From assembly GCF_003432075.1 (NCBI RefSeq), contig NZ_QWBU01000003.1, positions 186,001 through 250,000 of the forward strand: a stretch of 64,000 bases of DNA. Reading direction: 5' to 3'. A program made the translations under genes and the position numbers. Below, piece by piece: positions 1 to 64,000 of the stretch. Within the stretch, counting starts at the first letter, position 1. The number at the start of each line of letters is the position of its first letter. Below the pieces are notes generated by a model that worked only from the letters and a program-made list of their open reading frames with translations, was not told the DNA's origin and ran no database searches. Source of the DNA: Shinella sp. WSJ-2. Its GTDB lineage: Bacteria > Pseudomonadota > Alphaproteobacteria > Rhizobiales > Rhizobiaceae.

Positions 1-1
1 C

Positions 2-811
2 TCCATCGGCGCGTTCGTCATGGCGCTCGGCGGCATCGGCTACATGCGTTACGTCTCGGGTGGCGCCTTCCACCTGTTCGGCGTCAACCTCGCCACGCCG
101 TGGATTTTCTTCATCGGCCTGCTGATTGTACTCTACACCATGTATGCCTGGTGGGCAGACACGGTGAAGGAAGCCCATGAGGGTCACCACACCCGCGTAG
201 TTTCGCTGCACCTGCGCTACGGCATGATCATGTTCATCGCTTCGGAAGTGATGTTCTTCGTCGCTTGGTTCTGGGCCTTCTTCGACGCCAGCCTGTTTGC
301 CGCCGAGCCCATCCAGGCCGCACGTGCCGCCTATACCGGCGGTGTCTGGCCGCCGAAGGGCATCGAGGTTCTCGATCCCTGGCACCTGCCGCTCTACAAC
401 ACTGTCATCCTGCTGCTTTCCGGCACCTGCGTGACCTGGGCACACCACGCCCTCCTGCACAACGACCGCAAGGGCCTGATCAACGGCCTGACGCTGACCG
501 TTCTGCTCGGCCTGCTGTTCTCCTTCGTGCAGGGCTACGAATACGCGCACGCTCCGTTCGCCTTCAAGGATTCGATCTACGGCGCGACCTTCTTCATGGC
601 GACCGGCTTCCACGGCTTCCACGTTCTGGTCGGCACGATCTTCCTGATCGTCTGCCTCATCCGCGCACTGCGTGGCGATTTCACCCCCAAGCAGCACTTC
701 GGTTTCGAAGCCGCCGCCTGGTACTGGCACTTCGTCGACGTCGTCTGGCTCTTCCTCTTCTTCTCCATCTACATCTGGGGTGGCTGGGGCGCGCCGATCG
801 CGCACATGTAA
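2..811 (+). CDS. ctaE: Cytochrome c oxidase subunit III (5' end outside window)
   Basis: This is subunit III of the aa3-type cytochrome c oxidase, a polytopic inner-membrane protein of the haem-copper oxidase. The frame is open to the left edge, so the N-terminus is missing, by roughly 25 residues judged from the family. Visible hallmarks are the conserved Glu in [12 protein letters not shown], the WAHHA motif and the ending [13 protein letters not shown], with six to seven hydrophobic segments. It ends with TAA and is followed by a strong hairpin terminator. DUF983 and SURF1 genes downstream fit an oxidase assembly cluster. Confidence 0.96.
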
Positions 812-834
812 GCCGATACGGAAAAACTGTTTCG

Positions 835-868
835 AACGGCCGCAGCGATGCGGCCGTTTGTTTTTGGG
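835..868 (+). terminator. Rho-independent terminator after ctaE
   Basis: A perfect 9-bp stem (AACGGCCGC at 835-843 and GCGGCCGTT at 850-858) with a 6-nt loop is followed by TGTTTTT. It lies 24 bases after the ctaE stop and separates it from the DUF983 gene. Confidence 0.88.
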
Positions 869-978
869 GTATGGCCCGGCGCTTTGTCGCAGCTTTAATA
901 TTGGACGCGCGGGCAGGGCGGCGTTACCTATCGACATCAGGCCTGAGGGCCGACCACCTCTTTGACTGGAATGGCATC

Positions 979-1362
979 ATGGACGAGGACAAGGCACTCT
1001 ATCCCCCGGTCGATCCCATCAGCGCGGGCCTGCGCGGCTGCTGCCCGCGCTGCGGCCAGGGCAAGCTGTTCGACGGCCTTCTGACGGTAAAGCCGGCCTG
1101 CGCCAATTGCGGCCTCGACTATTCCTTCGCCGATTCCGGTGATGGTCCCGTCGTCTTCGTGATCCTGATCGTCGGCTTTATCGTCGTCGGCTCGGCGCTG
1201 TGGATGGAGGTGAACTACAACCCACCGCTCTGGGTGCATTTCATGCTGTGGATACCCCTCGTCATCGTGCTCGGCCTCGCGCTGACGCGTATCCTCAAGG
1301 GCCTGCTCATCACCCTGCAATACCGCAACAATGCCCGCCCCGGCGAGATCGACCGTGGCTGA
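979..1362 (+). CDS. DUF983 family membrane protein
   Basis: A 127-residue protein of the DUF983 family, which in alphaproteobacteria commonly sits beside cytochrome oxidase genes; its biochemical role is not established. Near the N-terminus it has a rubredoxin-like pair of CxxC motifs (CPRCGQG and CANCGLDY), followed by two hydrophobic segments. The frame stays open far upstream, but the upstream part is the antisense-like overlap with ctaE; ATG 979 gives the family-type N-terminus. It overlaps or abuts SURF1, suggesting translational coupling. Confidence 0.88.
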   Translation: MDEDKALYPPVDPISAGLRGCCPRCGQGKLFDGLLTVKPACANCGLDYSFADSGDGPVVFVILIVGFIVVGSALWMEVNYNPPLWVHFMLWIPLVIVLGLALTRILKGLLITLQYRNNARPGEIDRG

Positions 1363-2125
1363 GGTTCCGGCAAGCCATCGTCCGCGTACGCCCGCGGGCA
1401 AAGGAAAGCTGGTCCTGACGGGCATCGCCTGCTTCATCGCGCTCGCCGTCCTGCTGTCGCTCGGCACCTGGCAGGTCCAGCGCCTGCACTGGAAGGAAAA
1501 GCTGCTTGCCGACATCGCCGAGCGCCGGGTCGCGGCACCCGTAGGCCTTGCCGATATCGAGGCGATGGCCGCCAAGGGCGAGGATATCGAATATCGCCCG
1601 GTCACCGTCACGGGCGTCTTCGCCAACAACCGCGAGCGCCACTTCTTCGCCACCTGGAACGGTCAGACCGGCTACTACGTCTATACGCCGCTCCAGCTCG
1701 CCGATGGCCGCTTCGTCTTCATCAACCGCGGTTTCGTGCCCTTCGAGGCAAAGGAGCCGGAGATGCGCAAGCAGGGCCAGCTCACCGGTGAGCAGACCGT
1801 GACCGGCCTTGCCCGCGCCCGCCTCGCCGGAAAGCCGTCTTCCATCGTGCCGGACAACGACGTCGCCAAGAACATCTTCTACTGGAAGGACCTTGACGTG
1901 ATGGCCACGAGCACCGGCATATCCGCCGACAGGCTGGTGCCGTTCTTCGTCGATGCCGGCGATGCCCCGAACCCGAAGGGCCTGCCGATCGGCGGCGTCA
2001 CCCAGTTCGACCTGCCGAACAACCACCTGCAATATGCCGTCACCTGGTATGGCCTGGCGGCCGCGCTTGTCGGTGTCGGCCTCTATGCGCTGTTGCGCCG
2101 AAAAGGTGATCGCCCGACACCCTGA
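1355..2125 (+). CDS. SURF1 family cytochrome oxidase assembly protein
   Basis: SURF1 proteins help assemble haem a-containing oxidase and sit in the inner membrane. The sequence has the SURF1 pattern: an N-terminal transmembrane helix, then LGTWQVQRLHWK, a long periplasmic part with FINRGFVP, and NNHLQYAVTWYGLA leading into a C-terminal helix. I place the start at GTG 1355, which has GGCGAG about 7 bases upstream and overlaps the end of DUF983; an in-frame ATG at 1331 would add eight residues. The neighbours (COX3, DUF983) support the role. Confidence 0.92.
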   Translation: MAEVPASHRPRTPAGKGKLVLTGIACFIALAVLLSLGTWQVQRLHWKEKLLADIAERRVAAPVGLADIEAMAAKGEDIEYRPVTVTGVFANNRERHFFATWNGQTGYYVYTPLQLADGRFVFINRGFVPFEAKEPEMRKQGQLTGEQTVTGLARARLAGKPSSIVPDNDVAKNIFYWKDLDVMATSTGISADRLVPFFVDAGDAPNPKGLPIGGVTQFDLPNNHLQYAVTWYGLAAALVGVGLYALLRRKGDRPTP

Positions 2126-2163
2126 AATGCCCTAGGAAGAACGGAGGCAAACGGGAGACGGAC

Positions 2164-2529
2164 ATGCAGACGCTGGCAACCATCCTCGTGGCGCTCATCG
2201 CGCTCGAGCACGTCTATATCCTCATCCTCGAAGTGTTTCTCTGGGCAACACCGCGCGGCCAAAAAACCTTCGGCATGACACAGGCGCAGGCGGAGGCCAC
2301 GAAGGTGCTCGCCGCCAACCAGGGACTCTATAACGGCTTCCTCGCCGCCGGTCTGTTCTGGTCGCTCGTCCACCCCGATCCGGCCTTCGCCTATCAGATC
2401 AAATTGTTTTTCCTTGGCTGTGTGCTGGTCGCCGGCCTATATGGGGGCGCAACGGCCGCGCGGAAAATTTTCGTCATTCAGGCGGTTCCCGCGGCCATCG
2501 CCCTTGTTGCCGTCCTCATTGCCGGATAA
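2164..2529 (+). CDS. DUF1304 family small membrane protein
   Basis: A 121-residue integral membrane protein with about four hydrophobic segments. The pattern ALEHVYILILE, FLWATPRG, FGM and ANQGLYNGFLAAG is typical of DUF1304 proteins, whose function is unknown. A clear Shine-Dalgarno stretch (GGAGG and GGGAG) precedes the ATG. It lies between surf1 and ispH, where many relatives have no gene, so it is probably a lineage-specific insertion; base composition looks like its neighbours. Confidence 0.85.
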   Translation: MQTLATILVALIALEHVYILILEVFLWATPRGQKTFGMTQAQAEATKVLAANQGLYNGFLAAGLFWSLVHPDPAFAYQIKLFFLGCVLVAGLYGGATAARKIFVIQAVPAAIALVAVLIAG

Positions 2530-2538
2530 CCGAGACGC

Positions 2539-3540
2539 ATGAACGAGAACCGACCAGATTTGACCATCAGGCTGTGCGGCCCGCGCGGCTTCTGCGCCGG
2601 CGTCGACCGCGCCATCCAGATCGTCGTGCTGGCGTTGAAGGCCTATGGCGCGCCCGTCTATGTGCGCCACGAGATCGTGCACAACCGCTATGTCGTGGAA
2701 GGACTGGAGGCCAAGGGCGCGATCTTCGTCGAGGAGCTCGACGAGATCCCCGAGGAGCACCGCAAGCAGCCCGTCGTCTTCTCCGCCCATGGCGTGCCGA
2801 AGTCGGTTCCGGCCGATGCGGAAAGCCGCAACCTTTTTTATCTCGACGCGACCTGCCCGCTGGTCTCCAAGGTGCACAAGCAGGCGATGCGCCACCAGCG
2901 CCTCGGCCGCCATGTCGTGCTGATCGGCCATGCCGGCCATCCCGAAGTCATCGGCACGATGGGCCAGCTGCCGGAAGGCTCCGTCTCGCTGATCGAGACC
3001 GTCGAGGATGCCGACAACTATACGCCGCCGGACCCGGACAATCTCGGCTTCGTGACGCAGACGACGCTGTCGGTGGACGACACGGCCGGCGTCATCAAGC
3101 GCCTGCACGAGCGGTTCCCGAACCTCACCGCCCCCGCCGCCGATTCCATCTGCTACGCCACGACCAACCGCCAGGAAGCGGTCAAGCAGGCAGCACCCGG
3201 CTGCGATCTCTTCCTCATCGTCGGCGCGCCCAACTCGTCGAATTCCAAGCGCCTCGTCGAAGTGGCGCTGCGCGCCGGCGCCACCAAGTCGGTGCTCGTT
3301 CAGCGCGCGTCGGAAATCGACTGGGAGACGATCGGCGATATCAGGACTGTCGGCCTGTCGGCCGGCGCATCGGCGCCCGAGGTGATCGTCAACGAGATCA
3401 TCGAGGCTTTCCGCATGCGCTATAACGCCGTCGTGGAACTGGCTGATACGGTCGAGGAAAACGAACACTTCCTCGTCAATCGCGAGCTGCGCTCCATCGA
3501 ACTCACCTCCGCCGACATGGCCTTTGTCAATGGAGAGTAA
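2539..3540 (+). CDS. ispH: 4-hydroxy-3-methylbut-2-enyl diphosphate reductase
   Basis: IspH (LytB) performs the last step of the MEP pathway, reducing HMBPP to IPP and DMAPP with a [4Fe-4S] cluster in the cytosol. The three cluster cysteines are visible at residues 19 (GFCAGVDRA), 106 (DATCPLV) and 205 ([10 protein letters not shown]). Substrate-binding histidines fall in HEIVHN, FSAHGV and HAGHPEV. At 333 residues it carries a short C-terminal extension relative to the E. coli protein. It is the first of the ispH-thrB-rnhA run. Confidence 0.97.
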
Positions 3541-3594
3541 GGCGCTCCAGCGCGCCCGTTCTCCCTTCTTCACCCTGCAAGCCTGAGACCCGCC

Positions 3595-4560
3595 GTGGCC
3601 GTCTATACCGATATCACCGAAGACGATCTTTCCCGCTTCCTGACCGCCTATGACGCGGGCACGCTTCTGTCCTACAAGGGCATTGCCGAAGGCGTGGAGA
3701 ATTCTAACTTCCTGCTGCATACCACCAAGGGCGCCTTCATCCTGACGCTCTATGAGAAGCGCGTGGATCGGGGCGACCTGCCGTTCTTCCTCGGCCTGAT
3801 GCACCACCTGGCGGAAAATGGCCTGTCCTGCCCGCTGCCGCTGCCGCGCAACGACGGCGCGCTTTTGGGCGAACTCTCCGGCCGTCCCGCCGCCATGATC
3901 TCTTTCCTCGAAGGCATGTGGCTGAGGAAGCCGGCGGCGAAACATTGCCGCGAGGTCGGTCGGGCGCTCGCCCAGATGCATGTGGCCGGCGAAGGCTTTG
4001 CCATCACCCGCAAGAACGCGCTCTCCGTCGGCGGTTGGCGGCCGCTTTGGGAGAAGTCGGTGGATCGCGTCGACGAGGTCGAGACGGGCCTGCGCGACGA
4101 GATTACCAAGGAGCTTGCGACCCTTGAGGCCAACTGGCCAGAAGGGCTGCCGTCCGGCGTGATCCACGCCGATCTCTTCCCCGACAACGTCTTCTTCCTC
4201 GGTGACGATCTTTCGGGCCTCATCGATTTCTACTTCGCCTGCAATGACCTGCTCGCCTATGACGTCGCCATCTGCCTCAATGCCTGGTGCTTCGAGAAGG
4301 ACGGTTCGTTCAATCTCACCAAGGGCATGGCGCTACTGGAGGGTTACGAGAGCGTGCGCCCGCTTTCCGACGAGGAGGCGGCCGCCCTGCCGTTGCTTGC
4401 ACGTGGCTCGGCCTTGCGCTTCTTCCTGACGCGCCTCTACGATTGGCTGATGACCCCGCCCGGCGCGCTGGTCGTCAAGAAGGATCCGCTGGAATATCTG
4501 CGTAAGCTGCGCTTCCACCGGCAGGTCCGGAGCCCCGCGGAATACGGTCTCTCGCGATGA
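3595..4560 (+). CDS. thrB: Homoserine kinase, APH-type
   Basis: Phosphorylates L-homoserine to O-phosphohomoserine, the substrate of ThrC (encoded at 14953-16356 in this window). This is the aminoglycoside-phosphotransferase-like homoserine kinase found in alphaproteobacteria and pseudomonads, not the GHMP type. The catalytic loop is [12 protein letters not shown], followed by the metal-binding GLIDFYFA. Translation starts at GTG 3595; the upstream SD is weak. The stop overlaps the rnhA start by four bases (ATGA), so the two are likely co-translated. Confidence 0.95.
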
Positions 4561-5000
4561 AGCATGTCGATATCTTCACGGACGGCGCCTGTTCGGGCAA
4601 CCCGGGTCCCGGCGGCTGGGGCGCGGTGCTGCGCTATGGCGAGGTCGAGAAGGAACTTTCCGGCGGCGAGGCTGAGACCACCAACAACCGTATGGAACTG
4701 ACGGCGGCGATGAGCGCGCTGACGGCGCTGAAGACGCCCTGCGAGGTCGATCTCTACACGGACTCGAAATACGTCATGGACGGCATTTCGAAATGGATTT
4801 TCGGCTGGAAGAAGAACGGCTGGAAGACTGCCGACAAGAAGCCGGTGAAAAACGGCGATCTCTGGCAGGCGCTCGATGCCGCACGCCTGAAGCACAAGGT
4901 CGAATGGCACTGGGTCAAGGGCCATGCCGGCCATCCCGAAAACGAACGGGCAGACGAACTCGCCCGCAAGGGCATGGCGCCGTTCAAGAAGGGCGGTTGA
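4557..5000 (+). CDS. rnhA: Ribonuclease HI
   Basis: Degrades the RNA strand of RNA-DNA hybrids. The 147-residue protein has the full acidic catalytic set: Asp9 ([14 protein letters not shown]), Glu47 (NNRMELTA), Asp69 (YTDSKYV) and Asp133 (NERADELA), plus His123 in VKGHAGH. The basic protrusion with repeated Trp and Lys (GWKKNGWKT) is also present. It overlaps thrB by four bases. This thrB-rnhA junction is a conserved rhizobial arrangement. Confidence 0.97.
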
Positions 5001-5009
5001 CGCCACCGC

Positions 5010-5312
5010 TCACGGATCGAGGAACACGTCCTTCAACCCCTCGGCCGCCATGGCGACCTGAAGCGGAATGATCTCCACCGTCGCAAGTCCGTGCTCTTGG
5101 AACGGATCGGTCTTCAGCAGCGCTTCGACCGCCTCGAGGCTCTCGCCGCGTGTCAGGATGACGCCGCCGGTGCGCGGCACGCGCCGGCCGGAAAGCAGCA
5201 ACGTGCCCTCGGCATAGTGCTTGCGCAGCCACGCGATATGGGCGTCGACATGCTTGTCGATCTCCTCCAGCGGCCTGACATAGGTGAGGATGGCGACATA
5301 GATCGGCGGCAC
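5010..5312 (-). CDS. YciI-like family protein
   Basis: A 100-residue protein resembling the YciI family of dimeric alpha+beta barrels, whose role is mostly unknown. The pattern YVAILTYVRPLEEIDKHVDAHIAWL, then LLLSGRRVPRTGG and the TDPF segment, is typical. I choose GTG 5312, which has GGAG about ten bases upstream. A longer form from GTG 5345 would begin inside the terminator hairpin of the upstream peroxiredoxin gene, so it is less likely. It is convergent with rnhA, nine bases away. Confidence 0.8.
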   Translation of the reverse strand: MPPIYVAILTYVRPLEEIDKHVDAHIAWLRKHYAEGTLLLSGRRVPRTGGVILTRGESLEAVEALLKTDPFQEHGLATVEIIPLQVAMAAEGLKDVFLDP

Positions 5313-5333
5313 GGGGCAAGTTCTCCAGACGCG

Positions 5334-5362
5334 AAAACGGGCCACGGCGAGGCCGTGACCCG
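5334..5362 (-). terminator. Terminator of the peroxiredoxin gene
   Basis: An 11-bp stem with one mismatch (5338-5348 and 5352-5362, loop GAG) is followed on the minus strand by CCCGTTTTCG. It lies just downstream of the peroxiredoxin stop. Confidence 0.7.
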
Positions 5363-5373
5363 CAGGGATCAGT

Positions 5374-5859
5374 TCAGAGCTGCTCGATCATCGCAGCGGC
5401 ACCCGAGACGGTCGCCTGACCGGGGCTTTCCTCGACATTCAGCGTCTTCACCACGCCGTCCTCGACGAGCATGGAGTAGCGCTTCGAGCGTACACCGAGT
5501 GTGCCGGCGGAGAGATCGACATCCATGCCGAGCGCCTTGGTGAAGGCGGCGTCCCAGTCGGCGAGGAAGCGCAGCTTGCCAGCACCACCGGTGGAATTGG
5601 CCCAGGCGCCCATGACGTGATGGTCGTTGACGGCGACGACGGCGATGTCGTCCACGCCCTTGCCGAGAATGGCATCGCGGTTTTCCAGATAGCCCGGCAG
5701 GTGGTTCAGCGAGCAGGTGGGCGTAAACGCGCCGGGCACGGCGAAGAGCACGACGCGCTTGCCCTTGAAGAGGTCCGCGGTCGAAACCTCGGCGGGACCA
5801 TCCGGCGTGCGTTCCTTGATCTTGAGGTCGGGCAGCTTGTCTCCAACGGCAATGGTCAC
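5374..5859 (-). CDS. Peroxiredoxin, Prx5-type
   Basis: A 161-residue thiol peroxidase of the Prx5 (type II) group, reducing hydrogen peroxide or organic peroxides in the cytosol. The peroxidatic Cys49 sits in PGAFTPTCS. I see no second cysteine in the protein, so it should act by a 1-Cys mechanism with an external thiol such as glutathione or glutaredoxin. The start is GTG 5859, preceded by AGGAG about eight bases upstream. It has its own terminator and appears monocistronic. Confidence 0.93.
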   Translation of the reverse strand: MTIAVGDKLPDLKIKERTPDGPAEVSTADLFKGKRVVLFAVPGAFTPTCSLNHLPGYLENRDAILGKGVDDIAVVAVNDHHVMGAWANSTGGAGKLRFLADWDAAFTKALGMDVDLSAGTLGVRSKRYSMLVEDGVVKTLNVEESPGQATVSGAAAMIEQL

Positions 5860-5935
5860 GGCGTCTCTCCTGTCAGGTCAATATCATTGAGGGCGGGCGG
5901 CCGAAAAAGGCCGGGGAGGGGACTATAGGCGACGA

Positions 5936-6727
5936 TCACTCGATGGCAAGCGGGCTTTCCATCGTCTTGTCGCCGGCTCTGACGGTAAGCTTGATCGGGT
6001 TTTTGGCAAGGTCGAAGACCTTCGGCTTGTGCAGCACCGGCACCTCGGCGATGAAGACACCGCCATCGCGGCGCACGGGACCGGCCGCGCCGAATTCGAA
6101 GGTCGAGGTGCCCGACAGGAAAACATCCGGCATCGCGCCTTCCGCAGGCGCCTCGAAGCGCACGGAAATGCTCTTGCCGTCGGCTGCCCATCGCCCCGAC
6201 AACGGCTTGAAGCCGTCGCCCGCGCCATGCGGCAGCGTCGCATCGGCGTCCGAGATCGCCATCGCCTCCAGCGGATTGGCAAAGCTCTCGGCGCTCGCAT
6301 CTGCCGTCAGTTCCGCCTGTACGGGGATGCAGATGTCCTTGCAGACGCCGAGAAAGACGGTTGCGGTGATCGCGCCACCCGCGGGTTTGGCGAGCGTCAG
6401 CGGCAGGCGCACGGGCGCGTCATAGCCGATATAGTGGTTGGTCTGGTCGCCGAGGCGTTTTGGCGCAGGAAAGCCGACAGAGGTCAGCTCCGCCCCGCTG
6501 ACGGCGACCGACGGCGGGATACCGCTGCCGCCGGGATCGCGCCAATAAGTCTTCCAGCCGTCATGCAGCCGGATGTCGAGCATGGCGCGCACCGTGCCGT
6601 CGGCATTGGCCGGCAGCGCGATGAGACGCACATCACCGCCCGGCGTCTCGACCCAGGGCGAAGTCGCGGCGACAGCGGGGGAACAGGCGAAAAGCAGCGC
6701 GAAAGCAGCGGTTTCCAAGCGTCTCAT
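5936..6727 (-). CDS. DsbD alpha-domain-like periplasmic protein
   Basis: A 263-residue exported protein with a typical signal peptide (residues 1-20, ending AVAA). It resembles the N-terminal alpha domain of the thiol-disulfide reductase DsbD: WKTYWRDPGGSGIPP, a YIGYDAPVRLP segment, and FLGVCKDICIPV, with two cysteines spaced CxxxC. The transmembrane beta and thioredoxin gamma domains of full DsbD are absent, so a separate partner would be needed to supply electrons. A role in cytochrome c or periplasmic thiol maintenance is inference. Confidence 0.8.
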   Translation of the reverse strand: MRRLETAAFALLFACSPAVAATSPWVETPGGDVRLIALPANADGTVRAMLDIRLHDGWKTYWRDPGGSGIPPSVAVSGAELTSVGFPAPKRLGDQTNHYIGYDAPVRLPLTLAKPAGGAITATVFLGVCKDICIPVQAELTADASAESFANPLEAMAISDADATLPHGAGDGFKPLSGRWAADGKSISVRFEAPAEGAMPDVFLSGTSTFEFGAAGPVRRDGGVFIAEVPVLHKPKVFDLAKNPIKLTVRAGDKTMESPLAIE

Positions 6728-6902
6728 GCACAGATATCTAGCGCCGGCGGTCTTGGCTTTCCAGCGGCAAACACGGATGACGTCATCATAAATGCTTGAT
6801 CAGGCGTGAACGAGCCATAGCTCTTCTGAGAGGGCTGGCATGCCGCGCCGACCAAAAAGAATGCTTTTCATTTGGCGGCGAATTGGTAGGCTGTTTCCCA
6901 TC

Positions 6903-7508
6903 ATGGCTATCTCGGTTCTGAAAAACAAACGAGAACGTGGCTTCCTTGACGGTCAGTTCCTGATCGCCATGCCGGGGATGGCCGATGCCAATTTTGCCCG
7001 CACCGTCGTCTATATCTGCGCGCATTCCGAAGACGGCGCCATGGGCTTCGTCATCAACCGGCCGCAGCAATTGAGCTTTTCCGACGTGCTTCTGCATCTC
7101 GATCTCGTCGGTGAGGACGAGGTGATCCGTCTGCCGGGCTCGACGCTGAATTTCCCCATCCGCTGCGGCGGCCCGGTCGAAAGCGGCCGCGGCTTCGTAC
7201 TGCATTCGGATGACTATATGTCGGAATCGTCCATTCCCGTCAGTGACGATATTTCGCTCACGGCCACACTCGATATCGTGCGTGCCATTTCGCGTGGGCA
7301 CGGGCCGCAGCGCGGCCTGATGATGCTCGGTTATGCTGGCTGGGGCGCGGGGCAGATCGAAAACGAGATTGGCGCCAATGGCTGGCTGACCTGCCCGGCG
7401 CAGGAAGAGTTGATCTTCGACACCAATCTCGACAACAAATACGAGCGGGCGCTTGGCCTGATGGGCATCACACCCGCCATGCTGTCGACGGAAGCCGGCC
7501 ACGCCTGA
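6903..7508 (+). CDS. YqgE/AlgH family protein (UPF0301)
   Basis: A member of the YqgE/AlgH family, a conserved cytosolic protein of uncertain function; AlgH was linked to alginate control in Pseudomonas. Diagnostic stretches are [49 protein letters not shown] and [13 protein letters not shown]. Family members begin a few residues before GFLDG, which favours ATG 6903. An upstream ATG at 6840 has a good GAGAGGG and would add 21 basic and hydrophobic residues, so it remains possible. Confidence 0.92.
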
Positions 7509-7533
7509 GAGCGGCGGTATTCATTTTTCGTTG

Positions 7534-7558
7534 GAACTTGTGCGGCGCTTCGCCGTTG
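7534..7558 (+). promoter_or_regulatory. Candidate EcfG-type general-stress promoter of csbD
   Basis: GGAAC (7534-7538), a 16-nt spacer and CGTT (7555-7558) match the -35/-10 pattern of the alphaproteobacterial general-stress sigma factor EcfG/RpoE2. It lies 45-69 bases upstream of a CsbD-like gene, a kind of gene known to be in that regulon. Confidence 0.65.
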
Positions 7559-7602
7559 TCTTGCCGCGTGAAGGAACACGCCGCAACAACAGGAGTATGA
7601 CG

Positions 7603-7794
7603 GTGGGTAGCACGAGCGACAAAATCAAGGGCACGGCAAACGAACTGGCTGGCAAGGCCAAGCAGGCAGCCGGCAAAGCGACGGACAATCAGAAGCTGCA
7701 CGCCGAAGGCGCCGGCCAGGAAGCCAAGGGCAAGACCCAGAAGGCCGTTGGCAAGGCCAAGGATGCCGTCAAGGGCGCGGTCGATCGCCTGTGA
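7603..7794 (+). CDS. CsbD-like stress protein
   Basis: A 63-residue, lysine- and alanine-rich, repetitive hydrophilic protein of the CsbD family: [17 protein letters not shown] followed by [12 protein letters not shown] and [17 protein letters not shown]. Such proteins accumulate in the general stress response; the molecular role is unknown. Start choice: AGGAG (7591-7595) is only one base from ATG 7597 but seven from GTG 7603, so GTG is the better start and gives the family-type MGSTSDK. The EcfG-type promoter upstream supports stress control. Confidence 0.88.
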
Positions 7795-7802
7795 CAGGGC
7801 GC

Positions 7803-7866
7803 GGGGTTATCGCGACCCCAGACCTGATTTTCGATACCCGCATCGGCCCGGCCGGTGCGGGTATCG
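7803..7866. repeat. Two consecutive hairpins after csbD
   Basis: GGGGT (7803) with ACCCC (7819) form a short stem. Then an 11-bp perfect inverted repeat (CGATACCCGCA at 7832-7842 and TGCGGGTATCG at 7856-7866) follows. There is no good T-tract after the second, so termination is possible but not certain. Confidence 0.5.
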
Positions 7867-7897
7867 TGCTGAGAGCAGCTCCTCATCCGGATAGACC

Positions 7898-8959
7898 ATG
7901 AAGCTCTTCACCTGCGAAACCTGCGGCCAGACCACCCATTTCGACAATCGCCTCTGCGTGCGCTGCGGCTCCTCGCTCGGCTTTCTCTCTGAGGATATGA
8001 CCCTGCATGCGCTCGTTCCGGAAGGCGAGGGGTTGTGGCGGATATCTCCGCGGGAGGGGCTTTACCGTTTCTGCGACAACGCCGTGCAGGACGTCTGCAA
8101 CTGGATCCTTCCGGCGGATAGCGCGCACGCCTTCTGCCCGGCCTGCCGGCACAACCGCATCGTGCCGACGACCGACCCCAAGGGCTTGGAGCGCTGGCGG
8201 CGCATCGGCGCTGCGCAACGCCATCTCTTCTACTCCATCCTGCGCTGGAACCTGCCGCATCCGACGCGCGAGGAGGATCCTGCCGGCGGCCTCGTCTTCG
8301 ATTTCCTCGCCGACGAACTGGATGCAGGTGGCAATGTCGTGGCCGCCGCCATGACCGGCCACGAGGACGGCCTGATCAGCCTGCGCGCGGCCGAAGCCGA
8401 TGACGAGGTGCGCGAAAGCGTTCGCGTCTCCATGCACGAGCCCTACCGCACATTGCTCGGCCATTTCCGCCACGAGATCGGTCATTTCTATTGGACGCAG
8501 CTCATCCGTGACGACGCGACCTTGGAGGAGGCGCGCCGCCTGTTCGGCGACGAGCGCGAGGACTATGCCGCCGCCCTGCAGCGTAATTACGAGCAGGGGC
8601 CGCCAGCTGACTGGCCGCTGCATTTCATAAGTACCTATGCGAGCTGCCACCCGTCAGAGGATTTCGCCGAGTGCTGGGCGCATTTCTTCCACATCGTCGA
8701 TACATTGGAAACCGCGCGCGCCTTCGGTCTCAACACGGATCCGAAGGGTCACGAGGAGCTCGAAGCCGAAATCACCTTCGACCCCTACCGTGCGCCGAGT
8801 GCCGGACGTCTCGTCGAAAGCTGGATCCCGCTTTCCGTCGCCATGAACGCCATCCAGCGCTCCATGGGCCAGCCCGACAGCTACCCCTTCGTGCTGCCGC
8901 CGACAGTCGTCGAAAAACTCGATTTCATCAACCGGCTGGTGCGTCAATCGGCGGGGTAG
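7898..8959 (+). CDS. Putative zinc-binding metallopeptidase with N-terminal zinc ribbon
   Basis: A 353-residue protein with an N-terminal zinc-ribbon (Cys6, Cys9, Cys20, Cys23), a second cysteine set (Cys59, Cys67, Cys80, Cys83), and a metallopeptidase-like HEIGH motif at residues 192-196. It looks like the putative zinc-binding metallopeptidase family (zinc-ribbon plus DUF2248-type) seen in proteobacteria. A downstream EDFAECWAHFFH stretch could supply a further metal ligand. No signal peptide is seen, so it is probably cytosolic. Substrate and activity are unknown. Confidence 0.8.
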   Translation: MKLFTCETCGQTTHFDNRLCVRCGSSLGFLSEDMTLHALVPEGEGLWRISPREGLYRFCDNAVQDVCNWILPADSAHAFCPACRHNRIVPTTDPKGLERWRRIGAAQRHLFYSILRWNLPHPTREEDPAGGLVFDFLADELDAGGNVVAAAMTGHEDGLISLRAAEADDEVRESVRVSMHEPYRTLLGHFRHEIGHFYWTQLIRDDATLEEARRLFGDEREDYAAALQRNYEQGPPADWPLHFISTYASCHPSEDFAECWAHFFHIVDTLETARAFGLNTDPKGHEELEAEITFDPYRAPSAGRLVESWIPLSVAMNAIQRSMGQPDSYPFVLPPTVVEKLDFINRLVRQSAG

Positions 8960-8962
8960 CCG

Positions 8963-8986
8963 AGCGGGCGTCCTTACGCCCGCTTC
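8963..8986. terminator. Hairpin between convergent genes
   Basis: A perfect 9-bp stem (AGCGGGCGT at 8963-8971 and ACGCCCGCT at 8976-8984, loop CCTT) lies between the convergent peptidase and GGDEF-EAL genes and overlaps the stop codon of the latter. The T-tract is poor. Confidence 0.5.
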
Positions 8987-11886
8987 ATCAGCGGAAACCG
9001 TTCCTTGAGCAGCCGCTGCACCGAATCGTAGCCGATCGGCGGGCCGAAGAGGTAGCTCTGGCCGAATTCGCAGCCCATGTTGTCAAGCTCGATCGCGTCC
9101 TCCTCGGACTCGATGCCCTCAGCCACCACCTGCATTTCCAGTTCCCGCGCCATCGATATGACGGAGCGTAGCAGGACGCCGCGCTTGTCAGACCCGTCGC
9201 GCACCAGCGCCTTGTCGATCTTGATCGTATCGAAGGGGAAGCGGGTGAGGTAAGCGAGCGAGGAATGGCCCGTGCCGAAATCATCGAGCGCGAGGCCAAG
9301 CCCGATATCCTTCAGCTTGGCGAGGATGAGGCGGGCCTGCTCCGGGTTCTCCATGACGATGGATTCGGTAAGTTCCAGCTTGAGCTTCTGCGGCTCGCAA
9401 CGGGTCTTGGCGAGGGCCGCGCGCACGTCGTTGTAGAGCTCGTTGTTGAGCAACTGGGCGCTCGACAGGTTGACCGAGACGAAGACGGGCAGGTCACCGG
9501 TCTGGAGCTGCCAGTCCATCAGGTCGCTCGCCGCCTTGTCGAAGGCGAAGAGGCCGAGCTGGTTGATGAGGTCGGAGGCTTCGGCGATCGGGATGAATTC
9601 TGCCGGCGAGATATTGCCGCGCTTGGGATGATCCCAGCGCATCAGGGCCTCGAAGCCGGCGATCTCGGCGTCCTTCAGCCGCACGATCGGCTGGTAGACC
9701 AGCGACAGTTCCTTGCGCTCGATGGCGCGGCGCAGGTCCGTCTCGATCTGCAGGCGGTCGGCGCCGAAGGTGCGGAAGGCGGGGCGGAACGGCTCGACGC
9801 GGTTGCCGCCGGCCTTTTTTGCCCGGTACATGGCAAGCTCGGCGTCGTTCAGCAGACCCGGGGCATCCTCCTGCTGGTCGACCCAGGAGACGAGGCCGAT
9901 GGAGGCCGTCAGGATGATCTCACGGCCGCCGAAATTGATCGGCACCATGATCGCCTTGCTGACCGCATCGGCAAAATCGGCGACCTTAGCCGGATCGCGC
10001 TCCGACATCAGGATCAGGCCAAACTGGTCGCCCGAAAGGCGCGCCAGCGTATCCTGCGGCTTCAAGAGGCGGCGCAGGCGGCGGGTCAGCGCGATCAGGA
10101 TATTGTCACCGGCGGCGATGCCGAGCGCATCGTTGACCTGCTTGTAACGGTCGATGTCGATGGTCAGCACGGTCGGGCGCACATTGTCGGAGCTGCCGGT
10201 CAAGGACAGGATCGACTGAAGACGGTCGAGGAAGACCTGGCGGTTCGGCAGGCCGGTCAGGTTGTCGTGCAGCGCATCCTGCAAGAGGCGGTCGACGGAA
10301 TTGCGCTGCTCGGTGATGTCGATGATCGTGCCGACACAGCGGATGATTTCGCCATTGGCGCCGAGCACGGGCCGCGCGCGGATGGAGAGCCAGTGATAGT
10401 GGCCATCCTCGGCGCGCACGCGGAATTGATGGTTGAGCCGGCCCTTGCGGTGTTCCAAGAGCACGTCGAGCGTGGCGCGGAAACGGTCGCGGTCGTCGGG
10501 ATGCAGGCGCGGCAGCCAGTTGCGCGCCGGGCCGTGCATGACGCCGGGGGCAAGGCCGAGCTGGATGGAGATGTCGGGAATGGTGACGACGCGGTCGCGC
10601 GCCACGTCCCAGTCCCAGACGGTATCGCCCGAGCCGGTCAGCGCCAGCGACTGGCGCTCCAGGTCGGAGAACAGGCCCTGGCTATAGGCGCCGCCGGCAA
10701 AGGCGTGCTGCATCACGGTGAAGCCTATGAGCAGCACGATGAGAACGAGGCCGCCGCCGAGCGCCGGCTGGATGATGTCGTTGTTGAGCTGGCCCGTCAC
10801 CGTCAGCCAGGCGCCGAACAGCCAGACGAGGATCAGCGCCCAGGCAGGCACCAGCAGGATGGCGCGGTCGTAGCGGTTGAAGCCGAGATAGGCGATCAAG
10901 ATGATGCCGACGGTTCCGGTCAGCGCGAAGGAGAGACGCGCGATGCCCGAGGCGATCGGCGGGTCGTAGATCGCGACGCCGAAGAGCAGGCCGAGGCCGA
11001 GGATCCAGGCGAGCGTCGCATAGGACAGATGCGCGTGCCAGCGGTTAAGGTTGAGATAGGTGAACAGGAAGACCACGAGGCCGGCCGCGAGGAACACCTC
11101 GGTTCCCGCGCGCCATATTCGCTCGTCGCCGGCCGTGATGCTGATGAGCTTCGACAGGAAGCCGAAATCCACGCAGATATAGCCCAACACCGCCCAGGCG
11201 AGTGCGGCCGTCGCCGGCAGCATGGAGGTGCCCTTCACCACGAAGAGGATGGTCAGGAACACCGCAAGCAGGCCGGCAATGCCGAGCACGATGCCGCGGT
11301 AGAGCGTGAAGGCGTTGACCGTGTCCTTGTAGGCGTCCGGTTCCCAGAGATAGATTTGCGGCAGGTCCGGGGTCGCAAGCTCGGCGACGAAAGTGACGAC
11401 CGTGCCGGGGTTGAGCGTGATGCGGAAGACGTCCGCCTCCTCGCTCTGCTGGCGGTCGAGCGCGAAACCTTCGCTCGGGGTGATCGAGATGATGCGCTTG
11501 GCGCCGAGATCCGGCCAGAACAGCTTTGATTGCACGAGGCGGAAATGCGGCGCGACGATCAGACGGTCGATCTGCTCTTCCGAGACATTGGCGAGCGCGA
11601 AGACGGCCCAGTCGCCCTGGTGCTCGTCGGAGGTGGCGCGCACCTCGATGCGGCGCACGATGCCGTCGGTGCCCGGCGCGGTGGAGACCTGGAAGGCCTC
11701 GCCGCGGCCGGTATAGATCTCGGTGGTGGCCGTCAGATCGAGTGCTGTGTCGTCACGAGAAATCTTGACCGGTTCGACGGCGAAGGCGCGGCCGGTCAGC
11801 ATGCCGGCGAAGAGCATCGTCGTCAGAAGGATGAGGGCGAGCAACCGGCTGGCACGCAGCGTTTGCGGCACGGATGAAGAACTCAT
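8974..11886 (-). CDS. Membrane GGDEF-EAL cyclic-di-GMP protein with PAS domain
   Basis: A 970-residue multidomain signalling protein. It has a signal-like N-terminus (to about residue 36), a periplasmic sensor region, seven or eight membrane segments at about 185-400 (7TMR-DISM-like), a PAS/PAC domain at about 420-535, a GGDEF domain at 537-700 and an EAL domain at 711-965. The cyclase signature is SGDQF (618-622) instead of GG(D/E)EF, so cyclase activity is doubtful. The EAL domain keeps EAL (746-748), NLSS, ELTES, DDFGTG (868 on), KIDK, AEGIE and the final Gln, so it is probably an active c-di-GMP phosphodiesterase. Confidence 0.92.
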   Translation of the reverse strand: MSSSSVPQTLRASRLLALILLTTMLFAGMLTGRAFAVEPVKISRDDTALDLTATTEIYTGRGEAFQVSTAPGTDGIVRRIEVRATSDEHQGDWAVFALANVSEEQIDRLIVAPHFRLVQSKLFWPDLGAKRIISITPSEGFALDRQQSEEADVFRITLNPGTVVTFVAELATPDLPQIYLWEPDAYKDTVNAFTLYRGIVLGIAGLLAVFLTILFVVKGTSMLPATAALAWAVLGYICVDFGFLSKLISITAGDERIWRAGTEVFLAAGLVVFLFTYLNLNRWHAHLSYATLAWILGLGLLFGVAIYDPPIASGIARLSFALTGTVGIILIAYLGFNRYDRAILLVPAWALILVWLFGAWLTVTGQLNNDIIQPALGGGLVLIVLLIGFTVMQHAFAGGAYSQGLFSDLERQSLALTGSGDTVWDWDVARDRVVTIPDISIQLGLAPGVMHGPARNWLPRLHPDDRDRFRATLDVLLEHRKGRLNHQFRVRAEDGHYHWLSIRARPVLGANGEIIRCVGTIIDITEQRNSVDRLLQDALHDNLTGLPNRQVFLDRLQSILSLTGSSDNVRPTVLTIDIDRYKQVNDALGIAAGDNILIALTRRLRRLLKPQDTLARLSGDQFGLILMSERDPAKVADFADAVSKAIMVPINFGGREIILTASIGLVSWVDQQEDAPGLLNDAELAMYRAKKAGGNRVEPFRPAFRTFGADRLQIETDLRRAIERKELSLVYQPIVRLKDAEIAGFEALMRWDHPKRGNISPAEFIPIAEASDLINQLGLFAFDKAASDLMDWQLQTGDLPVFVSVNLSSAQLLNNELYNDVRAALAKTRCEPQKLKLELTESIVMENPEQARLILAKLKDIGLGLALDDFGTGHSSLAYLTRFPFDTIKIDKALVRDGSDKRGVLLRSVISMARELEMQVVAEGIESEEDAIELDNMGCEFGQSYLFGPPIGYDSVQRLLKERFPLMKRA

Positions 11887-11941
11887 TGAAAGCGCATTGT
11901 CCTTAGGTAACTGCCCAGTCCTGTCGCGCCCTTCATGTCGC

Positions 11942-12535
11942 TCACGACGGCCTGTCGGCTGCCAGAAGCGAAAACATCACGTGGTCGCGCCACTCCCCGT
12001 TTATCTTCAGATACTCCCGAAGGTAGCCTTCCTGCCGAAAGCCGGCCTTTTCAAGGAGACGGATGCTTCTTGTATTGTCTGGAATACAGGCTGCCTCGAT
12101 ACGGTGCAACTGAAGGCTCGAAAAGATATAGGGAATGACCAGCTTAAGGGCGCCGAACATGTGCCCCTGACCGGCATGGCGCTCGCCCATCCAGTAGCCG
12201 ATCATGCAGCATTGCGCCGCACCACGCCTGATATAGCCGACGGTGAGGCCGCCGAGCAGCGTTTTCTCCGCCTGTTCGAAAACGAAGAGCGGCACGGCCT
12301 GGCCGGATGAAAATTCCTGTTCATTTCGGATGACGCGGGCCCGAAACGAACTTTCCGTCAGCTCGTCTCCCCGCCAGGTCGGTTCCCACGGCTCGAGAAA
12401 GCGCCGGCTTTCGGAGCGAAGCTGATACCATTGCCGGTAGTCATGGAAGCGCGGGAGGCGAAGCAGATGCCGGTCGTCGGCCAGTTCCACGGTGTCGGAC
12501 TGCCGGGACAGAAACCGAAAAACCGATCGTGTCAT
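11942..12535 (-). CDS. GNAT N-acetyltransferase, RimJ-like
   Basis: A 197-residue GCN5-related acetyltransferase resembling ribosomal-protein alanine acetyltransferases (RimJ/RimL). Features are FLEPWEPTW near the N-terminus, IGYWMGERHAGQGHMFGAL (acetyl-CoA loop, Q/RxxGxG/A-like) and the ending segment LHRIEAACIPDNTRSIRLLEKAGF. Start ATG 12535 has GGAG eight bases upstream; a GTG three codons earlier is less likely. In rhizobia a close relative lies beside the M16 peptidase gene, as here. The acetylated target is inferred only from family. Confidence 0.87.
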   Translation of the reverse strand: MTRSVFRFLSRQSDTVELADDRHLLRLPRFHDYRQWYQLRSESRRFLEPWEPTWRGDELTESSFRARVIRNEQEFSSGQAVPLFVFEQAEKTLLGGLTVGYIRRGAAQCCMIGYWMGERHAGQGHMFGALKLVIPYIFSSLQLHRIEAACIPDNTRSIRLLEKAGFRQEGYLREYLKINGEWRDHVMFSLLAADRPS

Positions 12536-12685
12536 GCAGCCCACTCCGCGCGCCGCCCCAGTGGCAAGCCTTTCAGAGATAAGATTATGCCGAGAGGCTT
12601 GCTGCCGTCAAATGGCCGGCATGGCTTGCGCGGCAAAGCCTGCCGCCTATGCTGCGCGCCGCGCCAGATATCGAAAGGAACCGCC

Positions 12686-13039
12686 ATGCAGAAAACCGTC
12701 ACCGTCCTCGATCGGGCGCAATGGGAAAAACGGCCCGACGTCTGGCATGGCGAATTCGAGGGTAAGCTCTTCGGCACTAGCGCCTCCGTGATGTTTTACA
12801 CCACGGACGAGATCGGCCGCGGGCCACCGCTGCACCGCCATCCCTATGACGAGGTCTTCATCGTCAGAGAGGGGCGTGCGCTCTTCACGGTGGGCGATAC
12901 GCAACTGGAGGCCGCGGCGGGGCAGATCGTCTTCGGGCCGGCCAATGTGCCGCACAAATTCGTCAATCTCGGCCCCGGCCGGCTGGAGACGACGGACATC
13001 CATCTGACCGATGTCTTCGTGCAGGAGGATTTGGAATAG
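12686..13039 (+). CDS. Cupin domain protein
   Basis: A 117-residue single-domain cupin. Motif 1 is PPLHRHPYDEVFIVREG, with two His and one Glu as likely metal ligands; motif 2 is PANVPHKFVNLG, with the last His. The start ATG 12686 is preceded by AAAGGAA. The frame continues open upstream without supporting codon signals, so the longer version was rejected. The substrate cannot be deduced; neighbours give no clear pathway. Confidence 0.85.
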   Translation: MQKTVTVLDRAQWEKRPDVWHGEFEGKLFGTSASVMFYTTDEIGRGPPLHRHPYDEVFIVREGRALFTVGDTQLEAAAGQIVFGPANVPHKFVNLGPGRLETTDIHLTDVFVQEDLE

Positions 13040-13200
13040 GGGCGCGCCGGCCACCATCGCGGGAAAATGGTCTTGTTTTGGTGCTATGCAAAAGCCGCAT
13101 GCCTGCGGTGTAAGCATATGCATTTTCTCTGAGCAGGGGATCGACTATCTATTGATCAACGCAAGAGACAAACACGAAACAAACCCAAAGGACCTGACAA

Positions 13201-13350
13201 ATGAACATCTTCGCAAAGCTCAAGAAGAATGCCGCCGAACGCCGCGCCGTCCGTGAACTCGGTGCCCTCGATGACCGCGCCCTGCAGGACCTCGGCATCT
13301 CCCGCGCCAACATCCAGGCTGCCGTCAAGGGCATGGTCGTTTTCGGCTGA
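13201..13350 (+). CDS. DUF1127 small protein
   Basis: A 49-residue protein with AAAGGA eight bases upstream of the ATG. It has the DUF1127 (YjiS-like) pattern: a basic, amphipathic start, then RRAVRELGALDDRALQDLGISRANI. Small arginine-rich DUF1127 proteins in Agrobacterium and related bacteria have been tied to RNA-binding and to phosphate or stress adaptation, but the role of this one is unknown. It is a monocistronic gene ending in a strong terminator about 120 bases downstream. Its sixth helical GISR motif is well conserved. Confidence 0.88.
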   Translation: MNIFAKLKKNAAERRAVRELGALDDRALQDLGISRANIQAAVKGMVVFG

Positions 13351-13471
13351 TACGGCTTCGGGGCTGATGCCCCGCGCTACGAGGGATGACATCGGCGCGC
13401 CCGACACGGCAGCGCCAGCCCGGTCATCCCTGATACCCGATCGGGATTTTCCTCCCAAGTCCCGACCAAGC

Positions 13472-13500
13472 AACCCGCCGCAAGGCGGGTTTTGTTTTTT
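13472..13500 (+). terminator. Rho-independent terminator after DUF1127
   Basis: A perfect 8-bp stem (AACCCGCC at 13472-13479 and GGCGGGTT at 13484-13491) closed by a GCAA tetraloop is followed by TTTGTTTTTT. Confidence 0.9.
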
Positions 13501-13525
13501 GAGCTGTTTTCGATCCGTCAGGATG

Positions 13526-13546
13526 GCGTGCGCCTAAGGCGCACGC
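13526..13546. repeat. Hairpin downstream of the M16 peptidase gene
   Basis: A perfect 9-bp inverted repeat (GCGTGCGCC and GGCGCACGC, loop TAA) lies just past the stop of the minus-strand peptidase gene. There is no T-tract on either strand; it may still stabilise or end transcripts. Confidence 0.45.
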
Positions 13547-13555
13547 ATTGATTGA

Positions 13556-14848
13556 TCAACTCGCCGCGCGGTCGATCGTTCCGCGCGACAGCGAGCGGGT
13601 GATGTCGCCGGTCGGGACGAGGTGTTCGAGCGGGCCGATGGCCGAGATCGTCGGGACGGTGTCGAAGAACAGGCGGCCGGCGAGGTCGGTCAGGCGCTCG
13701 ACGGTGATGCCCTGCAGGCGTTCCATCAGCTCTTCATTCGGGATCGGGCGGCCGTAGAGCATCATCTGGCGGGCGATCTGGCCGGCGCGGGCGGCCGGGC
13801 TTTCCTGGCCCATCAGAAGCTGGGCGCGGATTTGCGCACGCGCGCGCTCGATTTCCTGCTGGTGGATGGTTTCCGACGACTTCTTCAGCTCGTCGAAGAT
13901 GACGGGCATCAGTTCCGGCAGGTTCTCGCCGCCGGTCGCGGCATGGATGCCGAAGATGCCGGTATCGGAAAAGCCCCAGTGGAAGGCGTAGATCGAATAA
14001 CACAGGCCGCGATGCTCACGCACTTCTTGGAAGAGGCGGGAGGACATGCCGCCGCCGAGGATGTTGGCGAGAATCTGCGAACAGTAGAAATCGCGGGCAT
14101 GATAGGCCTTGCCCTCGAAGCCGAGCAGCACCTGCGCATCCATCAGGTCGCGCGTCTCGCGCACGTCGCCGCCGGTATAGCGGGCGGGTTCGAAGACCGG
14201 CGAGACTTTTGGCGCGGTGGGCAGGCTGGCGAAGCGCGTCTCGACCTGGCGGACGAAATCGTCATGATCGACGGCGCCGGCCGCGACGACGAACATGCGG
14301 TCCGTCGTGTAGTTGCGGTCGAGATAGCTGCGGATTTCGCCGGGCGAGAAGGAGAGCACGGTTTCCGGCGTGCCGAGAATGGCGCGGCCGATGATCTGGT
14401 CGCGATAGGCGACCTCGGAGAACTTGTCGAAGACCACGTCGTCGGGCGTGTCGTTCGCAGCACCGATCTCCTGCAGGATGACGTGTTTCTCGCGGCGCAG
14501 TTCCTCGTCGTCGAAGACGGATTCCGTCAGGATGTCGGCGAGGATATCGACCGCGAGCGGGACGTGGTCCTTCAGCACGCGGGCATAGTAGGAGGTGGTT
14601 TCCGTCGAGGTGGCGGCGTTGACTTCGCCGCCGACATTTTCGATTTCCTCGGCGATCTGGCGGGCGGAGCGGCGCTCGGTGCCCTTGAAGGCCATGTGTT
14701 CCAGGAGGTGGGCGATGCCGTGCTCGTCCGCGGTTTCGTTTCGCGACCCCGACTTGATCCATACGCCGAGAGCCACACTCTCGAGATGGGGCATGTTTTC
14801 GGTCACCACGGTCAACCCGGAAGCAAGCCGGGTGCACTCAACTTTCAT
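13556..14848 (-). CDS. M16 family zinc peptidase (mitochondrial processing peptidase-like)
   Basis: A 430-residue inverzincin. The inverted zinc motif HLLEH spans residues 47-51 (HGIAHLLEHMAFKG), with the distal Glu in the REKHVILQEI segment. Features of the processing-peptidase branch are ALGVWIKSGSRNE at the start and the glycine-rich GGGMSSRLFQEVRE loop, plus RGLCYSIYAFHWGFSDTG. The protein lacks a signal peptide. The frame extends upstream to 14923, but the family begins at MKVECTRLASGL, so ATG 14848 (or adjacent ATG 14851) is preferred. It is followed downstream by thrC in the same orientation on its upstream side. Confidence 0.93.
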   Translation of the reverse strand: MKVECTRLASGLTVVTENMPHLESVALGVWIKSGSRNETADEHGIAHLLEHMAFKGTERRSARQIAEEIENVGGEVNAATSTETTSYYARVLKDHVPLAVDILADILTESVFDDEELRREKHVILQEIGAANDTPDDVVFDKFSEVAYRDQIIGRAILGTPETVLSFSPGEIRSYLDRNYTTDRMFVVAAGAVDHDDFVRQVETRFASLPTAPKVSPVFEPARYTGGDVRETRDLMDAQVLLGFEGKAYHARDFYCSQILANILGGGMSSRLFQEVREHRGLCYSIYAFHWGFSDTGIFGIHAATGGENLPELMPVIFDELKKSSETIHQQEIERARAQIRAQLLMGQESPAARAGQIARQMMLYGRPIPNEELMERLQGITVERLTDLAGRLFFDTVPTISAIGPLEHLVPTGDITRSLSRGTIDRAAS

Positions 14849-14952
14849 CATGCGCACTTTCTGCGTTTTTAGCCTTTCCGCCGCCCGCGGGAAACCGGAA
14901 AGGCCCTCCCTGTAAACACGCAATGCCGGGTGCAGCCGCTCCCGGCCTCGCC

Positions 14953-16356
14953 CTAGCCCCGGATTCGCGAATGGTTGCCGATGAAGGCTTCCACGACGTC
15001 GAGCTCAGCGCTCAGCACGTCAAAACGCTCCTCCCTTTGCATCAGGTCAGCAAGCCACGATGGAAGCGCCGGGTCAATACCGCACGCCGATTTTACTGCG
15101 GCGGGGAATTTTGCCGGATGCGCGGTGGCGAGCGTCACCATCGGAGCGCCCGGTTTCTCGTGCCTTGCGGCGACGAAGACGCCGATCGCCGAATGCGGAT
15201 CGAGCAGGTAGCCGGTGTCGGCGAGCGTCGTCTTGATGGTTTTCGCGACCTCCTTCTCCGAGGCACGGCCGGCGCGGAACTCCTTGCGGATCGCCTTCAG
15301 CGCCTTTTCCTCGATCTCGAAGGCACCGGATTGCTTGAGGCTGTCCATCGCGCGGCGCACCGCACCGGCATCGCGGCCATGGGCCTCGAACAGCAGGCGT
15401 TCGAAATTGGAGGAGATCTGGATGTCCATCGACGGCGAGGTGGTCGCCTTGACGCCCTTCATCTCGTAGCGGCCCGTCTTCATCGTGCGGGCGAGAATGT
15501 CGTTCTCGTTGGTGGCGATGACCAGCTTGTCGATCGGCAGGCCCATGCGCTTGGCGCCGTAGCCGGCGAAGATATCGCCGAAATTGCCGGTGGGAACGGT
15601 GAAGGAGACCTTCCGGTCCGGTGCGCCGAGGGCAACGGCCGTCGTGAAGTAATAGACGATCTGGGCCATGATGCGCGCCCAGTTGATCGAGTTGACGCCC
15701 GAAAGCTTCATGCCGTCGCGGAATTTCGTGTCGTTGAACATCGCCTTCACGAGATTCTGGCAGTCGTCGAAATTGCCCTTTATGGCGAGCGCGTGGACGT
15801 TCTTTTCTTTGGAGGTGGTCATCTGGCGCTGCTGCACCGGCGAGACCTTGCCCTCGGGGAAGAGGATGAAGATATCGGTGCGCTCGCGGCCGGCAAAGGC
15901 GTCGATGGCGGCACCACCGGTATCGCCCGAGGTCGCGCCGACGATGGTGGCGCGCTCGCCGCGCACGGAAAGCGCATGGTCCATCAGGCGGGCGAGCAGC
16001 TGCATCGCCACGTCCTTGAAGGCGAGCGTCGTGCCGTGGAACAGTTCCATGACGAAGGAATTCGGGCCGATCTGCACGAGCGGCGCGATCGCCGGATGGC
16101 GGAAGGTGGCATAGGCCTCGTCGATCATCGCCCGGAATTTTTCCGCCGGGATGTCACCCTCGACGAAGGGCGAGAGAACCGTAAACGCGATCTCCTGGTA
16201 GGACTTGCCGCGCAGCGCCCGGATCTCCTTCTTGGAGAAGGTCGGCCATTCGCGCGGCACATAGAGGCCGCCGTCGCGGGCAAGCCCGGCGAGAAGCGCA
16301 TCGGAGAAGCCGAGGGAAGGGGCCTCGCCCCGCGTCGAAACATAATCCACGTTCAC
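14953..16356 (-). CDS. thrC: Threonine synthase
   Basis: PLP-dependent enzyme that turns O-phosphohomoserine into L-threonine; its substrate is made by ThrB at 3595-4560. The PLP lysine lies in HGTTLAFKDVAMQLL, and GATSGDTGGAA and FTVPTGNFGDIFAGY form the cofactor phosphate and glycine loops. The 467-residue length is typical. I chose GTG 16356 because AAGGA sits just upstream and the family starts near VDYVSTRGEAP; an ATG 42 bases upstream would add a non-conserved tail. The gene is upstream of the M16 peptidase and probably cotranscribed with it. Confidence 0.95.
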   Translation of the reverse strand: MNVDYVSTRGEAPSLGFSDALLAGLARDGGLYVPREWPTFSKKEIRALRGKSYQEIAFTVLSPFVEGDIPAEKFRAMIDEAYATFRHPAIAPLVQIGPNSFVMELFHGTTLAFKDVAMQLLARLMDHALSVRGERATIVGATSGDTGGAAIDAFAGRERTDIFILFPEGKVSPVQQRQMTTSKEKNVHALAIKGNFDDCQNLVKAMFNDTKFRDGMKLSGVNSINWARIMAQIVYYFTTAVALGAPDRKVSFTVPTGNFGDIFAGYGAKRMGLPIDKLVIATNENDILARTMKTGRYEMKGVKATTSPSMDIQISSNFERLLFEAHGRDAGAVRRAMDSLKQSGAFEIEEKALKAIRKEFRAGRASEKEVAKTIKTTLADTGYLLDPHSAIGVFVAARHEKPGAPMVTLATAHPAKFPAAVKSACGIDPALPSWLADLMQREERFDVLSAELDVVEAFIGNHSRIRG

Positions 16357-16674
16357 AGGTCCTTGGAATGGTTGGGGGGTGCGGACGGGATCGTCCACCG
16401 GTCGTTCGGTCGCTGTGCTGCCATCGTCCTTCCGACCTTACCCGAAAGGCCACGCCTGCTGCAGGTCTCTTTGCGGCAGATCGTGGCAATGCCGTTGCAT
16501 GCGGCCCGTCGAAACGGGCCCTCCGAAATTCTGCGGGCGGTTTCATTCGAGCAATCGATTTTTCGCCGCGTCGCTGCTATAGACCATCGCCTAGGGTCGT
16601 GAAAAGGCCCGTAAAACGAGTTCCGAAAGGCTTGGTCGCCGGGGGCGGGGCCTGATCGCAGGGGTAAAAGTAAC
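16357..16674. other. Intergenic region between thrC and a lipoprotein gene
   Basis: This 318-base divergent region holds no gene that I can support. It has a short hairpin (GGCCCGT at 16503-16509 and ACGGGCC at 16514-16520, no T-tract) and a TATAGA-like element near 16579-16584 that could serve as a -10 box for either divergent gene. Confidence 0.4.
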
Positions 16675-17256
16675 GTGTTTGCAATGACGATCCGCCGCTT
16701 TCTCGGCATCTCCCTTCTCGCCATCGTGGCCGGCTGCAACCAGACCGACAAGCCCGCTGATCTCGGCGTTTCCAGCGATACGGCAGGCGCCGGCACGCAG
16801 GCCACCGCCAATGCGCAGCAGACGCAGGGCGCCGCCGTGATCCAGGGTGCCTGCCCGCAGGTCTATCTGCGCGACGGCACCTCTGTGCTGCGCCGTTATG
16901 CCAAGGGCGCCAAGGACGATCCGTCCAAGCTGCTCTACCAGGTGACGCTCGCCGAAACGACGCGCCGCTGCGTGATCAATGAAAGCCAGCTCGTCATGAC
17001 GGTCATGGTTCAGGGCCGCATCGTCACCGGCCCGGCCGGCAGCGCCGGCACCTCGGTAAACGTGCCGATCCGCGTCGCCGCCGCCGATGGCGACAACACG
17101 CTCTATTCCGATCTCGTGCAGTTCCCGGTCAACATTCCGGCCGAAGGCACGGCGCAGTTCGTCTTCACGAAGGACAATGTCACCATTCCCGGCGGCTCGG
17201 GCGGCTTCGTGCGCGCCTTCGTCGGCTTCGACGAAGGTCCGTACAACACGAAATAA
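16675..17256 (+). CDS. Predicted lipoprotein
   Basis: A 193-residue protein with a short basic start, hydrophobic stretch and lipobox IVAGC, so it should be lipid-anchored in the envelope. After a flexible Ala/Gly/Gln/Thr-rich linker comes a beta-rich domain with two cysteines (GACPQVYLRDG and TRRCVINE) that may form a disulfide. It is a recognisable rhizobial hypothetical lipoprotein of unknown role. The start is GTG 16675 or ATG 16684. A strong bidirectional terminator follows. Confidence 0.8.
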   Translation: MFAMTIRRFLGISLLAIVAGCNQTDKPADLGVSSDTAGAGTQATANAQQTQGAAVIQGACPQVYLRDGTSVLRRYAKGAKDDPSKLLYQVTLAETTRRCVINESQLVMTVMVQGRIVTGPAGSAGTSVNVPIRVAAADGDNTLYSDLVQFPVNIPAEGTAQFVFTKDNVTIPGGSGGFVRAFVGFDEGPYNTK

Positions 17257-17277
17257 CGGCCTGAAGGCCATCCAGCA

Positions 17278-17310
17278 AAAAGGCCGCGGAAGATGCTTCC
17301 GCGGCCTTTT
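17278..17310. terminator. Bidirectional terminator
   Basis: A perfect 15-bp stem (17278-17292 and 17296-17310, loop ATG) with A-tract on one side and T-tract on the other. It lies between the convergent lipoprotein and HAD genes and can end both transcripts. Confidence 0.92.
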
Positions 17311-17333
17311 CGTTTTCAGCGTTTGAAAAAAGA

Positions 17334-18023
17334 TCAGATCGCTTCCTGCCATTCGGCAAGGGCGGCGATCACTTCGGGCAGGTCGGTCATGCGCGAGATC
17401 ACGGTCTCGGCGCCGGCCTCCGTCAGCCGGTCGGCATGCGAGGGATAGGTGTGCGAAGCGCCGGTGAAGCCGACGACACGCATGCCGGCCGCACGCGCAC
17501 CGGCAATGCCATGCACCGAGTCCTCGACGACCAGCGTGCGGGCCGGATTGGCATTGAACTGCTTGGCGCCGTGCAGGAAGATATCCGGCTTCGGCTTGAC
17601 GCGGTCCGGCCCGAGATCCTTGGCGGAATAGACATAGGGGCCGAAAACCTGCTTCAGGCCGACCTTCGTCAGCATCATGTCGAGGCGGTGCGAAGCCGAG
17701 TTCGAGCAGATGCAATAGGGCTTGCGGATGCGCGACAGCATCGACTTGACGCCCTCGATGACCTTCACCTCGGCGGCAAGACGCGCATCGAGCAGCTTTT
17801 CCGACTTGTCGAGCAGCGAGGCCGAGAGCGGAATGGCGGCCTCCCGCTCGATCGTCAGCAGGATGTTCTGCCAGGTCATGCCGGCGAAGCGCTCGCCCAT
17901 TTCCTCTACGCCGATCGGATAGCCGGCCTCCGTCAGAAGCCGGGATTCGACCTCCGCCGCGATAATTTCCGAATCGACCAGAACACCGTCGCAGTCGAAA
18001 ATGATGAGGTCGAAACCGTCCAT
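17334..18023 (-). CDS. HAD-superfamily phosphatase or phosphatase-like hydrolase
   Basis: A 229-residue HAD subfamily IA protein. Motif I is FDCDGVLVDSE with Asp10 and Asp12, the Ser/Thr of motif II is in CICSNS, motif III is the KPKPDIFLHGA lysine, and motif IV is VVEDSVHGIAGARAAG. The cap domain is of the small helical (beta-phosphoglucomutase or phosphoglycolate phosphatase) kind. The exact substrate cannot be told. The gene appears monocistronic, ending in the bidirectional terminator. Confidence 0.88.
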   Translation of the reverse strand: MDGFDLIIFDCDGVLVDSEIIAAEVESRLLTEAGYPIGVEEMGERFAGMTWQNILLTIEREAAIPLSASLLDKSEKLLDARLAAEVKVIEGVKSMLSRIRKPYCICSNSASHRLDMMLTKVGLKQVFGPYVYSAKDLGPDRVKPKPDIFLHGAKQFNANPARTLVVEDSVHGIAGARAAGMRVVGFTGASHTYPSHADRLTEAGAETVISRMTDLPEVIAALAEWQEAI

Positions 18024-18260
18024 GTCGTCGTCTTTCCTTTGGGAGCACCGATACGCCCGGCAAGCGCGGCTTCCCTACACCAAAGGGCCGAAGGCGACAA
18101 TTGCCAGATTGGCAGGGCTGTCGTGCTGCGACCCTGTGTTGAGGTTCTGCCAGGGTGAGTTGTGTTTTTCCCCTGCCCGCTGTTACCGTGGGAACACGGA
18201 TGGCGTGGACGCGCCCTATAGTGCAGCCATTGACAGCACCAGTTTTACCAGGAGATCGAA

Positions 18261-19724
18261 ATGGCAAGAGATCCGAATGGCAAGATAACAGGCACCAGCG
18301 GCAATGACGTCCTGTGGGGCACCGCGCTCGTTCTGGGTGATGGAACATACGACAATGCCAGCGACATGGACAGCGCAAACCACAAGGGCGCGATCCGCGG
18401 CTACGGCGGCAACGACACCATCTTCGGCGATATCTACAAGACTGGAAATGACTATACCGAAGGCGACGTGGCCTATGGTGGTGATGGCGATGACCGCATC
18501 TTCGGCGATTGTGGAACCGACGAGCCGAACTGGCAGACCAGCGTTAACGGCGCGTCCGACACGCTTTACGGCGGCAACGGCAATGACAAGATCTACGGGC
18601 AGGCCGGCGCCGATCAGCTCTATGGAGACGCCGGCAACGACCTGCTCGTCGGCGGCATCGGTGGCGACACGCTGTATGGCGGTGCCGGCGACGATATTCT
18701 CTGGGCCGATATCGAGGGCAAGACCTACACTGCGCAATCGATGAATCGCCTTTTCGGCGGCACGGGCAACGATACGCTGCACGGCGGTGCCGGTGTCGAT
18801 GAACTCTATGGCGAGGCCGGAACCGACAAGCTCTATGGCGGTGCCGGCAACGACGACATGGAAGGCGGCGACGGCAGCGATTTTCTGTACGGTGGCGCTG
18901 GCAACGACATCATGAACGGTGGTGATCTCTACGGTAAGGCCGACGGTGCCGACCGCCTTTACGGTGAGGCCGGCAACGACGACATGAAGGGCGGAGCCGG
19001 CAACGACTATCTCTTTGGCGGGGCTGGCAACGACTACTTGGACGGCGGTGTCGGCAACGACTACCTTGATGGCGGCACCGGTGCCGATACGTTCGTCTGC
19101 GGTTCCGGCAACGACACCTATGTCATCGACAGCAGGAGCGATGTCTTGCGTTTCGAATATGCCGATTCCGGCATCGATACGGTGAGGTCTTCGGTCAGCT
19201 GGACACTGGGCCAGTATCAGGAAAACCTGACGCTGACCGGCACCGCGGCGATTTCCGGTTCAGGCAATGACGTCCGCAACATCATGCGTGGCAACGATGC
19301 CGCGAATTCGCTGAGTGGCAAGGGCGGCAACGATAGCATTTACGGCGGGGCGGGCCAGGACAAGATTTATGGCGGATTGGGGGCGGACAGCCTGGCCGGT
19401 GGCTCGGGCAACGATACCTTCATTTTCAAGTCGATCAAGGAAACGACCGTTGCCGCCAGCGGCCGGGACACGATCTACGATTTCACGAAGGGCGATCGCA
19501 TCGATCTCTCGGCCATCGACGCCAACACGAAGGTCGCGGACAACCAGGCCTTCACCTTCGTCGCGAACGAGGGCGGTTTCACCGGTAAGGCCGGGCAGCT
19601 GATCTACGACAAGCAGGCATCGGATACCTACATCTACGGCGATGTGAACGGCGACAGGACGGCAGATTTCGCGATCCGCCTCGACGATCCCGTGACTCTG
19701 CTGAAGGGCGATTTCATCCTGTAA
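18261..19724 (+). CDS. RTX calcium-binding protein
   Basis: A 487-residue protein made almost wholly of RTX nonapeptides (GGxGxDxxx): about 24 copies in two blocks (about residues 47-290 and 350-395) split by a short spacer. A C-terminal piece (DTIYDFTKGDRIDLSAIDA) resembles the serralysin-type C-terminal domain used for type I secretion. No N-terminal signal peptide or enzymatic domain is visible. AGGAG sits seven bases before the ATG. The likely exporter is the PrsD/PrsE pair at 49215-52278. Roles such as calcium-dependent matrix or adhesion are inference. Confidence 0.9.
   Translation: MARDPNGKITGTSGNDVLWGTALVLGDGTYDNASDMDSANHKGAIRGYGGNDTIFGDIYKTGNDYTEGDVAYGGDGDDRIFGDCGTDEPNWQTSVNGASDTLYGGNGNDKIYGQAGADQLYGDAGNDLLVGGIGGDTLYGGAGDDILWADIEGKTYTAQSMNRLFGGTGNDTLHGGAGVDELYGEAGTDKLYGGAGNDDMEGGDGSDFLYGGAGNDIMNGGDLYGKADGADRLYGEAGNDDMKGGAGNDYLFGGAGNDYLDGGVGNDYLDGGTGADTFVCGSGNDTYVIDSRSDVLRFEYADSGIDTVRSSVSWTLGQYQENLTLTGTAAISGSGNDVRNIMRGNDAANSLSGKGGNDSIYGGAGQDKIYGGLGADSLAGGSGNDTFIFKSIKETTVAASGRDTIYDFTKGDRIDLSAIDANTKVADNQAFTFVANEGGFTGKAGQLIYDKQASDTYIYGDVNGDRTADFAIRLDDPVTLLKGDFIL
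18396..19113 (+). repeat. RTX-encoding tandem repeats
   Basis: About 20 degenerate 27-base units encode the first RTX block. The unit reads roughly GGCGGTGCCGGCAACGAC plus three variable codons; copies around 18990-19080 are the most alike. Confidence 0.8.
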
Positions 19725-19751
19725 TCGGTCTCGCCTTGCAGGCAGATTTGA

Positions 19752-19776
19752 GGGGCGGCTTTCCGGCCGCCCTTTT
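19752..19776 (+). terminator. Rho-independent terminator after the first RTX gene
   Basis: A 7-bp GC stem (GGGCGGC at 19753-19759 and GCCGCCC at 19766-19772) is followed by TTTT, 28 bases after the stop. Confidence 0.75.
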
Positions 19777-19779
19777 CAT

Positions 19780-20457
19780 TTACGGAAACAGCGCCGTGAA
19801 CCGCTTTTCGCCCTCGGGCGTGAAGCGGATGGCGCGGCTGTCCTTCTCGCGCCTGGCCCAGCCGTCGGCGATGAAACGGGCAAGCAGCGCCTCGCCGAGC
19901 GAGCCGGCAAGATGCGAGCGCCGCTCGCTCCAGTCGAGGCAGGTGCGGCAGACCGGGCGGCGCTGGGTTTTCAGCGCGGGCACGTCGATACCGAGCGCCG
20001 CGATGCGGGCCTCGCCGTTCTGTGTCAGCCCCGCCTCGTCGCCATCGAGCGTCACGTCGCCATCGGCCACCAGCCGGTCCAGCATGCGCACGCCGAAATC
20101 GCCGGCGAGATGGTTGTAGCAGACGCGCGCCTTGCGCAGCGCCGGGTCCTTCGGGCCGGGACGGGTGCGCATGAGGCCGCGATTGGCGGCAAAGCCCATG
20201 ATGTTTTCGAGAAGCTGGCCGACCTCGTCGTCGGCGAGCGCGAAATAGCGGTGCCGCCCCTGTTTGCGCTGGGCGACGAGACCGCCGGTCTCGAGCTTCG
20301 ACAGGTGGGAACTGGCCGTCTGCAGCGTGATGCCGGCCGCGCCCGCAAGCTCGGTCGCCGTCAGCGCCTGGCCACCCATCAGGGCTGTCAGCATGTTGGC
20401 GCGGGCGGGGTCGCCGATCAGTGCGCCGATCTGGGAAATGTCCGGTCCTTCTTTCAT
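19780..20457 (-). CDS. ArsR family winged-helix regulator with C-terminal domain
   Basis: A 225-residue repressor-type protein. The N-terminal 90 residues are an ArsR winged helix (ISQIGALIGDPARANML, then the recognition helix TLQTASSHLSKLE and the wing KQGRHRYFAL). The C-terminal part carries ARVCYNHLAGDFGV and RPVCRTCLDWSERRSHLAG, with cysteines that could sense metals or reactive molecules. ATG 20457 gives the family-like MKEGPD; the upstream form is less likely. It is divergent from the NIPSNAP/ABM pair, which it likely controls. Confidence 0.88.
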   Translation of the reverse strand: MKEGPDISQIGALIGDPARANMLTALMGGQALTATELAGAAGITLQTASSHLSKLETGGLVAQRKQGRHRYFALADDEVGQLLENIMGFAANRGLMRTRPGPKDPALRKARVCYNHLAGDFGVRMLDRLVADGDVTLDGDEAGLTQNGEARIAALGIDVPALKTQRRPVCRTCLDWSERRSHLAGSLGEALLARFIADGWARREKDSRAIRFTPEGEKRFTALFP

Positions 20458-20458
20458 A

Positions 20459-20476
20459 CTTCGATGGTAACCGAAG
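20459..20476. promoter_or_regulatory. Weak dyad in the arsR-NIPSNAP divergent region
   Basis: CTTCG and CGAAG are separated by eight bases (20459-20476), between the divergent arsR and NIPSNAP starts. Its position would suit an autoregulatory operator; the match is too short to be firm. Confidence 0.3.
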
Positions 20477-20531
20477 CATTTGCGCATGACAATGTGGAAG
20501 AAGGCGGCATCGTGAAAACAAGGAGACGACG

Positions 20532-20861
20532 ATGATCACCTGCTTCATCCGCTACGAAATCGACCCCTTCCGGAAGGACGCTTTCGCCGCCTATGCGCAG
20601 ACCTGGGGCCAGGCGATCCCACACTGCGGCGCCGATCTCATAGGCTATTTCGGCCCACATGAGGGCTCGTCCACCACGGCCTACGGCGTCTACAACATCG
20701 AAAGCCTTGCCGCATATGAGGCCTATCGCGCCCGGCTCGCCGCCGATCCGTTCGGGCGGGAGAACTACGACTTCGCCCGCAGGGAGCGCTTCATCCTGAA
20801 GGAGGACCGTATCTTCCTGAAGAACGTCTCGCTGCCGCACGCGCCGAGGATTGCGCCATGA
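20532..20861 (+). CDS. NIPSNAP family protein
   Basis: A 109-residue protein of the NIPSNAP dimeric alpha/beta-barrel group: MITCFIRYEIDP at the start, a central CGADLIGYFGPHEG and the ending RRERFILKEDRIFLK. Members are of unclear function. AGGAG lies upstream of the ATG. The stop overlaps the next gene by four bases, so the two proteins are made together. Their divergent neighbour is an ArsR-type regulator, which suggests inducible expression. Confidence 0.86.
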   Translation: MITCFIRYEIDPFRKDAFAAYAQTWGQAIPHCGADLIGYFGPHEGSSTTAYGVYNIESLAAYEAYRARLAADPFGRENYDFARRERFILKEDRIFLKNVSLPHAPRIAP

Positions 20862-21205
20862 TCGCCGTGATCTTCGAAGTGGTGCCCGCACCCGGCCGCA
20901 TGGATCTCTATCTCGATACGGCCCGCGACCTGCGCCCGCTGCTCGACGGCATCGACGGTTTCCTGTCCATCGAGCGCTTCCGCAGCCTCACCGATCCCAC
21001 CCGTCTTCTCTCGCTCTCCTTCTGGCGCGACGAGACGGCGGTGAAGGCCTGGCGCGCCACCGAAGAACACCGCGCCGCCCAGTCCCTCGGCCGCAACGGC
21101 GTATTCGACGCCTACCGACTGCGCATTGCGAGCGTGGTGAGGGATTACGGGCTGAACGACAGGGACGGGGCGCCGGAGGATAGCCGGAGCTTTCATGCGG
21201 CGTAG
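20858..21205 (+). CDS. Antibiotic biosynthesis monooxygenase (ABM) domain protein
   Basis: A 115-residue ferredoxin-like-fold protein of the ABM family: IAVIFEVVPAPGRMDLYLDTA, FLSIERFRSL, LLSLSFWRDETAVKAWRA, EEHRAAQSLGR. ABM proteins include haem-degrading and quinol monooxygenases and small-molecule-modifying enzymes; the substrate here is unknown. The gene overlaps the NIPSNAP gene by four bases (ATGA). Both proteins share the same kind of fold, so they may form a heteromer (inference). Confidence 0.86.
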   Translation: MIAVIFEVVPAPGRMDLYLDTARDLRPLLDGIDGFLSIERFRSLTDPTRLLSLSFWRDETAVKAWRATEEHRAAQSLGRNGVFDAYRLRIASVVRDYGLNDRDGAPEDSRSFHAA

Positions 21206-21277
21206 CTGTCCCGCCCCGACGGTATGATCCCGTTGGTTTCGGGAGAGGACGGCGCACTCTCTGCTTCAGGGAATGTG

Positions 21278-21337
21278 CCTCCTCCTCTCCACGTCATCCT
21301 CGGCTCAAGGCCGAGAATGACGGCAGAGGGGAGGAGG
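21278..21337. repeat. Long imperfect palindrome between convergent genes
   Basis: The stretch from 21278 folds into a long interrupted stem: CCTCCTCCTC pairs with GAGGAGG, CGTCAT with ATGACG, and CTCGGC (21299-21304) with GCCGAG (21310-21315), loop TCAAG. It looks like the dispersed rhizobial CGTCATCCTCGG-type palindrome and could also end transcription of both flanking convergent genes. Confidence 0.6.
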
Positions 21338-21356
21338 CTTTCCGCCTTCTATCGCA

Positions 21357-23024
21357 TTACTGCACCGTGATCTCGGCCCGCTCCCCGGCCTTGACCGTCG
21401 CTTTGCCCTCCTTCGGCGCCGTGTCGCCCTCATACTTCACGCGCACCACATAGTCGCCGGGTGGCAGCGTGTCCTGCCATTCGGTGCCGTAATTGTAGGA
21501 CATCGATTTCTGGTTGCCCTGGATGTCCTTGGTGGCGCTGAGGATTTCGATGAAGTTGCCGCCGGGCGCCGATATTGCCAGCACGCCGGCATTGAGATTG
21601 ACGACGACCTCCTTCATCTCGCCAGCCTTGAGGCTGATCGGCACCTCGCCGGTTGCCGAGCCGAGCTTTGCCGTCAGCACGAGGTCGCCGGTCGGTACAT
21701 CGATCTTGGTGCCGGTACCGTAATTGTAGGCGACGCTCTTGCGGGTCCCGTCGATAGCCTTCTTGGCCTCTACGACCTCGAAGAAGACTTCGCCGGAATC
21801 GACCGCCGGCCCGCCCTCGGCATAGACGGCCTTGTTGAGCACGGTGCCGGAGCCGATCACGAGGTCGTGCTGGAGCGTCTCGCCTGCCTTGACGGCAATG
21901 GTTTCGGAGACCTTGGTCGGGCCGATCGTGCCATTCAACGTCACTTCGCCGGCGGGAACGTACTGTTTCGTCGTGCCGTAGCCGGTCGTGGAATCGCTGC
22001 CGAAGACGATCTGGACCGCCGCTTCGCCGTCGCCTTCCGTGTCCTGCGGCGTGCGCTTCGGCGTGACGACGAGGAGGCCGGCGTCGAAATTGACGAAGGG
22101 TTTTGCGATCTCGCCATCCTTCACCTCGAAGGCCACCTCGCGCGTGATCGCGCTCTGTAAGGCGACCACGGCGATATATTTGCCCGGCGGATAGGTGCCC
22201 GAGTAGGCGCCCTTGTACATCGTGTCGATGCTGTCGCCCTCCGGCTTGCCGTCGGCCCCGGCCTTGTAGATCAGCCAGTGCACGTCGTTGTTGTCGCCGA
22301 GCGAGGGGCCGCCTTCGGAAAGCACGCTGTCCGTCTGCGTGTTGAATTCAGGCTGCGGCTCCGGCTCGGCGACCGCCACCTCTTCCTGCTTGGGTTTGGC
22401 CATCGGCGCCTCCGCCACCGTTTCCGTCAGGGCGGCGACGAGCTGGGCGGCGTCGGAGGCTTGGAAATATTTGCCGCCAGTGTTTTCGGCAAGGCAAGCC
22501 ACCTGCTTGCCTTCCTCCTCCGTCAGGCCGAAGCCGACGACATGGGTGGTGAAATCGACTCCCTTCTTCTCCAGCGCGGAGGCGAGCGCGCAAGGGTCGG
22601 CCTCGCAGGTCTCCAGCCCGTCCGTCACCAGCACGACGGTCGCCTTTTCCTCGGTATATTTGAGGATGTCCGCCGCCTGCTCGACGGACTGGCTGAGCGG
22701 TGTCTTGCCCTTCGGGTTGATGCCGTTGACGAAGCTGGTGATCGCGCCTTCCGTGCCCGCACCCGGCGGCACCGCAAGCTCGATATCGCTGCACGAGCCT
22801 TTTTCCCGATGGCCATAGACCATCAAGCCAAGCTCGGTGCCCACGGGCACCGATTTCAGCACCGTGCCCAAAGTCTCGCGGGCGATGTCGATCTTCGTTC
22901 GCCCGTCAATCTGGCCCCACATGGAGCCTGAGGCGTCGAGCACGATCATCGTCTTGTCGGCGGCAATGGTCTCGGTGGCGGCAAGAAGCCCGGCCAGAAG
23001 CAGGAAGGCGGCTTTCAGTCGCAA
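21357..23024 (-). CDS. Secreted von Willebrand factor A protein with repeated C-terminal domains
   Basis: A 555-residue exported protein. I place the start at TTG 23024: GGGGAGGA lies six bases upstream and the resulting 22-residue signal peptide (ending TIAA) is ideal; the ATG at 23069 would add a non-signal tail. The VWA domain (about 24-205) has the MIDAS DASGS at 30-34 and TDGLETC. After a Pro/Glu-rich linker, four related beta-sandwich segments follow, two with the recurrent SYNYGT or AYNYGT motif and ending PPGDYVVRVKYEGD. Binding or surface roles are inference. Confidence 0.83.
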   Translation of the reverse strand: MRLKAAFLLLAGLLAATETIAADKTMIVLDASGSMWGQIDGRTKIDIARETLGTVLKSVPVGTELGLMVYGHREKGSCSDIELAVPPGAGTEGAITSFVNGINPKGKTPLSQSVEQAADILKYTEEKATVVLVTDGLETCEADPCALASALEKKGVDFTTHVVGFGLTEEEGKQVACLAENTGGKYFQASDAAQLVAALTETVAEAPMAKPKQEEVAVAEPEPQPEFNTQTDSVLSEGGPSLGDNNDVHWLIYKAGADGKPEGDSIDTMYKGAYSGTYPPGKYIAVVALQSAITREVAFEVKDGEIAKPFVNFDAGLLVVTPKRTPQDTEGDGEAAVQIVFGSDSTTGYGTTKQYVPAGEVTLNGTIGPTKVSETIAVKAGETLQHDLVIGSGTVLNKAVYAEGGPAVDSGEVFFEVVEAKKAIDGTRKSVAYNYGTGTKIDVPTGDLVLTAKLGSATGEVPISLKAGEMKEVVVNLNAGVLAISAPGGNFIEILSATKDIQGNQKSMSYNYGTEWQDTLPPGDYVVRVKYEGDTAPKEGKATVKAGERAEITVQ

Positions 23025-23190
23025 GGCAAGTCCTCCCCGTTTTCCCGCAAACCGGCGGCACCCCGGCATGCTCGGCGCTGTCCTTTCAGAAACGTGCGGG
23101 CCGGGGCGGATATTCGCAACGGCTTGAATTCATCGGGAAAGTGCCGGGGCGAAACGGTTTTCGCTTTTTCTCCAAAGCCTTCAGCCTTTG

Positions 23191-24389
<1,199 letters not shown>

Positions 24390-24672
24390 GCCGTCCGAAC
24401 CTGAAATACCTGTTTCTCCAGCTGCGGCCTCCGGTGTTCCCTGCATCGGGGGCTGTGGCTGTTTTAGCGGCAGGCTGCTTTGTCTTTCGACAAGGTCCCA
24501 AACTTCCACGCAGCCGATTCAGGTGATGTTAACCATCAAGCGCTTACTGTGATCCAGCAAATACATCAGGCCAAGCAACGGAAATCGTTGTGAAAAGCCA
24601 CAGCCGATCAACCGGCTCGGCAGGCAGGATATCGCTTTTCCGGTTTTTGTACCTTCAGTCCCGGAAATGCGA
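24390..24672. other. Gene-free region downstream of ccrM
   Basis: I find no supported coding region here. It contains a GATGTTAACCATC element (TTAACCAT is CtrA-like) near 24517, and a CAACG-GAAAT-CGTTG hairpin near 24578. A strong terminator follows at 24673, so a small RNA on the plus strand is conceivable but unproven. Confidence 0.3.
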
Positions 24673-24705
24673 AAACGCCCGGAGCTCCAAAAGCTCCGGG
24701 CGTTT
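24673..24705. terminator. Strong hairpin terminator
   Basis: A perfect 14-bp stem (24673-24686 and 24692-24705, loop CCAAA) is flanked by an A-run and CGGTTTT. It sits 26 bases beyond the HAD gene on the minus strand and probably ends that transcript; it could also stop plus-strand transcription. Confidence 0.85.
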
Positions 24706-24730
24706 CGGTTTTAAGGCGTCCTGTTGAGGA

Positions 24731-25348
24731 TCAGAGCGCGATGCCGTGCGCGGCGAGATCGCTCTTCAGCTTTTCCGGATCGGTGAACAGCACGGCATTC
24801 CAGCCGGCCAGCCGCGCGCCCTCGACATTGGCCGGCGCGTCGTCGATGAACAGCGTGTGGGCCGGCGAGAGGCCAAAATCGCGGCTGTGCTTCTCGTAGA
24901 TCGCGAGATCCGGTTTGATCAGGCCGATCTCGCCCGAGACCGTCACACCGCGCGGCATGTCGAGGAAGGGAAACAGCTTGCGCGCTTCCTTGAACGTATC
25001 GGCGGCGAAATTCGTCAGCATGGTGACATCGCGGCCTTCCGCAATCAGCGCTTCCATGATCGCGACGCTCTCGACATAGGCGTGCGAGACCATTTCGTGC
25101 CAATATTTGCGGAAGGCGCGGATGTGCTCGACCCGGTCGGGATGCGCCTCGATCAACAGCGCCTCGGCATCCTCCCATTTGCGGCCGCGATCCTGCTCCA
25201 GGTTCCAATCGTGCGTGCAGACATTGGTGAAGAACCAGTTGCGCTGGGCATCGTCGGGAATGAGGCGGGTGAACGGGATATGCGGATCGTAATGGATCAG
25301 CACCTTGCCGATGTCGAAAACGATGTGGCGAATTTCGATGCTGGTCAT
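24731..25348 (-). CDS. HAD family hydrolase, YihX-like
   Basis: A 205-residue HAD-IA phosphatase. Motif I reads FDIGKVLIHYD with an Asp-x-Gly in place of the usual Asp-x-Asp, as in YihX-type glucose-1-phosphatases (FDLGNV). Other motifs are TNFA, the lysine in GLIKPDLAIYE and FIDDAPANVEGARLAG. ATG 25348 overlaps the mutY stop by four bases (ATGA), so this is the second gene of a mutY operon. Substrate is not known. Confidence 0.88.
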   Translation of the reverse strand: MTSIEIRHIVFDIGKVLIHYDPHIPFTRLIPDDAQRNWFFTNVCTHDWNLEQDRGRKWEDAEALLIEAHPDRVEHIRAFRKYWHEMVSHAYVESVAIMEALIAEGRDVTMLTNFAADTFKEARKLFPFLDMPRGVTVSGEIGLIKPDLAIYEKHSRDFGLSPAHTLFIDDAPANVEGARLAGWNAVLFTDPEKLKSDLAAHGIAL

Positions 25349-26454
25349 GCGGTCCTCGTCTTTTCGAATGCGTCGGGTATGGCCTGTTTTATTGCCTTCT
25401 TCATGACGGTCGGCAGCGCCTCGCCGTCGAGCGTCGCCTTCGGCTGCCACCATCCGCCGTCCTTTGCCGTGCCGCGCGGCACGCGCGTGCGATAGACGGT
25501 GAGGCGCAGTTCGAAATGCGTGAAGACATGGGTGACGGTGCCGGTGGGGTGCCAGTCGGCCGGGAAGGGGGCGGCGTCGCTGCCGGTCGCGCCATCCACG
25601 CGCGCCGTCCAGGCGCTGCCGGGCACTTCCGTCATGCCGCCGAGCAGGCCGCTCTCGATGCGCTTGCGCAGAAACACCGCGCCGTCCTCATCTTGAGCCA
25701 CGAAGGCAGCCCCCAGCCGCACCGGCTTTTCCTTCTTCGCCGCCTTGCGCGGAAAAAGCTCGGGATCGTCGCGGCCGAGCACGCGACAGTCCGCATTGAG
25801 CGGACAGAGCGCGCAGGCGGGCCGGCGCGGCGTGCAGATCGTGGCACCGAGATCCATCATCGCCTGGGCGAAATCGCCCGGCCGGTCCTCCGGCGTCATG
25901 GCGGCGACCAGTGCCCGCATTTCCGGCTTTGCCGCAGGAAGCGGCGTCTCGATGGCATGGAGGCGCGAGATGACGCGCTCGACATTGCCGTCGAGCACCG
26001 CGCTTTTGCGGTTGAAGGCGATGGAGGCGATGGCGGCGGCGGTATAGTCACCGATGCCGGGCAGGGCCTTCAGCCCATCTTCCGTATCGGGAAAGACGCC
26101 GCCATGCTCGAAGGCGACTGCCTCGGCGCATTTCTTGAGATTGCGCGCGCGGGCATAGTAGCCGAGTCCCGCCCAGGACTTCATCACATCCTCGTTGTCG
26201 GCCTCGGCAAGGTCCGTAACCGTTGGCCAGCGCGACGTGAACAGCGCGAAATAGGATTTGACCGCCTGTACCGTCGTCTGCTGCAGCATGACCTCCGACA
26301 GCCAGATACGATAGGGATCAGGTCTCACCCCGGCCGCCGCCATCGGCGGGCTGACGCGCCAGGGCAGGTCGCGATGGTGCTTGTCGTACCAGGCGAGGAT
26401 AAGGTCGGCGGGCGCCATGGTCCGGTGAGCCTGAATCCGATGAACTTGGGTCAT
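25345..26454 (-). CDS. mutY: A/G-specific adenine DNA glycosylase
   Basis: MutY removes adenine mispaired with 8-oxoguanine. The 369-residue protein has the catalytic Glu54 (SEVMLQQT), helix-hairpin-helix LPGIGDYTAAAI (131-142), catalytic Asp155 and the C-X6-C-X2-C-X5-C iron-sulfur loop (Cys207, 214, 217, 223). A C-terminal NUDIX-like 8-oxoG recognition domain follows. It overlaps the HAD gene by four bases. The divergent neighbour is the DUF721 gene, a conserved rhizobial pair. Confidence 0.96.
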   Translation of the reverse strand: MTQVHRIQAHRTMAPADLILAWYDKHHRDLPWRVSPPMAAAGVRPDPYRIWLSEVMLQQTTVQAVKSYFALFTSRWPTVTDLAEADNEDVMKSWAGLGYYARARNLKKCAEAVAFEHGGVFPDTEDGLKALPGIGDYTAAAIASIAFNRKSAVLDGNVERVISRLHAIETPLPAAKPEMRALVAAMTPEDRPGDFAQAMMDLGATICTPRRPACALCPLNADCRVLGRDDPELFPRKAAKKEKPVRLGAAFVAQDEDGAVFLRKRIESGLLGGMTEVPGSAWTARVDGATGSDAAPFPADWHPTGTVTHVFTHFELRLTVYRTRVPRGTAKDGGWWQPKATLDGEALPTVMKKAIKQAIPDAFEKTRTA

Positions 26455-26611
26455 GATTTGCCTGAACGGGATCGAAGCGCCTATAACTGGCGGACTGATC
26501 CGCGATCTTCAAGTGCTTCGCGGACAAAACAGGAATATTTTCCCTGAGCAGTTTCGCAAAAGTGTGAAGCGGTTTTGCGATCGGAACTGCGTCTGAGAAG
26601 ACAGGTAAGTC

Positions 26612-27127
26612 GTGAACAATAACGCCCAGCAAAAGCCGCGCCGCGGCATCGTGCAGATCAGCGAAGTGGCCAATGGCCTCATCGATCCGGTGCTCGCCAA
26701 GCGCGCCGGCATCAACACGATGCTGCTCGGCTCGTGGGACGAGATTGCCGGTGCGGAATTTGCCGAATGCACAAGGCCGGAGCGCATCGCCTGGCCGCGC
26801 CGCGCCTCCGAAATGGCGGGCGAGGGCGGCGGCTACCAGCCCGGCGTGCTGACCATCGCCTGCGAGGGCGCGCGGGCGCTCTTCCTCAGCCACCAGCAGG
26901 GCGAGATCATCCAGCGCATCAACGGCTTCTTCGGCTTTCCGGCGGTCAACCAGATCAAGATCGTGCAGAAACCGGTCAGCATCCAGAGCAACCGCCGCCC
27001 GAAGCCGCGCCCGCTGACGGGGGCGGCCGCCCAGCATCTCGATCATCTCGTCGAAGGCATCGAGGGGGACGCGCTGAAGGCGGCGCTGAAGCGGCTCGGC
27101 ACGGCGGTGCTCGGCCGGCGCAAATGA
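26612..27127 (+). CDS. DUF721 (DciA-like) protein
   Basis: A 171-residue basic protein with the DUF721 pattern: WDEIAGAEFAECTRPERIAWP, then LTIACEGARALFLSHQQGEIIQRINGFFG and INQIKIVQ. DUF721 includes DciA, a helicase loader for DnaB in bacteria that lack DnaC; whether this protein does so is not shown. The start is GTG 26612. It is the first of a forward-oriented DUF721-dsbA-smc row, though dsbA has its own leader. Confidence 0.82.
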   Translation: MNNNAQQKPRRGIVQISEVANGLIDPVLAKRAGINTMLLGSWDEIAGAEFAECTRPERIAWPRRASEMAGEGGGYQPGVLTIACEGARALFLSHQQGEIIQRINGFFGFPAVNQIKIVQKPVSIQSNRRPKPRPLTGAAAQHLDHLVEGIEGDALKAALKRLGTAVLGRRK

Positions 27128-27317
27128 AGCGTCAAAGCCCGCGCCCGCAACCATCGAACGGTCACAATTCTTTGAAGTTACTAGCCTTAACTCCGCTTGT
27201 TCCCGCCCCAAAGCAGGTATAACGGGAGAGCCGAGAGCAAATCCGGGCACGTGTCGGCATTTTCGCCCGGATTGCGTCAAGATATCTGAATTCCTATCCC
27301 TTCCCACAGGAGAGACC

Positions 27318-28214
27318 ATGTCCCTTTCCGAAATGAGCCTGATGAAGCGCCTCTTCTCCGGCGTCGCCGTCGCCGCGCTTGCCGTGACGCTTGCTGCATG
27401 CAGCGACGAGAAGAAGGAGACCGCCAAGGCTCCCGAGACCAGCCAGACGACGACGGAAAGCGCAAGCTCGACGCCGGCCACGTCGACGGAAACGAAGACC
27501 GAGACCGCCACGACGCCGGCGACCACGACGACGGGCACGAGCACGGCAACCGGTACGGCTGCAACGACCACCACGACGACGACCGAAACCGCCCAGAAGC
27601 CCGCCGCCGAAGCCAAGGCTGCCGAAGTTCCGACGTCCGAAGGCGATGTCGACATGGCGGAAGTGCTGAAGCCCGGCGCGCTTCCGGACATGGCGCTCGG
27701 CGAGGCGAATGCCCCGGTGACGATCGTCGAATACATGTCGACGACCTGCCCGCACTGCGCGGCCTTCCACAACAACACCTTCGACGCCATCAAGGCGAAG
27801 TATGTCGATAGCGGCAAGGTTCGCTTCATCGTGCGCGAATTCCCCTTCGATCCGCGCGCTGCCGCCGCCTTCATGCTGGCGCGCTGCAACCCGCAGGACA
27901 CGACGAAGCTGACGGAAGCCGCACAGTATTTCCCGATGCTGTCCATGCTGATGAAGCAGCAGGAAACCTGGGCTGCCGCGCAGGATGGCCGCGAAGCGCT
28001 GCTGCAGATGTCCAAACTCGCCGGTTTTACACAGGAGAGCTTCCAGGCCTGCTTGACGAACCAGAAGCTTCTGGATGATGTGAACGCGGTACGTGAACGC
28101 GGTGCCAAGGATTTCGGCGTCGCGGCGACCCCGACCTTCCTGATCAACGGCAAGCGCTACGCAGGGGACATGTCGGTTGACACCATGTCGGCCCTCATCG
28201 ACAGCATGCTTTGA
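27318..28214 (+). CDS. DsbA-family thiol oxidoreductase, lipoprotein-like
   Basis: A 298-residue exported protein. The N-terminus has a hydrophobic stretch and lipobox VTLAAC near residues 23-28, so it may be a lipoprotein. A Thr/Ala/Glu-rich low-complexity linker (about 30-107) follows. The thioredoxin-like domain has the active site CPHC (STTCPHCAAFHNN) and the cis-Pro loop ATPTFLINGK. AGGAG lies just upstream of the ATG. It probably forms or isomerises disulfides in the envelope. A strong terminator separates it from smc. Confidence 0.92.
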   Translation: MSLSEMSLMKRLFSGVAVAALAVTLAACSDEKKETAKAPETSQTTTESASSTPATSTETKTETATTPATTTTGTSTATGTAATTTTTTTETAQKPAAEAKAAEVPTSEGDVDMAEVLKPGALPDMALGEANAPVTIVEYMSTTCPHCAAFHNNTFDAIKAKYVDSGKVRFIVREFPFDPRAAAAFMLARCNPQDTTKLTEAAQYFPMLSMLMKQQETWAAAQDGREALLQMSKLAGFTQESFQACLTNQKLLDDVNAVRERGAKDFGVAATPTFLINGKRYAGDMSVDTMSALIDSML

Positions 28215-28231
28215 TCCTTCGACCGGTTTTG

Positions 28232-28267
28232 AAGCGGGCGACGGCGGAAGCCGTGCGCCCGCTTTTT
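28232..28267 (+). terminator. Rho-independent terminator between dsbA and smc
   Basis: A 14-bp stem with one bulge (AAGCGGGCG-ACGGC at 28232-28245 pairing with GCCGT and CGCCCGCTT to 28264, GGAA loop) is followed by TTTTT. Confidence 0.85.
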
Positions 28268-28289
28268 ACTTTGAGGGGCAGGTGAACGC

Positions 28290-31200
28290 ATGAAGTTCAC
28301 CAAGCTCCGCCTTCTCGGCTTCAAGTCCTTCGTCGAACCCTCAGAATTCGTTATCGAGCGCGGCCTGACCGGCGTCGTCGGGCCGAACGGCTGCGGCAAG
28401 TCGAACCTCGTCGAGGCGCTGCGCTGGGTGATGGGGGAGAACTCCTACAAGAACATGCGCGCGTCCGGCATGGACGACGTCATCTTCTCCGGCTCCGGCA
28501 ATCGCCCCGCCCGCAACACCGCCGAAGTCGGCCTCTATCTCGACAATTCCGACCGCACCGCGCCCGCCGCCTTCAACGATCAGGACGAGATCCAGGTCAC
28601 GCGCCGCATCGAGCGCGAAAACGGCTCGGTCTATCGCATCAACGGCAAGGAGGCGCGCGCCAAGGATGTGCAGCTGCTCTTCGCCGATGCCTCCACCGGT
28701 GCGCGCTCGCCCTCCATGGTCGGGCAGGGCCGTATCGGCGAACTCATTCAGGCGAAACCCCAGGCGCGCCGCCAGCTGCTCGAAGAGGCGGCCGGCATTT
28801 CCGGCCTGCATTCGCGCCGCCACGAGGCGGAGCTGCGCCTGCGCGCCGCCGAAACCAATCTGGAGCGGCTGGAAGACGTCACCTCGCAGCTTGAAAGCCA
28901 GATCGAGAGCCTGAAGCGACAGTCGCGCCAGGCCAACCGCTTCAAGATGCTCTCGGCCGATATCCGCCGCCACGAGGCGATGCTTTTGCATATCCGCTGG
29001 GTGCAGGCCAAGGAGGCCGAGGGCGAGGCGGAAAGCCAGCTCAACCAGGCGACCTCCATTGTCGCCGAGCGGGCGAATGCCCAGATGCAAGCCGCCAAGG
29101 AACAGGCCGTCGCCAGCCTGAAACTGCCGGAACTGCGCGAGAACGAGGCGAAACTCGCCGCCGTGCTGCAACGCCTGCAGATCGCCCGCACGCAGCTGGA
29201 GGAGGACGCCGCCCGGCTGTTGCGCCGCCGCGATGAGCTCGGCCGCCGTTTGGCGCAGCTTGCCGAGGATATCGTCCGCGAAGAGCGCATGGTGGCGGAT
29301 AATGCCGCCGTGCTGGATCGTCTGACGGCGGAAGAGGAGGAGATCGGCGAAATCCTCGCCGAGGCCGACGAACGCGCCGAAGCCGCCCGCGAGACGATGG
29401 ACGAGGCCGCCGCAAAGCTCGCGGAAAGCGAAGCGGCTCTTGCCGCCGTCACCGCAGAACGGGCGGAAGCTGCAGCCGTGCGCAACCAGCTGGAAAAGGC
29501 GATCCGCGATCTCTCGGAGCGCCATTTCCGTCTCGGCCAGCAACTGGATGCGCAGACGCGCGACCTCGACGAGATGGATGCGCGCATCCATGCGCTGCCC
29601 GATCCAGAAGAGCGCCGCGCCGCCGTACAGCTTGCTGAAGAGGCCCTGGAGGCGGCCGGTGAGATGCTGGTCGCCGTGGAGGAGGCGCTGGAGGAGGCGC
29701 GCTTTGCCGAGAGCGCGCTCCGCGGCCCCGTCGATACCGCCCGCGCTCGCTTTGCCGGCATCGAGACGGAAGCCCGTACGATCCGGCGCATGCTGGAGGC
29801 CGGCGCTGCCGGCGGGGCTTTCGCGCCTGTCGTCGAGCATGTCGATGTCGACCGCGGCTATGAAACCGCACTCGGCGCCGCGCTTGGTGACGATCTCGAT
29901 TCCCCCGCTGACAGCGATGCGCCCGTGCACTGGCGCCTTTCCGGCGACGCGTCCGGTGATCCCGCTTTGCCATCCGGCGTCACCGCCCTGATCACACGCG
30001 TCCGGGCACCAGAAGTCCTGCATCGCCGTTTGGCGCAGATCGGCATTGCCGGCAGTGTCGATGCGGCACTGGCTTTGCTGCCGCAGCTGAAGCCCGGCCA
30101 ACGGCTCGTCACACGCGACGGCGCGGTCTTCCGCTGGGATGGCCATGTCACCGGTGCCGATGCGCCCAGTGCCGCCGCGCTGCGCCTCGAACAGAAGAAC
30201 CGCCTCGCCGAACTCGAAACAGAGCTGGAAAACGCCCGCGCGGCTCTCTCCGACGCCGAAGCCGATCTCGCCCGCGCCGGCGAGACGATCCGTGCCGAGA
30301 CGCAGCGCCAGCAGGCCGCCCGCGAAACGCAGCGTGCCGCCACCCGCACGCTTGCCGAGGCCCGCGACGCGCTGGAAGCCGCCGAGCGCGCCGCCGGCGA
30401 TCTCATCCGCCGCCGCGCCGTGCTTGCGGAAACGCGCGCGCAGATCGAGGCGCAGGTGGACGAGGCTGCGACCTCGCTCGAGGATGCGCGCGGCGCGTTG
30501 GAGGACGCCCCCGATCTCGCCGATCTGGATCTTCGCCTGCGCACCCATACGATGGATGTCGCCACCGACCGCGCGACGCTTGCCGAGGCCCGCGCCGCCC
30601 ATGACGGCCTCGCCCGCGAAATGGCCGACCGCAAGCGCCGCCTGATGGCGATTGCCGCCGAGCGCGAGACGTGGAAGACCCGCGCCATGAGCGCCGAAAA
30701 CCACATCGCGACCCTGCGCGACCGCGAGGTGGAAGCGCGCGAGGAAATGGAGGAGCTGGCCGAAGCCCCCGACGAAATCGAGGACAAGCGCCGCGAGCTC
30801 CTGACCGGCCTTACCAACGCCGAGGCCGCGCGCCGCGAAGCCGCGGATGCCTTGCAGGAGGCCGAAAACCGCCAGCGCGAGGCCGACCGCATCGCCGCCA
30901 CCGCGCTTTCGCAACTCGCCGAGTCCCGCGAGATCCGGGGCCGTGCGGAAGAGCGCCTTGTGTCCGCCCGCGAGCGCCGCGTCGAGGGCGAGGCGCGCAT
31001 CCGCGAGGCCCTGTCCTGCGCGCCGCACGAGGCATTGCGCCTCACCGGCCATCCCGCCGATGCGCCGCTGCCCGATCCGCGCGAGCGCGAACGCGAACTC
31101 GACCGGCTGAAGATCGAGCGCGAGCGGCTGGGCGCGGTGAACCTGCGCGCCGAGGAGGAGCAGAAGGAACTGACGGAAAAGCTCGATGCCCTCGTCGCCG

Positions 31201-31754
31201 AACGCGAGGATATCATCGAGGCGATCCGCAAGCTGCGCTCGGCCATCCAGAGCCTCAATCGCGAGGGCCGCGAGCGGCTGCTCGCCGCCTTCGACGTGGT
31301 CAACGTGCAGTTCCAGCGCCTGTTCACCCACCTGTTCGGCGGCGGCACGGCGGAATTGCAGTTGATCGAGAGCGACGATCCGCTCGATGCCGGTCTCGAA
31401 ATCCTCGCCCGCCCGCCCGGCAAGAAGCCGCAGACCATGACGCTGCTCTCGGGCGGCGAGCAGGCGCTGACCGCCATGGCGCTGATTTTCGCCGTCTTCC
31501 TCACCAACCCGGCGCCGATCTGCGTGCTGGACGAGGTGGACGCGCCGCTCGACGACCACAATGTCGAGCGCTACTGCAATCTGATGGACGAGATGGCCGC
31601 CTCCACCGAGACCCGCTTCGTCATCATCACCCATAATCCTATCACCATGGCGCGCATGAACCGCCTCTTCGGCGTCACAATGGCCGAGCAGGGCGTCTCG
31701 CAACTGGTATCGGTAGACCTCCAGACGGCCGAGCAGCTGCGCGAAGCCTCCTGA
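28290..31754 (+). CDS. smc: Chromosome segregation protein SMC
   Basis: A 1154-residue SMC ATPase for chromosome condensation and segregation. Walker A is GPNGCGKSNL near residue 32; the C-loop signature LLSGGEQALTAMAL and Walker B ICVLDEVDAPLDD lie near the C-terminus. Between them are two long coiled-coil arms rich in Glu, Ala and Arg with a hinge in the middle (about 490-650). ScpA and ScpB are not in the window. The RBS is GGGGCAGGTG. The neighbours dsbA (upstream) and ppdK (downstream) match rhizobial order. Confidence 0.97.
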   Translation: MKFTKLRLLGFKSFVEPSEFVIERGLTGVVGPNGCGKSNLVEALRWVMGENSYKNMRASGMDDVIFSGSGNRPARNTAEVGLYLDNSDRTAPAAFNDQDEIQVTRRIERENGSVYRINGKEARAKDVQLLFADASTGARSPSMVGQGRIGELIQAKPQARRQLLEEAAGISGLHSRRHEAELRLRAAETNLERLEDVTSQLESQIESLKRQSRQANRFKMLSADIRRHEAMLLHIRWVQAKEAEGEAESQLNQATSIVAERANAQMQAAKEQAVASLKLPELRENEAKLAAVLQRLQIARTQLEEDAARLLRRRDELGRRLAQLAEDIVREERMVADNAAVLDRLTAEEEEIGEILAEADERAEAARETMDEAAAKLAESEAALAAVTAERAEAAAVRNQLEKAIRDLSERHFRLGQQLDAQTRDLDEMDARIHALPDPEERRAAVQLAEEALEAAGEMLVAVEEALEEARFAESALRGPVDTARARFAGIETEARTIRRMLEAGAAGGAFAPVVEHVDVDRGYETALGAALGDDLDSPADSDAPVHWRLSGDASGDPALPSGVTALITRVRAPEVLHRRLAQIGIAGSVDAALALLPQLKPGQRLVTRDGAVFRWDGHVTGADAPSAAALRLEQKNRLAELETELENARAALSDAEADLARAGETIRAETQRQQAARETQRAATRTLAEARDALEAAERAAGDLIRRRAVLAETRAQIEAQVDEAATSLEDARGALEDAPDLADLDLRLRTHTMDVATDRATLAEARAAHDGLAREMADRKRRLMAIAAERETWKTRAMSAENHIATLRDREVEAREEMEELAEAPDEIEDKRRELLTGLTNAEAARREAADALQEAENRQREADRIAATALSQLAESREIRGRAEERLVSARERRVEGEARIREALSCAPHEALRLTGHPADAPLPDPRERERELDRLKIERERLGAVNLRAEEEQKELTEKLDALVAEREDIIEAIRKLRSAIQSLNREGRERLLAAFDVVNVQFQRLFTHLFGGGTAELQLIESDDPLDAGLEILARPPGKKPQTMTLLSGGEQALTAMALIFAVFLTNPAPICVLDEVDAPLDDHNVERYCNLMDEMAASTETRFVIITHNPITMARMNRLFGVTMAEQGVSQLVSVDLQTAEQLREAS

Positions 31755-31834
31755 CGGGAACAAAACCTCGCCCGATGCATTGATAAGCGCCCGCGCGGTC
31801 TTGCCGGCGGGACATTGCAATTGGGGAATTAATC

Positions 31835-31981
31835 GTGAGCAGAGACGCACTTTACATGGTCATCGGCGCCCTCATCGTCGTGGTGGCCGGGTTTTCCTAT
31901 TATGCCTATCAGCAGGAAAAGAAGCCTGACGGGGTCGAGATTCGGGTGGATGAGAAGGGGCTTTCAATCGAGGGGAATTGA
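31835..31981 (+). CDS. Small single-pass membrane protein
   Basis: A 48-residue product: a short N-terminus, one hydrophobic helix (about residues 8-24), then KKPDGVEIRVDEKGLSIEGN. It starts at GTG 31835 with GGGGA seven bases upstream. I recognise no named family; small proteins of this kind with a KPxGVEI...G(V/L)SI tail lie between smc and ppdK in other rhizobia (from memory, unverified). The reading frame closes cleanly with TGA. Function unknown. Confidence 0.72.
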   Translation: MSRDALYMVIGALIVVVAGFSYYAYQQEKKPDGVEIRVDEKGLSIEGN

Positions 31982-32138
31982 CGGTGACGGCCGCCGTTGG
32001 CCGTCTACCTATATCGCCTTCCCATAATATTGCACCGCCGTCGCAATTTTGACGCAGTGCAGCAAAATTCCTATCGTGCCGCGTTTTCAACGGGATGGAG
32101 TTCCTGTAGATTGAAAAAACGCATTTGGGGAGGCGTCG

Positions 32139-34805
<2,667 letters not shown>

Positions 34806-34817
34806 TGTGACGGGAGA

Positions 34818-35075
34818 TCAGTGGCGCCGGCCGTGAACATAGATCACGGTCGGCTGGTTCCATAGGAACGGATCCATGCGCGCGGCGCGGAAATCGGCGC
34901 GGCGGTCGAGATCGATACGTTGAAGGCATTCCGCGAAGGCATCGGTGTTGGGGCGGAAGCCATAGGCGCGGCACTTGTTTTCATCATTGGCGCGCACTTC
35001 CGCCGCCGTCTGGCAGCCGGCGAGGAAAAGCGCGGTCGTGGCAAGTGCGGCAAAGCGAATGAGGGGTTTCGACAT
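34818..35075 (-). CDS. Small lipoprotein
   Basis: An 85-residue protein with a signal peptide and lipobox LAGC near residue 21, then the pattern FRPNTDAFAECLQRIDLDRRADF, which recurs in rhizobial small lipoproteins (from memory). CGGAG lies upstream of the ATG. It is transcribed convergently to ppdK, twelve bases away. Function unknown. Confidence 0.78.
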   Translation of the reverse strand: MSKPLIRFAALATTALFLAGCQTAAEVRANDENKCRAYGFRPNTDAFAECLQRIDLDRRADFRAARMDPFLWNQPTVIYVHGRRH

Positions 35076-35184
35076 GGGAACTCCGGAAACTGCTATGCGG
35101 CAGACATAACGCCTGCCGCCCGACAGTGTACAGCGCCCGTGCGATCATCGCATTTTCCTGAGGGGGCCGTCCGCAAGCCGGCCG

Positions 35185-35565
35185 TCATATCCGTTGCAGC
35201 ACGTCGACGAAAGCGTCGGCGAAACGCTTGAGGTCCGCAGTCTTCTCGTCGGGATTTTCCACGCGGATGGCCGAACCCTCGGCATCGAGCAAGGCAAACA
35301 CGACGTTCAAAGTGCCCGCGTCGCCCTTCGGCACGCGGAGCGCCGCAATGCGCACGCAGTCCTCCGCAAGGCCGGAAGCGGGAAGGTCGAAGAGATAATC
35401 GCCGCCGAGTTGACTTGCGGCGGTGCGCACGGCCTCGGCAAAACCCGTCTCGTCACCGGAAAAACCGTCGAGCGACAATTCGAGTTCGAGAAGCTCCAGG
35501 GGGAGGGCGGGTTCGCCAGCCGTGATGGCGAGCGGTGTGTCGGCGGCAGTCTGCGTCGGCAACAT
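35185..35565 (-). CDS. Hypothetical protein
   Basis: A 126-residue, acidic, soluble protein without a signal peptide. The first half is LELLELELSLDGFSGDETGFAE and the second half has VVFALLDAEGSAIRVENPDEK. I do not recognise a family. AGGAG lies seven bases upstream of the ATG, which supports expression. It is upstream of the divergent DUF1499 gene; the 246-base gap contains a 12-bp palindrome. Confidence 0.65.
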   Translation of the reverse strand: MLPTQTAADTPLAITAGEPALPLELLELELSLDGFSGDETGFAEAVRTAASQLGGDYLFDLPASGLAEDCVRIAALRVPKGDAGTLNVVFALLDAEGSAIRVENPDEKTADLKRFADAFVDVLQRI

Positions 35566-35652
35566 CGTCGTGCTCCTAAACCAAGTCCTGCAAACGGGCG
35601 AAACGCTGTTTTGTTCGCCCGCGCTTTTAGAAATTACCCCCGTTTATGAAAA

Positions 35653-35664
35653 CTCGTTAACGAG
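35653..35664. promoter_or_regulatory. Perfect 12-bp palindrome in a divergent promoter region
   Basis: CTCGTTAACGAG lies 89 bases upstream of the minus-strand gene starting at 35565 and 148 bases upstream of the DUF1499 gene. It could be an operator; no regulator is known for it. Confidence 0.35.
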
Positions 35665-35811
35665 CGTGGCAAATTTACGGCACGCAAGTTTTTTCGCGGT
35701 GCGCGGTCGAAGTGTCTACAGGAGAGCGCGCCGCGGCGGCGGTGGAAAAATCCGTTTTCCTGCGTTAGGGAAGGAAAGCGGCAGCGGTGCCGCGGGCAGA
35801 GCGGGTGCGCC

Positions 35812-36723
35812 ATGGCGATCACGATCCAGTACGAACGGCCCGTTTCCCATGCGGCGCATTGGGCGCGGCGGCTTGCGCTGTTTTCCTGTGTGCTGTTCAT
35901 CGCCATCGTGCTGTCGCATCGTTTTGGCCCGCTCACCACGCCACATTTCCTGGCGCTCGCCGGCTTTGCCGCTGTCATGGCGGGGCTGGCCGTGCTGCTG
36001 GCGGCCGTGGGTCTCGCGCGGCTCTGGATGGTCGGTGCGCGCGGCGGCAAGGCGGCCCTGACGGCGCTGCTCTTCTCGCTTTTGCCGCTCGGCATTTCCG
36101 GCGCGGCGGCCTATGCCTATTTCTATCGTCCGGCGCTCTATGATGTGACAACCGATACGATTGCCCCGCCGCCCTGGCTGTCGCAGCCAGCCGTCCAGCA
36201 GGATTGGCTGCCGCGTGCCGCCACGGTGACTGCGCGCGATCGCGAAGTGCAGCTCGAAGACTACCCCGCTTTGTCCGGGCGGCGCTATGAAGGGGCGCTC
36301 GACCGCGTTTACCAAGGCGCACGCAAGGTCGCGACCGCCTATGGCATCATCATCACCAGCGAAGCCGGCCTCGACAATATCCAGGCAGACCTCGAAGACC
36401 TCGTTGTAGATCCCAAAAAGGTGGCGAAGAGCCAGGAGGCGCTTGGTGACGTGCCGATCCCCGAGGCCCGCCCGGAGGCGGTTCCGGCCCTGCCGCATAT
36501 CGGCGGCCCCGGCGATGTGCTGCTGCAGGGCGAATGGCGCTCGCCGATCTTCGGCTTCCGTTTCGATGTGGTTATCCGCCTGCGCGAAGAGGCCGAGACG
36601 ACGCTGGTCGACATGCGCGCCGCCTCGCGTTACGGGCCGCACGATCTCGGCATCGGCGCCGACCTGGTCGAGGGCTATCTGAAGGCGCTCGACGCCGAAC
36701 TGCTCGGCATCGCTGGGGATTAA
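35812..36723 (+). CDS. DUF1499 family membrane protein
   Basis: A 303-residue protein with three hydrophobic helices in the first 120 residues and a soluble C-terminal domain of the DUF1499 type (ARKVATAYGIIITSEAGLDNIQA, FRFDVVIRLREEAETTLVDMRAASRYG). Function unknown. Its stop overlaps the end of the convergent beta-lactamase-fold gene by four bases. No SD stands out. Confidence 0.82.
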   Translation: MAITIQYERPVSHAAHWARRLALFSCVLFIAIVLSHRFGPLTTPHFLALAGFAAVMAGLAVLLAAVGLARLWMVGARGGKAALTALLFSLLPLGISGAAAYAYFYRPALYDVTTDTIAPPPWLSQPAVQQDWLPRAATVTARDREVQLEDYPALSGRRYEGALDRVYQGARKVATAYGIIITSEAGLDNIQADLEDLVVDPKKVAKSQEALGDVPIPEARPEAVPALPHIGGPGDVLLQGEWRSPIFGFRFDVVIRLREEAETTLVDMRAASRYGPHDLGIGADLVEGYLKALDAELLGIAGD

Positions 36724-37667
36724 GAGCCCGGCGCCGGGAAATAGAGTCCGTGCAGCGAGGGCGGCCCCTCGGTCACCACCTCGCCGCGGGCGACGAGATC
36801 CTCCAGATGCGCCAACACCGAAAGCGCCGCCGCACCGTGCAGCCGCGGATCGGTCTCGCGGTAGATGACCTTCACCATGTCGGCGATCAGCCGGTCGCCC
36901 GCCCGGATGCGCTCGCGCACCGCCCGCTCGCGCATGCGCCGATGGGTGCGCAAGCCGCGCAGGAACGAGGCCGGCTCGCTGACCGGTCCGCCATGACCGG
37001 GAAAATAAATGCGGTCGTCGCGTTCCAGCAGCCGTTCCAGCGAGGCCATGTAGTCCGCCATGGCGCCATCGGGCGGTGCGACGATGGTCGTCGCCCAGGC
37101 CATGACATGGTCGGCGGAAAACACGATGCCATCGGGACCGTCGAGCGCGAAGGCCGCATGGTTGGCCGTGTGGCCGGGCGTGAGCAGCGCCGTCAGCGCC
37201 CAGCCGTCGCCCTCCACGCGCTGACCGTGGCCAAGCGCGATATCGGGCACGAAGTCGATGTCGGAACTCTCGGCAAAGGGGTTGCTCTCGCCCTCATGCA
37301 GCGGACGCGCCGCCCGGTGCGGCCCCTCGGCGACGATGATCGCACCGGTTTCCGCCTTCAGCCGGCGGGCAAGCGGAGAATGGTCGCGGTGGGTGTGGCT
37401 GACGGCGATATGCGTCACCTCCCGGCCGGCAAGCGCGCGCATCAGCGCGGCGAAATGCGCCTCGTCCTCCGGCCCGGGGTCGAGGACGGCGACGGATTTG
37501 CCGCCGACGATATAGCTGTTCGTGCCGTGAAAGGTGAAGGGGCTTGGATTGTTGACGGTGAGGCGCTGCACGCCCGGCGCGACAGACACCGCCTCGCCAT
37601 AGGCCGGCTTGAACTCAAGGTCGAAGCGCGGCGCGTCGTCTTGCGATATATTCGACACGGCGGTCAC
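36720..37667 (-). CDS. Metallo-beta-lactamase fold hydrolase
   Basis: A 315-residue MBL hydrolase with the metal motif HxHxDH (VSHTHRDHSPL), a TPGHTANHA segment, VFSADHVM and a final FPGHGG. Such proteins include glyoxalase II-like and lactamase-like enzymes; this one resembles LACTB2-type members. I take GTG 37667, which overlaps the cupin stop by four bases (GTGA); GTG 37658 is another choice. The upstream cupin gene is in the same operon. Confidence 0.88.
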   Translation of the reverse strand: MTAVSNISQDDAPRFDLEFKPAYGEAVSVAPGVQRLTVNNPSPFTFHGTNSYIVGGKSVAVLDPGPEDEAHFAALMRALAGREVTHIAVSHTHRDHSPLARRLKAETGAIIVAEGPHRAARPLHEGESNPFAESSDIDFVPDIALGHGQRVEGDGWALTALLTPGHTANHAAFALDGPDGIVFSADHVMAWATTIVAPPDGAMADYMASLERLLERDDRIYFPGHGGPVSEPASFLRGLRTHRRMRERAVRERIRAGDRLIADMVKVIYRETDPRLHGAAALSVLAHLEDLVARGEVVTEGPPSLHGLYFPAPGS

Positions 37668-37963
37668 TTGTATTCGATTTCGATAAAGCTCATCGGCTTG
37701 TCGCCGCCATTGACGACATTGTGCGCCACGCCCGCCTCGCGCCGGTAAACCGCGCCGGTCTTCGTATGTACGCGCCGCTCGCCCGTCTCCTCCTCGATCA
37801 AGAAGTCGCAATCCGTCATCGGCACGACGACGTAGCCGAGTCCGTGCACGTGATGGCCGGTATCGGCGCCCGGCGCGAAATCCCAGCGCGTGACGCGCAC
37901 GACGGTATCGTCGAGAAGAACGGTGGGCACGGCTGGTGGACGGGCACGAAACTGGGACATCAT
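37664..37963 (-). CDS. Small cupin protein
   Basis: A 99-residue cupin: TRWDFAPGADTGHHVHGLGYVVVP carries two or three metal-ligand histidines, and the second motif is REAGVAHNVVNGG. Small cupins of this type are often linked to environmental or detoxification genes; substrate unknown. It is the first gene of a two-gene operon with the MBL hydrolase. Confidence 0.84.
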   Translation of the reverse strand: MMSQFRARPPAVPTVLLDDTVVRVTRWDFAPGADTGHHVHGLGYVVVPMTDCDFLIEEETGERRVHTKTGAVYRREAGVAHNVVNGGDKPMSFIEIEYK

Positions 37964-38171
37964 GGCTCCTCGTGAGAACGGCGGCGCGCAGGCCCATCGA
38001 ATAGGCTCGGCCGCCCAGGACGGTCATCGCCCGACCCTACCCGCCGCCAACCCACCTGCCAAGCGCCAAGCGGCATGCATTCCAAGTCGGTGGGGGCGAG
38101 AATTATCGCGGAAGAGAGAACTTAACCATTGTCCACCCCCGCGCCCTTTGCTAATCAGGCACCCGCTGTGT

Positions 38172-38246
38172 TGGGGCGTCGCCAAGCGGTAAGGCACCGG
38201 TTTTTGGTACCGGCATTCCCAGGTTCGAATCCTGGCGCCCCAGCCA
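38172..38246 (+). tRNA. tRNA-Gln (TTG)
   Basis: The acceptor arm TGGGGCG pairs with CGCCCCA (perfect 7 bp); the discriminator is G and the CCA is encoded. The anticodon stem ACCGG/CCGGT (in order CCGGT-loop-ACCGG) encloses the loop TTTTGGT with anticodon TTG. The T arm has GGTTCGAAT. It is on the plus strand, between the cupin operon and the DMSP-lyase-like gene. Confidence 0.96.
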
Positions 38247-38458
38247 CGCGGCTCGTTTCCAGAGACACAATCGATTTCGATCCGCTTCGCCCGTGCCATG
38301 CGGTTTGATGGGCTTCACCACAAATGAATGTCGCTAGGCTGCAAAAGTCGTCGAATCGCATTGATTTCAAGCGAATTCTCCTTCATTCCGGTTGACCATC
38401 ACCGGCCCCATCCAAGGCCGGGATCACCCCGTCGTTTTTGACATGTCGGATGAAACGC

Positions 38459-39154
38459 ATGACCTCATTGAACCGGCGCAAACAGGAAAGCAGGGACCCG
38501 TTCCTGGCGGGGCCGGCGGTTGCGGCGCGGGGGGGAAGCCGCTCTTGGGGCGGGCGACCGAGGGCGTTGCAGCATGTCATTGATGCGATGGGCAATGTGG
38601 TCGTATCGCCGGCCTCGCCGCTGATGGCGAATTTCACCGGCTGCAAGGTGATCCACAAGCTGCAGAAGCCGGGCGCCCATGTGACGGCCGCGGGCGATCC
38701 CGCCATCAAGGGCGCGCGTCCGGCAAGCTTCGACACGGCGCTGCGCCTTCTCTCCAAGCAGGGCGCCCAGGGGCGGGGGCTCTCCGAGGCGCTTGCCGAG
38801 CTGCGGGATGCCATGGTCTGGCATCAGGGACCGGCCGGGCCTTATGCCAGCGTGAATTTCGAGCGCGACCATGCGCATGCCGTGCTGATCGGCGAACATG
38901 GCCTGGAGCAGCGCAGCGACGTCCGCATCGGCCTGACCCTGCTTGCGCCCTATACGCGCTTTCCCGATTTCATCCAGCCTTACCCGTCCGTCGTTCTTCC
39001 ACTGACGGACGGCGAGTTCACGCTTGAAGCCGGCGACTGGAGCCGGCGCCGTCTCGGCACGGCGCTGCACTATCCGGCGGGAGGCCATTTTGCCGTTCGC
39101 TCGACAGCCCGGCCGCTGATGATGCTGTGGGCGCATCTTCTGCAAAGCCGCTGA
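38459..39154 (+). CDS. DMSP-lyase-like cupin, probable inactive metal site
   Basis: A protein of about 231 residues whose C-terminal cupin half resembles the dimethylsulfoniopropionate lyase family (DddL/DddQ-like, Pfam DMSP_lyase): RIGLTLLAPYTRFPDF, VVLPLTDGEFTLEAGDW, ALHYPAGGHFAVRS and MMLWAHLL. Active relatives carry YPxHxxPxEE-like histidines and glutamate after TLLAP; here the positions read FPDFIQPYPS, so the usual His/His/Glu ligands are missing. The start is uncertain: ATG 38459 is used, TTG 38438 and ATG 38450 are alternatives. Confidence 0.62.
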   Translation: MTSLNRRKQESRDPFLAGPAVAARGGSRSWGGRPRALQHVIDAMGNVVVSPASPLMANFTGCKVIHKLQKPGAHVTAAGDPAIKGARPASFDTALRLLSKQGAQGRGLSEALAELRDAMVWHQGPAGPYASVNFERDHAHAVLIGEHGLEQRSDVRIGLTLLAPYTRFPDFIQPYPSVVLPLTDGEFTLEAGDWSRRRLGTALHYPAGGHFAVRSTARPLMMLWAHLLQSR

Positions 39155-39160
39155 CGGCGT

Positions 39161-39901
39161 TTAAACCAGGCTACCGAGCGGGATGAGCTCCTTCGCTCCC
39201 GCGCGCCATTCGTTCCCCTCCCAGTCGCCTAGCCAGCGGTCCACCCGCAGGCCGGCCTCGGCCATCAATGCTTCCAGCTCGGCTTTTTCCGGAAACGCGA
39301 TGCGCGAGGCGGCCGAGAGGCGCTTGCCCGTCGCCTGGATTTCATAGTGGGTGCCGTAGGTGACGATGCCTGTGGCAGGGTCTTCGCTGACATCGTTCCA
39401 GGCAGAGACGGCGCCGAAGCGCGGATGCTCGACGGTGCGCAGCGATTCCTGCGGCCCCCATTCCTCCCATTCGCGGCAGGCGGGATTGCGGCTGTCGAAG
39501 AGGAAGCGGCCGCGGGGGGCGAGATGGGCGGCGATGGTGGCGAGCGCCGCGCGGCGGTCCTCCGGCGTCAGGAAGACCTGGAAGGCGTGGCCGGTGAGAA
39601 GCACGAGATCGAAGCGGCGGCCAAGCCGCAGCGTGCGTGCATCGCCCTCGATGAATTCCGCCGTGCCCGGTTTGGCCCGTGCGATCTCCAGCATGGCGGG
39701 AGCCGGATCGACGCCGACGACCGTGCGCCCCTCCGCCAGCGCCACGGCAAGTTCACCGGTGCCGCAGCCGAGATCGAGCACGCTTGCGGCATCCTTGGCC
39801 AGCGACAGGCAATAGGCGAAATCGGGCGAGCGCGACCAGCCGTTTTCGAGATCGTAGAAATCGGCGAGTTCGGGGTCGTGATAGAGACGGTCTTCCTGCA
39901 T
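39161..39901 (-). CDS. Class I SAM-dependent methyltransferase
   Basis: A 246-residue methyltransferase. Motif I is VLDLGCGTGELA, motif post I VGVDPAPAML, and later FDLVLLTGHAFQVF. The C-terminal half is the usual substrate-binding part of methyltransferase type 11/25 proteins. ATG 39901 has GGAGG five bases upstream; the TTG 12 bases earlier overlaps that site. It is the only gene between convergent DMSP-lyase-like and a terminator. Substrate unknown. Confidence 0.87.
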   Translation of the reverse strand: MQEDRLYHDPELADFYDLENGWSRSPDFAYCLSLAKDAASVLDLGCGTGELAVALAEGRTVVGVDPAPAMLEIARAKPGTAEFIEGDARTLRLGRRFDLVLLTGHAFQVFLTPEDRRAALATIAAHLAPRGRFLFDSRNPACREWEEWGPQESLRTVEHPRFGAVSAWNDVSEDPATGIVTYGTHYEIQATGKRLSAASRIAFPEKAELEALMAEAGLRVDRWLGDWEGNEWRAGAKELIPLGSLV

Positions 39902-39918
39902 TGTGTCCTCCAAATGAA

Positions 39919-39944
39919 AAGGCCGCGCGTTTCCGCACGGCCTT
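39919..39944 (-). terminator. Terminator upstream of the methyltransferase gene
   Basis: An 11-bp stem with one mismatch (39919-39929 and 39934-39944, loop TTTC) is followed on the minus strand by TTTTCATTT. It ends the lipoprotein gene at 39969-40304. Confidence 0.78.
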
Positions 39945-39968
39945 GAAAGGGATCGATCGATGCGCCCG

Positions 39969-40304
39969 TTACTTGGCGGCGTCGAGAACCTTTTCGCAGT
40001 GCGATGGGCCGCCCTTCGGATCGGGACGATCGGCGACGGCGCGGATATTGTTGATCTTGTAGCTCTCGCTGACGGTCAGCTCGACCGTGCAGGACTTGCC
40101 CTTGGCAAAACCGCCGCGCCACTTGTAGACCGTCGAACCGCCCGAACCCGCGGCATCGGACTGCGGCGGGCCATAGGCCGCGAAGAAGGTGCCAGCGGCC
40201 TTGCCGTTCCAGCGGGCCTGCAGCGGATTGGACGCGACGGTGGCGGTGGTGCATCCGGCGAGGGCAAGCGCGACGCCTGCCAGAATTGCAATGCGGGAGT
40301 TCAT
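39969..40304 (-). CDS. Small lipoprotein
   Basis: A 111-residue protein with lipobox LAGC near residue 18 and the ordered core RWNGKAAGTFFAAYGPPQS, YKWRGGF and SCTVELTVSESYKI with two cysteines. It begins at ATG 40304 (AAGGA upstream) rather than at the frame's earlier ATG, which would give a non-conserved tail. A terminator follows. It is a recognisable rhizobial hypothetical lipoprotein of unknown role. Confidence 0.8.
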   Translation of the reverse strand: MNSRIAILAGVALALAGCTTATVASNPLQARWNGKAAGTFFAAYGPPQSDAAGSGGSTVYKWRGGFAKGKSCTVELTVSESYKINNIRAVADRPDPKGGPSHCEKVLDAAK

Positions 40305-40480
40305 AGTGCCAGTTCCTTGGACTTCGGTGCGGCCGTGTTGGGGCGACTCGAAAACGAGCCTCGATTCGCCATAGCGCAGCCCGTGCAAAAGGGGAATCGC
40401 TTGCCGTAAACTTTGTGATTGTCCCCGTCGAACGACTGGAAACCTTGCGGATTTGCAACAGTATGGCGAAAGGACGGCCC

Positions 40481-40882
40481 TTACGCCTGCTCGAACTCCA
40501 CCAGCGCGCCGTGGAAATCCTTGGGATGGGCAAAAAGCACCGGCTTGCCGTGGGCGCCGATCTTCGGCGTGCCGTCGCCGAGAATGCGGGCGCCCGTCGC
40601 TCGCACCGTATCGGCGACAGCGGCGATGTCGGGCACCTCGAAGCAGAGATGATGGATGCCGCCGGCCGGGTTTTTCTCGAGGAAGGCGGCAATCGGCGAG
40701 GCTTCGCCGAGCGGGTGGAGCAGTTCGATCTTTGTGTTGGGCAGTTCGACGAAGACGACAGTGACGCCGTGCTCGGGCAGGTCCTGTGGGGCGGAGACCT
40801 TCGCGCCGAGTTCGGCGTAGCGGTTCGCCGCCGCCGCCAGATCGGGCACGGCGATGGCGACGTGGTTGAGCGCTCCGAGCAT
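40481..40882 (-). CDS. mce: Methylmalonyl-CoA epimerase
   Basis: Converts (S)- to (R)-methylmalonyl-CoA. The 133-residue protein is a vicinal-oxygen-chelate fold: LNHVAIAVPDL, a metal-ligand His early in LNHVAIA, a second in GIHHLCFEVPD, and the ending FAHPKDFHGALVEFEQ. Start ATG 40882 has AAGGAG six bases upstream. It is the last gene of the pcc operon, ten bases after the mutase gene. All enzymes of the propionyl-CoA to succinyl-CoA route are thereby in one operon. Confidence 0.94.
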   Translation of the reverse strand: MLGALNHVAIAVPDLAAAANRYAELGAKVSAPQDLPEHGVTVVFVELPNTKIELLHPLGEASPIAAFLEKNPAGGIHHLCFEVPDIAAVADTVRATGARILGDGTPKIGAHGKPVLFAHPKDFHGALVEFEQA

Positions 40883-40892
40883 GGGCTTCTCC

Positions 40893-43018
40893 TTACTGGT
40901 TGCGGATCCGGCCTTCGACAAGGTCGAGCACGGCATTGGCCGCATCGAGCACATTGGTGCCGGGGCCGAAGACGGCGGCCACGCCGTTTTCGATGAGGAA
41001 ATCGTAGTCCTGCCGCGGAATGACGCCGCCGACCACCACGACGACGTTCTCCGCCCCGCGCTCGCGCAGCGATGCGACCAGCGCCGGCGCCAGCGTCTTG
41101 TGGCCAGCGGCGAGCGAGGACATGCCGACGACCTGCACCTTCTCGGCGACGGCAAGCTCCGCCGCCTCGTCGGGCGTCTGGAAGAGTGGCCCCATCAGCA
41201 CCTCGAAGCCAAGATCGCCGAAGGCTGAGGCGATCACCTTCGCCCCGCGGTCATGACCGTCCTGGCCGAGCTTGGCCACCATGATCTTCGGCCGCGCCTT
41301 GTGCGCAGCGATGCGGCCGGTGAGCGTCCTGAATTCCGGATCGTCGCCATAGGCGGGGCCGTAGATATCGCCCACCACCTCGGGCAGGGCCGCATGGTCG
41401 CCGAAGGCGCGGCGCATGGCATCGGAAATCTCGCCCACGGTGGCGCGCGCCCGTGCGGCGGCGACGGCGGCTTCGAGAAGATTGCCTTCGCCGGTCTTGG
41501 CGACGGTTTCCAGCGCGCCGAGCGCCGCGTCAACCGCCTTGCCGTCGCGGCGGCGGCGGATGTCCTCCAGCCGCTTGATTTGCGATGCGCGCACGGCGCT
41601 GTTGTCGATCTCCAGAATGTCGATCGGCTGCTCGTCCTCCAGCCGATATTTGTTGACCCCGACGACTACCTCGTCGCCGCGATCAACGGCGGCCTGCCGG
41701 CGGGTGGCGGCCTCCTCGATCAGGCGCTTCGGCAGTCCCTCGATGACGGCCTTCGTCATGCCGCCCAGCGCCTCGACTTCCTCGATCAGCGCCCAGGCCT
41801 TTTCCGCCAGCTCGCTGGTGAGGCTTTCGACATAGTAGGAGCCGGCGAGGGGATCGACGACCTTGGTCACGCCGGTCTCGTGCTGGAGGATCAGCTGCGT
41901 GTTGCGCGCGATCCGGGCGGAAAATTCCGTCGGCAGCGCGATCGCCTCGTCGAAGGAGTTGGTGTGCAGCGACTGCGTGCCACCGAGTGCGGCCGACATC
42001 GCCTCGAAGGCGGTGCGCACGATGTTGTTGTAGGGATCCTGTTCCTGCAGCGAGACGCCGGAGGTCTGGCAATGGGTGCGCAGCATGCGCGACGAGGCCT
42101 TCTTCGGCTGGAACTCGTCCATCACGCGGTCCCACAGCAGGCGGGCGGCGCGGAGCTTCGCCGCCTCCATGAAGAAGTTCATGCCGATCGCGAAGAAGAA
42201 AGAGAGGCGGCCGGCGAAATCGTCGACATTCAAACCCTTGTTTATGGCGGCGCGGACATATTCGCGCCCGTCGGCGATGGTGAAGGCGAGTTCCTGCACC
42301 AGCGTCGCGCCGGCCTCCTGCATGTGGTAGCCGGAGATCGAGATGGAGTTGAACTTCGGCATCTCGCGTGCCGTGTATTCGATGATGTCGGCGATGATCC
42401 GCATCGAGGGCTGCGGCGGGTAGATATAGGTGTTGCGGACCATGAACTCCTTGAGGATGTCGTTCTGGATGGTCCCGGACAGGTTTTCGCGCGCAACACC
42501 TTGCTCTTCGCCGGCGACGATGAAATTGGCGAGGATCGGGATGACCGCGCCGTTCATCGTCATGGAGACGGAGACCTTCTCCAGCGGAATGTTGGAGAAC
42601 AGGATCTTCATGTCCTCGACGCTGTCGATGGCCACTCCCGCCTTGCCGACATCGCCGACGACGCGCGGATGATCGCTGTCATAGCCGCGATGGGTGGCAA
42701 GGTCGAAGGCGACGGAGACGCCCTGCTGGCCGGCGGCGAGCGCCTTGCGGTAAAAGGCGTTGGAGGCCTCGGCCGTCGAGAAGCCGGCATATTGCCGGAT
42801 CGTCCAGGGGCGGCCGGCATACATGGTGGCGCGCGGTCCGCGCACGAAGGGGGCAAAGCCCGGCAGCGAGCCGAGATGGTCGATGCCGGCTACGTCGTCA
42901 GCAGTATAGACGGGCTTGACGGCGATGCCCTCAGGCGTCTGCCAGGTCAGCGTTTCCGGGCTGGCGCGCAGTTCCTTCTCGGCGAGCGCCTCCCAGTCCT
43001 TCAGCGTCTTGTCGGCCA

Positions 43019-43022
<4 letters not shown>
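40893..43022 (-). CDS. Methylmalonyl-CoA mutase
   Basis: A 709-residue single-chain, B12-dependent mutase that turns (R)-methylmalonyl-CoA into succinyl-CoA. The substrate barrel contains [17 protein letters not shown], and the C-terminal cobalamin-binding domain has [11 protein letters not shown] (DxHxxG). It overlaps the pccA stop by four bases (ATGA). In Sinorhizobium the equivalent gene is bhbA. A MeaB-type chaperone is not in this window. Confidence 0.96.
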
Positions 43023-45022
<2,000 letters not shown>

Positions 45023-45047
45023 TCTTTTAAGGCCTTTGTCGCGTCGC

Positions 45048-46580
45048 TCAGAGCGGGATCGTGTCGTGCTTCTTCCAGCGCGTTTCCACCTGCTTGCCGC
45101 GCAGCGAAGCGAAGGCGCGGGCGATGCGGCGGCGCGAGGAATGCGGCATGATCACCTCGTCGATGAAGCCGCGTTCGGCGGCGACGAAGGGATTGGCGAA
45201 GCGCTCTTCATATTCTTTCGTGCGGGCGGCGATCTTTTCCGGGTCGCCGAGTTCCGAGCGATAGAGGATTTCCGTGGCGCCTTTGGCGCCCATCACCGCG
45301 ATCTCGGCGGTCGGCCAGGCATAGTTGATGTCGGCGCCGATATGCTTGGAGGCCATGACGTCGTAGGCGCCGCCATAGGCCTTGCGGGTGATCAGCGTCA
45401 CCATCGGCACGGTGGCCTGGCTATAGGCGAAGAGCAGTTTTGCGCCGTGCTTGATGACGCCGCCATATTCCTGTGCTGTGCCCGGCAGGAAGCCCGGCAC
45501 GTCGACCAGCGTCAGGATCGGGATCGAGAAGGCATCGCAGAACCGCACGAAGCGGGCGGCCTTGCGCGAGCTGTCGATGTCGAGGCAGCCGGCCAGCACC
45601 ATCGGCTGGTTGGCGACGACGCCGACCGTCTCACCCTCGATGCGCACGAAACCGATGACGATGTTCTTGGCGAAGGCCTCCTGGATCTCGAAGAAATCGC
45701 CCTCGTCGGCAATCGCGGTGATCAGTTCCTTCATGTCGTAGGGCTTGTTGGAACTGTCGGGTATCAGCGTGTCGAGCCGTTCTTCCAGCCGCGCCGGGTC
45801 GTCGTGGAACGGCCGGAGCGGCGGCTTCTGGCGATTGTTGAGCGGCAGGAAATCGAACAGCGCGCGAACCTGCTCCAGCGCCTCGATGTCGTTTTCGTAG
45901 GCCCCGTCGGCGACGGAGGATTTTTGCGTGTGGGTGCGCGCGCCGCCCAGCTCTTCCGCCGTGACGATCTCGTTGGTCACGGTCTTCACCACGTCGGGAC
46001 CGGTGACGAACATGTAGGATGAGTCACGCACCATGAAGATGAAGTCGGTCATGGCGGGCGAATAGACCGCGCCGCCCGCGCAGGGACCCATGATCACGGA
46101 AATCTGTGGCACGACGCCGGATGCCTCCGCATTGCGCTTGAAGACCTCGGCATAGCCGGCCAGCGAATCCACGCCCTCCTGGATGCGCGCGCCGCCCGAG
46201 TCGTTGAGGCCGATCACCGGCGCACCGTTGCGGACGGCCATGTCCATGATCTTGCAGATCTTCCTGGCATGGGTCTCGGAGAGCGAGCCGCCGAGCACGG
46301 TAAAATCCTGGCTGAACACATAGACCTGCCGGCCGTTGATCGTGCCCCAGCCGGTGACGACGCCGTCGCCCGCGACCTTCTGCTCGGCCATGCCGAACTC
46401 GGTTGCCCGGTGGGTGACGTACATGTCGTATTCCTCGAAGGAACCCTCGTCGAGCAGCACGTCGAGGCGTTCGCGCGCCGTCAGCTTGCCCTTGGCATGC
46501 TGGGCATCGATGCGGCGCTGGCCGCCGCCGATCCGGGCCGCCTCGCGGCGGGCTTCGAGTTGGTCGAGAATTGCGTGCAT
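45048..46580 (-). CDS. pccB: Propionyl-CoA carboxylase beta subunit
   Basis: The 510-residue carboxyltransferase subunit transfers the carboxyl from biotin to propionyl-CoA. It has two crotonase-like halves; signature stretches are [29 protein letters not shown] and [18 protein letters not shown]. It is first of pccB-pccA-mcm-mce. A divergent ScfR/PccR regulator lies 147 bases upstream. Confidence 0.96.
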
Positions 46581-46697
46581 CGCTTCGTCCGTATCCGGTT
46601 CAACAGGGGGCGTGAAAAATGCCCCGATCGATCATGCTTAGGCCCAATGGCGGCAGAAATGAACACTTGATCGGGTGCACATGCAAGCGTTACACAT

Positions 46698-46727
46698 TTT
46701 GCAAATTAATTTTGCAAAGTTGCAAAC
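46698..46727. promoter_or_regulatory. TTTGCAAA operator-like cluster at the PccR start
   Basis: TTTGCAAA (46698-46705), TTTGCAAA (46711-46718) and TTGCAAA (46720-46726) lie in tandem just before the regulator's ATG. PccR-type regulators are reported to bind tandem TTTGCAAA sites; the spacing here (13 bases for the first pair) differs slightly from the remembered consensus. Confidence 0.62.
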
Positions 46728-48155
46728 ATGGCGGCGAACAAGCTCTATATCGGCAGACGGGTGCGCGACCTGCGCCAGGCAAACCGCGCTACACAGGCGC
46801 AATTCGCCGAACGCCTCGGCATTTCGGTCTCCTATCTCAACCAGATCGAAAACAACCAGCGCCCGGTTTCGGCCGGCGTGCTCGTGGCGCTCGCCGAGAA
46901 ATTCCGCATCGATCTCGCCGAACTCTCGGGCGGGGAGGGCGATCGGCTGGTTTCGGCGCTCTCGGAAACGCTGACGGACACGCTTTTCGACGGCTATTCG
47001 CCAAGCTTGCAGGAATTGAAGCTCGTTACCCAGAATGCGCCGGGTTTTGCGCATGCGCTGATCGCTGCACACCGCGCCTATCGCCACACATCCGAACAGC
47101 TCGCCAGCATCAACGACACGCTGGGCCGCAGCGCCGCCGCCGTAGAGGCGACGCCCTATGAGGAGGTGCGCGACTTCTTCCACTTCGTCGACAACTATAT
47201 CGGCGATCTGGACCTCCTGGCCGAAAAGCTGGCGGCGGAGATCGGCATCGGCGACGCCGATCCCGGGCCTGTCTTGTCCAGCTATCTCGAACGGCAATAT
47301 GGCGTGCGGATCACGCGCGCCGCGCAAAAAGACGATCTCGTGCGTGCCTATGATCCCAAAGCGCGGCTGCTCACGCTGAATTCCTATCTGCCCGCGCCGA
47401 CGCGCCATTTCCAGATCGCGCTGCAGATCGCCCAGCTCCATGCAGAAACCATCGTTGATCGGGTTGCCGGCAGTGCCGGTTTCCGGACGGCCGAAGCCTA
47501 CGAGATTTGCCGCATCGGCCTGCACAATTACTTCGCCGGGGCGTTGCTCCTGCCGTATCGCAAGTTCATGGAGGCGGCGCGCGAGGTGCGCCACGATCTC
47601 GACCTGCTCTCCGCCCGTTTCGGCGCGAGCCTCGAACAGGTCTGTCACCGGCTCTCGACGCTGCAACGCCCCGGCCAAAAAGGCGTCCCGATCTTCTTCG
47701 CCCGCATCGACCGGGCCGGCAACATCACCAAGCGCCACAGCGCGACCCGCCTGCAATTCGCCCGCTTCGGCGCGGCCTGTCCGCTGTGGAATGCCCACCA
47801 GGCTTTCGAGAGCCCGGGCCGGATATCCCGGCAGCTCGCCGAGACGCCGGATGGTGCGCGTTATCTCTGTCTCTCCATGCAGGTCTCGCGCGGCGGCCGT
47901 GGCTTTCGCCAGCCGCAGCAGCACTATGCGCTGGCATTGGGTTGCGAGATCTCCTACGCCGAAAACTTCGTCTATGCTGACGACATGGATCTCAGCAATG
48001 CGGACGCCTACGACCCGATCGGCATTTCCTGCCGCATCTGCGAGCGCACCCAATGCGCCAGCCGCGCCGTGCCGCCGCTCAAGGGCCATCTGGTGATCGA
48101 ACACAACATGCGCCGTACGATCCCCTACTCAATCCGGCCGATGGGGGATGAGTGA
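46728..48155 (+). CDS. XRE-family short-chain fatty acyl-CoA regulator (ScfR/PccR type)
   Basis: A 475-residue regulator. The N-terminal HTH (about 8-62) reads GRRVRDLRQANRATQAQFAERLG and SYLNQIENNQRP; the centre is an ImmA/IrrE-like region with a degenerate HFQIALQIAQLHAE; the C-terminal DUF2083-type part ends with CRICERTQCASRAVPPL. In Rhodobacter, PccR senses propionyl-CoA-related signals and controls pccB. Divergent transcription from pccB fits. No SD precedes the ATG; TTGCAAA sits there instead. Confidence 0.9.
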   Translation: MAANKLYIGRRVRDLRQANRATQAQFAERLGISVSYLNQIENNQRPVSAGVLVALAEKFRIDLAELSGGEGDRLVSALSETLTDTLFDGYSPSLQELKLVTQNAPGFAHALIAAHRAYRHTSEQLASINDTLGRSAAAVEATPYEEVRDFFHFVDNYIGDLDLLAEKLAAEIGIGDADPGPVLSSYLERQYGVRITRAAQKDDLVRAYDPKARLLTLNSYLPAPTRHFQIALQIAQLHAETIVDRVAGSAGFRTAEAYEICRIGLHNYFAGALLLPYRKFMEAAREVRHDLDLLSARFGASLEQVCHRLSTLQRPGQKGVPIFFARIDRAGNITKRHSATRLQFARFGAACPLWNAHQAFESPGRISRQLAETPDGARYLCLSMQVSRGGRGFRQPQQHYALALGCEISYAENFVYADDMDLSNADAYDPIGISCRICERTQCASRAVPPLKGHLVIEHNMRRTIPYSIRPMGDE

Positions 48156-48276
48156 GCGGCTAAACCGGTTGCAAGCGAGCAAGAGACGGCACCGGTGGTA
48201 TCGTGTCGTTCAAGCAAGGTACCGTAAGGGAGAGTTCGGGAAAGTGTCAAAGCCATGAAGAACGAGGCTTTTAAGC

Positions 48277-48353
48277 TGGTCGGAGTGGAGTGATTCGAAC
48301 ACTCGACCCCCACGTCCCGAACGTGGTGCGCTACCAGACTGCGCTACACTCCG
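48277..48353 (-). tRNA. tRNA-Pro (CGG)
   Basis: On the minus strand the acceptor arm CGGAGTG pairs with CACTCCG, discriminator A and encoded CCA follow. The anticodon arm CCACG-TTCGGGA-CGTGG carries CGG, and the T arm has GTTCGAATC. Length 77 bases including CCA. Confidence 0.95.
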
Positions 48354-48467
48354 TGACCAGCGGCGCCTCTATAGAACAGGGTTTTGCCTTCGACAAGCGC
48401 AAAATATCAAAAAAATTCGCGATCTTGGGGAAAGTGCTGGTGCGCCGGGAAATTTTTCGTGCCGGGT

Positions 48468-48492
48468 GGAACCGCTTTGACGTTTCGCCGTT
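48468..48492 (+). promoter_or_regulatory. Candidate EcfG-type promoter of mgtC
   Basis: GGAAC (48468-48472), 16 bases, then CGTT (48489-48492). The gene's ATG is at 48502, so the transcript would start only a few bases before it. Confidence 0.5.
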
Positions 48493-48501
48493 TGCCAGCG
48501 C

Positions 48502-49005
48502 ATGGAACAGATCACCGCCGAGCTCTTCGGAAAAACCGAAATTCCTTATCCGGTCATGCTCTTGCGCATGACCGGGGCCATCATCGTCGGGGCCATCATC
48601 GGCGCGGAGCGGGAGTATCGGGATCAGGCGGCGGGCCTGCGCACCCATATCCTCGTGGCGCTGGCGGCCTGCGTTTTCGCGCTGCTTTCCATCGAAAGCG
48701 TGCATATGGCCGGTTTTGCCGACGAGCAGGTGCGCATCGATCCCCTGCGTGTCATCGAAGCCGTGACCTCCGGTGTGGCGTTTCTCGCCGCCGGCATGAT
48801 CGTGTTTTCGCGCGGCGAGGTGCGAGGGCTGACAACGGGCGCGGGCATGTGGCTTGCCGGCGCGGTCGGGCTTGCGGTCGGGCTCGGCTACTGGTTCGTC
48901 GCGGTGTTTGCGACGCTGGCCTGCTTTATCGTGTTGTTCATTCTCGGAAAAATCCGGTTTGCCAAGCCGAGTTGCCATGAAAAGCACGCGGATAAACCTG
49001 AGTGA
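48502..49005 (+). CDS. MgtC/SapB family membrane protein
   Basis: A 167-residue protein with four or five hydrophobic helices. The family pattern is GAIIGAEREYRDQAAGLRTHILVALAACVFALLS and LRVIEAVTSGVAFLAAGMI, followed by GLTTGAGMWLAGAVGLAVG. MgtC proteins affect magnesium limitation, phosphate balance or ATP synthase in pathogens; the role here is unknown. No SD precedes ATG 48502; a start at a later ATG (48556) is possible. An EcfG-type element abuts it. Confidence 0.86.
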   Translation: MEQITAELFGKTEIPYPVMLLRMTGAIIVGAIIGAEREYRDQAAGLRTHILVALAACVFALLSIESVHMAGFADEQVRIDPLRVIEAVTSGVAFLAAGMIVFSRGEVRGLTTGAGMWLAGAVGLAVGLGYWFVAVFATLACFIVLFILGKIRFAKPSCHEKHADKPE

Positions 49006-49083
49006 CCTGAGCCGGCCCCTGCATCGCTGATCGAAATTCTGTTGCTTTACGAATAAATCGCGCCCTATACCGTCTTTCATCAA

Positions 49084-49117
49084 AGCCGCGCGTTAAACGT
49101 GCGCGCGGCTCCGTTTT
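49084..49117 (+). terminator. Hairpin upstream of the type I secretion genes
   Basis: A perfect 9-bp stem (AGCCGCGCG at 49084-49092 and CGCGCGGCT at 49102-49110) is followed by CCGTTTT. It may terminate mgtC or attenuate the exporter operon. Confidence 0.55.
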
Positions 49118-49214
49118 CTGCCGAGTGTGGCGGAGCGGTCGAGGGGCCATCGCCGTTCGGACAAAGGCCTGATACGGCCGAACCTCCGGCGTCGAACTTT
49201 AAAGAGATATTCCC

Positions 49215-50951
49215 ATGCGATCATCGGGCAAGTCCGGTGTGGACGAACTCAGAGCCGTGCTGAAGGCGAGCGCCGCAGGCTTTCTCGCCATCGGTCTATT
49301 CAGCTTCTTCGTGAACCTGCTCGTCCTGACCGGGCCGCTCTTCATGTTGCAGATCTACGACCGGGTGCTCGCTTCCCGCTCGGAGGCGACGCTGGTGGCG
49401 CTGACCGGCCTCATCATCGGGCTCTATCTCATTATGGGCGTGCTCGACCATCTGCGCAGCCGCATCGCAGCCCGCATCGGCGCGCGTTTTCAGGCCCGCT
49501 TCGACAAGCGTGTTTTCAACGCCGTGCTCGATCGCACCGCGCTGCACGCGCAGGGTGTTTCGACCGTCACCGGCATGCGCGATCTCGACGCCATCCAAAA
49601 GGTGTTGTCTTCGCCCGCCGTCTTCACGGCCTTCGACATCCCGTGGACACCGCTCTTCATCTTCGTCATTTTCACCTTCCATCCTTGGATGGGCATGCTC
49701 GGCGTCGTCGGCGGCCTCATCCTCGTGGCGCTCACCTGGCTCAACCAGAACGGCACGAAGGAAGACCAGGAGCGGGCGATGATCGCCGGCCGCCAGTCCG
49801 ACGAAATGACCCAGACTTTGCAGAAGGAAAGCGACACGGTTCGCGCGCTGGGCATGCGCCGCTCCGTCGCCAGCCGCTGGCAGCTTTTGCGCGACAAGGC
49901 GCTGGAAGCCAACATCCACTATTCCGACAGCAACGGCTTCTACTCGATCGCTTCGAAGACCTTCCGCGTCTTCCTTCAGTCGGCGATCCTGGCGCTCGGC
50001 GCCTGGCTGGTGCTGAAGAACGAGATCACTGCCGGTGCGATGATCGCAAGCTCCATCATCATCGGCCGCGCGCTGGCCCCCATCGAGGGTGCTATCGGTC
50101 AGTGGGCGCTCATCCAGCGCGCCGTGCAGGGCTGGCGCCAACTTTCGGAGCTTCTGGGCCGTGTGCCGGAAGAGGATGCGCGCACTGCGCTGCCCAAGCC
50201 GCGCGCCATTCTCGATGTCGAGCAGGTCACGGTCGTGCCGCCGGGTGAGAAGGTCGCGACGGTGCGCATGCTGAGCCTCGAACTTCGCCCCGGCCAGGCG
50301 CTCGGCGTCATCGGCCAGAGCGCGTCGGGCAAGTCGACGCTGGCGCGCGTGCTGACCGGCATCTGGCCGCCCGCCGGCGGCAAGGTGCGCCTCGACGGCG
50401 CCTCGCTGGAGCAATACGGCACGGACGGTCTTGCCGACCATGTCGGCTACCTGCCGCAGGATGTCGTGCTGTTCGAAGGCACGATTGCCGAAAACATCGC
50501 CCGGATGGCACTCGATCCCGATCCGATGAAGGTGGTGGAAGCGGCCAAGAAGGCCGGTGCGCATGACATGATCCTGCGCCTGCCCGATGGCTACGACACC
50601 AAGTTGCCAGCCATGGGCGGCCGTCTCTCGGGCGGCCAGAAGCAGCGCGTCGGCCTCGCCCGCGCGCTCTATGGCGATCCTGTTCTGTTGGTGCTCGACG
50701 AGCCGAACTCCAATCTCGACGCCGAGGGCTCGATGGCACTCAATCTCGCCATCCGCAACATGAAGGCCGAGGGCAAGTCGATCGTCATCATGGCGCATCG
50801 CCCGGCGGCCATCGAAGAGTGCGAACTCATCCTCATCATGGAAAACGGCCAGCGCCTGGCCTTCGGTCCGCGCGACGACGTTCTGCGCGCGCATCTGCGC
50901 AACCACACGCAGGTCGTGGCCGGCACGGGCACCGGCGGCAGCAACAAGTAA
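49215..50951 (+). CDS. Type I secretion ABC transporter ATPase/permease
   Basis: A 578-residue fused membrane and ATPase protein of the PrsD/HlyB-like exporter type without a peptidase domain. The membrane part (about 1-310) contains four to six helices; the ATPase has Walker A GQSASGKSTL, signature LSGGQKQRVGLARA and Walker B VLLVLDEPNSNLD. Rhizobial PrsD-PrsE exports RTX proteins such as glycanases and adhesins. It is ten bases from the adaptor gene. Related HasD exports HasA, which bears on the HasA-like RTX gene at 56599. Confidence 0.92.
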   Translation: MRSSGKSGVDELRAVLKASAAGFLAIGLFSFFVNLLVLTGPLFMLQIYDRVLASRSEATLVALTGLIIGLYLIMGVLDHLRSRIAARIGARFQARFDKRVFNAVLDRTALHAQGVSTVTGMRDLDAIQKVLSSPAVFTAFDIPWTPLFIFVIFTFHPWMGMLGVVGGLILVALTWLNQNGTKEDQERAMIAGRQSDEMTQTLQKESDTVRALGMRRSVASRWQLLRDKALEANIHYSDSNGFYSIASKTFRVFLQSAILALGAWLVLKNEITAGAMIASSIIIGRALAPIEGAIGQWALIQRAVQGWRQLSELLGRVPEEDARTALPKPRAILDVEQVTVVPPGEKVATVRMLSLELRPGQALGVIGQSASGKSTLARVLTGIWPPAGGKVRLDGASLEQYGTDGLADHVGYLPQDVVLFEGTIAENIARMALDPDPMKVVEAAKKAGAHDMILRLPDGYDTKLPAMGGRLSGGQKQRVGLARALYGDPVLLVLDEPNSNLDAEGSMALNLAIRNMKAEGKSIVIMAHRPAAIEECELILIMENGQRLAFGPRDDVLRAHLRNHTQVVAGTGTGGSNK

Positions 50952-50961
50952 GGACAGGACC

Positions 50962-52278
50962 ATGGTTCGGGAAACAGGCTCCAGGGATAAGAAATGGAGC
51001 AGCCGCCGCTATGCGATCGCGGGCTATACGACCGTCTTTGTGCTGCTTGGCGGCATGGGCGCCTGGGCGGCGCTGACGCGCATCAACGGCGCGGTGGTCG
51101 CCGCCGGCATCATCGAGGTGGCCAGCAACCGCCAGGTCGTGCAGCACCTGACGGGTGGCGTGGTGGGCGAGATCCGCGTCAAGGAAGGCGACACGGTCAA
51201 GGTCGGCGACGTGCTGATGCGCCTTGACGACACCTTCGACCGATCGGAACTGACCGTCATCGAAGGTCAGCTCTTCAGCCTGCTGGGTACGGCCGCGCGG
51301 CTCCAGGCCGAACAGGACGACAAGAGCGAGATCACCTTCGATCCCGATCTCCTGAAAGCGGCCGCGACCAACCCGGAAGCCGCCGAAATCATCACCGGCC
51401 AGAAGCGGCTGATGGCGGCGCGCGCGGAAACCCGCGACAAGCAGGCCGCGCAGTTGCAGGAAAAGAAGGCGCAGATCGCCAAGCAGAACGAAGGTCTGCA
51501 AAGTCGCATCAAGGCGCTGGAAACGCAGGTCAGCCTCATCGGCAAGGAACTGGAGGCGCAAAACAAGCTGCTCGCCCAGTCGCTGACCAATGCCAGCCGC
51601 GTACTCGCCCTTCAGCGCGAAGAGGCGGAAATCCGCGGGACGATCAGCCAGGCGACGTCCAACATCGCCGAAAACACCGGCCGCGTCGCAGAAATCGAGA
51701 TTGCCATCCTCAACATCCACTCGACGGTGCGCGAGGAAGCGACGACGTCGTTGCGCGAGATCGAGGCGAAGATCGCCGAGCTCAAGGAACGCCGCAACGC
51801 CAAGCTGGAAACGCTCGGCCGCATGGATATCACCGCGCCGATGTCGGGCGTCGTGCTCGGTATGCAGGTCCATGCGCTGCGCTCGGTCATTCGGCCGGCT
51901 GATCCGTTGCTCTACATCATCCCGCAGGAGCAGGACCTCGTCATCTCCACGCAGATCTCGCCGACGCAGATCGACCAGGTCCATGTCGGCCAGATGGCGC
52001 ATATCCGCTTCGGCGCCTTCGACCACCGCTCGACGCCGGAAATCTTTGGCCATGTGACGAAGGTCGCCGCTGACGTACTCTCCGACCAGCGCACCGGCGC
52101 CACCTTCTACAAGGCGGAAATCAAGCCGGAGGCTGGGGAAATGGCCAAGCTCGGCGACAAGCACGTCATACCCGGCATGCCGGTCGAGACCTTCATCCAG
52201 ACCTCGGAGCGCTCGCCGCTCGAATATCTGGTGAAGCCGCTCGCCGATTACTTCGCCAAGGCATTCCGCGAACGGTAA
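50962..52278 (+). CDS. Type I secretion membrane-fusion protein
   Basis: A 438-residue HlyD/PrsE-type periplasmic adaptor. A short cytoplasmic start precedes one N-terminal transmembrane helix (about 20-40), followed by a beta-barrel/lipoyl region (QVVQHLTGGVVGEIRVKEGDTVKVGD), a long coiled coil (about 150-290), and the C-terminal HlyD part (APMSGVVLGMQVHA). It pairs with the ATPase just upstream; a TolC-like outer-membrane partner is encoded elsewhere. A terminator follows. Confidence 0.93.
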   Translation: MVRETGSRDKKWSSRRYAIAGYTTVFVLLGGMGAWAALTRINGAVVAAGIIEVASNRQVVQHLTGGVVGEIRVKEGDTVKVGDVLMRLDDTFDRSELTVIEGQLFSLLGTAARLQAEQDDKSEITFDPDLLKAAATNPEAAEIITGQKRLMAARAETRDKQAAQLQEKKAQIAKQNEGLQSRIKALETQVSLIGKELEAQNKLLAQSLTNASRVLALQREEAEIRGTISQATSNIAENTGRVAEIEIAILNIHSTVREEATTSLREIEAKIAELKERRNAKLETLGRMDITAPMSGVVLGMQVHALRSVIRPADPLLYIIPQEQDLVISTQISPTQIDQVHVGQMAHIRFGAFDHRSTPEIFGHVTKVAADVLSDQRTGATFYKAEIKPEAGEMAKLGDKHVIPGMPVETFIQTSERSPLEYLVKPLADYFAKAFRER

Positions 52279-52307
52279 GCCACGCGGCAGCGCCAATATC
52301 GAAGAAC

Positions 52308-52329
52308 AAAGGGCGCTGAGGCGCCCTTT
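52308..52329 (+). terminator. Terminator after the type I exporter operon
   Basis: A perfect 9-bp stem (AAAGGGCGC at 52308-52316 and GCGCCCTTT at 52321-52329, loop TGAG) lies 30 bases past the adaptor stop. The T-tract is short. Confidence 0.7.
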
Positions 52330-52404
52330 GTCATGACTTGCTCATGGAACAAAACCACCCTTCGAGCATTCCTTTTCCAACAGTCAAAGGGAAAGGAAAC
52401 TTCA

Positions 52405-52482
52405 ATGGCTCGGGCTTTGATTCTCTGGTTGATGGGCGTTCCGCTCTTCGTCGTTCTGGCTCTGTGGTATTTCTTCTTCTGA
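52405..52482 (+). CDS. Possible 25-residue membrane peptide
   Basis: The frame encodes 25 residues, almost entirely hydrophobic: MARALILWLMG, a Pro, then VVLALWYFFF, enough for one transmembrane helix. AAAGGAA lies six bases before ATG and a clean TGA ends it. Comparable tiny LILWLxGVP proteins occur in rhizobia (from memory). It sits after the exporter terminator. It is short enough to be a chance frame, but SD and composition argue for a gene. Confidence 0.6.
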   Translation: MARALILWLMGVPLFVVLALWYFFF

Positions 52483-52494
52483 GCAGCGTTCGAC

Positions 52495-52971
52495 TTACCT
52501 GCCTGGTGCAGGACTATAGGAATTCGGTGAGGTGGCAGTGCCTGAGGCGCTGCCACTTTCGTTTGGGGAGAGGTCGACGAATTCGAGTCGGGCATTCCCG
52601 CCCTCGATGGAATAGCCCGTCACGCGGCAGGCACCCTTCTCTCGAATGGGGGCGGCACCGCTCAGCACGTAGCCGGGCAGGCTTGCCTCATAGCGGCCGG
52701 TGACAGCGTAGGGCGCCGGTTCGCAATTTTTCCGGAAGATATACGCGGTGCCTTTGACTGCGCCGCCCTTTTCGATTTCGCCGGCAAAGACGACAAAGCC
52801 GGGCTTTATGAATCCGCGAAGGCTCGGCTTCACCGAGCGATAGGTTATCGCGCCGCGCTCGTAGTCGACATCCATGCGGGAGCCGTTGTGGTCGAAATCC
52901 GCAGCCCGCGCGGCACCCACGCTGAAAAAGCAGAGCGCCATCGCTGCCATCGCATTCTTGCCGTTGCCCAT
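52495..52971 (-). CDS. Hypothetical periplasmic protein
   Basis: A 158-residue protein with signal peptide (ending GAARA|ADF). The mature part has two cysteines (RKNCEPAPY and KGACRVTG), probably disulfide-linked, and the stretches RGFIKPGFVVFAGEIEKGG and SGAAPIREKG. I recognise no named family. Start ATG 52971 has AGAGGG just upstream. It is convergent to the small peptide gene. Confidence 0.72.
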   Translation of the reverse strand: MGNGKNAMAAMALCFFSVGAARAADFDHNGSRMDVDYERGAITYRSVKPSLRGFIKPGFVVFAGEIEKGGAVKGTAYIFRKNCEPAPYAVTGRYEASLPGYVLSGAAPIREKGACRVTGYSIEGGNARLEFVDLSPNESGSASGTATSPNSYSPAPGR

Positions 52972-53041
52972 CACCCTCTGTCAGCCCCCTGCTGTTCGGG
53001 CAAGGTGCGGCGACAGGCGTCGCCTGTCAATTCGAAACATG

Positions 53042-53072
53042 AAAAAGGATGCCGATCGGACGGCATCCTTTT
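53042..53072 (-). terminator. Terminator of the cysHDN operon
   Basis: A perfect 12-bp stem (53043-53054 and 53061-53072, loop ATCGGA) gives CTTTTTC on the minus strand, 22 bases past the cysN stop. Confidence 0.88.
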
Positions 53073-53094
53073 GTTTACATGATATTTTCGAAGA

Positions 53095-54585
53095 TTACTC
53101 GTCCAGATCCGCAAGAATCTCCGCTGCGCGGCCGGCGCTGGTATGGCGCACGTCCACGTCCTGGCGGCGGTTGGCGAAGAGTTCGGTCGCCATGATCTTT
53201 TCGGCGAGATCTGCCGGCAGAGAGAGCAACACGCGCTGGTCGTCCTTGTGGATGCCACCCAGTTCCGAGCGGCGGCCCGAGATCATGCCGCCGGCCACCG
53301 TGTTGTTGGTGTCGGGATCGATCAGGATGAAGGCACCTGTCGTGCGGTTCTGCTCGTAGGTGTCGAAGATCGCCTGTTCGTCGAAGGTGAGGTGCACCTT
53401 GCCGATGGCGTTCATGCCGAGCTTTTCCACCGAATTCCACTTGGAGGTTTTCAAGTCGAGCTGGCTGATCGGATCGACGGTGACGCGCTGACGGCGCGAG
53501 CCGCTCTTCAGCCAGTAGCGCTTGCCCGGCTCGATGCCCTCGGCCTGAAGAGCCACGAGCTGCGCGTCGAAGCCGCGGCCGGTCATCGGCTGGCTGTCGA
53601 TGGCGACGATCATGTCGCCGCGCGACACGTCGACCTGGCGGTCGAGCACGAGCGTAATGGCATCGCCCGCGACGGCGGCGTTGCGCACGAGATCGAAGGT
53701 GACGATCTTGGTGACATTGGCGACCATGCCCGAGGGCAGGATGACGACCGAGTCACCTGGCTTCACCGAGCCGCCGGCAACCGTGCCCTGATAGCCGCGG
53801 AAGCTCTCACCCGGACGCGAGACGCGCTGCACGGGCAGGCGGAAGCCGACCGTCTGGTTGGAGCGAGTGGTGGCCTTTTCCAGCGTCTCGACCAGCGTCG
53901 GACCGTCATACCAGGGCATGGAGGCGCGGCCATCATAGACGACGTTTTCGCCCTTGAGCGCCGACATCGGGATGGCTGTGATCTGCTTGACGCCGAGCGT
54001 CAGTGCGAATTCCTTGAATTCGTGGACGATCTGCTCGAAGCCTGCGCGATCGTAATTCGTCAGGTCGATTTTGTTGACGGCCAGCACGAACTGGCGAATG
54101 CCCATCAGCGAAGCAATGGTGGCGTGGCGGCGGGTCTGTTCCAGAATGCCGGCGCGCGCATCGACGAGCAGCACGGCCAGATCGGCCGTTGAGGCGCCGG
54201 TCGCCATGTTACGGGTGTACTGCTCGTGGCCGGGCGTGTCGGCGACGATGAAGGAGCGGCGGTCCGTTGCGAAATAGCGATAGGCGACGTCGATGGTGAT
54301 GCCCTGTTCGCGCTCGGCCTGGAGACCGTCGAGCAGCAGTGCGAAATCGGGCAGGCCGAGATCGTTCTGCTTGCCGGAACTGTCGCGCTGGAGGGTGGCG
54401 GCCTGGTCTTCCTTGACCGCCTTGGTGTCCCAGAGCAGGCGGCCGATCAGCGTCGACTTGCCGTCGTCGACCGAGCCGCAGGTGATGAGGCGAAGCGGGC
54501 GGGAGTCACGGATCGCTTTAGCCGTTTCGAGGGCCGGTTCTTCCACGGTGAAAACCTCGGCGGTTGCGGTGGCGGAAACGGTCAT
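53095..54585 (-). CDS. cysN: Sulfate adenylyltransferase subunit 1 (GTPase)
   Basis: The GTPase regulatory subunit of ATP sulfurylase, 496 residues. EF-Tu-like motifs are GSVDDGKSTLIG (P-loop), the effector GITIDVAYRYF, DTPGHEQ and NKIDL. No CysC kinase domain is fused at the C-terminus, unlike NodQ-type proteins. ATG 54585 is one base past the cysD stop, so the two are translationally coupled. It is the last gene of cysH-cysD-cysN. Confidence 0.95.
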   Translation of the reverse strand: MTVSATATAEVFTVEEPALETAKAIRDSRPLRLITCGSVDDGKSTLIGRLLWDTKAVKEDQAATLQRDSSGKQNDLGLPDFALLLDGLQAEREQGITIDVAYRYFATDRRSFIVADTPGHEQYTRNMATGASTADLAVLLVDARAGILEQTRRHATIASLMGIRQFVLAVNKIDLTNYDRAGFEQIVHEFKEFALTLGVKQITAIPMSALKGENVVYDGRASMPWYDGPTLVETLEKATTRSNQTVGFRLPVQRVSRPGESFRGYQGTVAGGSVKPGDSVVILPSGMVANVTKIVTFDLVRNAAVAGDAITLVLDRQVDVSRGDMIVAIDSQPMTGRGFDAQLVALQAEGIEPGKRYWLKSGSRRQRVTVDPISQLDLKTSKWNSVEKLGMNAIGKVHLTFDEQAIFDTYEQNRTTGAFILIDPDTNNTVAGGMISGRRSELGGIHKDDQRVLLSLPADLAEKIMATELFANRRQDVDVRHTSAGRAAEILADLDE

Positions 54586-54586
54586 C

Positions 54587-55540
54587 TCAGAAATACCCTT
54601 CGCGTTTCTTCTTTTCCATGGAGCCTGACTGATCGCGGTCGATCGCGCGGCCCTGGCGTTCGGAGACGGTGGCCGTCTCCAGCTCGGCGATGATGTCGTC
54701 GAGTGTCGTGGCATTGGAGCGGATGGCGCCGGTCAGCGGGAAGCAGCCGAGCGTGCGGAAGCGGATGACGCCTTCCTGCTTGACTTCGCCGGGCAAGAGC
54801 TCGAGGCGAGGGTCCTCGGCCAGGATCATCATGCCGTCGCGTTCCACATAGGGGCGCTTCTCCGCGAAATAGAGCGGCACGATCGGAATGTCTTCGGCCT
54901 GGATGTAGCGCCAGATATCGACCTCGGTCCAGTTGGACAGCGGGAAGGCGCGAACGCTTTCGCCCTGGCGGATCATGCCGTTATAGACGTTCCACAGTTC
55001 CGGGCGCTGGTTGCGCGGATCCCAGCGATGGTCCGGCGTGCGGAAGGAGTAGATGCGCTCCTTGGCACGCGAGGCTTCCTCGTCGCGCCGCGCGCCACCG
55101 AAGGCCGCGTCATATTTGCCGGCGTCGAGCGCCTGGCGCAGCGCCTCGGTCTTCATGATGTCGGTATAGCGCGAGGAGCCGTGCGTGAACGGCGTGATGT
55201 TTTCCGCTTCGCCGCGCGGGTTCTTGTGCTCGATCAGGTCGAGATCGTAGTCCGCGACCATCTTGTCGCGGAAGGCGATCATCTCGGCGAACTTCCAGCC
55301 CGTGTTGACGTGCAGCAGCGGGAAGGGCACGCGGCCGGGATAGAAGGCCTTGCGCGCAAGGTGCAGCAGGACAGACGAGTCCTTGCCCACGGAGTAGAGC
55401 ATCACCGGACGCTCGAATTCGGCCGCGACCTCGCGAAAAATGTGGATCGCTTCGTTTTCCAGCGCCTTCAGATGCGGATCGAGCGGCGGCTTGTGCGGTG
55501 CGTTCTGCTTCGCTTCCGCTTCGGGACGGGTATCGGACAT
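54587..55540 (-). CDS. cysD: Sulfate adenylyltransferase subunit 2
   Basis: The catalytic ATP sulfurylase subunit, a 317-residue PP-loop enzyme that forms APS from sulfate and ATP. The PP-loop is [14 protein letters not shown], followed by [10 protein letters not shown] and [17 protein letters not shown]. The ATG 55540 is preferred over an in-frame upstream ATG because the family starts near LKALENEAI. It lies 46 bases downstream of cysH and one base from cysN. Confidence 0.96.
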
Positions 55541-55586
55541 GAAAACTCTTACTCCGGATGGGGTGCCTTGGGAGGGCTTGTTCTGG

Positions 55587-56333
55587 TCAGGCCGCGCTCG
55601 GGGCCGGGATGGTTGTGGCTTCAGCGACATGCAGGCCGCATTCGCGTTTCTCGTCGTTTTCCCACCACCAACGGCCGGCCCGTTCGGGCTCGCCCGGCTT
55701 GATGGCGCGCGTACAGGGCTCGCAGCCGATCGAGGGGTAGCCGCGATTGTGCATCGGATTCACCGGCACGGCGTTGTCGGCGACATAGGCCTTGATGCGC
55801 TCGATGTCCCAATCCGCCAGCGGATTGATCTTGATCAGGTTGCGATCGGCATCGAATTCGGCGAAGGGCGTGTCGGCGCGATTGCCGGACTGGCCACGGC
55901 GCAGGCCGGTGATCCAGAAGGATGCACCTTCGAGTGCGCGGGCAAGCGGCTTCAGCTTGCGCACGCCGCAACAGGCGTGGCGTGCTTCTACACTCTCATA
56001 GAAGCCGTTGAGGCCGTACTTCGCGGCATAAGCGTCGATATCGTCCTGTGCCGGCACATAGCGAGTGATGGTGATGCCGTATTGGCTCTCGGTCTCGTCG
56101 ATGAGATCGACGGTCTCTTTGAAAAGGCGGCCGGTCTCCAGCGTCACGACGTCGACATCCAGGCGGTTCGTGCCGATTGCGGCGGTGATCACCTGATCCT
56201 CAATACCGAGGCTGGTCGTGAACACCGCGCGCCCGCCGAGCTCGGCCACGAGCGAAAGACGCTCTGCGAGGTCGAGATTGGCGAGCTTGTCATTGAGGGC
56301 CTGCGCGGTGCCGTTTCCGGTGAGAGCAGTCAT
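55587..56333 (-). CDS. cysH: Adenylylsulfate (APS) reductase
   Basis: A 248-residue reductase that produces sulfite. It shows both iron-sulfur cysteine pairs (CCGVRK and CEPCTRAI) and the catalytic Cys in RECGLH. The paired cysteines are the mark of APS-type, not PAPS-type, reductases. It is first of the cysHDN operon. The 265-base region to the divergent RTX gene has AT-rich, repeat-bearing DNA (see 56497-56563). Confidence 0.94.
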
Positions 56334-56496
56334 TCTAATCCATAGCCTTTGCGAGAAGTTGCCGGATTATCGCAGCCTCGTCTTCGGGAAGACAGCAAAA
56401 CGGATTTCCAAAGTTTCAGCGCAGGAGCAAATATCTCTCCTTCCGGCGCTTCCGGAAGAAATCCTGACGCCTGGGCGTGGCCGCAAAACTTCCCGA

Positions 56497-56563
56497 AAAA
56501 CTCAGCAAATAAACTTGACAAAAAAATTCAGATTTAATAGCTGAGTTTTGCATTCAAGTTTAT
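56497..56563. promoter_or_regulatory. Two interleaved perfect 10-bp inverted repeats
   Basis: Arm A AAAACTCAGC (56497-56506) pairs with A' GCTGAGTTTT (56540-56549); arm B ATAAACTTGA (56509-56518) pairs with B' TCAAGTTTAT (56554-56563). The order is A-B-A'-B', so they cannot both form simple hairpins. A TTGACA (56515-56520) overlaps B. This AT-rich island precedes the HasA-like RTX gene. Confidence 0.65.
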
Positions 56564-56598
56564 AGCGGGCGTTGGGCCCGCAGGGAAGGACTGGGACC

Positions 56599-57717
56599 AT
56601 GGCCATCACTATTACCGCCAATGACGCCAACAAGGACGGCAAGGGCATCGACTTTTCCGCCTATCTTTCGAATTTCAACAAGACCTTTACGCGCGCGGGT
56701 TACGGCGGCTTCAACAGCTCCGATCCGATGGCGATGAGCGGCACGCAGTATTATTCGAACGATGCCAACAAGTACGGCGTGGTTCTGACGTCGGGCAAGA
56801 CGGCATGGAACTACAACATGTCGACGCACAAGATCACCGGTTCGCTGAACACTGTGGAATTCGGTAATTCGATCGCCCTCGACAGCAAGACCAACACGTT
56901 CAAGATGACCTCAGACGTGAAGATCACGGGCCTCGGCGTGACCGACACGACGCTCGGTGGCCAGCTCCTGAGCGACATCATGGGCGGCAAGTCGACGACT
57001 ACGGGTGCGACCGCCGGCCTCGTCAAGATTCTGAACGCAAATTCGGTCGTCTTCAACGGCAGCACGGGGGCGGATGTCTTCTCGGGCTATGCCAAGGACG
57101 ACACGCTGAATGGCGGCAACGGCAATGACAAGCTCTACGGCAATGGCGGGCACGACACGCTGCGCGGCGGTGCAGGCAACGACACGCTGTATGGTGATGC
57201 CGGTAACGACAAGCTCTACGGCGATGCAGGCAACGACAAGCTCTACGGCGGCGCCGGCGACGACACGCTCTGGGGCGGTGACGGCAACGACACGCTCAAC
57301 GGCGGTGCCGGCATCGACACGCTGCGCGGCGGCAATGGCGACGACTTCCTGTTCGGCTACGCCGGCAACGACAAGCTCTACGGTGACGCTGGCAACGACA
57401 CGCTTTCGGGCGGCGCCGGCAATGACACGCTCGACGGTGGTCTCGGCAACGACATCCTGTCCGGTGGCGTCGGGGCGGACACCTTCATCATCAAGTCGGG
57501 CCAAGGCCTCGACCGCATCACCGATTTCGAAGCTGGCAAGGCCGGCCTTGATGTCATCCGGCTCGACAAGGCCGTGCTGAAGAACTTCGCCGATGTTCTC
57601 AGCCACGCGACGGAAACCCGTGCGGGTGACCTCGTCATCAAGTATGGCGCCGGCTCGATCACCCTCGAAGGCATCGCCAAGGCCGACCTGCACACGAGCG
57701 ACTTCCTGTTCGCATAA
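56599..57717 (+). CDS. RTX protein with HasA-like N-terminal domain
   Basis: A 372-residue protein. Residues 1-150 resemble the haemophore HasA: AYLSNF, TF, GGF, SGTQY, then WNYNMSTHKITGSLNTVEFG and a later LLSDIMGG region. HasA His83 aligns with His77, but the haem ligand Tyr75 appears replaced by Trp70 and the His32 loop is absent. About 14 RTX nonapeptides span 166-300, and a short C-terminal export-type tail ends HTSDFLFA. No signal peptide exists, so type I export by the PrsDE-like pair is likely. Start ATG 56599 has AAGGA upstream. Confidence 0.78.
   Translation: MAITITANDANKDGKGIDFSAYLSNFNKTFTRAGYGGFNSSDPMAMSGTQYYSNDANKYGVVLTSGKTAWNYNMSTHKITGSLNTVEFGNSIALDSKTNTFKMTSDVKITGLGVTDTTLGGQLLSDIMGGKSTTTGATAGLVKILNANSVVFNGSTGADVFSGYAKDDTLNGGNGNDKLYGNGGHDTLRGGAGNDTLYGDAGNDKLYGDAGNDKLYGGAGDDTLWGGDGNDTLNGGAGIDTLRGGNGDDFLFGYAGNDKLYGDAGNDTLSGGAGNDTLDGGLGNDILSGGVGADTFIIKSGQGLDRITDFEAGKAGLDVIRLDKAVLKNFADVLSHATETRAGDLVIKYGAGSITLEGIAKADLHTSDFLFA
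57102..57488 (+). repeat. RTX-encoding tandem repeats
   Basis: About 14 units of 27 bases encode GGxGNDxLx nonapeptides. The copies GATGCCGGTAACGACAAGCT and its neighbours near 57190-57260 are almost identical, which hints at recent local duplication. Confidence 0.82.
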
Positions 57718-57742
57718 GCTCCCGGACCTCCGGATGCTCCAG

Positions 57743-57767
57743 AAGCCGGGTGCAAACCCGGCTTTTT
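57743..57767 (+). terminator. Rho-independent terminator after the HasA-like RTX gene
   Basis: A perfect 8-bp stem (AAGCCGGG at 57743-57750 and CCCGGCTT at 57757-57764) with T-run to 57767. Confidence 0.9.
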
Positions 57768-57771
57768 GCTG

Positions 57772-58047
57772 TCAGGCGCTGCGGCCGGGCAGCAGGATGA
57801 GATCGCCCCACCGCCTGTGCCACAGGTTATCCTCATCGACGACGACAAGCTTACGCCGGTCGATATCGCTCGCAACTATCTGCCGGGCGCTGGCAAGCGC
57901 CTCTTCGACGGGCAAAGGAATGGTGTCCCGCGCCTGCACGGGATCCGTAATAAAGGCGCAGGGACCGGCAATGCCGTCGATCAGCGTGAGGACGAGATCG
58001 GTTTCCGCGCGGACATGGTAGCGTGAAACCTTGTGGTAGACGGGCAT
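57772..58047 (-). CDS. Hypothetical small protein
   Basis: A 91-residue soluble protein: MPVYHKVSRYHVRAETDLV, then GIAGPCAFITDPVQARDTI, and DIDRRKLVVVDEDNLW. I recognise no family. Start ATG 58047 has GGAGGAA six bases upstream, so the longer form (from 58080) is rejected. It is the gene after betA on the same strand, 57 bases on, and may or may not be part of the bet operon. Confidence 0.7.
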   Translation of the reverse strand: MPVYHKVSRYHVRAETDLVLTLIDGIAGPCAFITDPVQARDTIPLPVEEALASARQIVASDIDRRKLVVVDEDNLWHRRWGDLILLPGRSA

Positions 58048-58104
58048 GGGCTTCCTCCGGAAATGCCGGCCTAAACCCATGCCAATCCCAATCGTTCCAG
58101 AGAT

Positions 58105-59757
58105 TTAGCGGTCGCTGACCGCCGCGCGCGGGTTGACCCACGGCTCCTGGTTGGAACGGGCGAGCGGTTGCCTGCCCAGGATGTGGTCCGCTGCCTTCTC
58201 GCCGGTCATGATCGATGGCGCGTTGAGATTGCCATAGGTCACATGCGGGAAGATCGAACTGTCGGCGACGCGCAGGCCATCGACGCCGATGACGCGGGTT
58301 TCCGGATCGACCACCGCCATGGGGTCGCTTGCCGCACCCATGCGGCAGGTGCCGGAGGGGTGATAGGCGCTTTCCAGATGCTCGCGCAGGAAGGCGTCGA
58401 TCTCGTCGTCCGTCTGCACCTTCTCGCCCGGCTGGATTTCCGGTCCGCGGAAATCGTCGAAAGCCTTCTGGCCGAAGATTTCGCGGGTGAGGCGCACGCA
58501 GTGGCGGAATTTGATCCAGTCTTCCTCGTGGCTCATATAGTTGAACTTGATGACCGGATCGGCCATCGGATCGGAAGACCTGAGCGTCACGTTGCCACGC
58601 GATTTCGACAGATTGTAGCCGACATGCACCTGGAAACCATGGCTCTTCGCCGCCGCCTTGCCGTCATAGGAGATGGCGACGGGCAGGAAGTGATACTGGA
58701 TATCCGGCTGCTTCAGCCCCGGTGCGGAGCGCAGGAAGGCGCAGGCCTCGAACTGGTTGGAAGCGCCGAGCCCGCCCTTGGAGAGCAGCCATTGCGCACC
58801 CGCCACGCCCTGCCAGAACCACGGCAGCCAGGAATAGAGCGAGACCGGCTTGGTGGAGACCTGCTGGAAATAGAATTCCATATGGTCCTGCAGGTTGGCG
58901 CCGACGCCGGGACGGTCGACCTTCACCTCGATCCCCATGTCCTTCAGATGCTGCGCCGGGCCGATGCCGGAGAGCATCAGCAGTTTCGGCGAGTTGAAGG
59001 AGGAGGCCGAGACGATGACCTCCTTGTTGGCCCTGACCACCTCGATCTTGCCGCCGCGCGCGATCTCGACGCCGACGGCCCGGCCGTTCTCGATGACGAT
59101 TTTTCGCGCAAAGCAGCGCACCAGCGAGACGTTCGGCCGCTTCATGGCGGGGCGCAGATAGGCGTTCGCCGCCGACCAGCGCCGGCCGTTGTAGATCGTC
59201 TGCTCCATCAGGCCGAAGCCCTCCTGCTTGGAGCCGTTGTAATCCTCCGTCGTCTCGAAACCGGCCTGCTGGCCGGCCTGGATGAAGGCATGGAAGAGCG
59301 GGTTCGTCACCGGACCACGACGCACATGCAGCGGCCCGTTGGTGCCGCGCCAGCCGGGTTCGCCCCCCAGCGAGGTTTCCAGCCGCTTGTAGTAGGGCAG
59401 CACGTCCGCATAGGCCCAGCCGCGCGCGCCAAGCTCTTCCCAGCGGTTGAAGTCCTCCGCATGGCCGCGCACATAGACGAGACCGTTGATGGAGGACGAC
59501 CCGCCGATCACCTTGCCACGCGGCGCCGTGATGCGCCGGTTGTTGAGATGCGGCTCGGGCTCGGAAAGATAGCCCCAGTTGTAGCGCTTCATGCTCATCG
59601 GCCAGGCGAGCGCTGCCGGCATCTGGATGAACGGCCCGATATCCGAGCCGCCATATTCCAGCACCATGACCCTATGCTTGCCGTCTTCCGAGAGCCGATA
59701 GGCGATTGCCGAGCCGGCCGAGCCGGAGCCGATGATGATGTAGTCTGCGTTCTGCAT
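58105..59757 (-). CDS. betA: Choline dehydrogenase
   Basis: FAD-dependent GMC oxidoreductase that oxidises choline to betaine aldehyde. The 550-residue protein opens with the Rossmann motif [13 protein letters not shown], has the GMC signature [18 protein letters not shown] and the C-terminal active site [12 protein letters not shown] and [13 protein letters not shown]. Start ATG 59757 is preferred over one nine codons earlier (GGGGA upstream). It is the fourth gene of betI-betC-betB-betA. Confidence 0.96.
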
Positions 59758-59806
59758 GGCGGTCCCCAGCCAATGTTCCTTCAAACGCCCTTTACGGGGC
59801 GAAATC

Positions 59807-61270
59807 TCAATACGGCGCCTCTACCTTGCCCATCGACACGTAGACCGTCTTCAGCTCCGAATAGTGCTCCAGCGCCGCCAGCGAGTTTTCGCGGCCGAAG
59901 CCGGATTGCTTGGAACCGCCGAAGGGGATCTCCACGGGGCAGAGGTTGTAGGTGTTGATCCAGAGCGTGCCGGCTTCCAGCTGGTCGACGACGCGATGGG
60001 CGCGGGTGATGTCGGCCGTGAAGACGCCACCGGAGAGGCCGAATTCGGTGGCGTTGCCGCGTTCGATGACCTCGTCCTCATGATCGAAATCGAGCACGCA
60101 CATGACCGGGCCGAAGATTTCCTCGCGCGCGATGGTCATGTCGTCGGTGACATCGGCGAAGACGGTCGGCTGGATATAGGTGCCCTCAGCCGAAACGGCG
60201 TTCGGAATGCCGCCGCCGGTCAGAAGCGTCGCGCCCTCGGCCTTGCCCTTCTCGATGTAGTCCATGACCTTGTCGCGCTGCGCCTTGGAAACCATCGGGC
60301 CGAGCTGGGTCGCCTCGTCCATCGGGTCGCCGATGACGATTTTTTCCGTGCGCTCCTTCAGACGCGCCAGGAACTTCTGCTTGATGCCCTTCTGCACGAA
60401 GACGCGGGTGCCGTTCGAGCAGACCTGGCCGGTCGAATAGAAATTGCCGAGCATCGCACCGCCGATGGCGCTTTCGAGATCGGCGTCGTCGAAGACGATG
60501 AGTGGCGACTTGCCGCCGAGTTCCATCGTGACGTGCTTGAGGTCGGAGGCGGCGGCACCCGCCACCTTCTTGCCCGTCGGCACGGAGCCCGTCAGCGAGA
60601 CCTTGGCGACGTCCTTGTGGTTGACGAGCAGTGGGCCGGTCGAGCGGTCGCCCTGGATGACGTTGTAAAGACCCTTCGGCAGGCCGGCCTCGATGAGGAT
60701 TTCCGCGATCTTCAGCGCGCCGAGCGGTGTGTTTTCCGAGGGCTTGAAGACCATGGCATTGCCGCAGACCAGTGCCGGCGCGCCCTTCCAGCAGGCGATC
60801 TGCTGCGGATAGTTCCACGCGCCAATGCCCACGCAGACGCCGAGCGGCACGCGCTTGGTGAAGGCGAAATCCTGGCCGAGCGGGATATAATCGCCGTTGA
60901 GGCCGGCTGCCGCGATGCCGCCGAAGAATTCGAAGGCGTCGGCGCCCGAGGTCGGGTCGGCGACGATGGTTTCCTGGATCGGCTTGCCGGTATCGAGCGT
61001 TTCGAGTTCCGAAAGCTCGCGGTTCCTCTCGCGCATGATCTCTGCGGCGCGTTTCAGGATACGGCCGCGCGCCGTCGGGCTCATCGCGGCCCATTCCTTT
61101 TGGGCACGCTTGGCGGACGCGATCGCCTTCTCGACGATGGCGGGCGTTGCCGCATGGAGCTTGGCGATCACCTCGCCGGTGGCGGGGTAGATGCTCTCGA
61201 AGGGCGTGCCGGCTGTGTCTTCGACATACGCGCCATCGATGAAATGCGAGGCTTTGGGTTGGGCTCTCAT
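59807..61270 (-). CDS. betB: Betaine aldehyde dehydrogenase
   Basis: NAD(P)-dependent enzyme forming glycine betaine from betaine aldehyde. The 487-residue protein has the ALDH glutamate in [10 protein letters not shown] and the catalytic cysteine in [14 protein letters not shown]. It starts one base after the betC stop (TAA-G-ATG), within an SD provided by the betC end. The pathway gives an osmoprotectant and a carbon source. Confidence 0.97.
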
Positions 61271-61271
61271 C

Positions 61272-62801
61272 TTATTCTCCCCGCGGATAGCGTTTGGATT
61301 CCTCGAGATTGTCGAGGTTCATGTGGTTGCGCATGTAGCGTTCGGATGCCTTCTGCAGCGGCTGGTGGTCCCAGGGGTAATAGGCGCCGTTCCTCAGCGC
61401 CTCGTAGACCACCCAGCGCCGTGCCTGGCTTTCGCGCACGGCGGCGTCGAATTCGGCCATGTCCCAGCGCGCCTCGCGCATCTGCTGGAAGGCGGCGAGT
61501 GTCGCCTGAACGACCGTATCCTCCGAGAAGGCAAGGTTGTTGAGTTCGTGCGGATCGGCCTCGAGGTCGTAAAGCTGCTCGGGGTCGAGTTCGCAGTGAA
61601 TGTATTTCCACTTGCCCTCGCGGATGCCGACGAGCGGCGCATACGAGGCTTCCGCCGCATATTCCATCAGGACGGGCGAGATGCGCTCCGCGCCGTTGAT
61701 GATGGGCGCAAGGCTTTCGCCATCCGTCCAGGGCATCACCTCGTCCATGGAAATGCCGGCGAGATCGCAGAGCGTCGGCGTCACGTCGAGATTGGAGGAG
61801 GGGGCGAGGTGCAGGCCGGGCGTTACGCCGGGACCGGCGATCATCAAAGGCACACGGGCGGAGCCCTCGAAGAAGTTCATCTTGAACCACAGGCCGCGCT
61901 CGCCGAGCATGTCGCCATGGTCGGAGCAGAAGAAGATCAGCGTCTCATCCAGCATGCGCGTGCGCGTCAGCGTATCGACAAGCTCGCCGACCTTTTCGTC
62001 GAGATAGGAAATGTTGGCGAAATAGGCCTGGCGCGAACGGCGCACATGCTCGCCGCTGATGGCGAATTTGGCGTAGTCGCAGGAATGCAGGATGCGGGCG
62101 GAATGCGGATCCTGCTCCTCCAGCATGCCGACGTCGGGCAAGAGGTGCTCGCAATCCTCGTAGAGGTCCCAGAACTTGCGGCGGGCCACGTAGGGATCGT
62201 GCGGGTGGGTGAAGGAGACGGTCACGCACCAGGGGCGGCGGTATTGGTCGTCGTTCTCGCGCGAAAGCTGGTAGAGCTTCTGGTTGGCGAGGAAGGCGAC
62301 CTCGTCGTCATATTCCATCTGGTTGGTGATCTCGGCGACACCCGCGCCCGTCACCGAGCCCATATTGTGATACCACCAGTCGATGCGCTCGCCCGGCTTG
62401 CGATAATCCGGCGTCCAGCCGAAATCGGCCGGGTAGATATCGGTGGTCAGTCGTTCCTCGAAGCCGTGCAACTGGTCCGGCCCGACAAAGTGCATTTTCC
62501 CTGACAGCGCCGTGTAATAGCCGGCGCGGCGCAGGTGGTGTGCAAAGGTCGGGATGGAGGAGACATATTCCGCCGCATTGTCATAGACCCGCGTGCGGCT
62601 TGGCAATTGCCCGGCCATGAAGGACGCGCGGGCCGGCGCGCAGAGCGGCGAGGACGTGTAGTTGTTGCGGAAACGCGCCGAGCGGGCGGCGAGCGCCTTC
62701 ATATGCGGCGCATGCAGCCAGTCCGCCGGCCCATCGGGGAAAAACGTCCCGTTGAGCTGGTCGACCATGATGATCAGGATATTCGGCTTGCTGGCGGTCA
62801 C
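61272..62801 (-). CDS. betC: Choline-sulfatase
   Basis: Hydrolyses choline-O-sulfate to choline and sulfate. The 509-residue protein has the sulfatase motif [11 protein letters not shown] whose cysteine (C-x-P-x-R) is converted to formylglycine, and metal ligands in DQLNGTFF and [13 protein letters not shown]. The start is GTG 62801 with AAGGA about seven bases upstream; longer frames run into unconserved sequence. It is typical of rhizobial bet operons, absent from the E. coli type. Confidence 0.96.
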
Positions 62802-62830
62802 GGACAGGTCCTTGAAAAAGAAATTCGGAT

Positions 62831-63466
62831 TTAACGTTTCTCTGTGACGGGTGCTCGCCGGCCCGCGTCGGGTAAAGCAGCACCCGCGACAGCGGCAAGC
62901 TGCGCATCCACATAACTCTCGGTCAGCGCAATCGACGATTCGATGCTGACGGGCGCCGAGCGCAACCCTTGCCGCAGATAGAGCCCGTCGATCATGGCGG
63001 CGGCGCCATCGGCGATCTGCGCGGCGTTCTCGGCCGGGCAAAGCTGCTTGAGACTGGAGAGCAGGCTGGAATTCAGCCGTCGCGCATAGACGACGAGCAG
63101 CCGGCGCACCGACTCGGAGCGCTGCGCCTCGGAATAGAAGGCAAGCCAGGCCGCCACTGTCTCGGGCGCGAACTGATGCGCCTGGAAATTCACGCGGATC
63201 ACTGCTGAAAGCCGCTCCCGCGGCGTCGTCGCTTCCCGGAGTGCTGCGACCGCATCGGCCCGCAGCTGGCGCAGCAGGCTGCGGATCGTCTCGATGACGA
63301 GCTGTTCCTTGGAGCCGAAATAATGATGGGCAAGCGCCGGAGATACGCCGGCATGCCGGGCGATCTCCGACATGGTCACGGTCAGCGAGCCGTGATCGCC
63401 GACCGCCCTCAGCGTCGCGTCTACCAGCGCCTTGCGGCGCACCGGCTCCATCCCAACCTTCGGCAT
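62831..63466 (-). CDS. betI: TetR-family choline-responsive repressor
   Basis: A 211-residue TetR regulator. The HTH is MSEIARHAGVSPALAHHYFGSKEQLV, and the start reads MPKVGMEPVRRKALVDATL, the BetI family type. It represses the bet genes until choline is present. ATG 63466 follows AAGGGGA. It is the first gene of betICBA, and a palindrome (63501-63514) just upstream is a likely site for autoregulation. Confidence 0.95.
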   Translation of the reverse strand: MPKVGMEPVRRKALVDATLRAVGDHGSLTVTMSEIARHAGVSPALAHHYFGSKEQLVIETIRSLLRQLRADAVAALREATTPRERLSAVIRVNFQAHQFAPETVAAWLAFYSEAQRSESVRRLLVVYARRLNSSLLSSLKQLCPAENAAQIADGAAAMIDGLYLRQGLRSAPVSIESSIALTESYVDAQLAAVAGAALPDAGRRAPVTEKR

Positions 63467-63500
63467 ACTGTTCCCCTTATTATCGTCAAAGGTATTTTTA

Positions 63501-63514
63501 ATTGATCGATCAAT
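63501..63514. promoter_or_regulatory. BetI-like operator palindrome
   Basis: ATTGATCGATCAAT is a perfect 14-bp palindrome, inside AT-rich DNA 35-48 bases upstream of the betI start. An additional ATTGATTG-like copy overlaps it. Its symmetry and place suit BetI control. Confidence 0.6.
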
Positions 63515-63617
63515 CAATAAAAATTTTCGATGCCGGCAATGGTTCAATCAGATGTCGCAATGGCGTGTTCTTTCGTGTTAGGCTGGTTTTGTTTTCATTC
63601 AATTTTCGAGGTGCGTC

Positions 63618-64000
63618 ATGGTCCTCTCTCCCGGAATGAACCCACTCTCCGACGTCCGCGCCAAATGGGGCTGGTTTGTTGCCCTTGGTGTCGTGCTGCT
63701 CCTGTTCGGCGGCATCGCGGCAGCCAATCTCTTCATCGCGACGGTCGCCTCGGTCTATTATGTCGGCATGCTGATGATCGTTGGCGGGGCCGTGCATCTC
63801 GCCCATGCCTTCCAGGTCAAGGCCTGGCGGGAGACGATCGCCTGGGCGCTGAGCGCGCTGCTTTATCTGGCAGCCGGCGTGCTCGCCTTCGTCAATCCGG
63901 TGTTGACCTCCGCCGTTCTGACCCTGCTGATGGCCGCAGCCTTGCTCGTCGCCGGCATCTTCCGCATTTTCGCGGCCTGGCGTGTCCGCCCGGAAAAGGG
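63618..64000 (+). CDS. HdeD-like membrane protein (3' end outside window)
   Basis: The frame runs off the right edge, so at least 127 residues are seen. It has four to five closely spaced hydrophobic helices with WFVALGVVLLLFGGIAA, YYVGMLMIVGGAVHL and WALSALLYLAAGVLAFVNP, the pattern of the HdeD/DUF308 family. GAGGTG precedes ATG 63618. It is divergent from betI. HdeD is an acid-resistance-related protein in E. coli; the role here is not known. Confidence 0.85.
   Translation, partial: MVLSPGMNPLSDVRAKWGWFVALGVVLLLFGGIAAANLFIATVASVYYVGMLMIVGGAVHLAHAFQVKAWRETIAWALSALLYLAAGVLAFVNPVLTSAVLTLLMAAALLVAGIFRIFAAWRVRPEK

Follow-up and report, generated by a model that had tools for sequence, protein, structure and literature searches.

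The gene at 38459..39154 (+) of the window, that is, of the whole 64-kb stretch of DNA analysed here, encodes a cupin of the DMSP_lyase family (PF16867) which can be regarded with high confidence as an intact member of a clade of Rhizobiaceae proteins in whose ancestor the metal site of the family was lost once. According to the account that we prefer, and to which we assign a probability of about 50%, the clade arose by duplication within an operon, and its members would act as metal-free binding or accessory cupins. The window protein would not cleave DMSP and, judged from its residues, is very unlikely to make DMS; a different function, within the catabolism of betaines or of N-methylated amino acids, is more likely.

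The gene is almost certainly real and intact. Its coding sequence runs on the + strand from the ATG at 38459 to the stop codon at 39152-39154 (231 amino acids), exactly where the preliminary description had placed it, and alternative in-frame starts are found on the same strand at ATG 38450 and TTG 38438. The assignment is based on the reading frame, on the Pfam match to PF16867 (74.9 bits, E 7.9e-21, with a curated cut-off of 27 bits) and on a length equal to that of annotated relatives; NCBIfam, and the PDB when searched by sequence, gave no match with the window protein. The open run on the strand of the gene covers 252 codons, and of 2000 mononucleotide shuffles 18 gave a run at least as long. 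The start region had been called poorly defined, and it still is: codon use is atypical over the first 46 codons, the weakest stretch of the gene, and clear homology starts only at RPRALQ (~38549), with weaker similarity (DP..., WGxRP) upstream. The per-codon score of 0.11 is low, inside the range of the reference set, composed of genes of the 64-kb window (minimum 0.04, median 0.41).

The active site of DddQ comprises Tyr120, His123, His125, Glu129, Tyr131 and His163, and the equivalents of its metal ligands in DddW are His81, His83, Glu87 and His121, where any one of the mutations H81A, H83A, E87A and H121A leaves the enzyme inactive and with less iron (PMC4437653). All six DddQ residues are changed in the aligned window protein (Y120F, H123F, H125Q, E129S, Y131V and H163F), which bears out the initial suspicion of a cupin without the usual metal ligands: the His/His/Glu of motif 1 is F/Q/S and the His of motif 2 is Phe. 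Within the former cupin motif 1, FIQPYPSVV (38969..38995, +; delimited by alignment, with the roles of the DddQ residues taken from PMC4437653), Phe at 38969-71 stands for His123, Gln at 38975-77 for His125, Ser at 38987-89 for Glu129 and Val at 38993-95 for Tyr131, all on the + strand, so that canonical Rhizobiaceae paralogues show RYPDHDHAPEETY where the window protein shows RFPDFIQPYPSVV. Motif 2 reads GIRHAMRS in the canonical paralogues and GGHFAVRS in the window, and at 39086..39091 (+) the His (39086-88) is off by one residue, as had been noticed earlier, with Phe (39089-91) in the ligand position of His163. Tyr120 is replaced by the Phe at 38960-38962, inside the (nearly) clade-invariant PYTRFPD (38948..38968, +). 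Membership of PF16867 and the predicted fold could speak for a working DMSP lyase with its ligands elsewhere in the protein, but with six of six active-site residues changed, and with single alanine mutants of the equivalent DddW ligands already devoid of activity (PMC4437653), such an enzyme is highly improbable.

The same columns were counted over 93 proteins, comprising 57 canonical homologues, the window protein and 35 other clade members. Canonical homologues keep Tyr120, His123, His125, Glu129 and His163 in 57/57 cases and Tyr131 in 56/57, while among the other 35 clade members Tyr120, Glu129 and His163 are kept by none and His125 by a single one, the rest having mostly Gln. In these 35 proteins the Tyr120 column holds Phe in 34 and Leu in the remaining one, the Glu129 column holds Arg (30) or Thr (5) where the window has Ser, and the His163 column holds Phe, Val, Leu or others, the window having Phe. 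His123, on the other hand, is present in 33 of them (otherwise Tyr), and the Phe of the window copy probably reflects one further ligand lost in this copy. The clade also has conserved residues of its own. An HxH pair, HAH at 38870..38878 (+) in the window and by alignment a candidate new functional site, is present in the window protein and in 34/35 other members, where most canonical paralogues have H-x-N; the Tyr of PYxRF and the Arg before Cys are each found in 35/35 other members. The window protein carries both the clade-specific HxH and PYxRFPD and keeps 15 of the 15 columns that show no variation among the other members, while the Cys of RCT and the Cys of WC, kept by most members, are absent from it.

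An AlphaFold2 model of the window protein, computed with 23 relatives, reached a mean pLDDT of 71, with ~80-88 in the barrel and low values around the HxH, and DddQ entries were among its best PDB matches (TM 0.5-0.6). For a clade member from R. subbaraonis (L085; pLDDT 78, pTM 0.79), the six best PDB matches were all DddQ structures, with TM up to 0.72 over ~200 columns, and in this model a confidently predicted strand (140-146) begins with the HAH. Since the L085 model fits DddQ over its full length, the clade protein is predicted to have the whole DddQ architecture, a helical N-terminus together with the cupin barrel, beyond a generic barrel. A search of the PDB with the clade profile gave only a weak DddQ match, beside chance matches.

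In a maximum-likelihood tree of the 93 proteins, from which the metal-site columns had been removed, a single branch (100/100, stem 1.28) separates all 36 metal-site-less proteins (the window protein and the 35 others) from the rest, and the canonical Rhizobiaceae paralogues form a branch of their own. The window protein is placed inside the clade, on a long end branch of 0.74, and groups there with sequences from Rhizobium vallis and Agrobacterium cucumeris (100/93). The loss of the metal site is therefore shared with 35 other Rhizobiaceae proteins, and according to the tree it happened once, in the ancestor of a clade confined to this family. Scores against the clade profile are bimodal, with at least 195 bits in the clade and at most 133 in all ligand-bearing relatives. 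Of 396 Rhizobiaceae genomes, 13 contained a protein with a clade-level score; 384 further alphaproteobacterial genomes contained none, their matches amounting to at most 131 bits and having intact ligands; PF16867 was matched by all 25 clade members scanned. An alignment-based scan of genome contigs recovered 24 loci, a single-sequence scan of genome contigs recovered none, and the viral contigs scanned contained no relative, for which reason a viral origin of the gene was rejected.

The preliminary description had left the choice between a pseudoenzyme, a different activity and a decayed gene. The first two are supported by a site loss ancestral to the whole Rhizobiaceae clade, while the third does not hold as the main reading. 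Pairwise dN/dS of 0.01-0.17 (Nei-Gojobori) indicates that the clade has been kept by strong purifying selection; the figure refers to pairs of other clade members at 69-99.6% identity, as no close orthologue of the window gene was found among 21 Shinella genomes. It could still be argued that the window gene is an orphan of the clade that is dying or under recently relaxed selection, as it has lost His123 and both clade Cys, shows weak codon use at its 5′ end, lies outside any operon and sits on its long end branch. However, its reading frame is intact, with every clade-invariant site kept, its per-codon score stays within the reference range, near the low end, and in only 6 of 400 simulations did the frame stay free of stops when it drifted neutrally as far as 45% amino-acid change, which together make recent decay improbable.

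The neighbourhoods of relatives give indications of what the clade may do. The pair etfB-etfA lies immediately upstream in 10 of the 36 members, with etfA-to-cupin spacers of 12-15 bp at three loci, and because the tree requires five or more changes to account for this distribution, the link to ETF is either old or has arisen repeatedly. On pRL12 of R. johnstonii 3841 and in Rhizobium sp. NXC14, the genes follow one another in a fixed series that starts with a betaine ABC transporter, a P5CR-like gene and a TetR gene, then continues with an NADH:flavin oxidoreductase (PF00724), the canonical cupin, etfB, etfA and the metal-site-less cupin, and ends with formaldehyde oxidation genes. Such a layout would be expected of an N-demethylation pathway, with proline betaine as a possible substrate. 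The canonical and the metal-site-less cupin share an operon in these two strains and in two further genomes (G213 and G077), other strains have etfB-etfA-metal-site-less cupin beside an ETF-quinone oxidoreductase or other dehydrogenases, and two Shinella relatives (L164, L166) have the operon with the canonical cupin only. Catabolic dehydrogenases, oxidases and ABC transporters are repeatedly found next to clade members. That all of them serve one pathway is nevertheless not proved, since the neighbours of most non-ETF members differ, including a HutH-like lyase accompanied by an N-methyl-amino-acid oxidase, ornithine-cyclodeaminase-like enzymes, a 2OG oxygenase and regulators. In Rhizobium vallis (L069), two different metal-site-less cupin genes (7890-8648 and 14331-15173) were found ~6 kb apart in one catabolic cluster.

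We suggest that the clade originated when a metal-binding cupin gene was duplicated within an ETF-linked operon for demethylation of betaines or N-methyl amino acids, of the order flavin oxidoreductase - canonical cupin - etfB - etfA - metal-site-less cupin, and that it later spread to other amino-acid catabolic clusters. The four shared operons could also be read as encoding an active canonical cupin and its inactive partner, joined in a hetero-oligomer. Against this, the operon of R. gallicum M101 (L047 5502-9591) has a frameshifted flavin oxidoreductase, fused etfB/etfA and only a remnant of the canonical cupin, while its metal-site-less gene is intact and hence need not depend on the canonical paralogue. 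Likewise, a canonical PF16867 match is present in only 6 of the first 12 clade-bearing genomes, and the window gene is the only PF16867 gene found in its own genome, a count that carries a caveat because the etfA copies there end at contig breaks. A heteromer with the canonical cupin as the sole role is weakened by the last of these and by the R. gallicum operon, and we consider an inactive partner of this kind improbable.

Binding and dimerisation by cupin barrels without a catalytic metal are known from the CENP-C cupin domain and the sigma-1 receptor. Both were among the fold-search matches, with TM over the query of ~0.35-0.39 and no sequence relation, and they serve as an analogy only. 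In a comparable way, the old barrel pocket of the clade protein might hold a small organic intermediate or a partner protein, and such a binding or accessory role is given a slight preference over new catalysis. The clade-specific conserved His, Tyr, Arg and Cys could equally mark catalysis, in an enzyme of new chemistry that kept the pocket and uses other residues (HxH, PYxRFPD, Arg and mostly Cys), its metal relocated or dispensed with. The near-complete conservation of HxH, of the Tyr of PYxRF and of the Arg, the recurrence of catabolic genes nearby and the position of HAH on the confident strand of the L085 model would fit such an enzyme. On the other hand, the two His are the sole candidates for relocated ligands, no matching acidic residue or third His having been identified, and the region around HxH has low confidence in the window model. 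Furthermore, a Cys-based mechanism cannot be common to the clade, because both Cys have been lost from the window copy. New chemistry is a possible reading, less probable than the metal-free binding or accessory role. More broadly, and somewhat short of even odds, the clade may represent a new metal-free class derived from a lyase-family cupin in ETF-dependent N-demethylation operons, either as a binding or electron-transfer accessory of ETF-linked amine oxidation or with a rebuilt metal-free active site.

Compared with DddQ, DddW and DddL (PDB 4LA2, 5CU1 and 4B29), the clade shares PF16867, the order of segments and the fold, N-terminal helices included (TM 0.72 in the L085 model), but it has neither the metal ligands nor the catalytic Tyr. 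It occurs in terrestrial Rhizobiaceae and in a context of amino-acid and betaine catabolism, whereas the known lyases occur in marine bacteria and among acu/ddd genes. The nearest metal-binding relatives are the canonical Rhizobiaceae paralogues (e.g. RL_RS35500), which have ~30-42% identity to the window protein, keep Y-H-H-E-Y-H and in several species lie in the same operon as the metal-site-less gene, with etfB-etfA between them. Family and fold are known, while a ligand-free or ETF-linked branch of PF16867 was not found described in the literature searched, mostly outside subscription papers, and a review of stachydrine held nothing on a demethylase. Clade members are annotated as 'dimethylsulfonioproprionate lyase family protein', and a label of DMSP lyase invites the mistaken conclusion that bacteria of soil and plants produce DMS. 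A canonical Rhizobiaceae 'dimethylsulfoniopropionate lyase' (L043 6541-7146) was likewise seen in an operon of betaine/N-methyl-amino-acid type, and the annotated activity of the canonical protein is itself doubtful. The clade is a clear-cut example of an essential metal site that was lost once, with purifying selection acting for a long time thereafter, and, as some species have the metal-binding sister in the same operon, its new role is directly testable in tractable rhizobia such as R. johnstonii 3841.

The window copy itself is located between tRNA-Gln(TTG) (38172..38246, +) and a convergent SAM methyltransferase-like gene (39161..39913, -), the latter being a conserved neighbour in Shinella and the right border of the insert. 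By its best DNA matches the window belongs to a Shinella genome, and collinearity with other Shinella is lost immediately downstream of the tRNA gene: homology to Shinella sp. PSBB067 ends at 38248, two bases past it, and picks up again at 39168, within the methyltransferase gene, so the segment 38249..39167 is absent or replaced in other Shinella. The same interval 3′ of tRNA-Gln holds an SDR gene in PSBB067 (L048), 54 bp in another genome (L053) and 315-825 bp in others. The window copy is thus an accessory segment that consists of one gene and occupies a variable site beside a tRNA gene, probably gained as a single gene; gain is likelier than repeated loss, because its relatives sit in other genera. 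As it does not follow etfB-etfA and lies far from ETF and catabolic genes, the operon argument is carried over to it from its relatives. A close flavin oxidoreductase (88%) is present in its own genome, but the rest of the operon does not follow there. The etfA pieces there (L176, L177 and L178) stop at the ends of contigs C24, C26 and C5, and the genes beside them, perhaps including a canonical cupin, may be unassembled. Another small cupin of 99 amino acids was observed on the opposite strand just before tRNA-Gln (37664-37963, -), in the stretch conserved in PSBB067; it has a HHVHGLGYVVVP motif and matches Cupin_2 with 25.5 bits, just below the Pfam cut-off.
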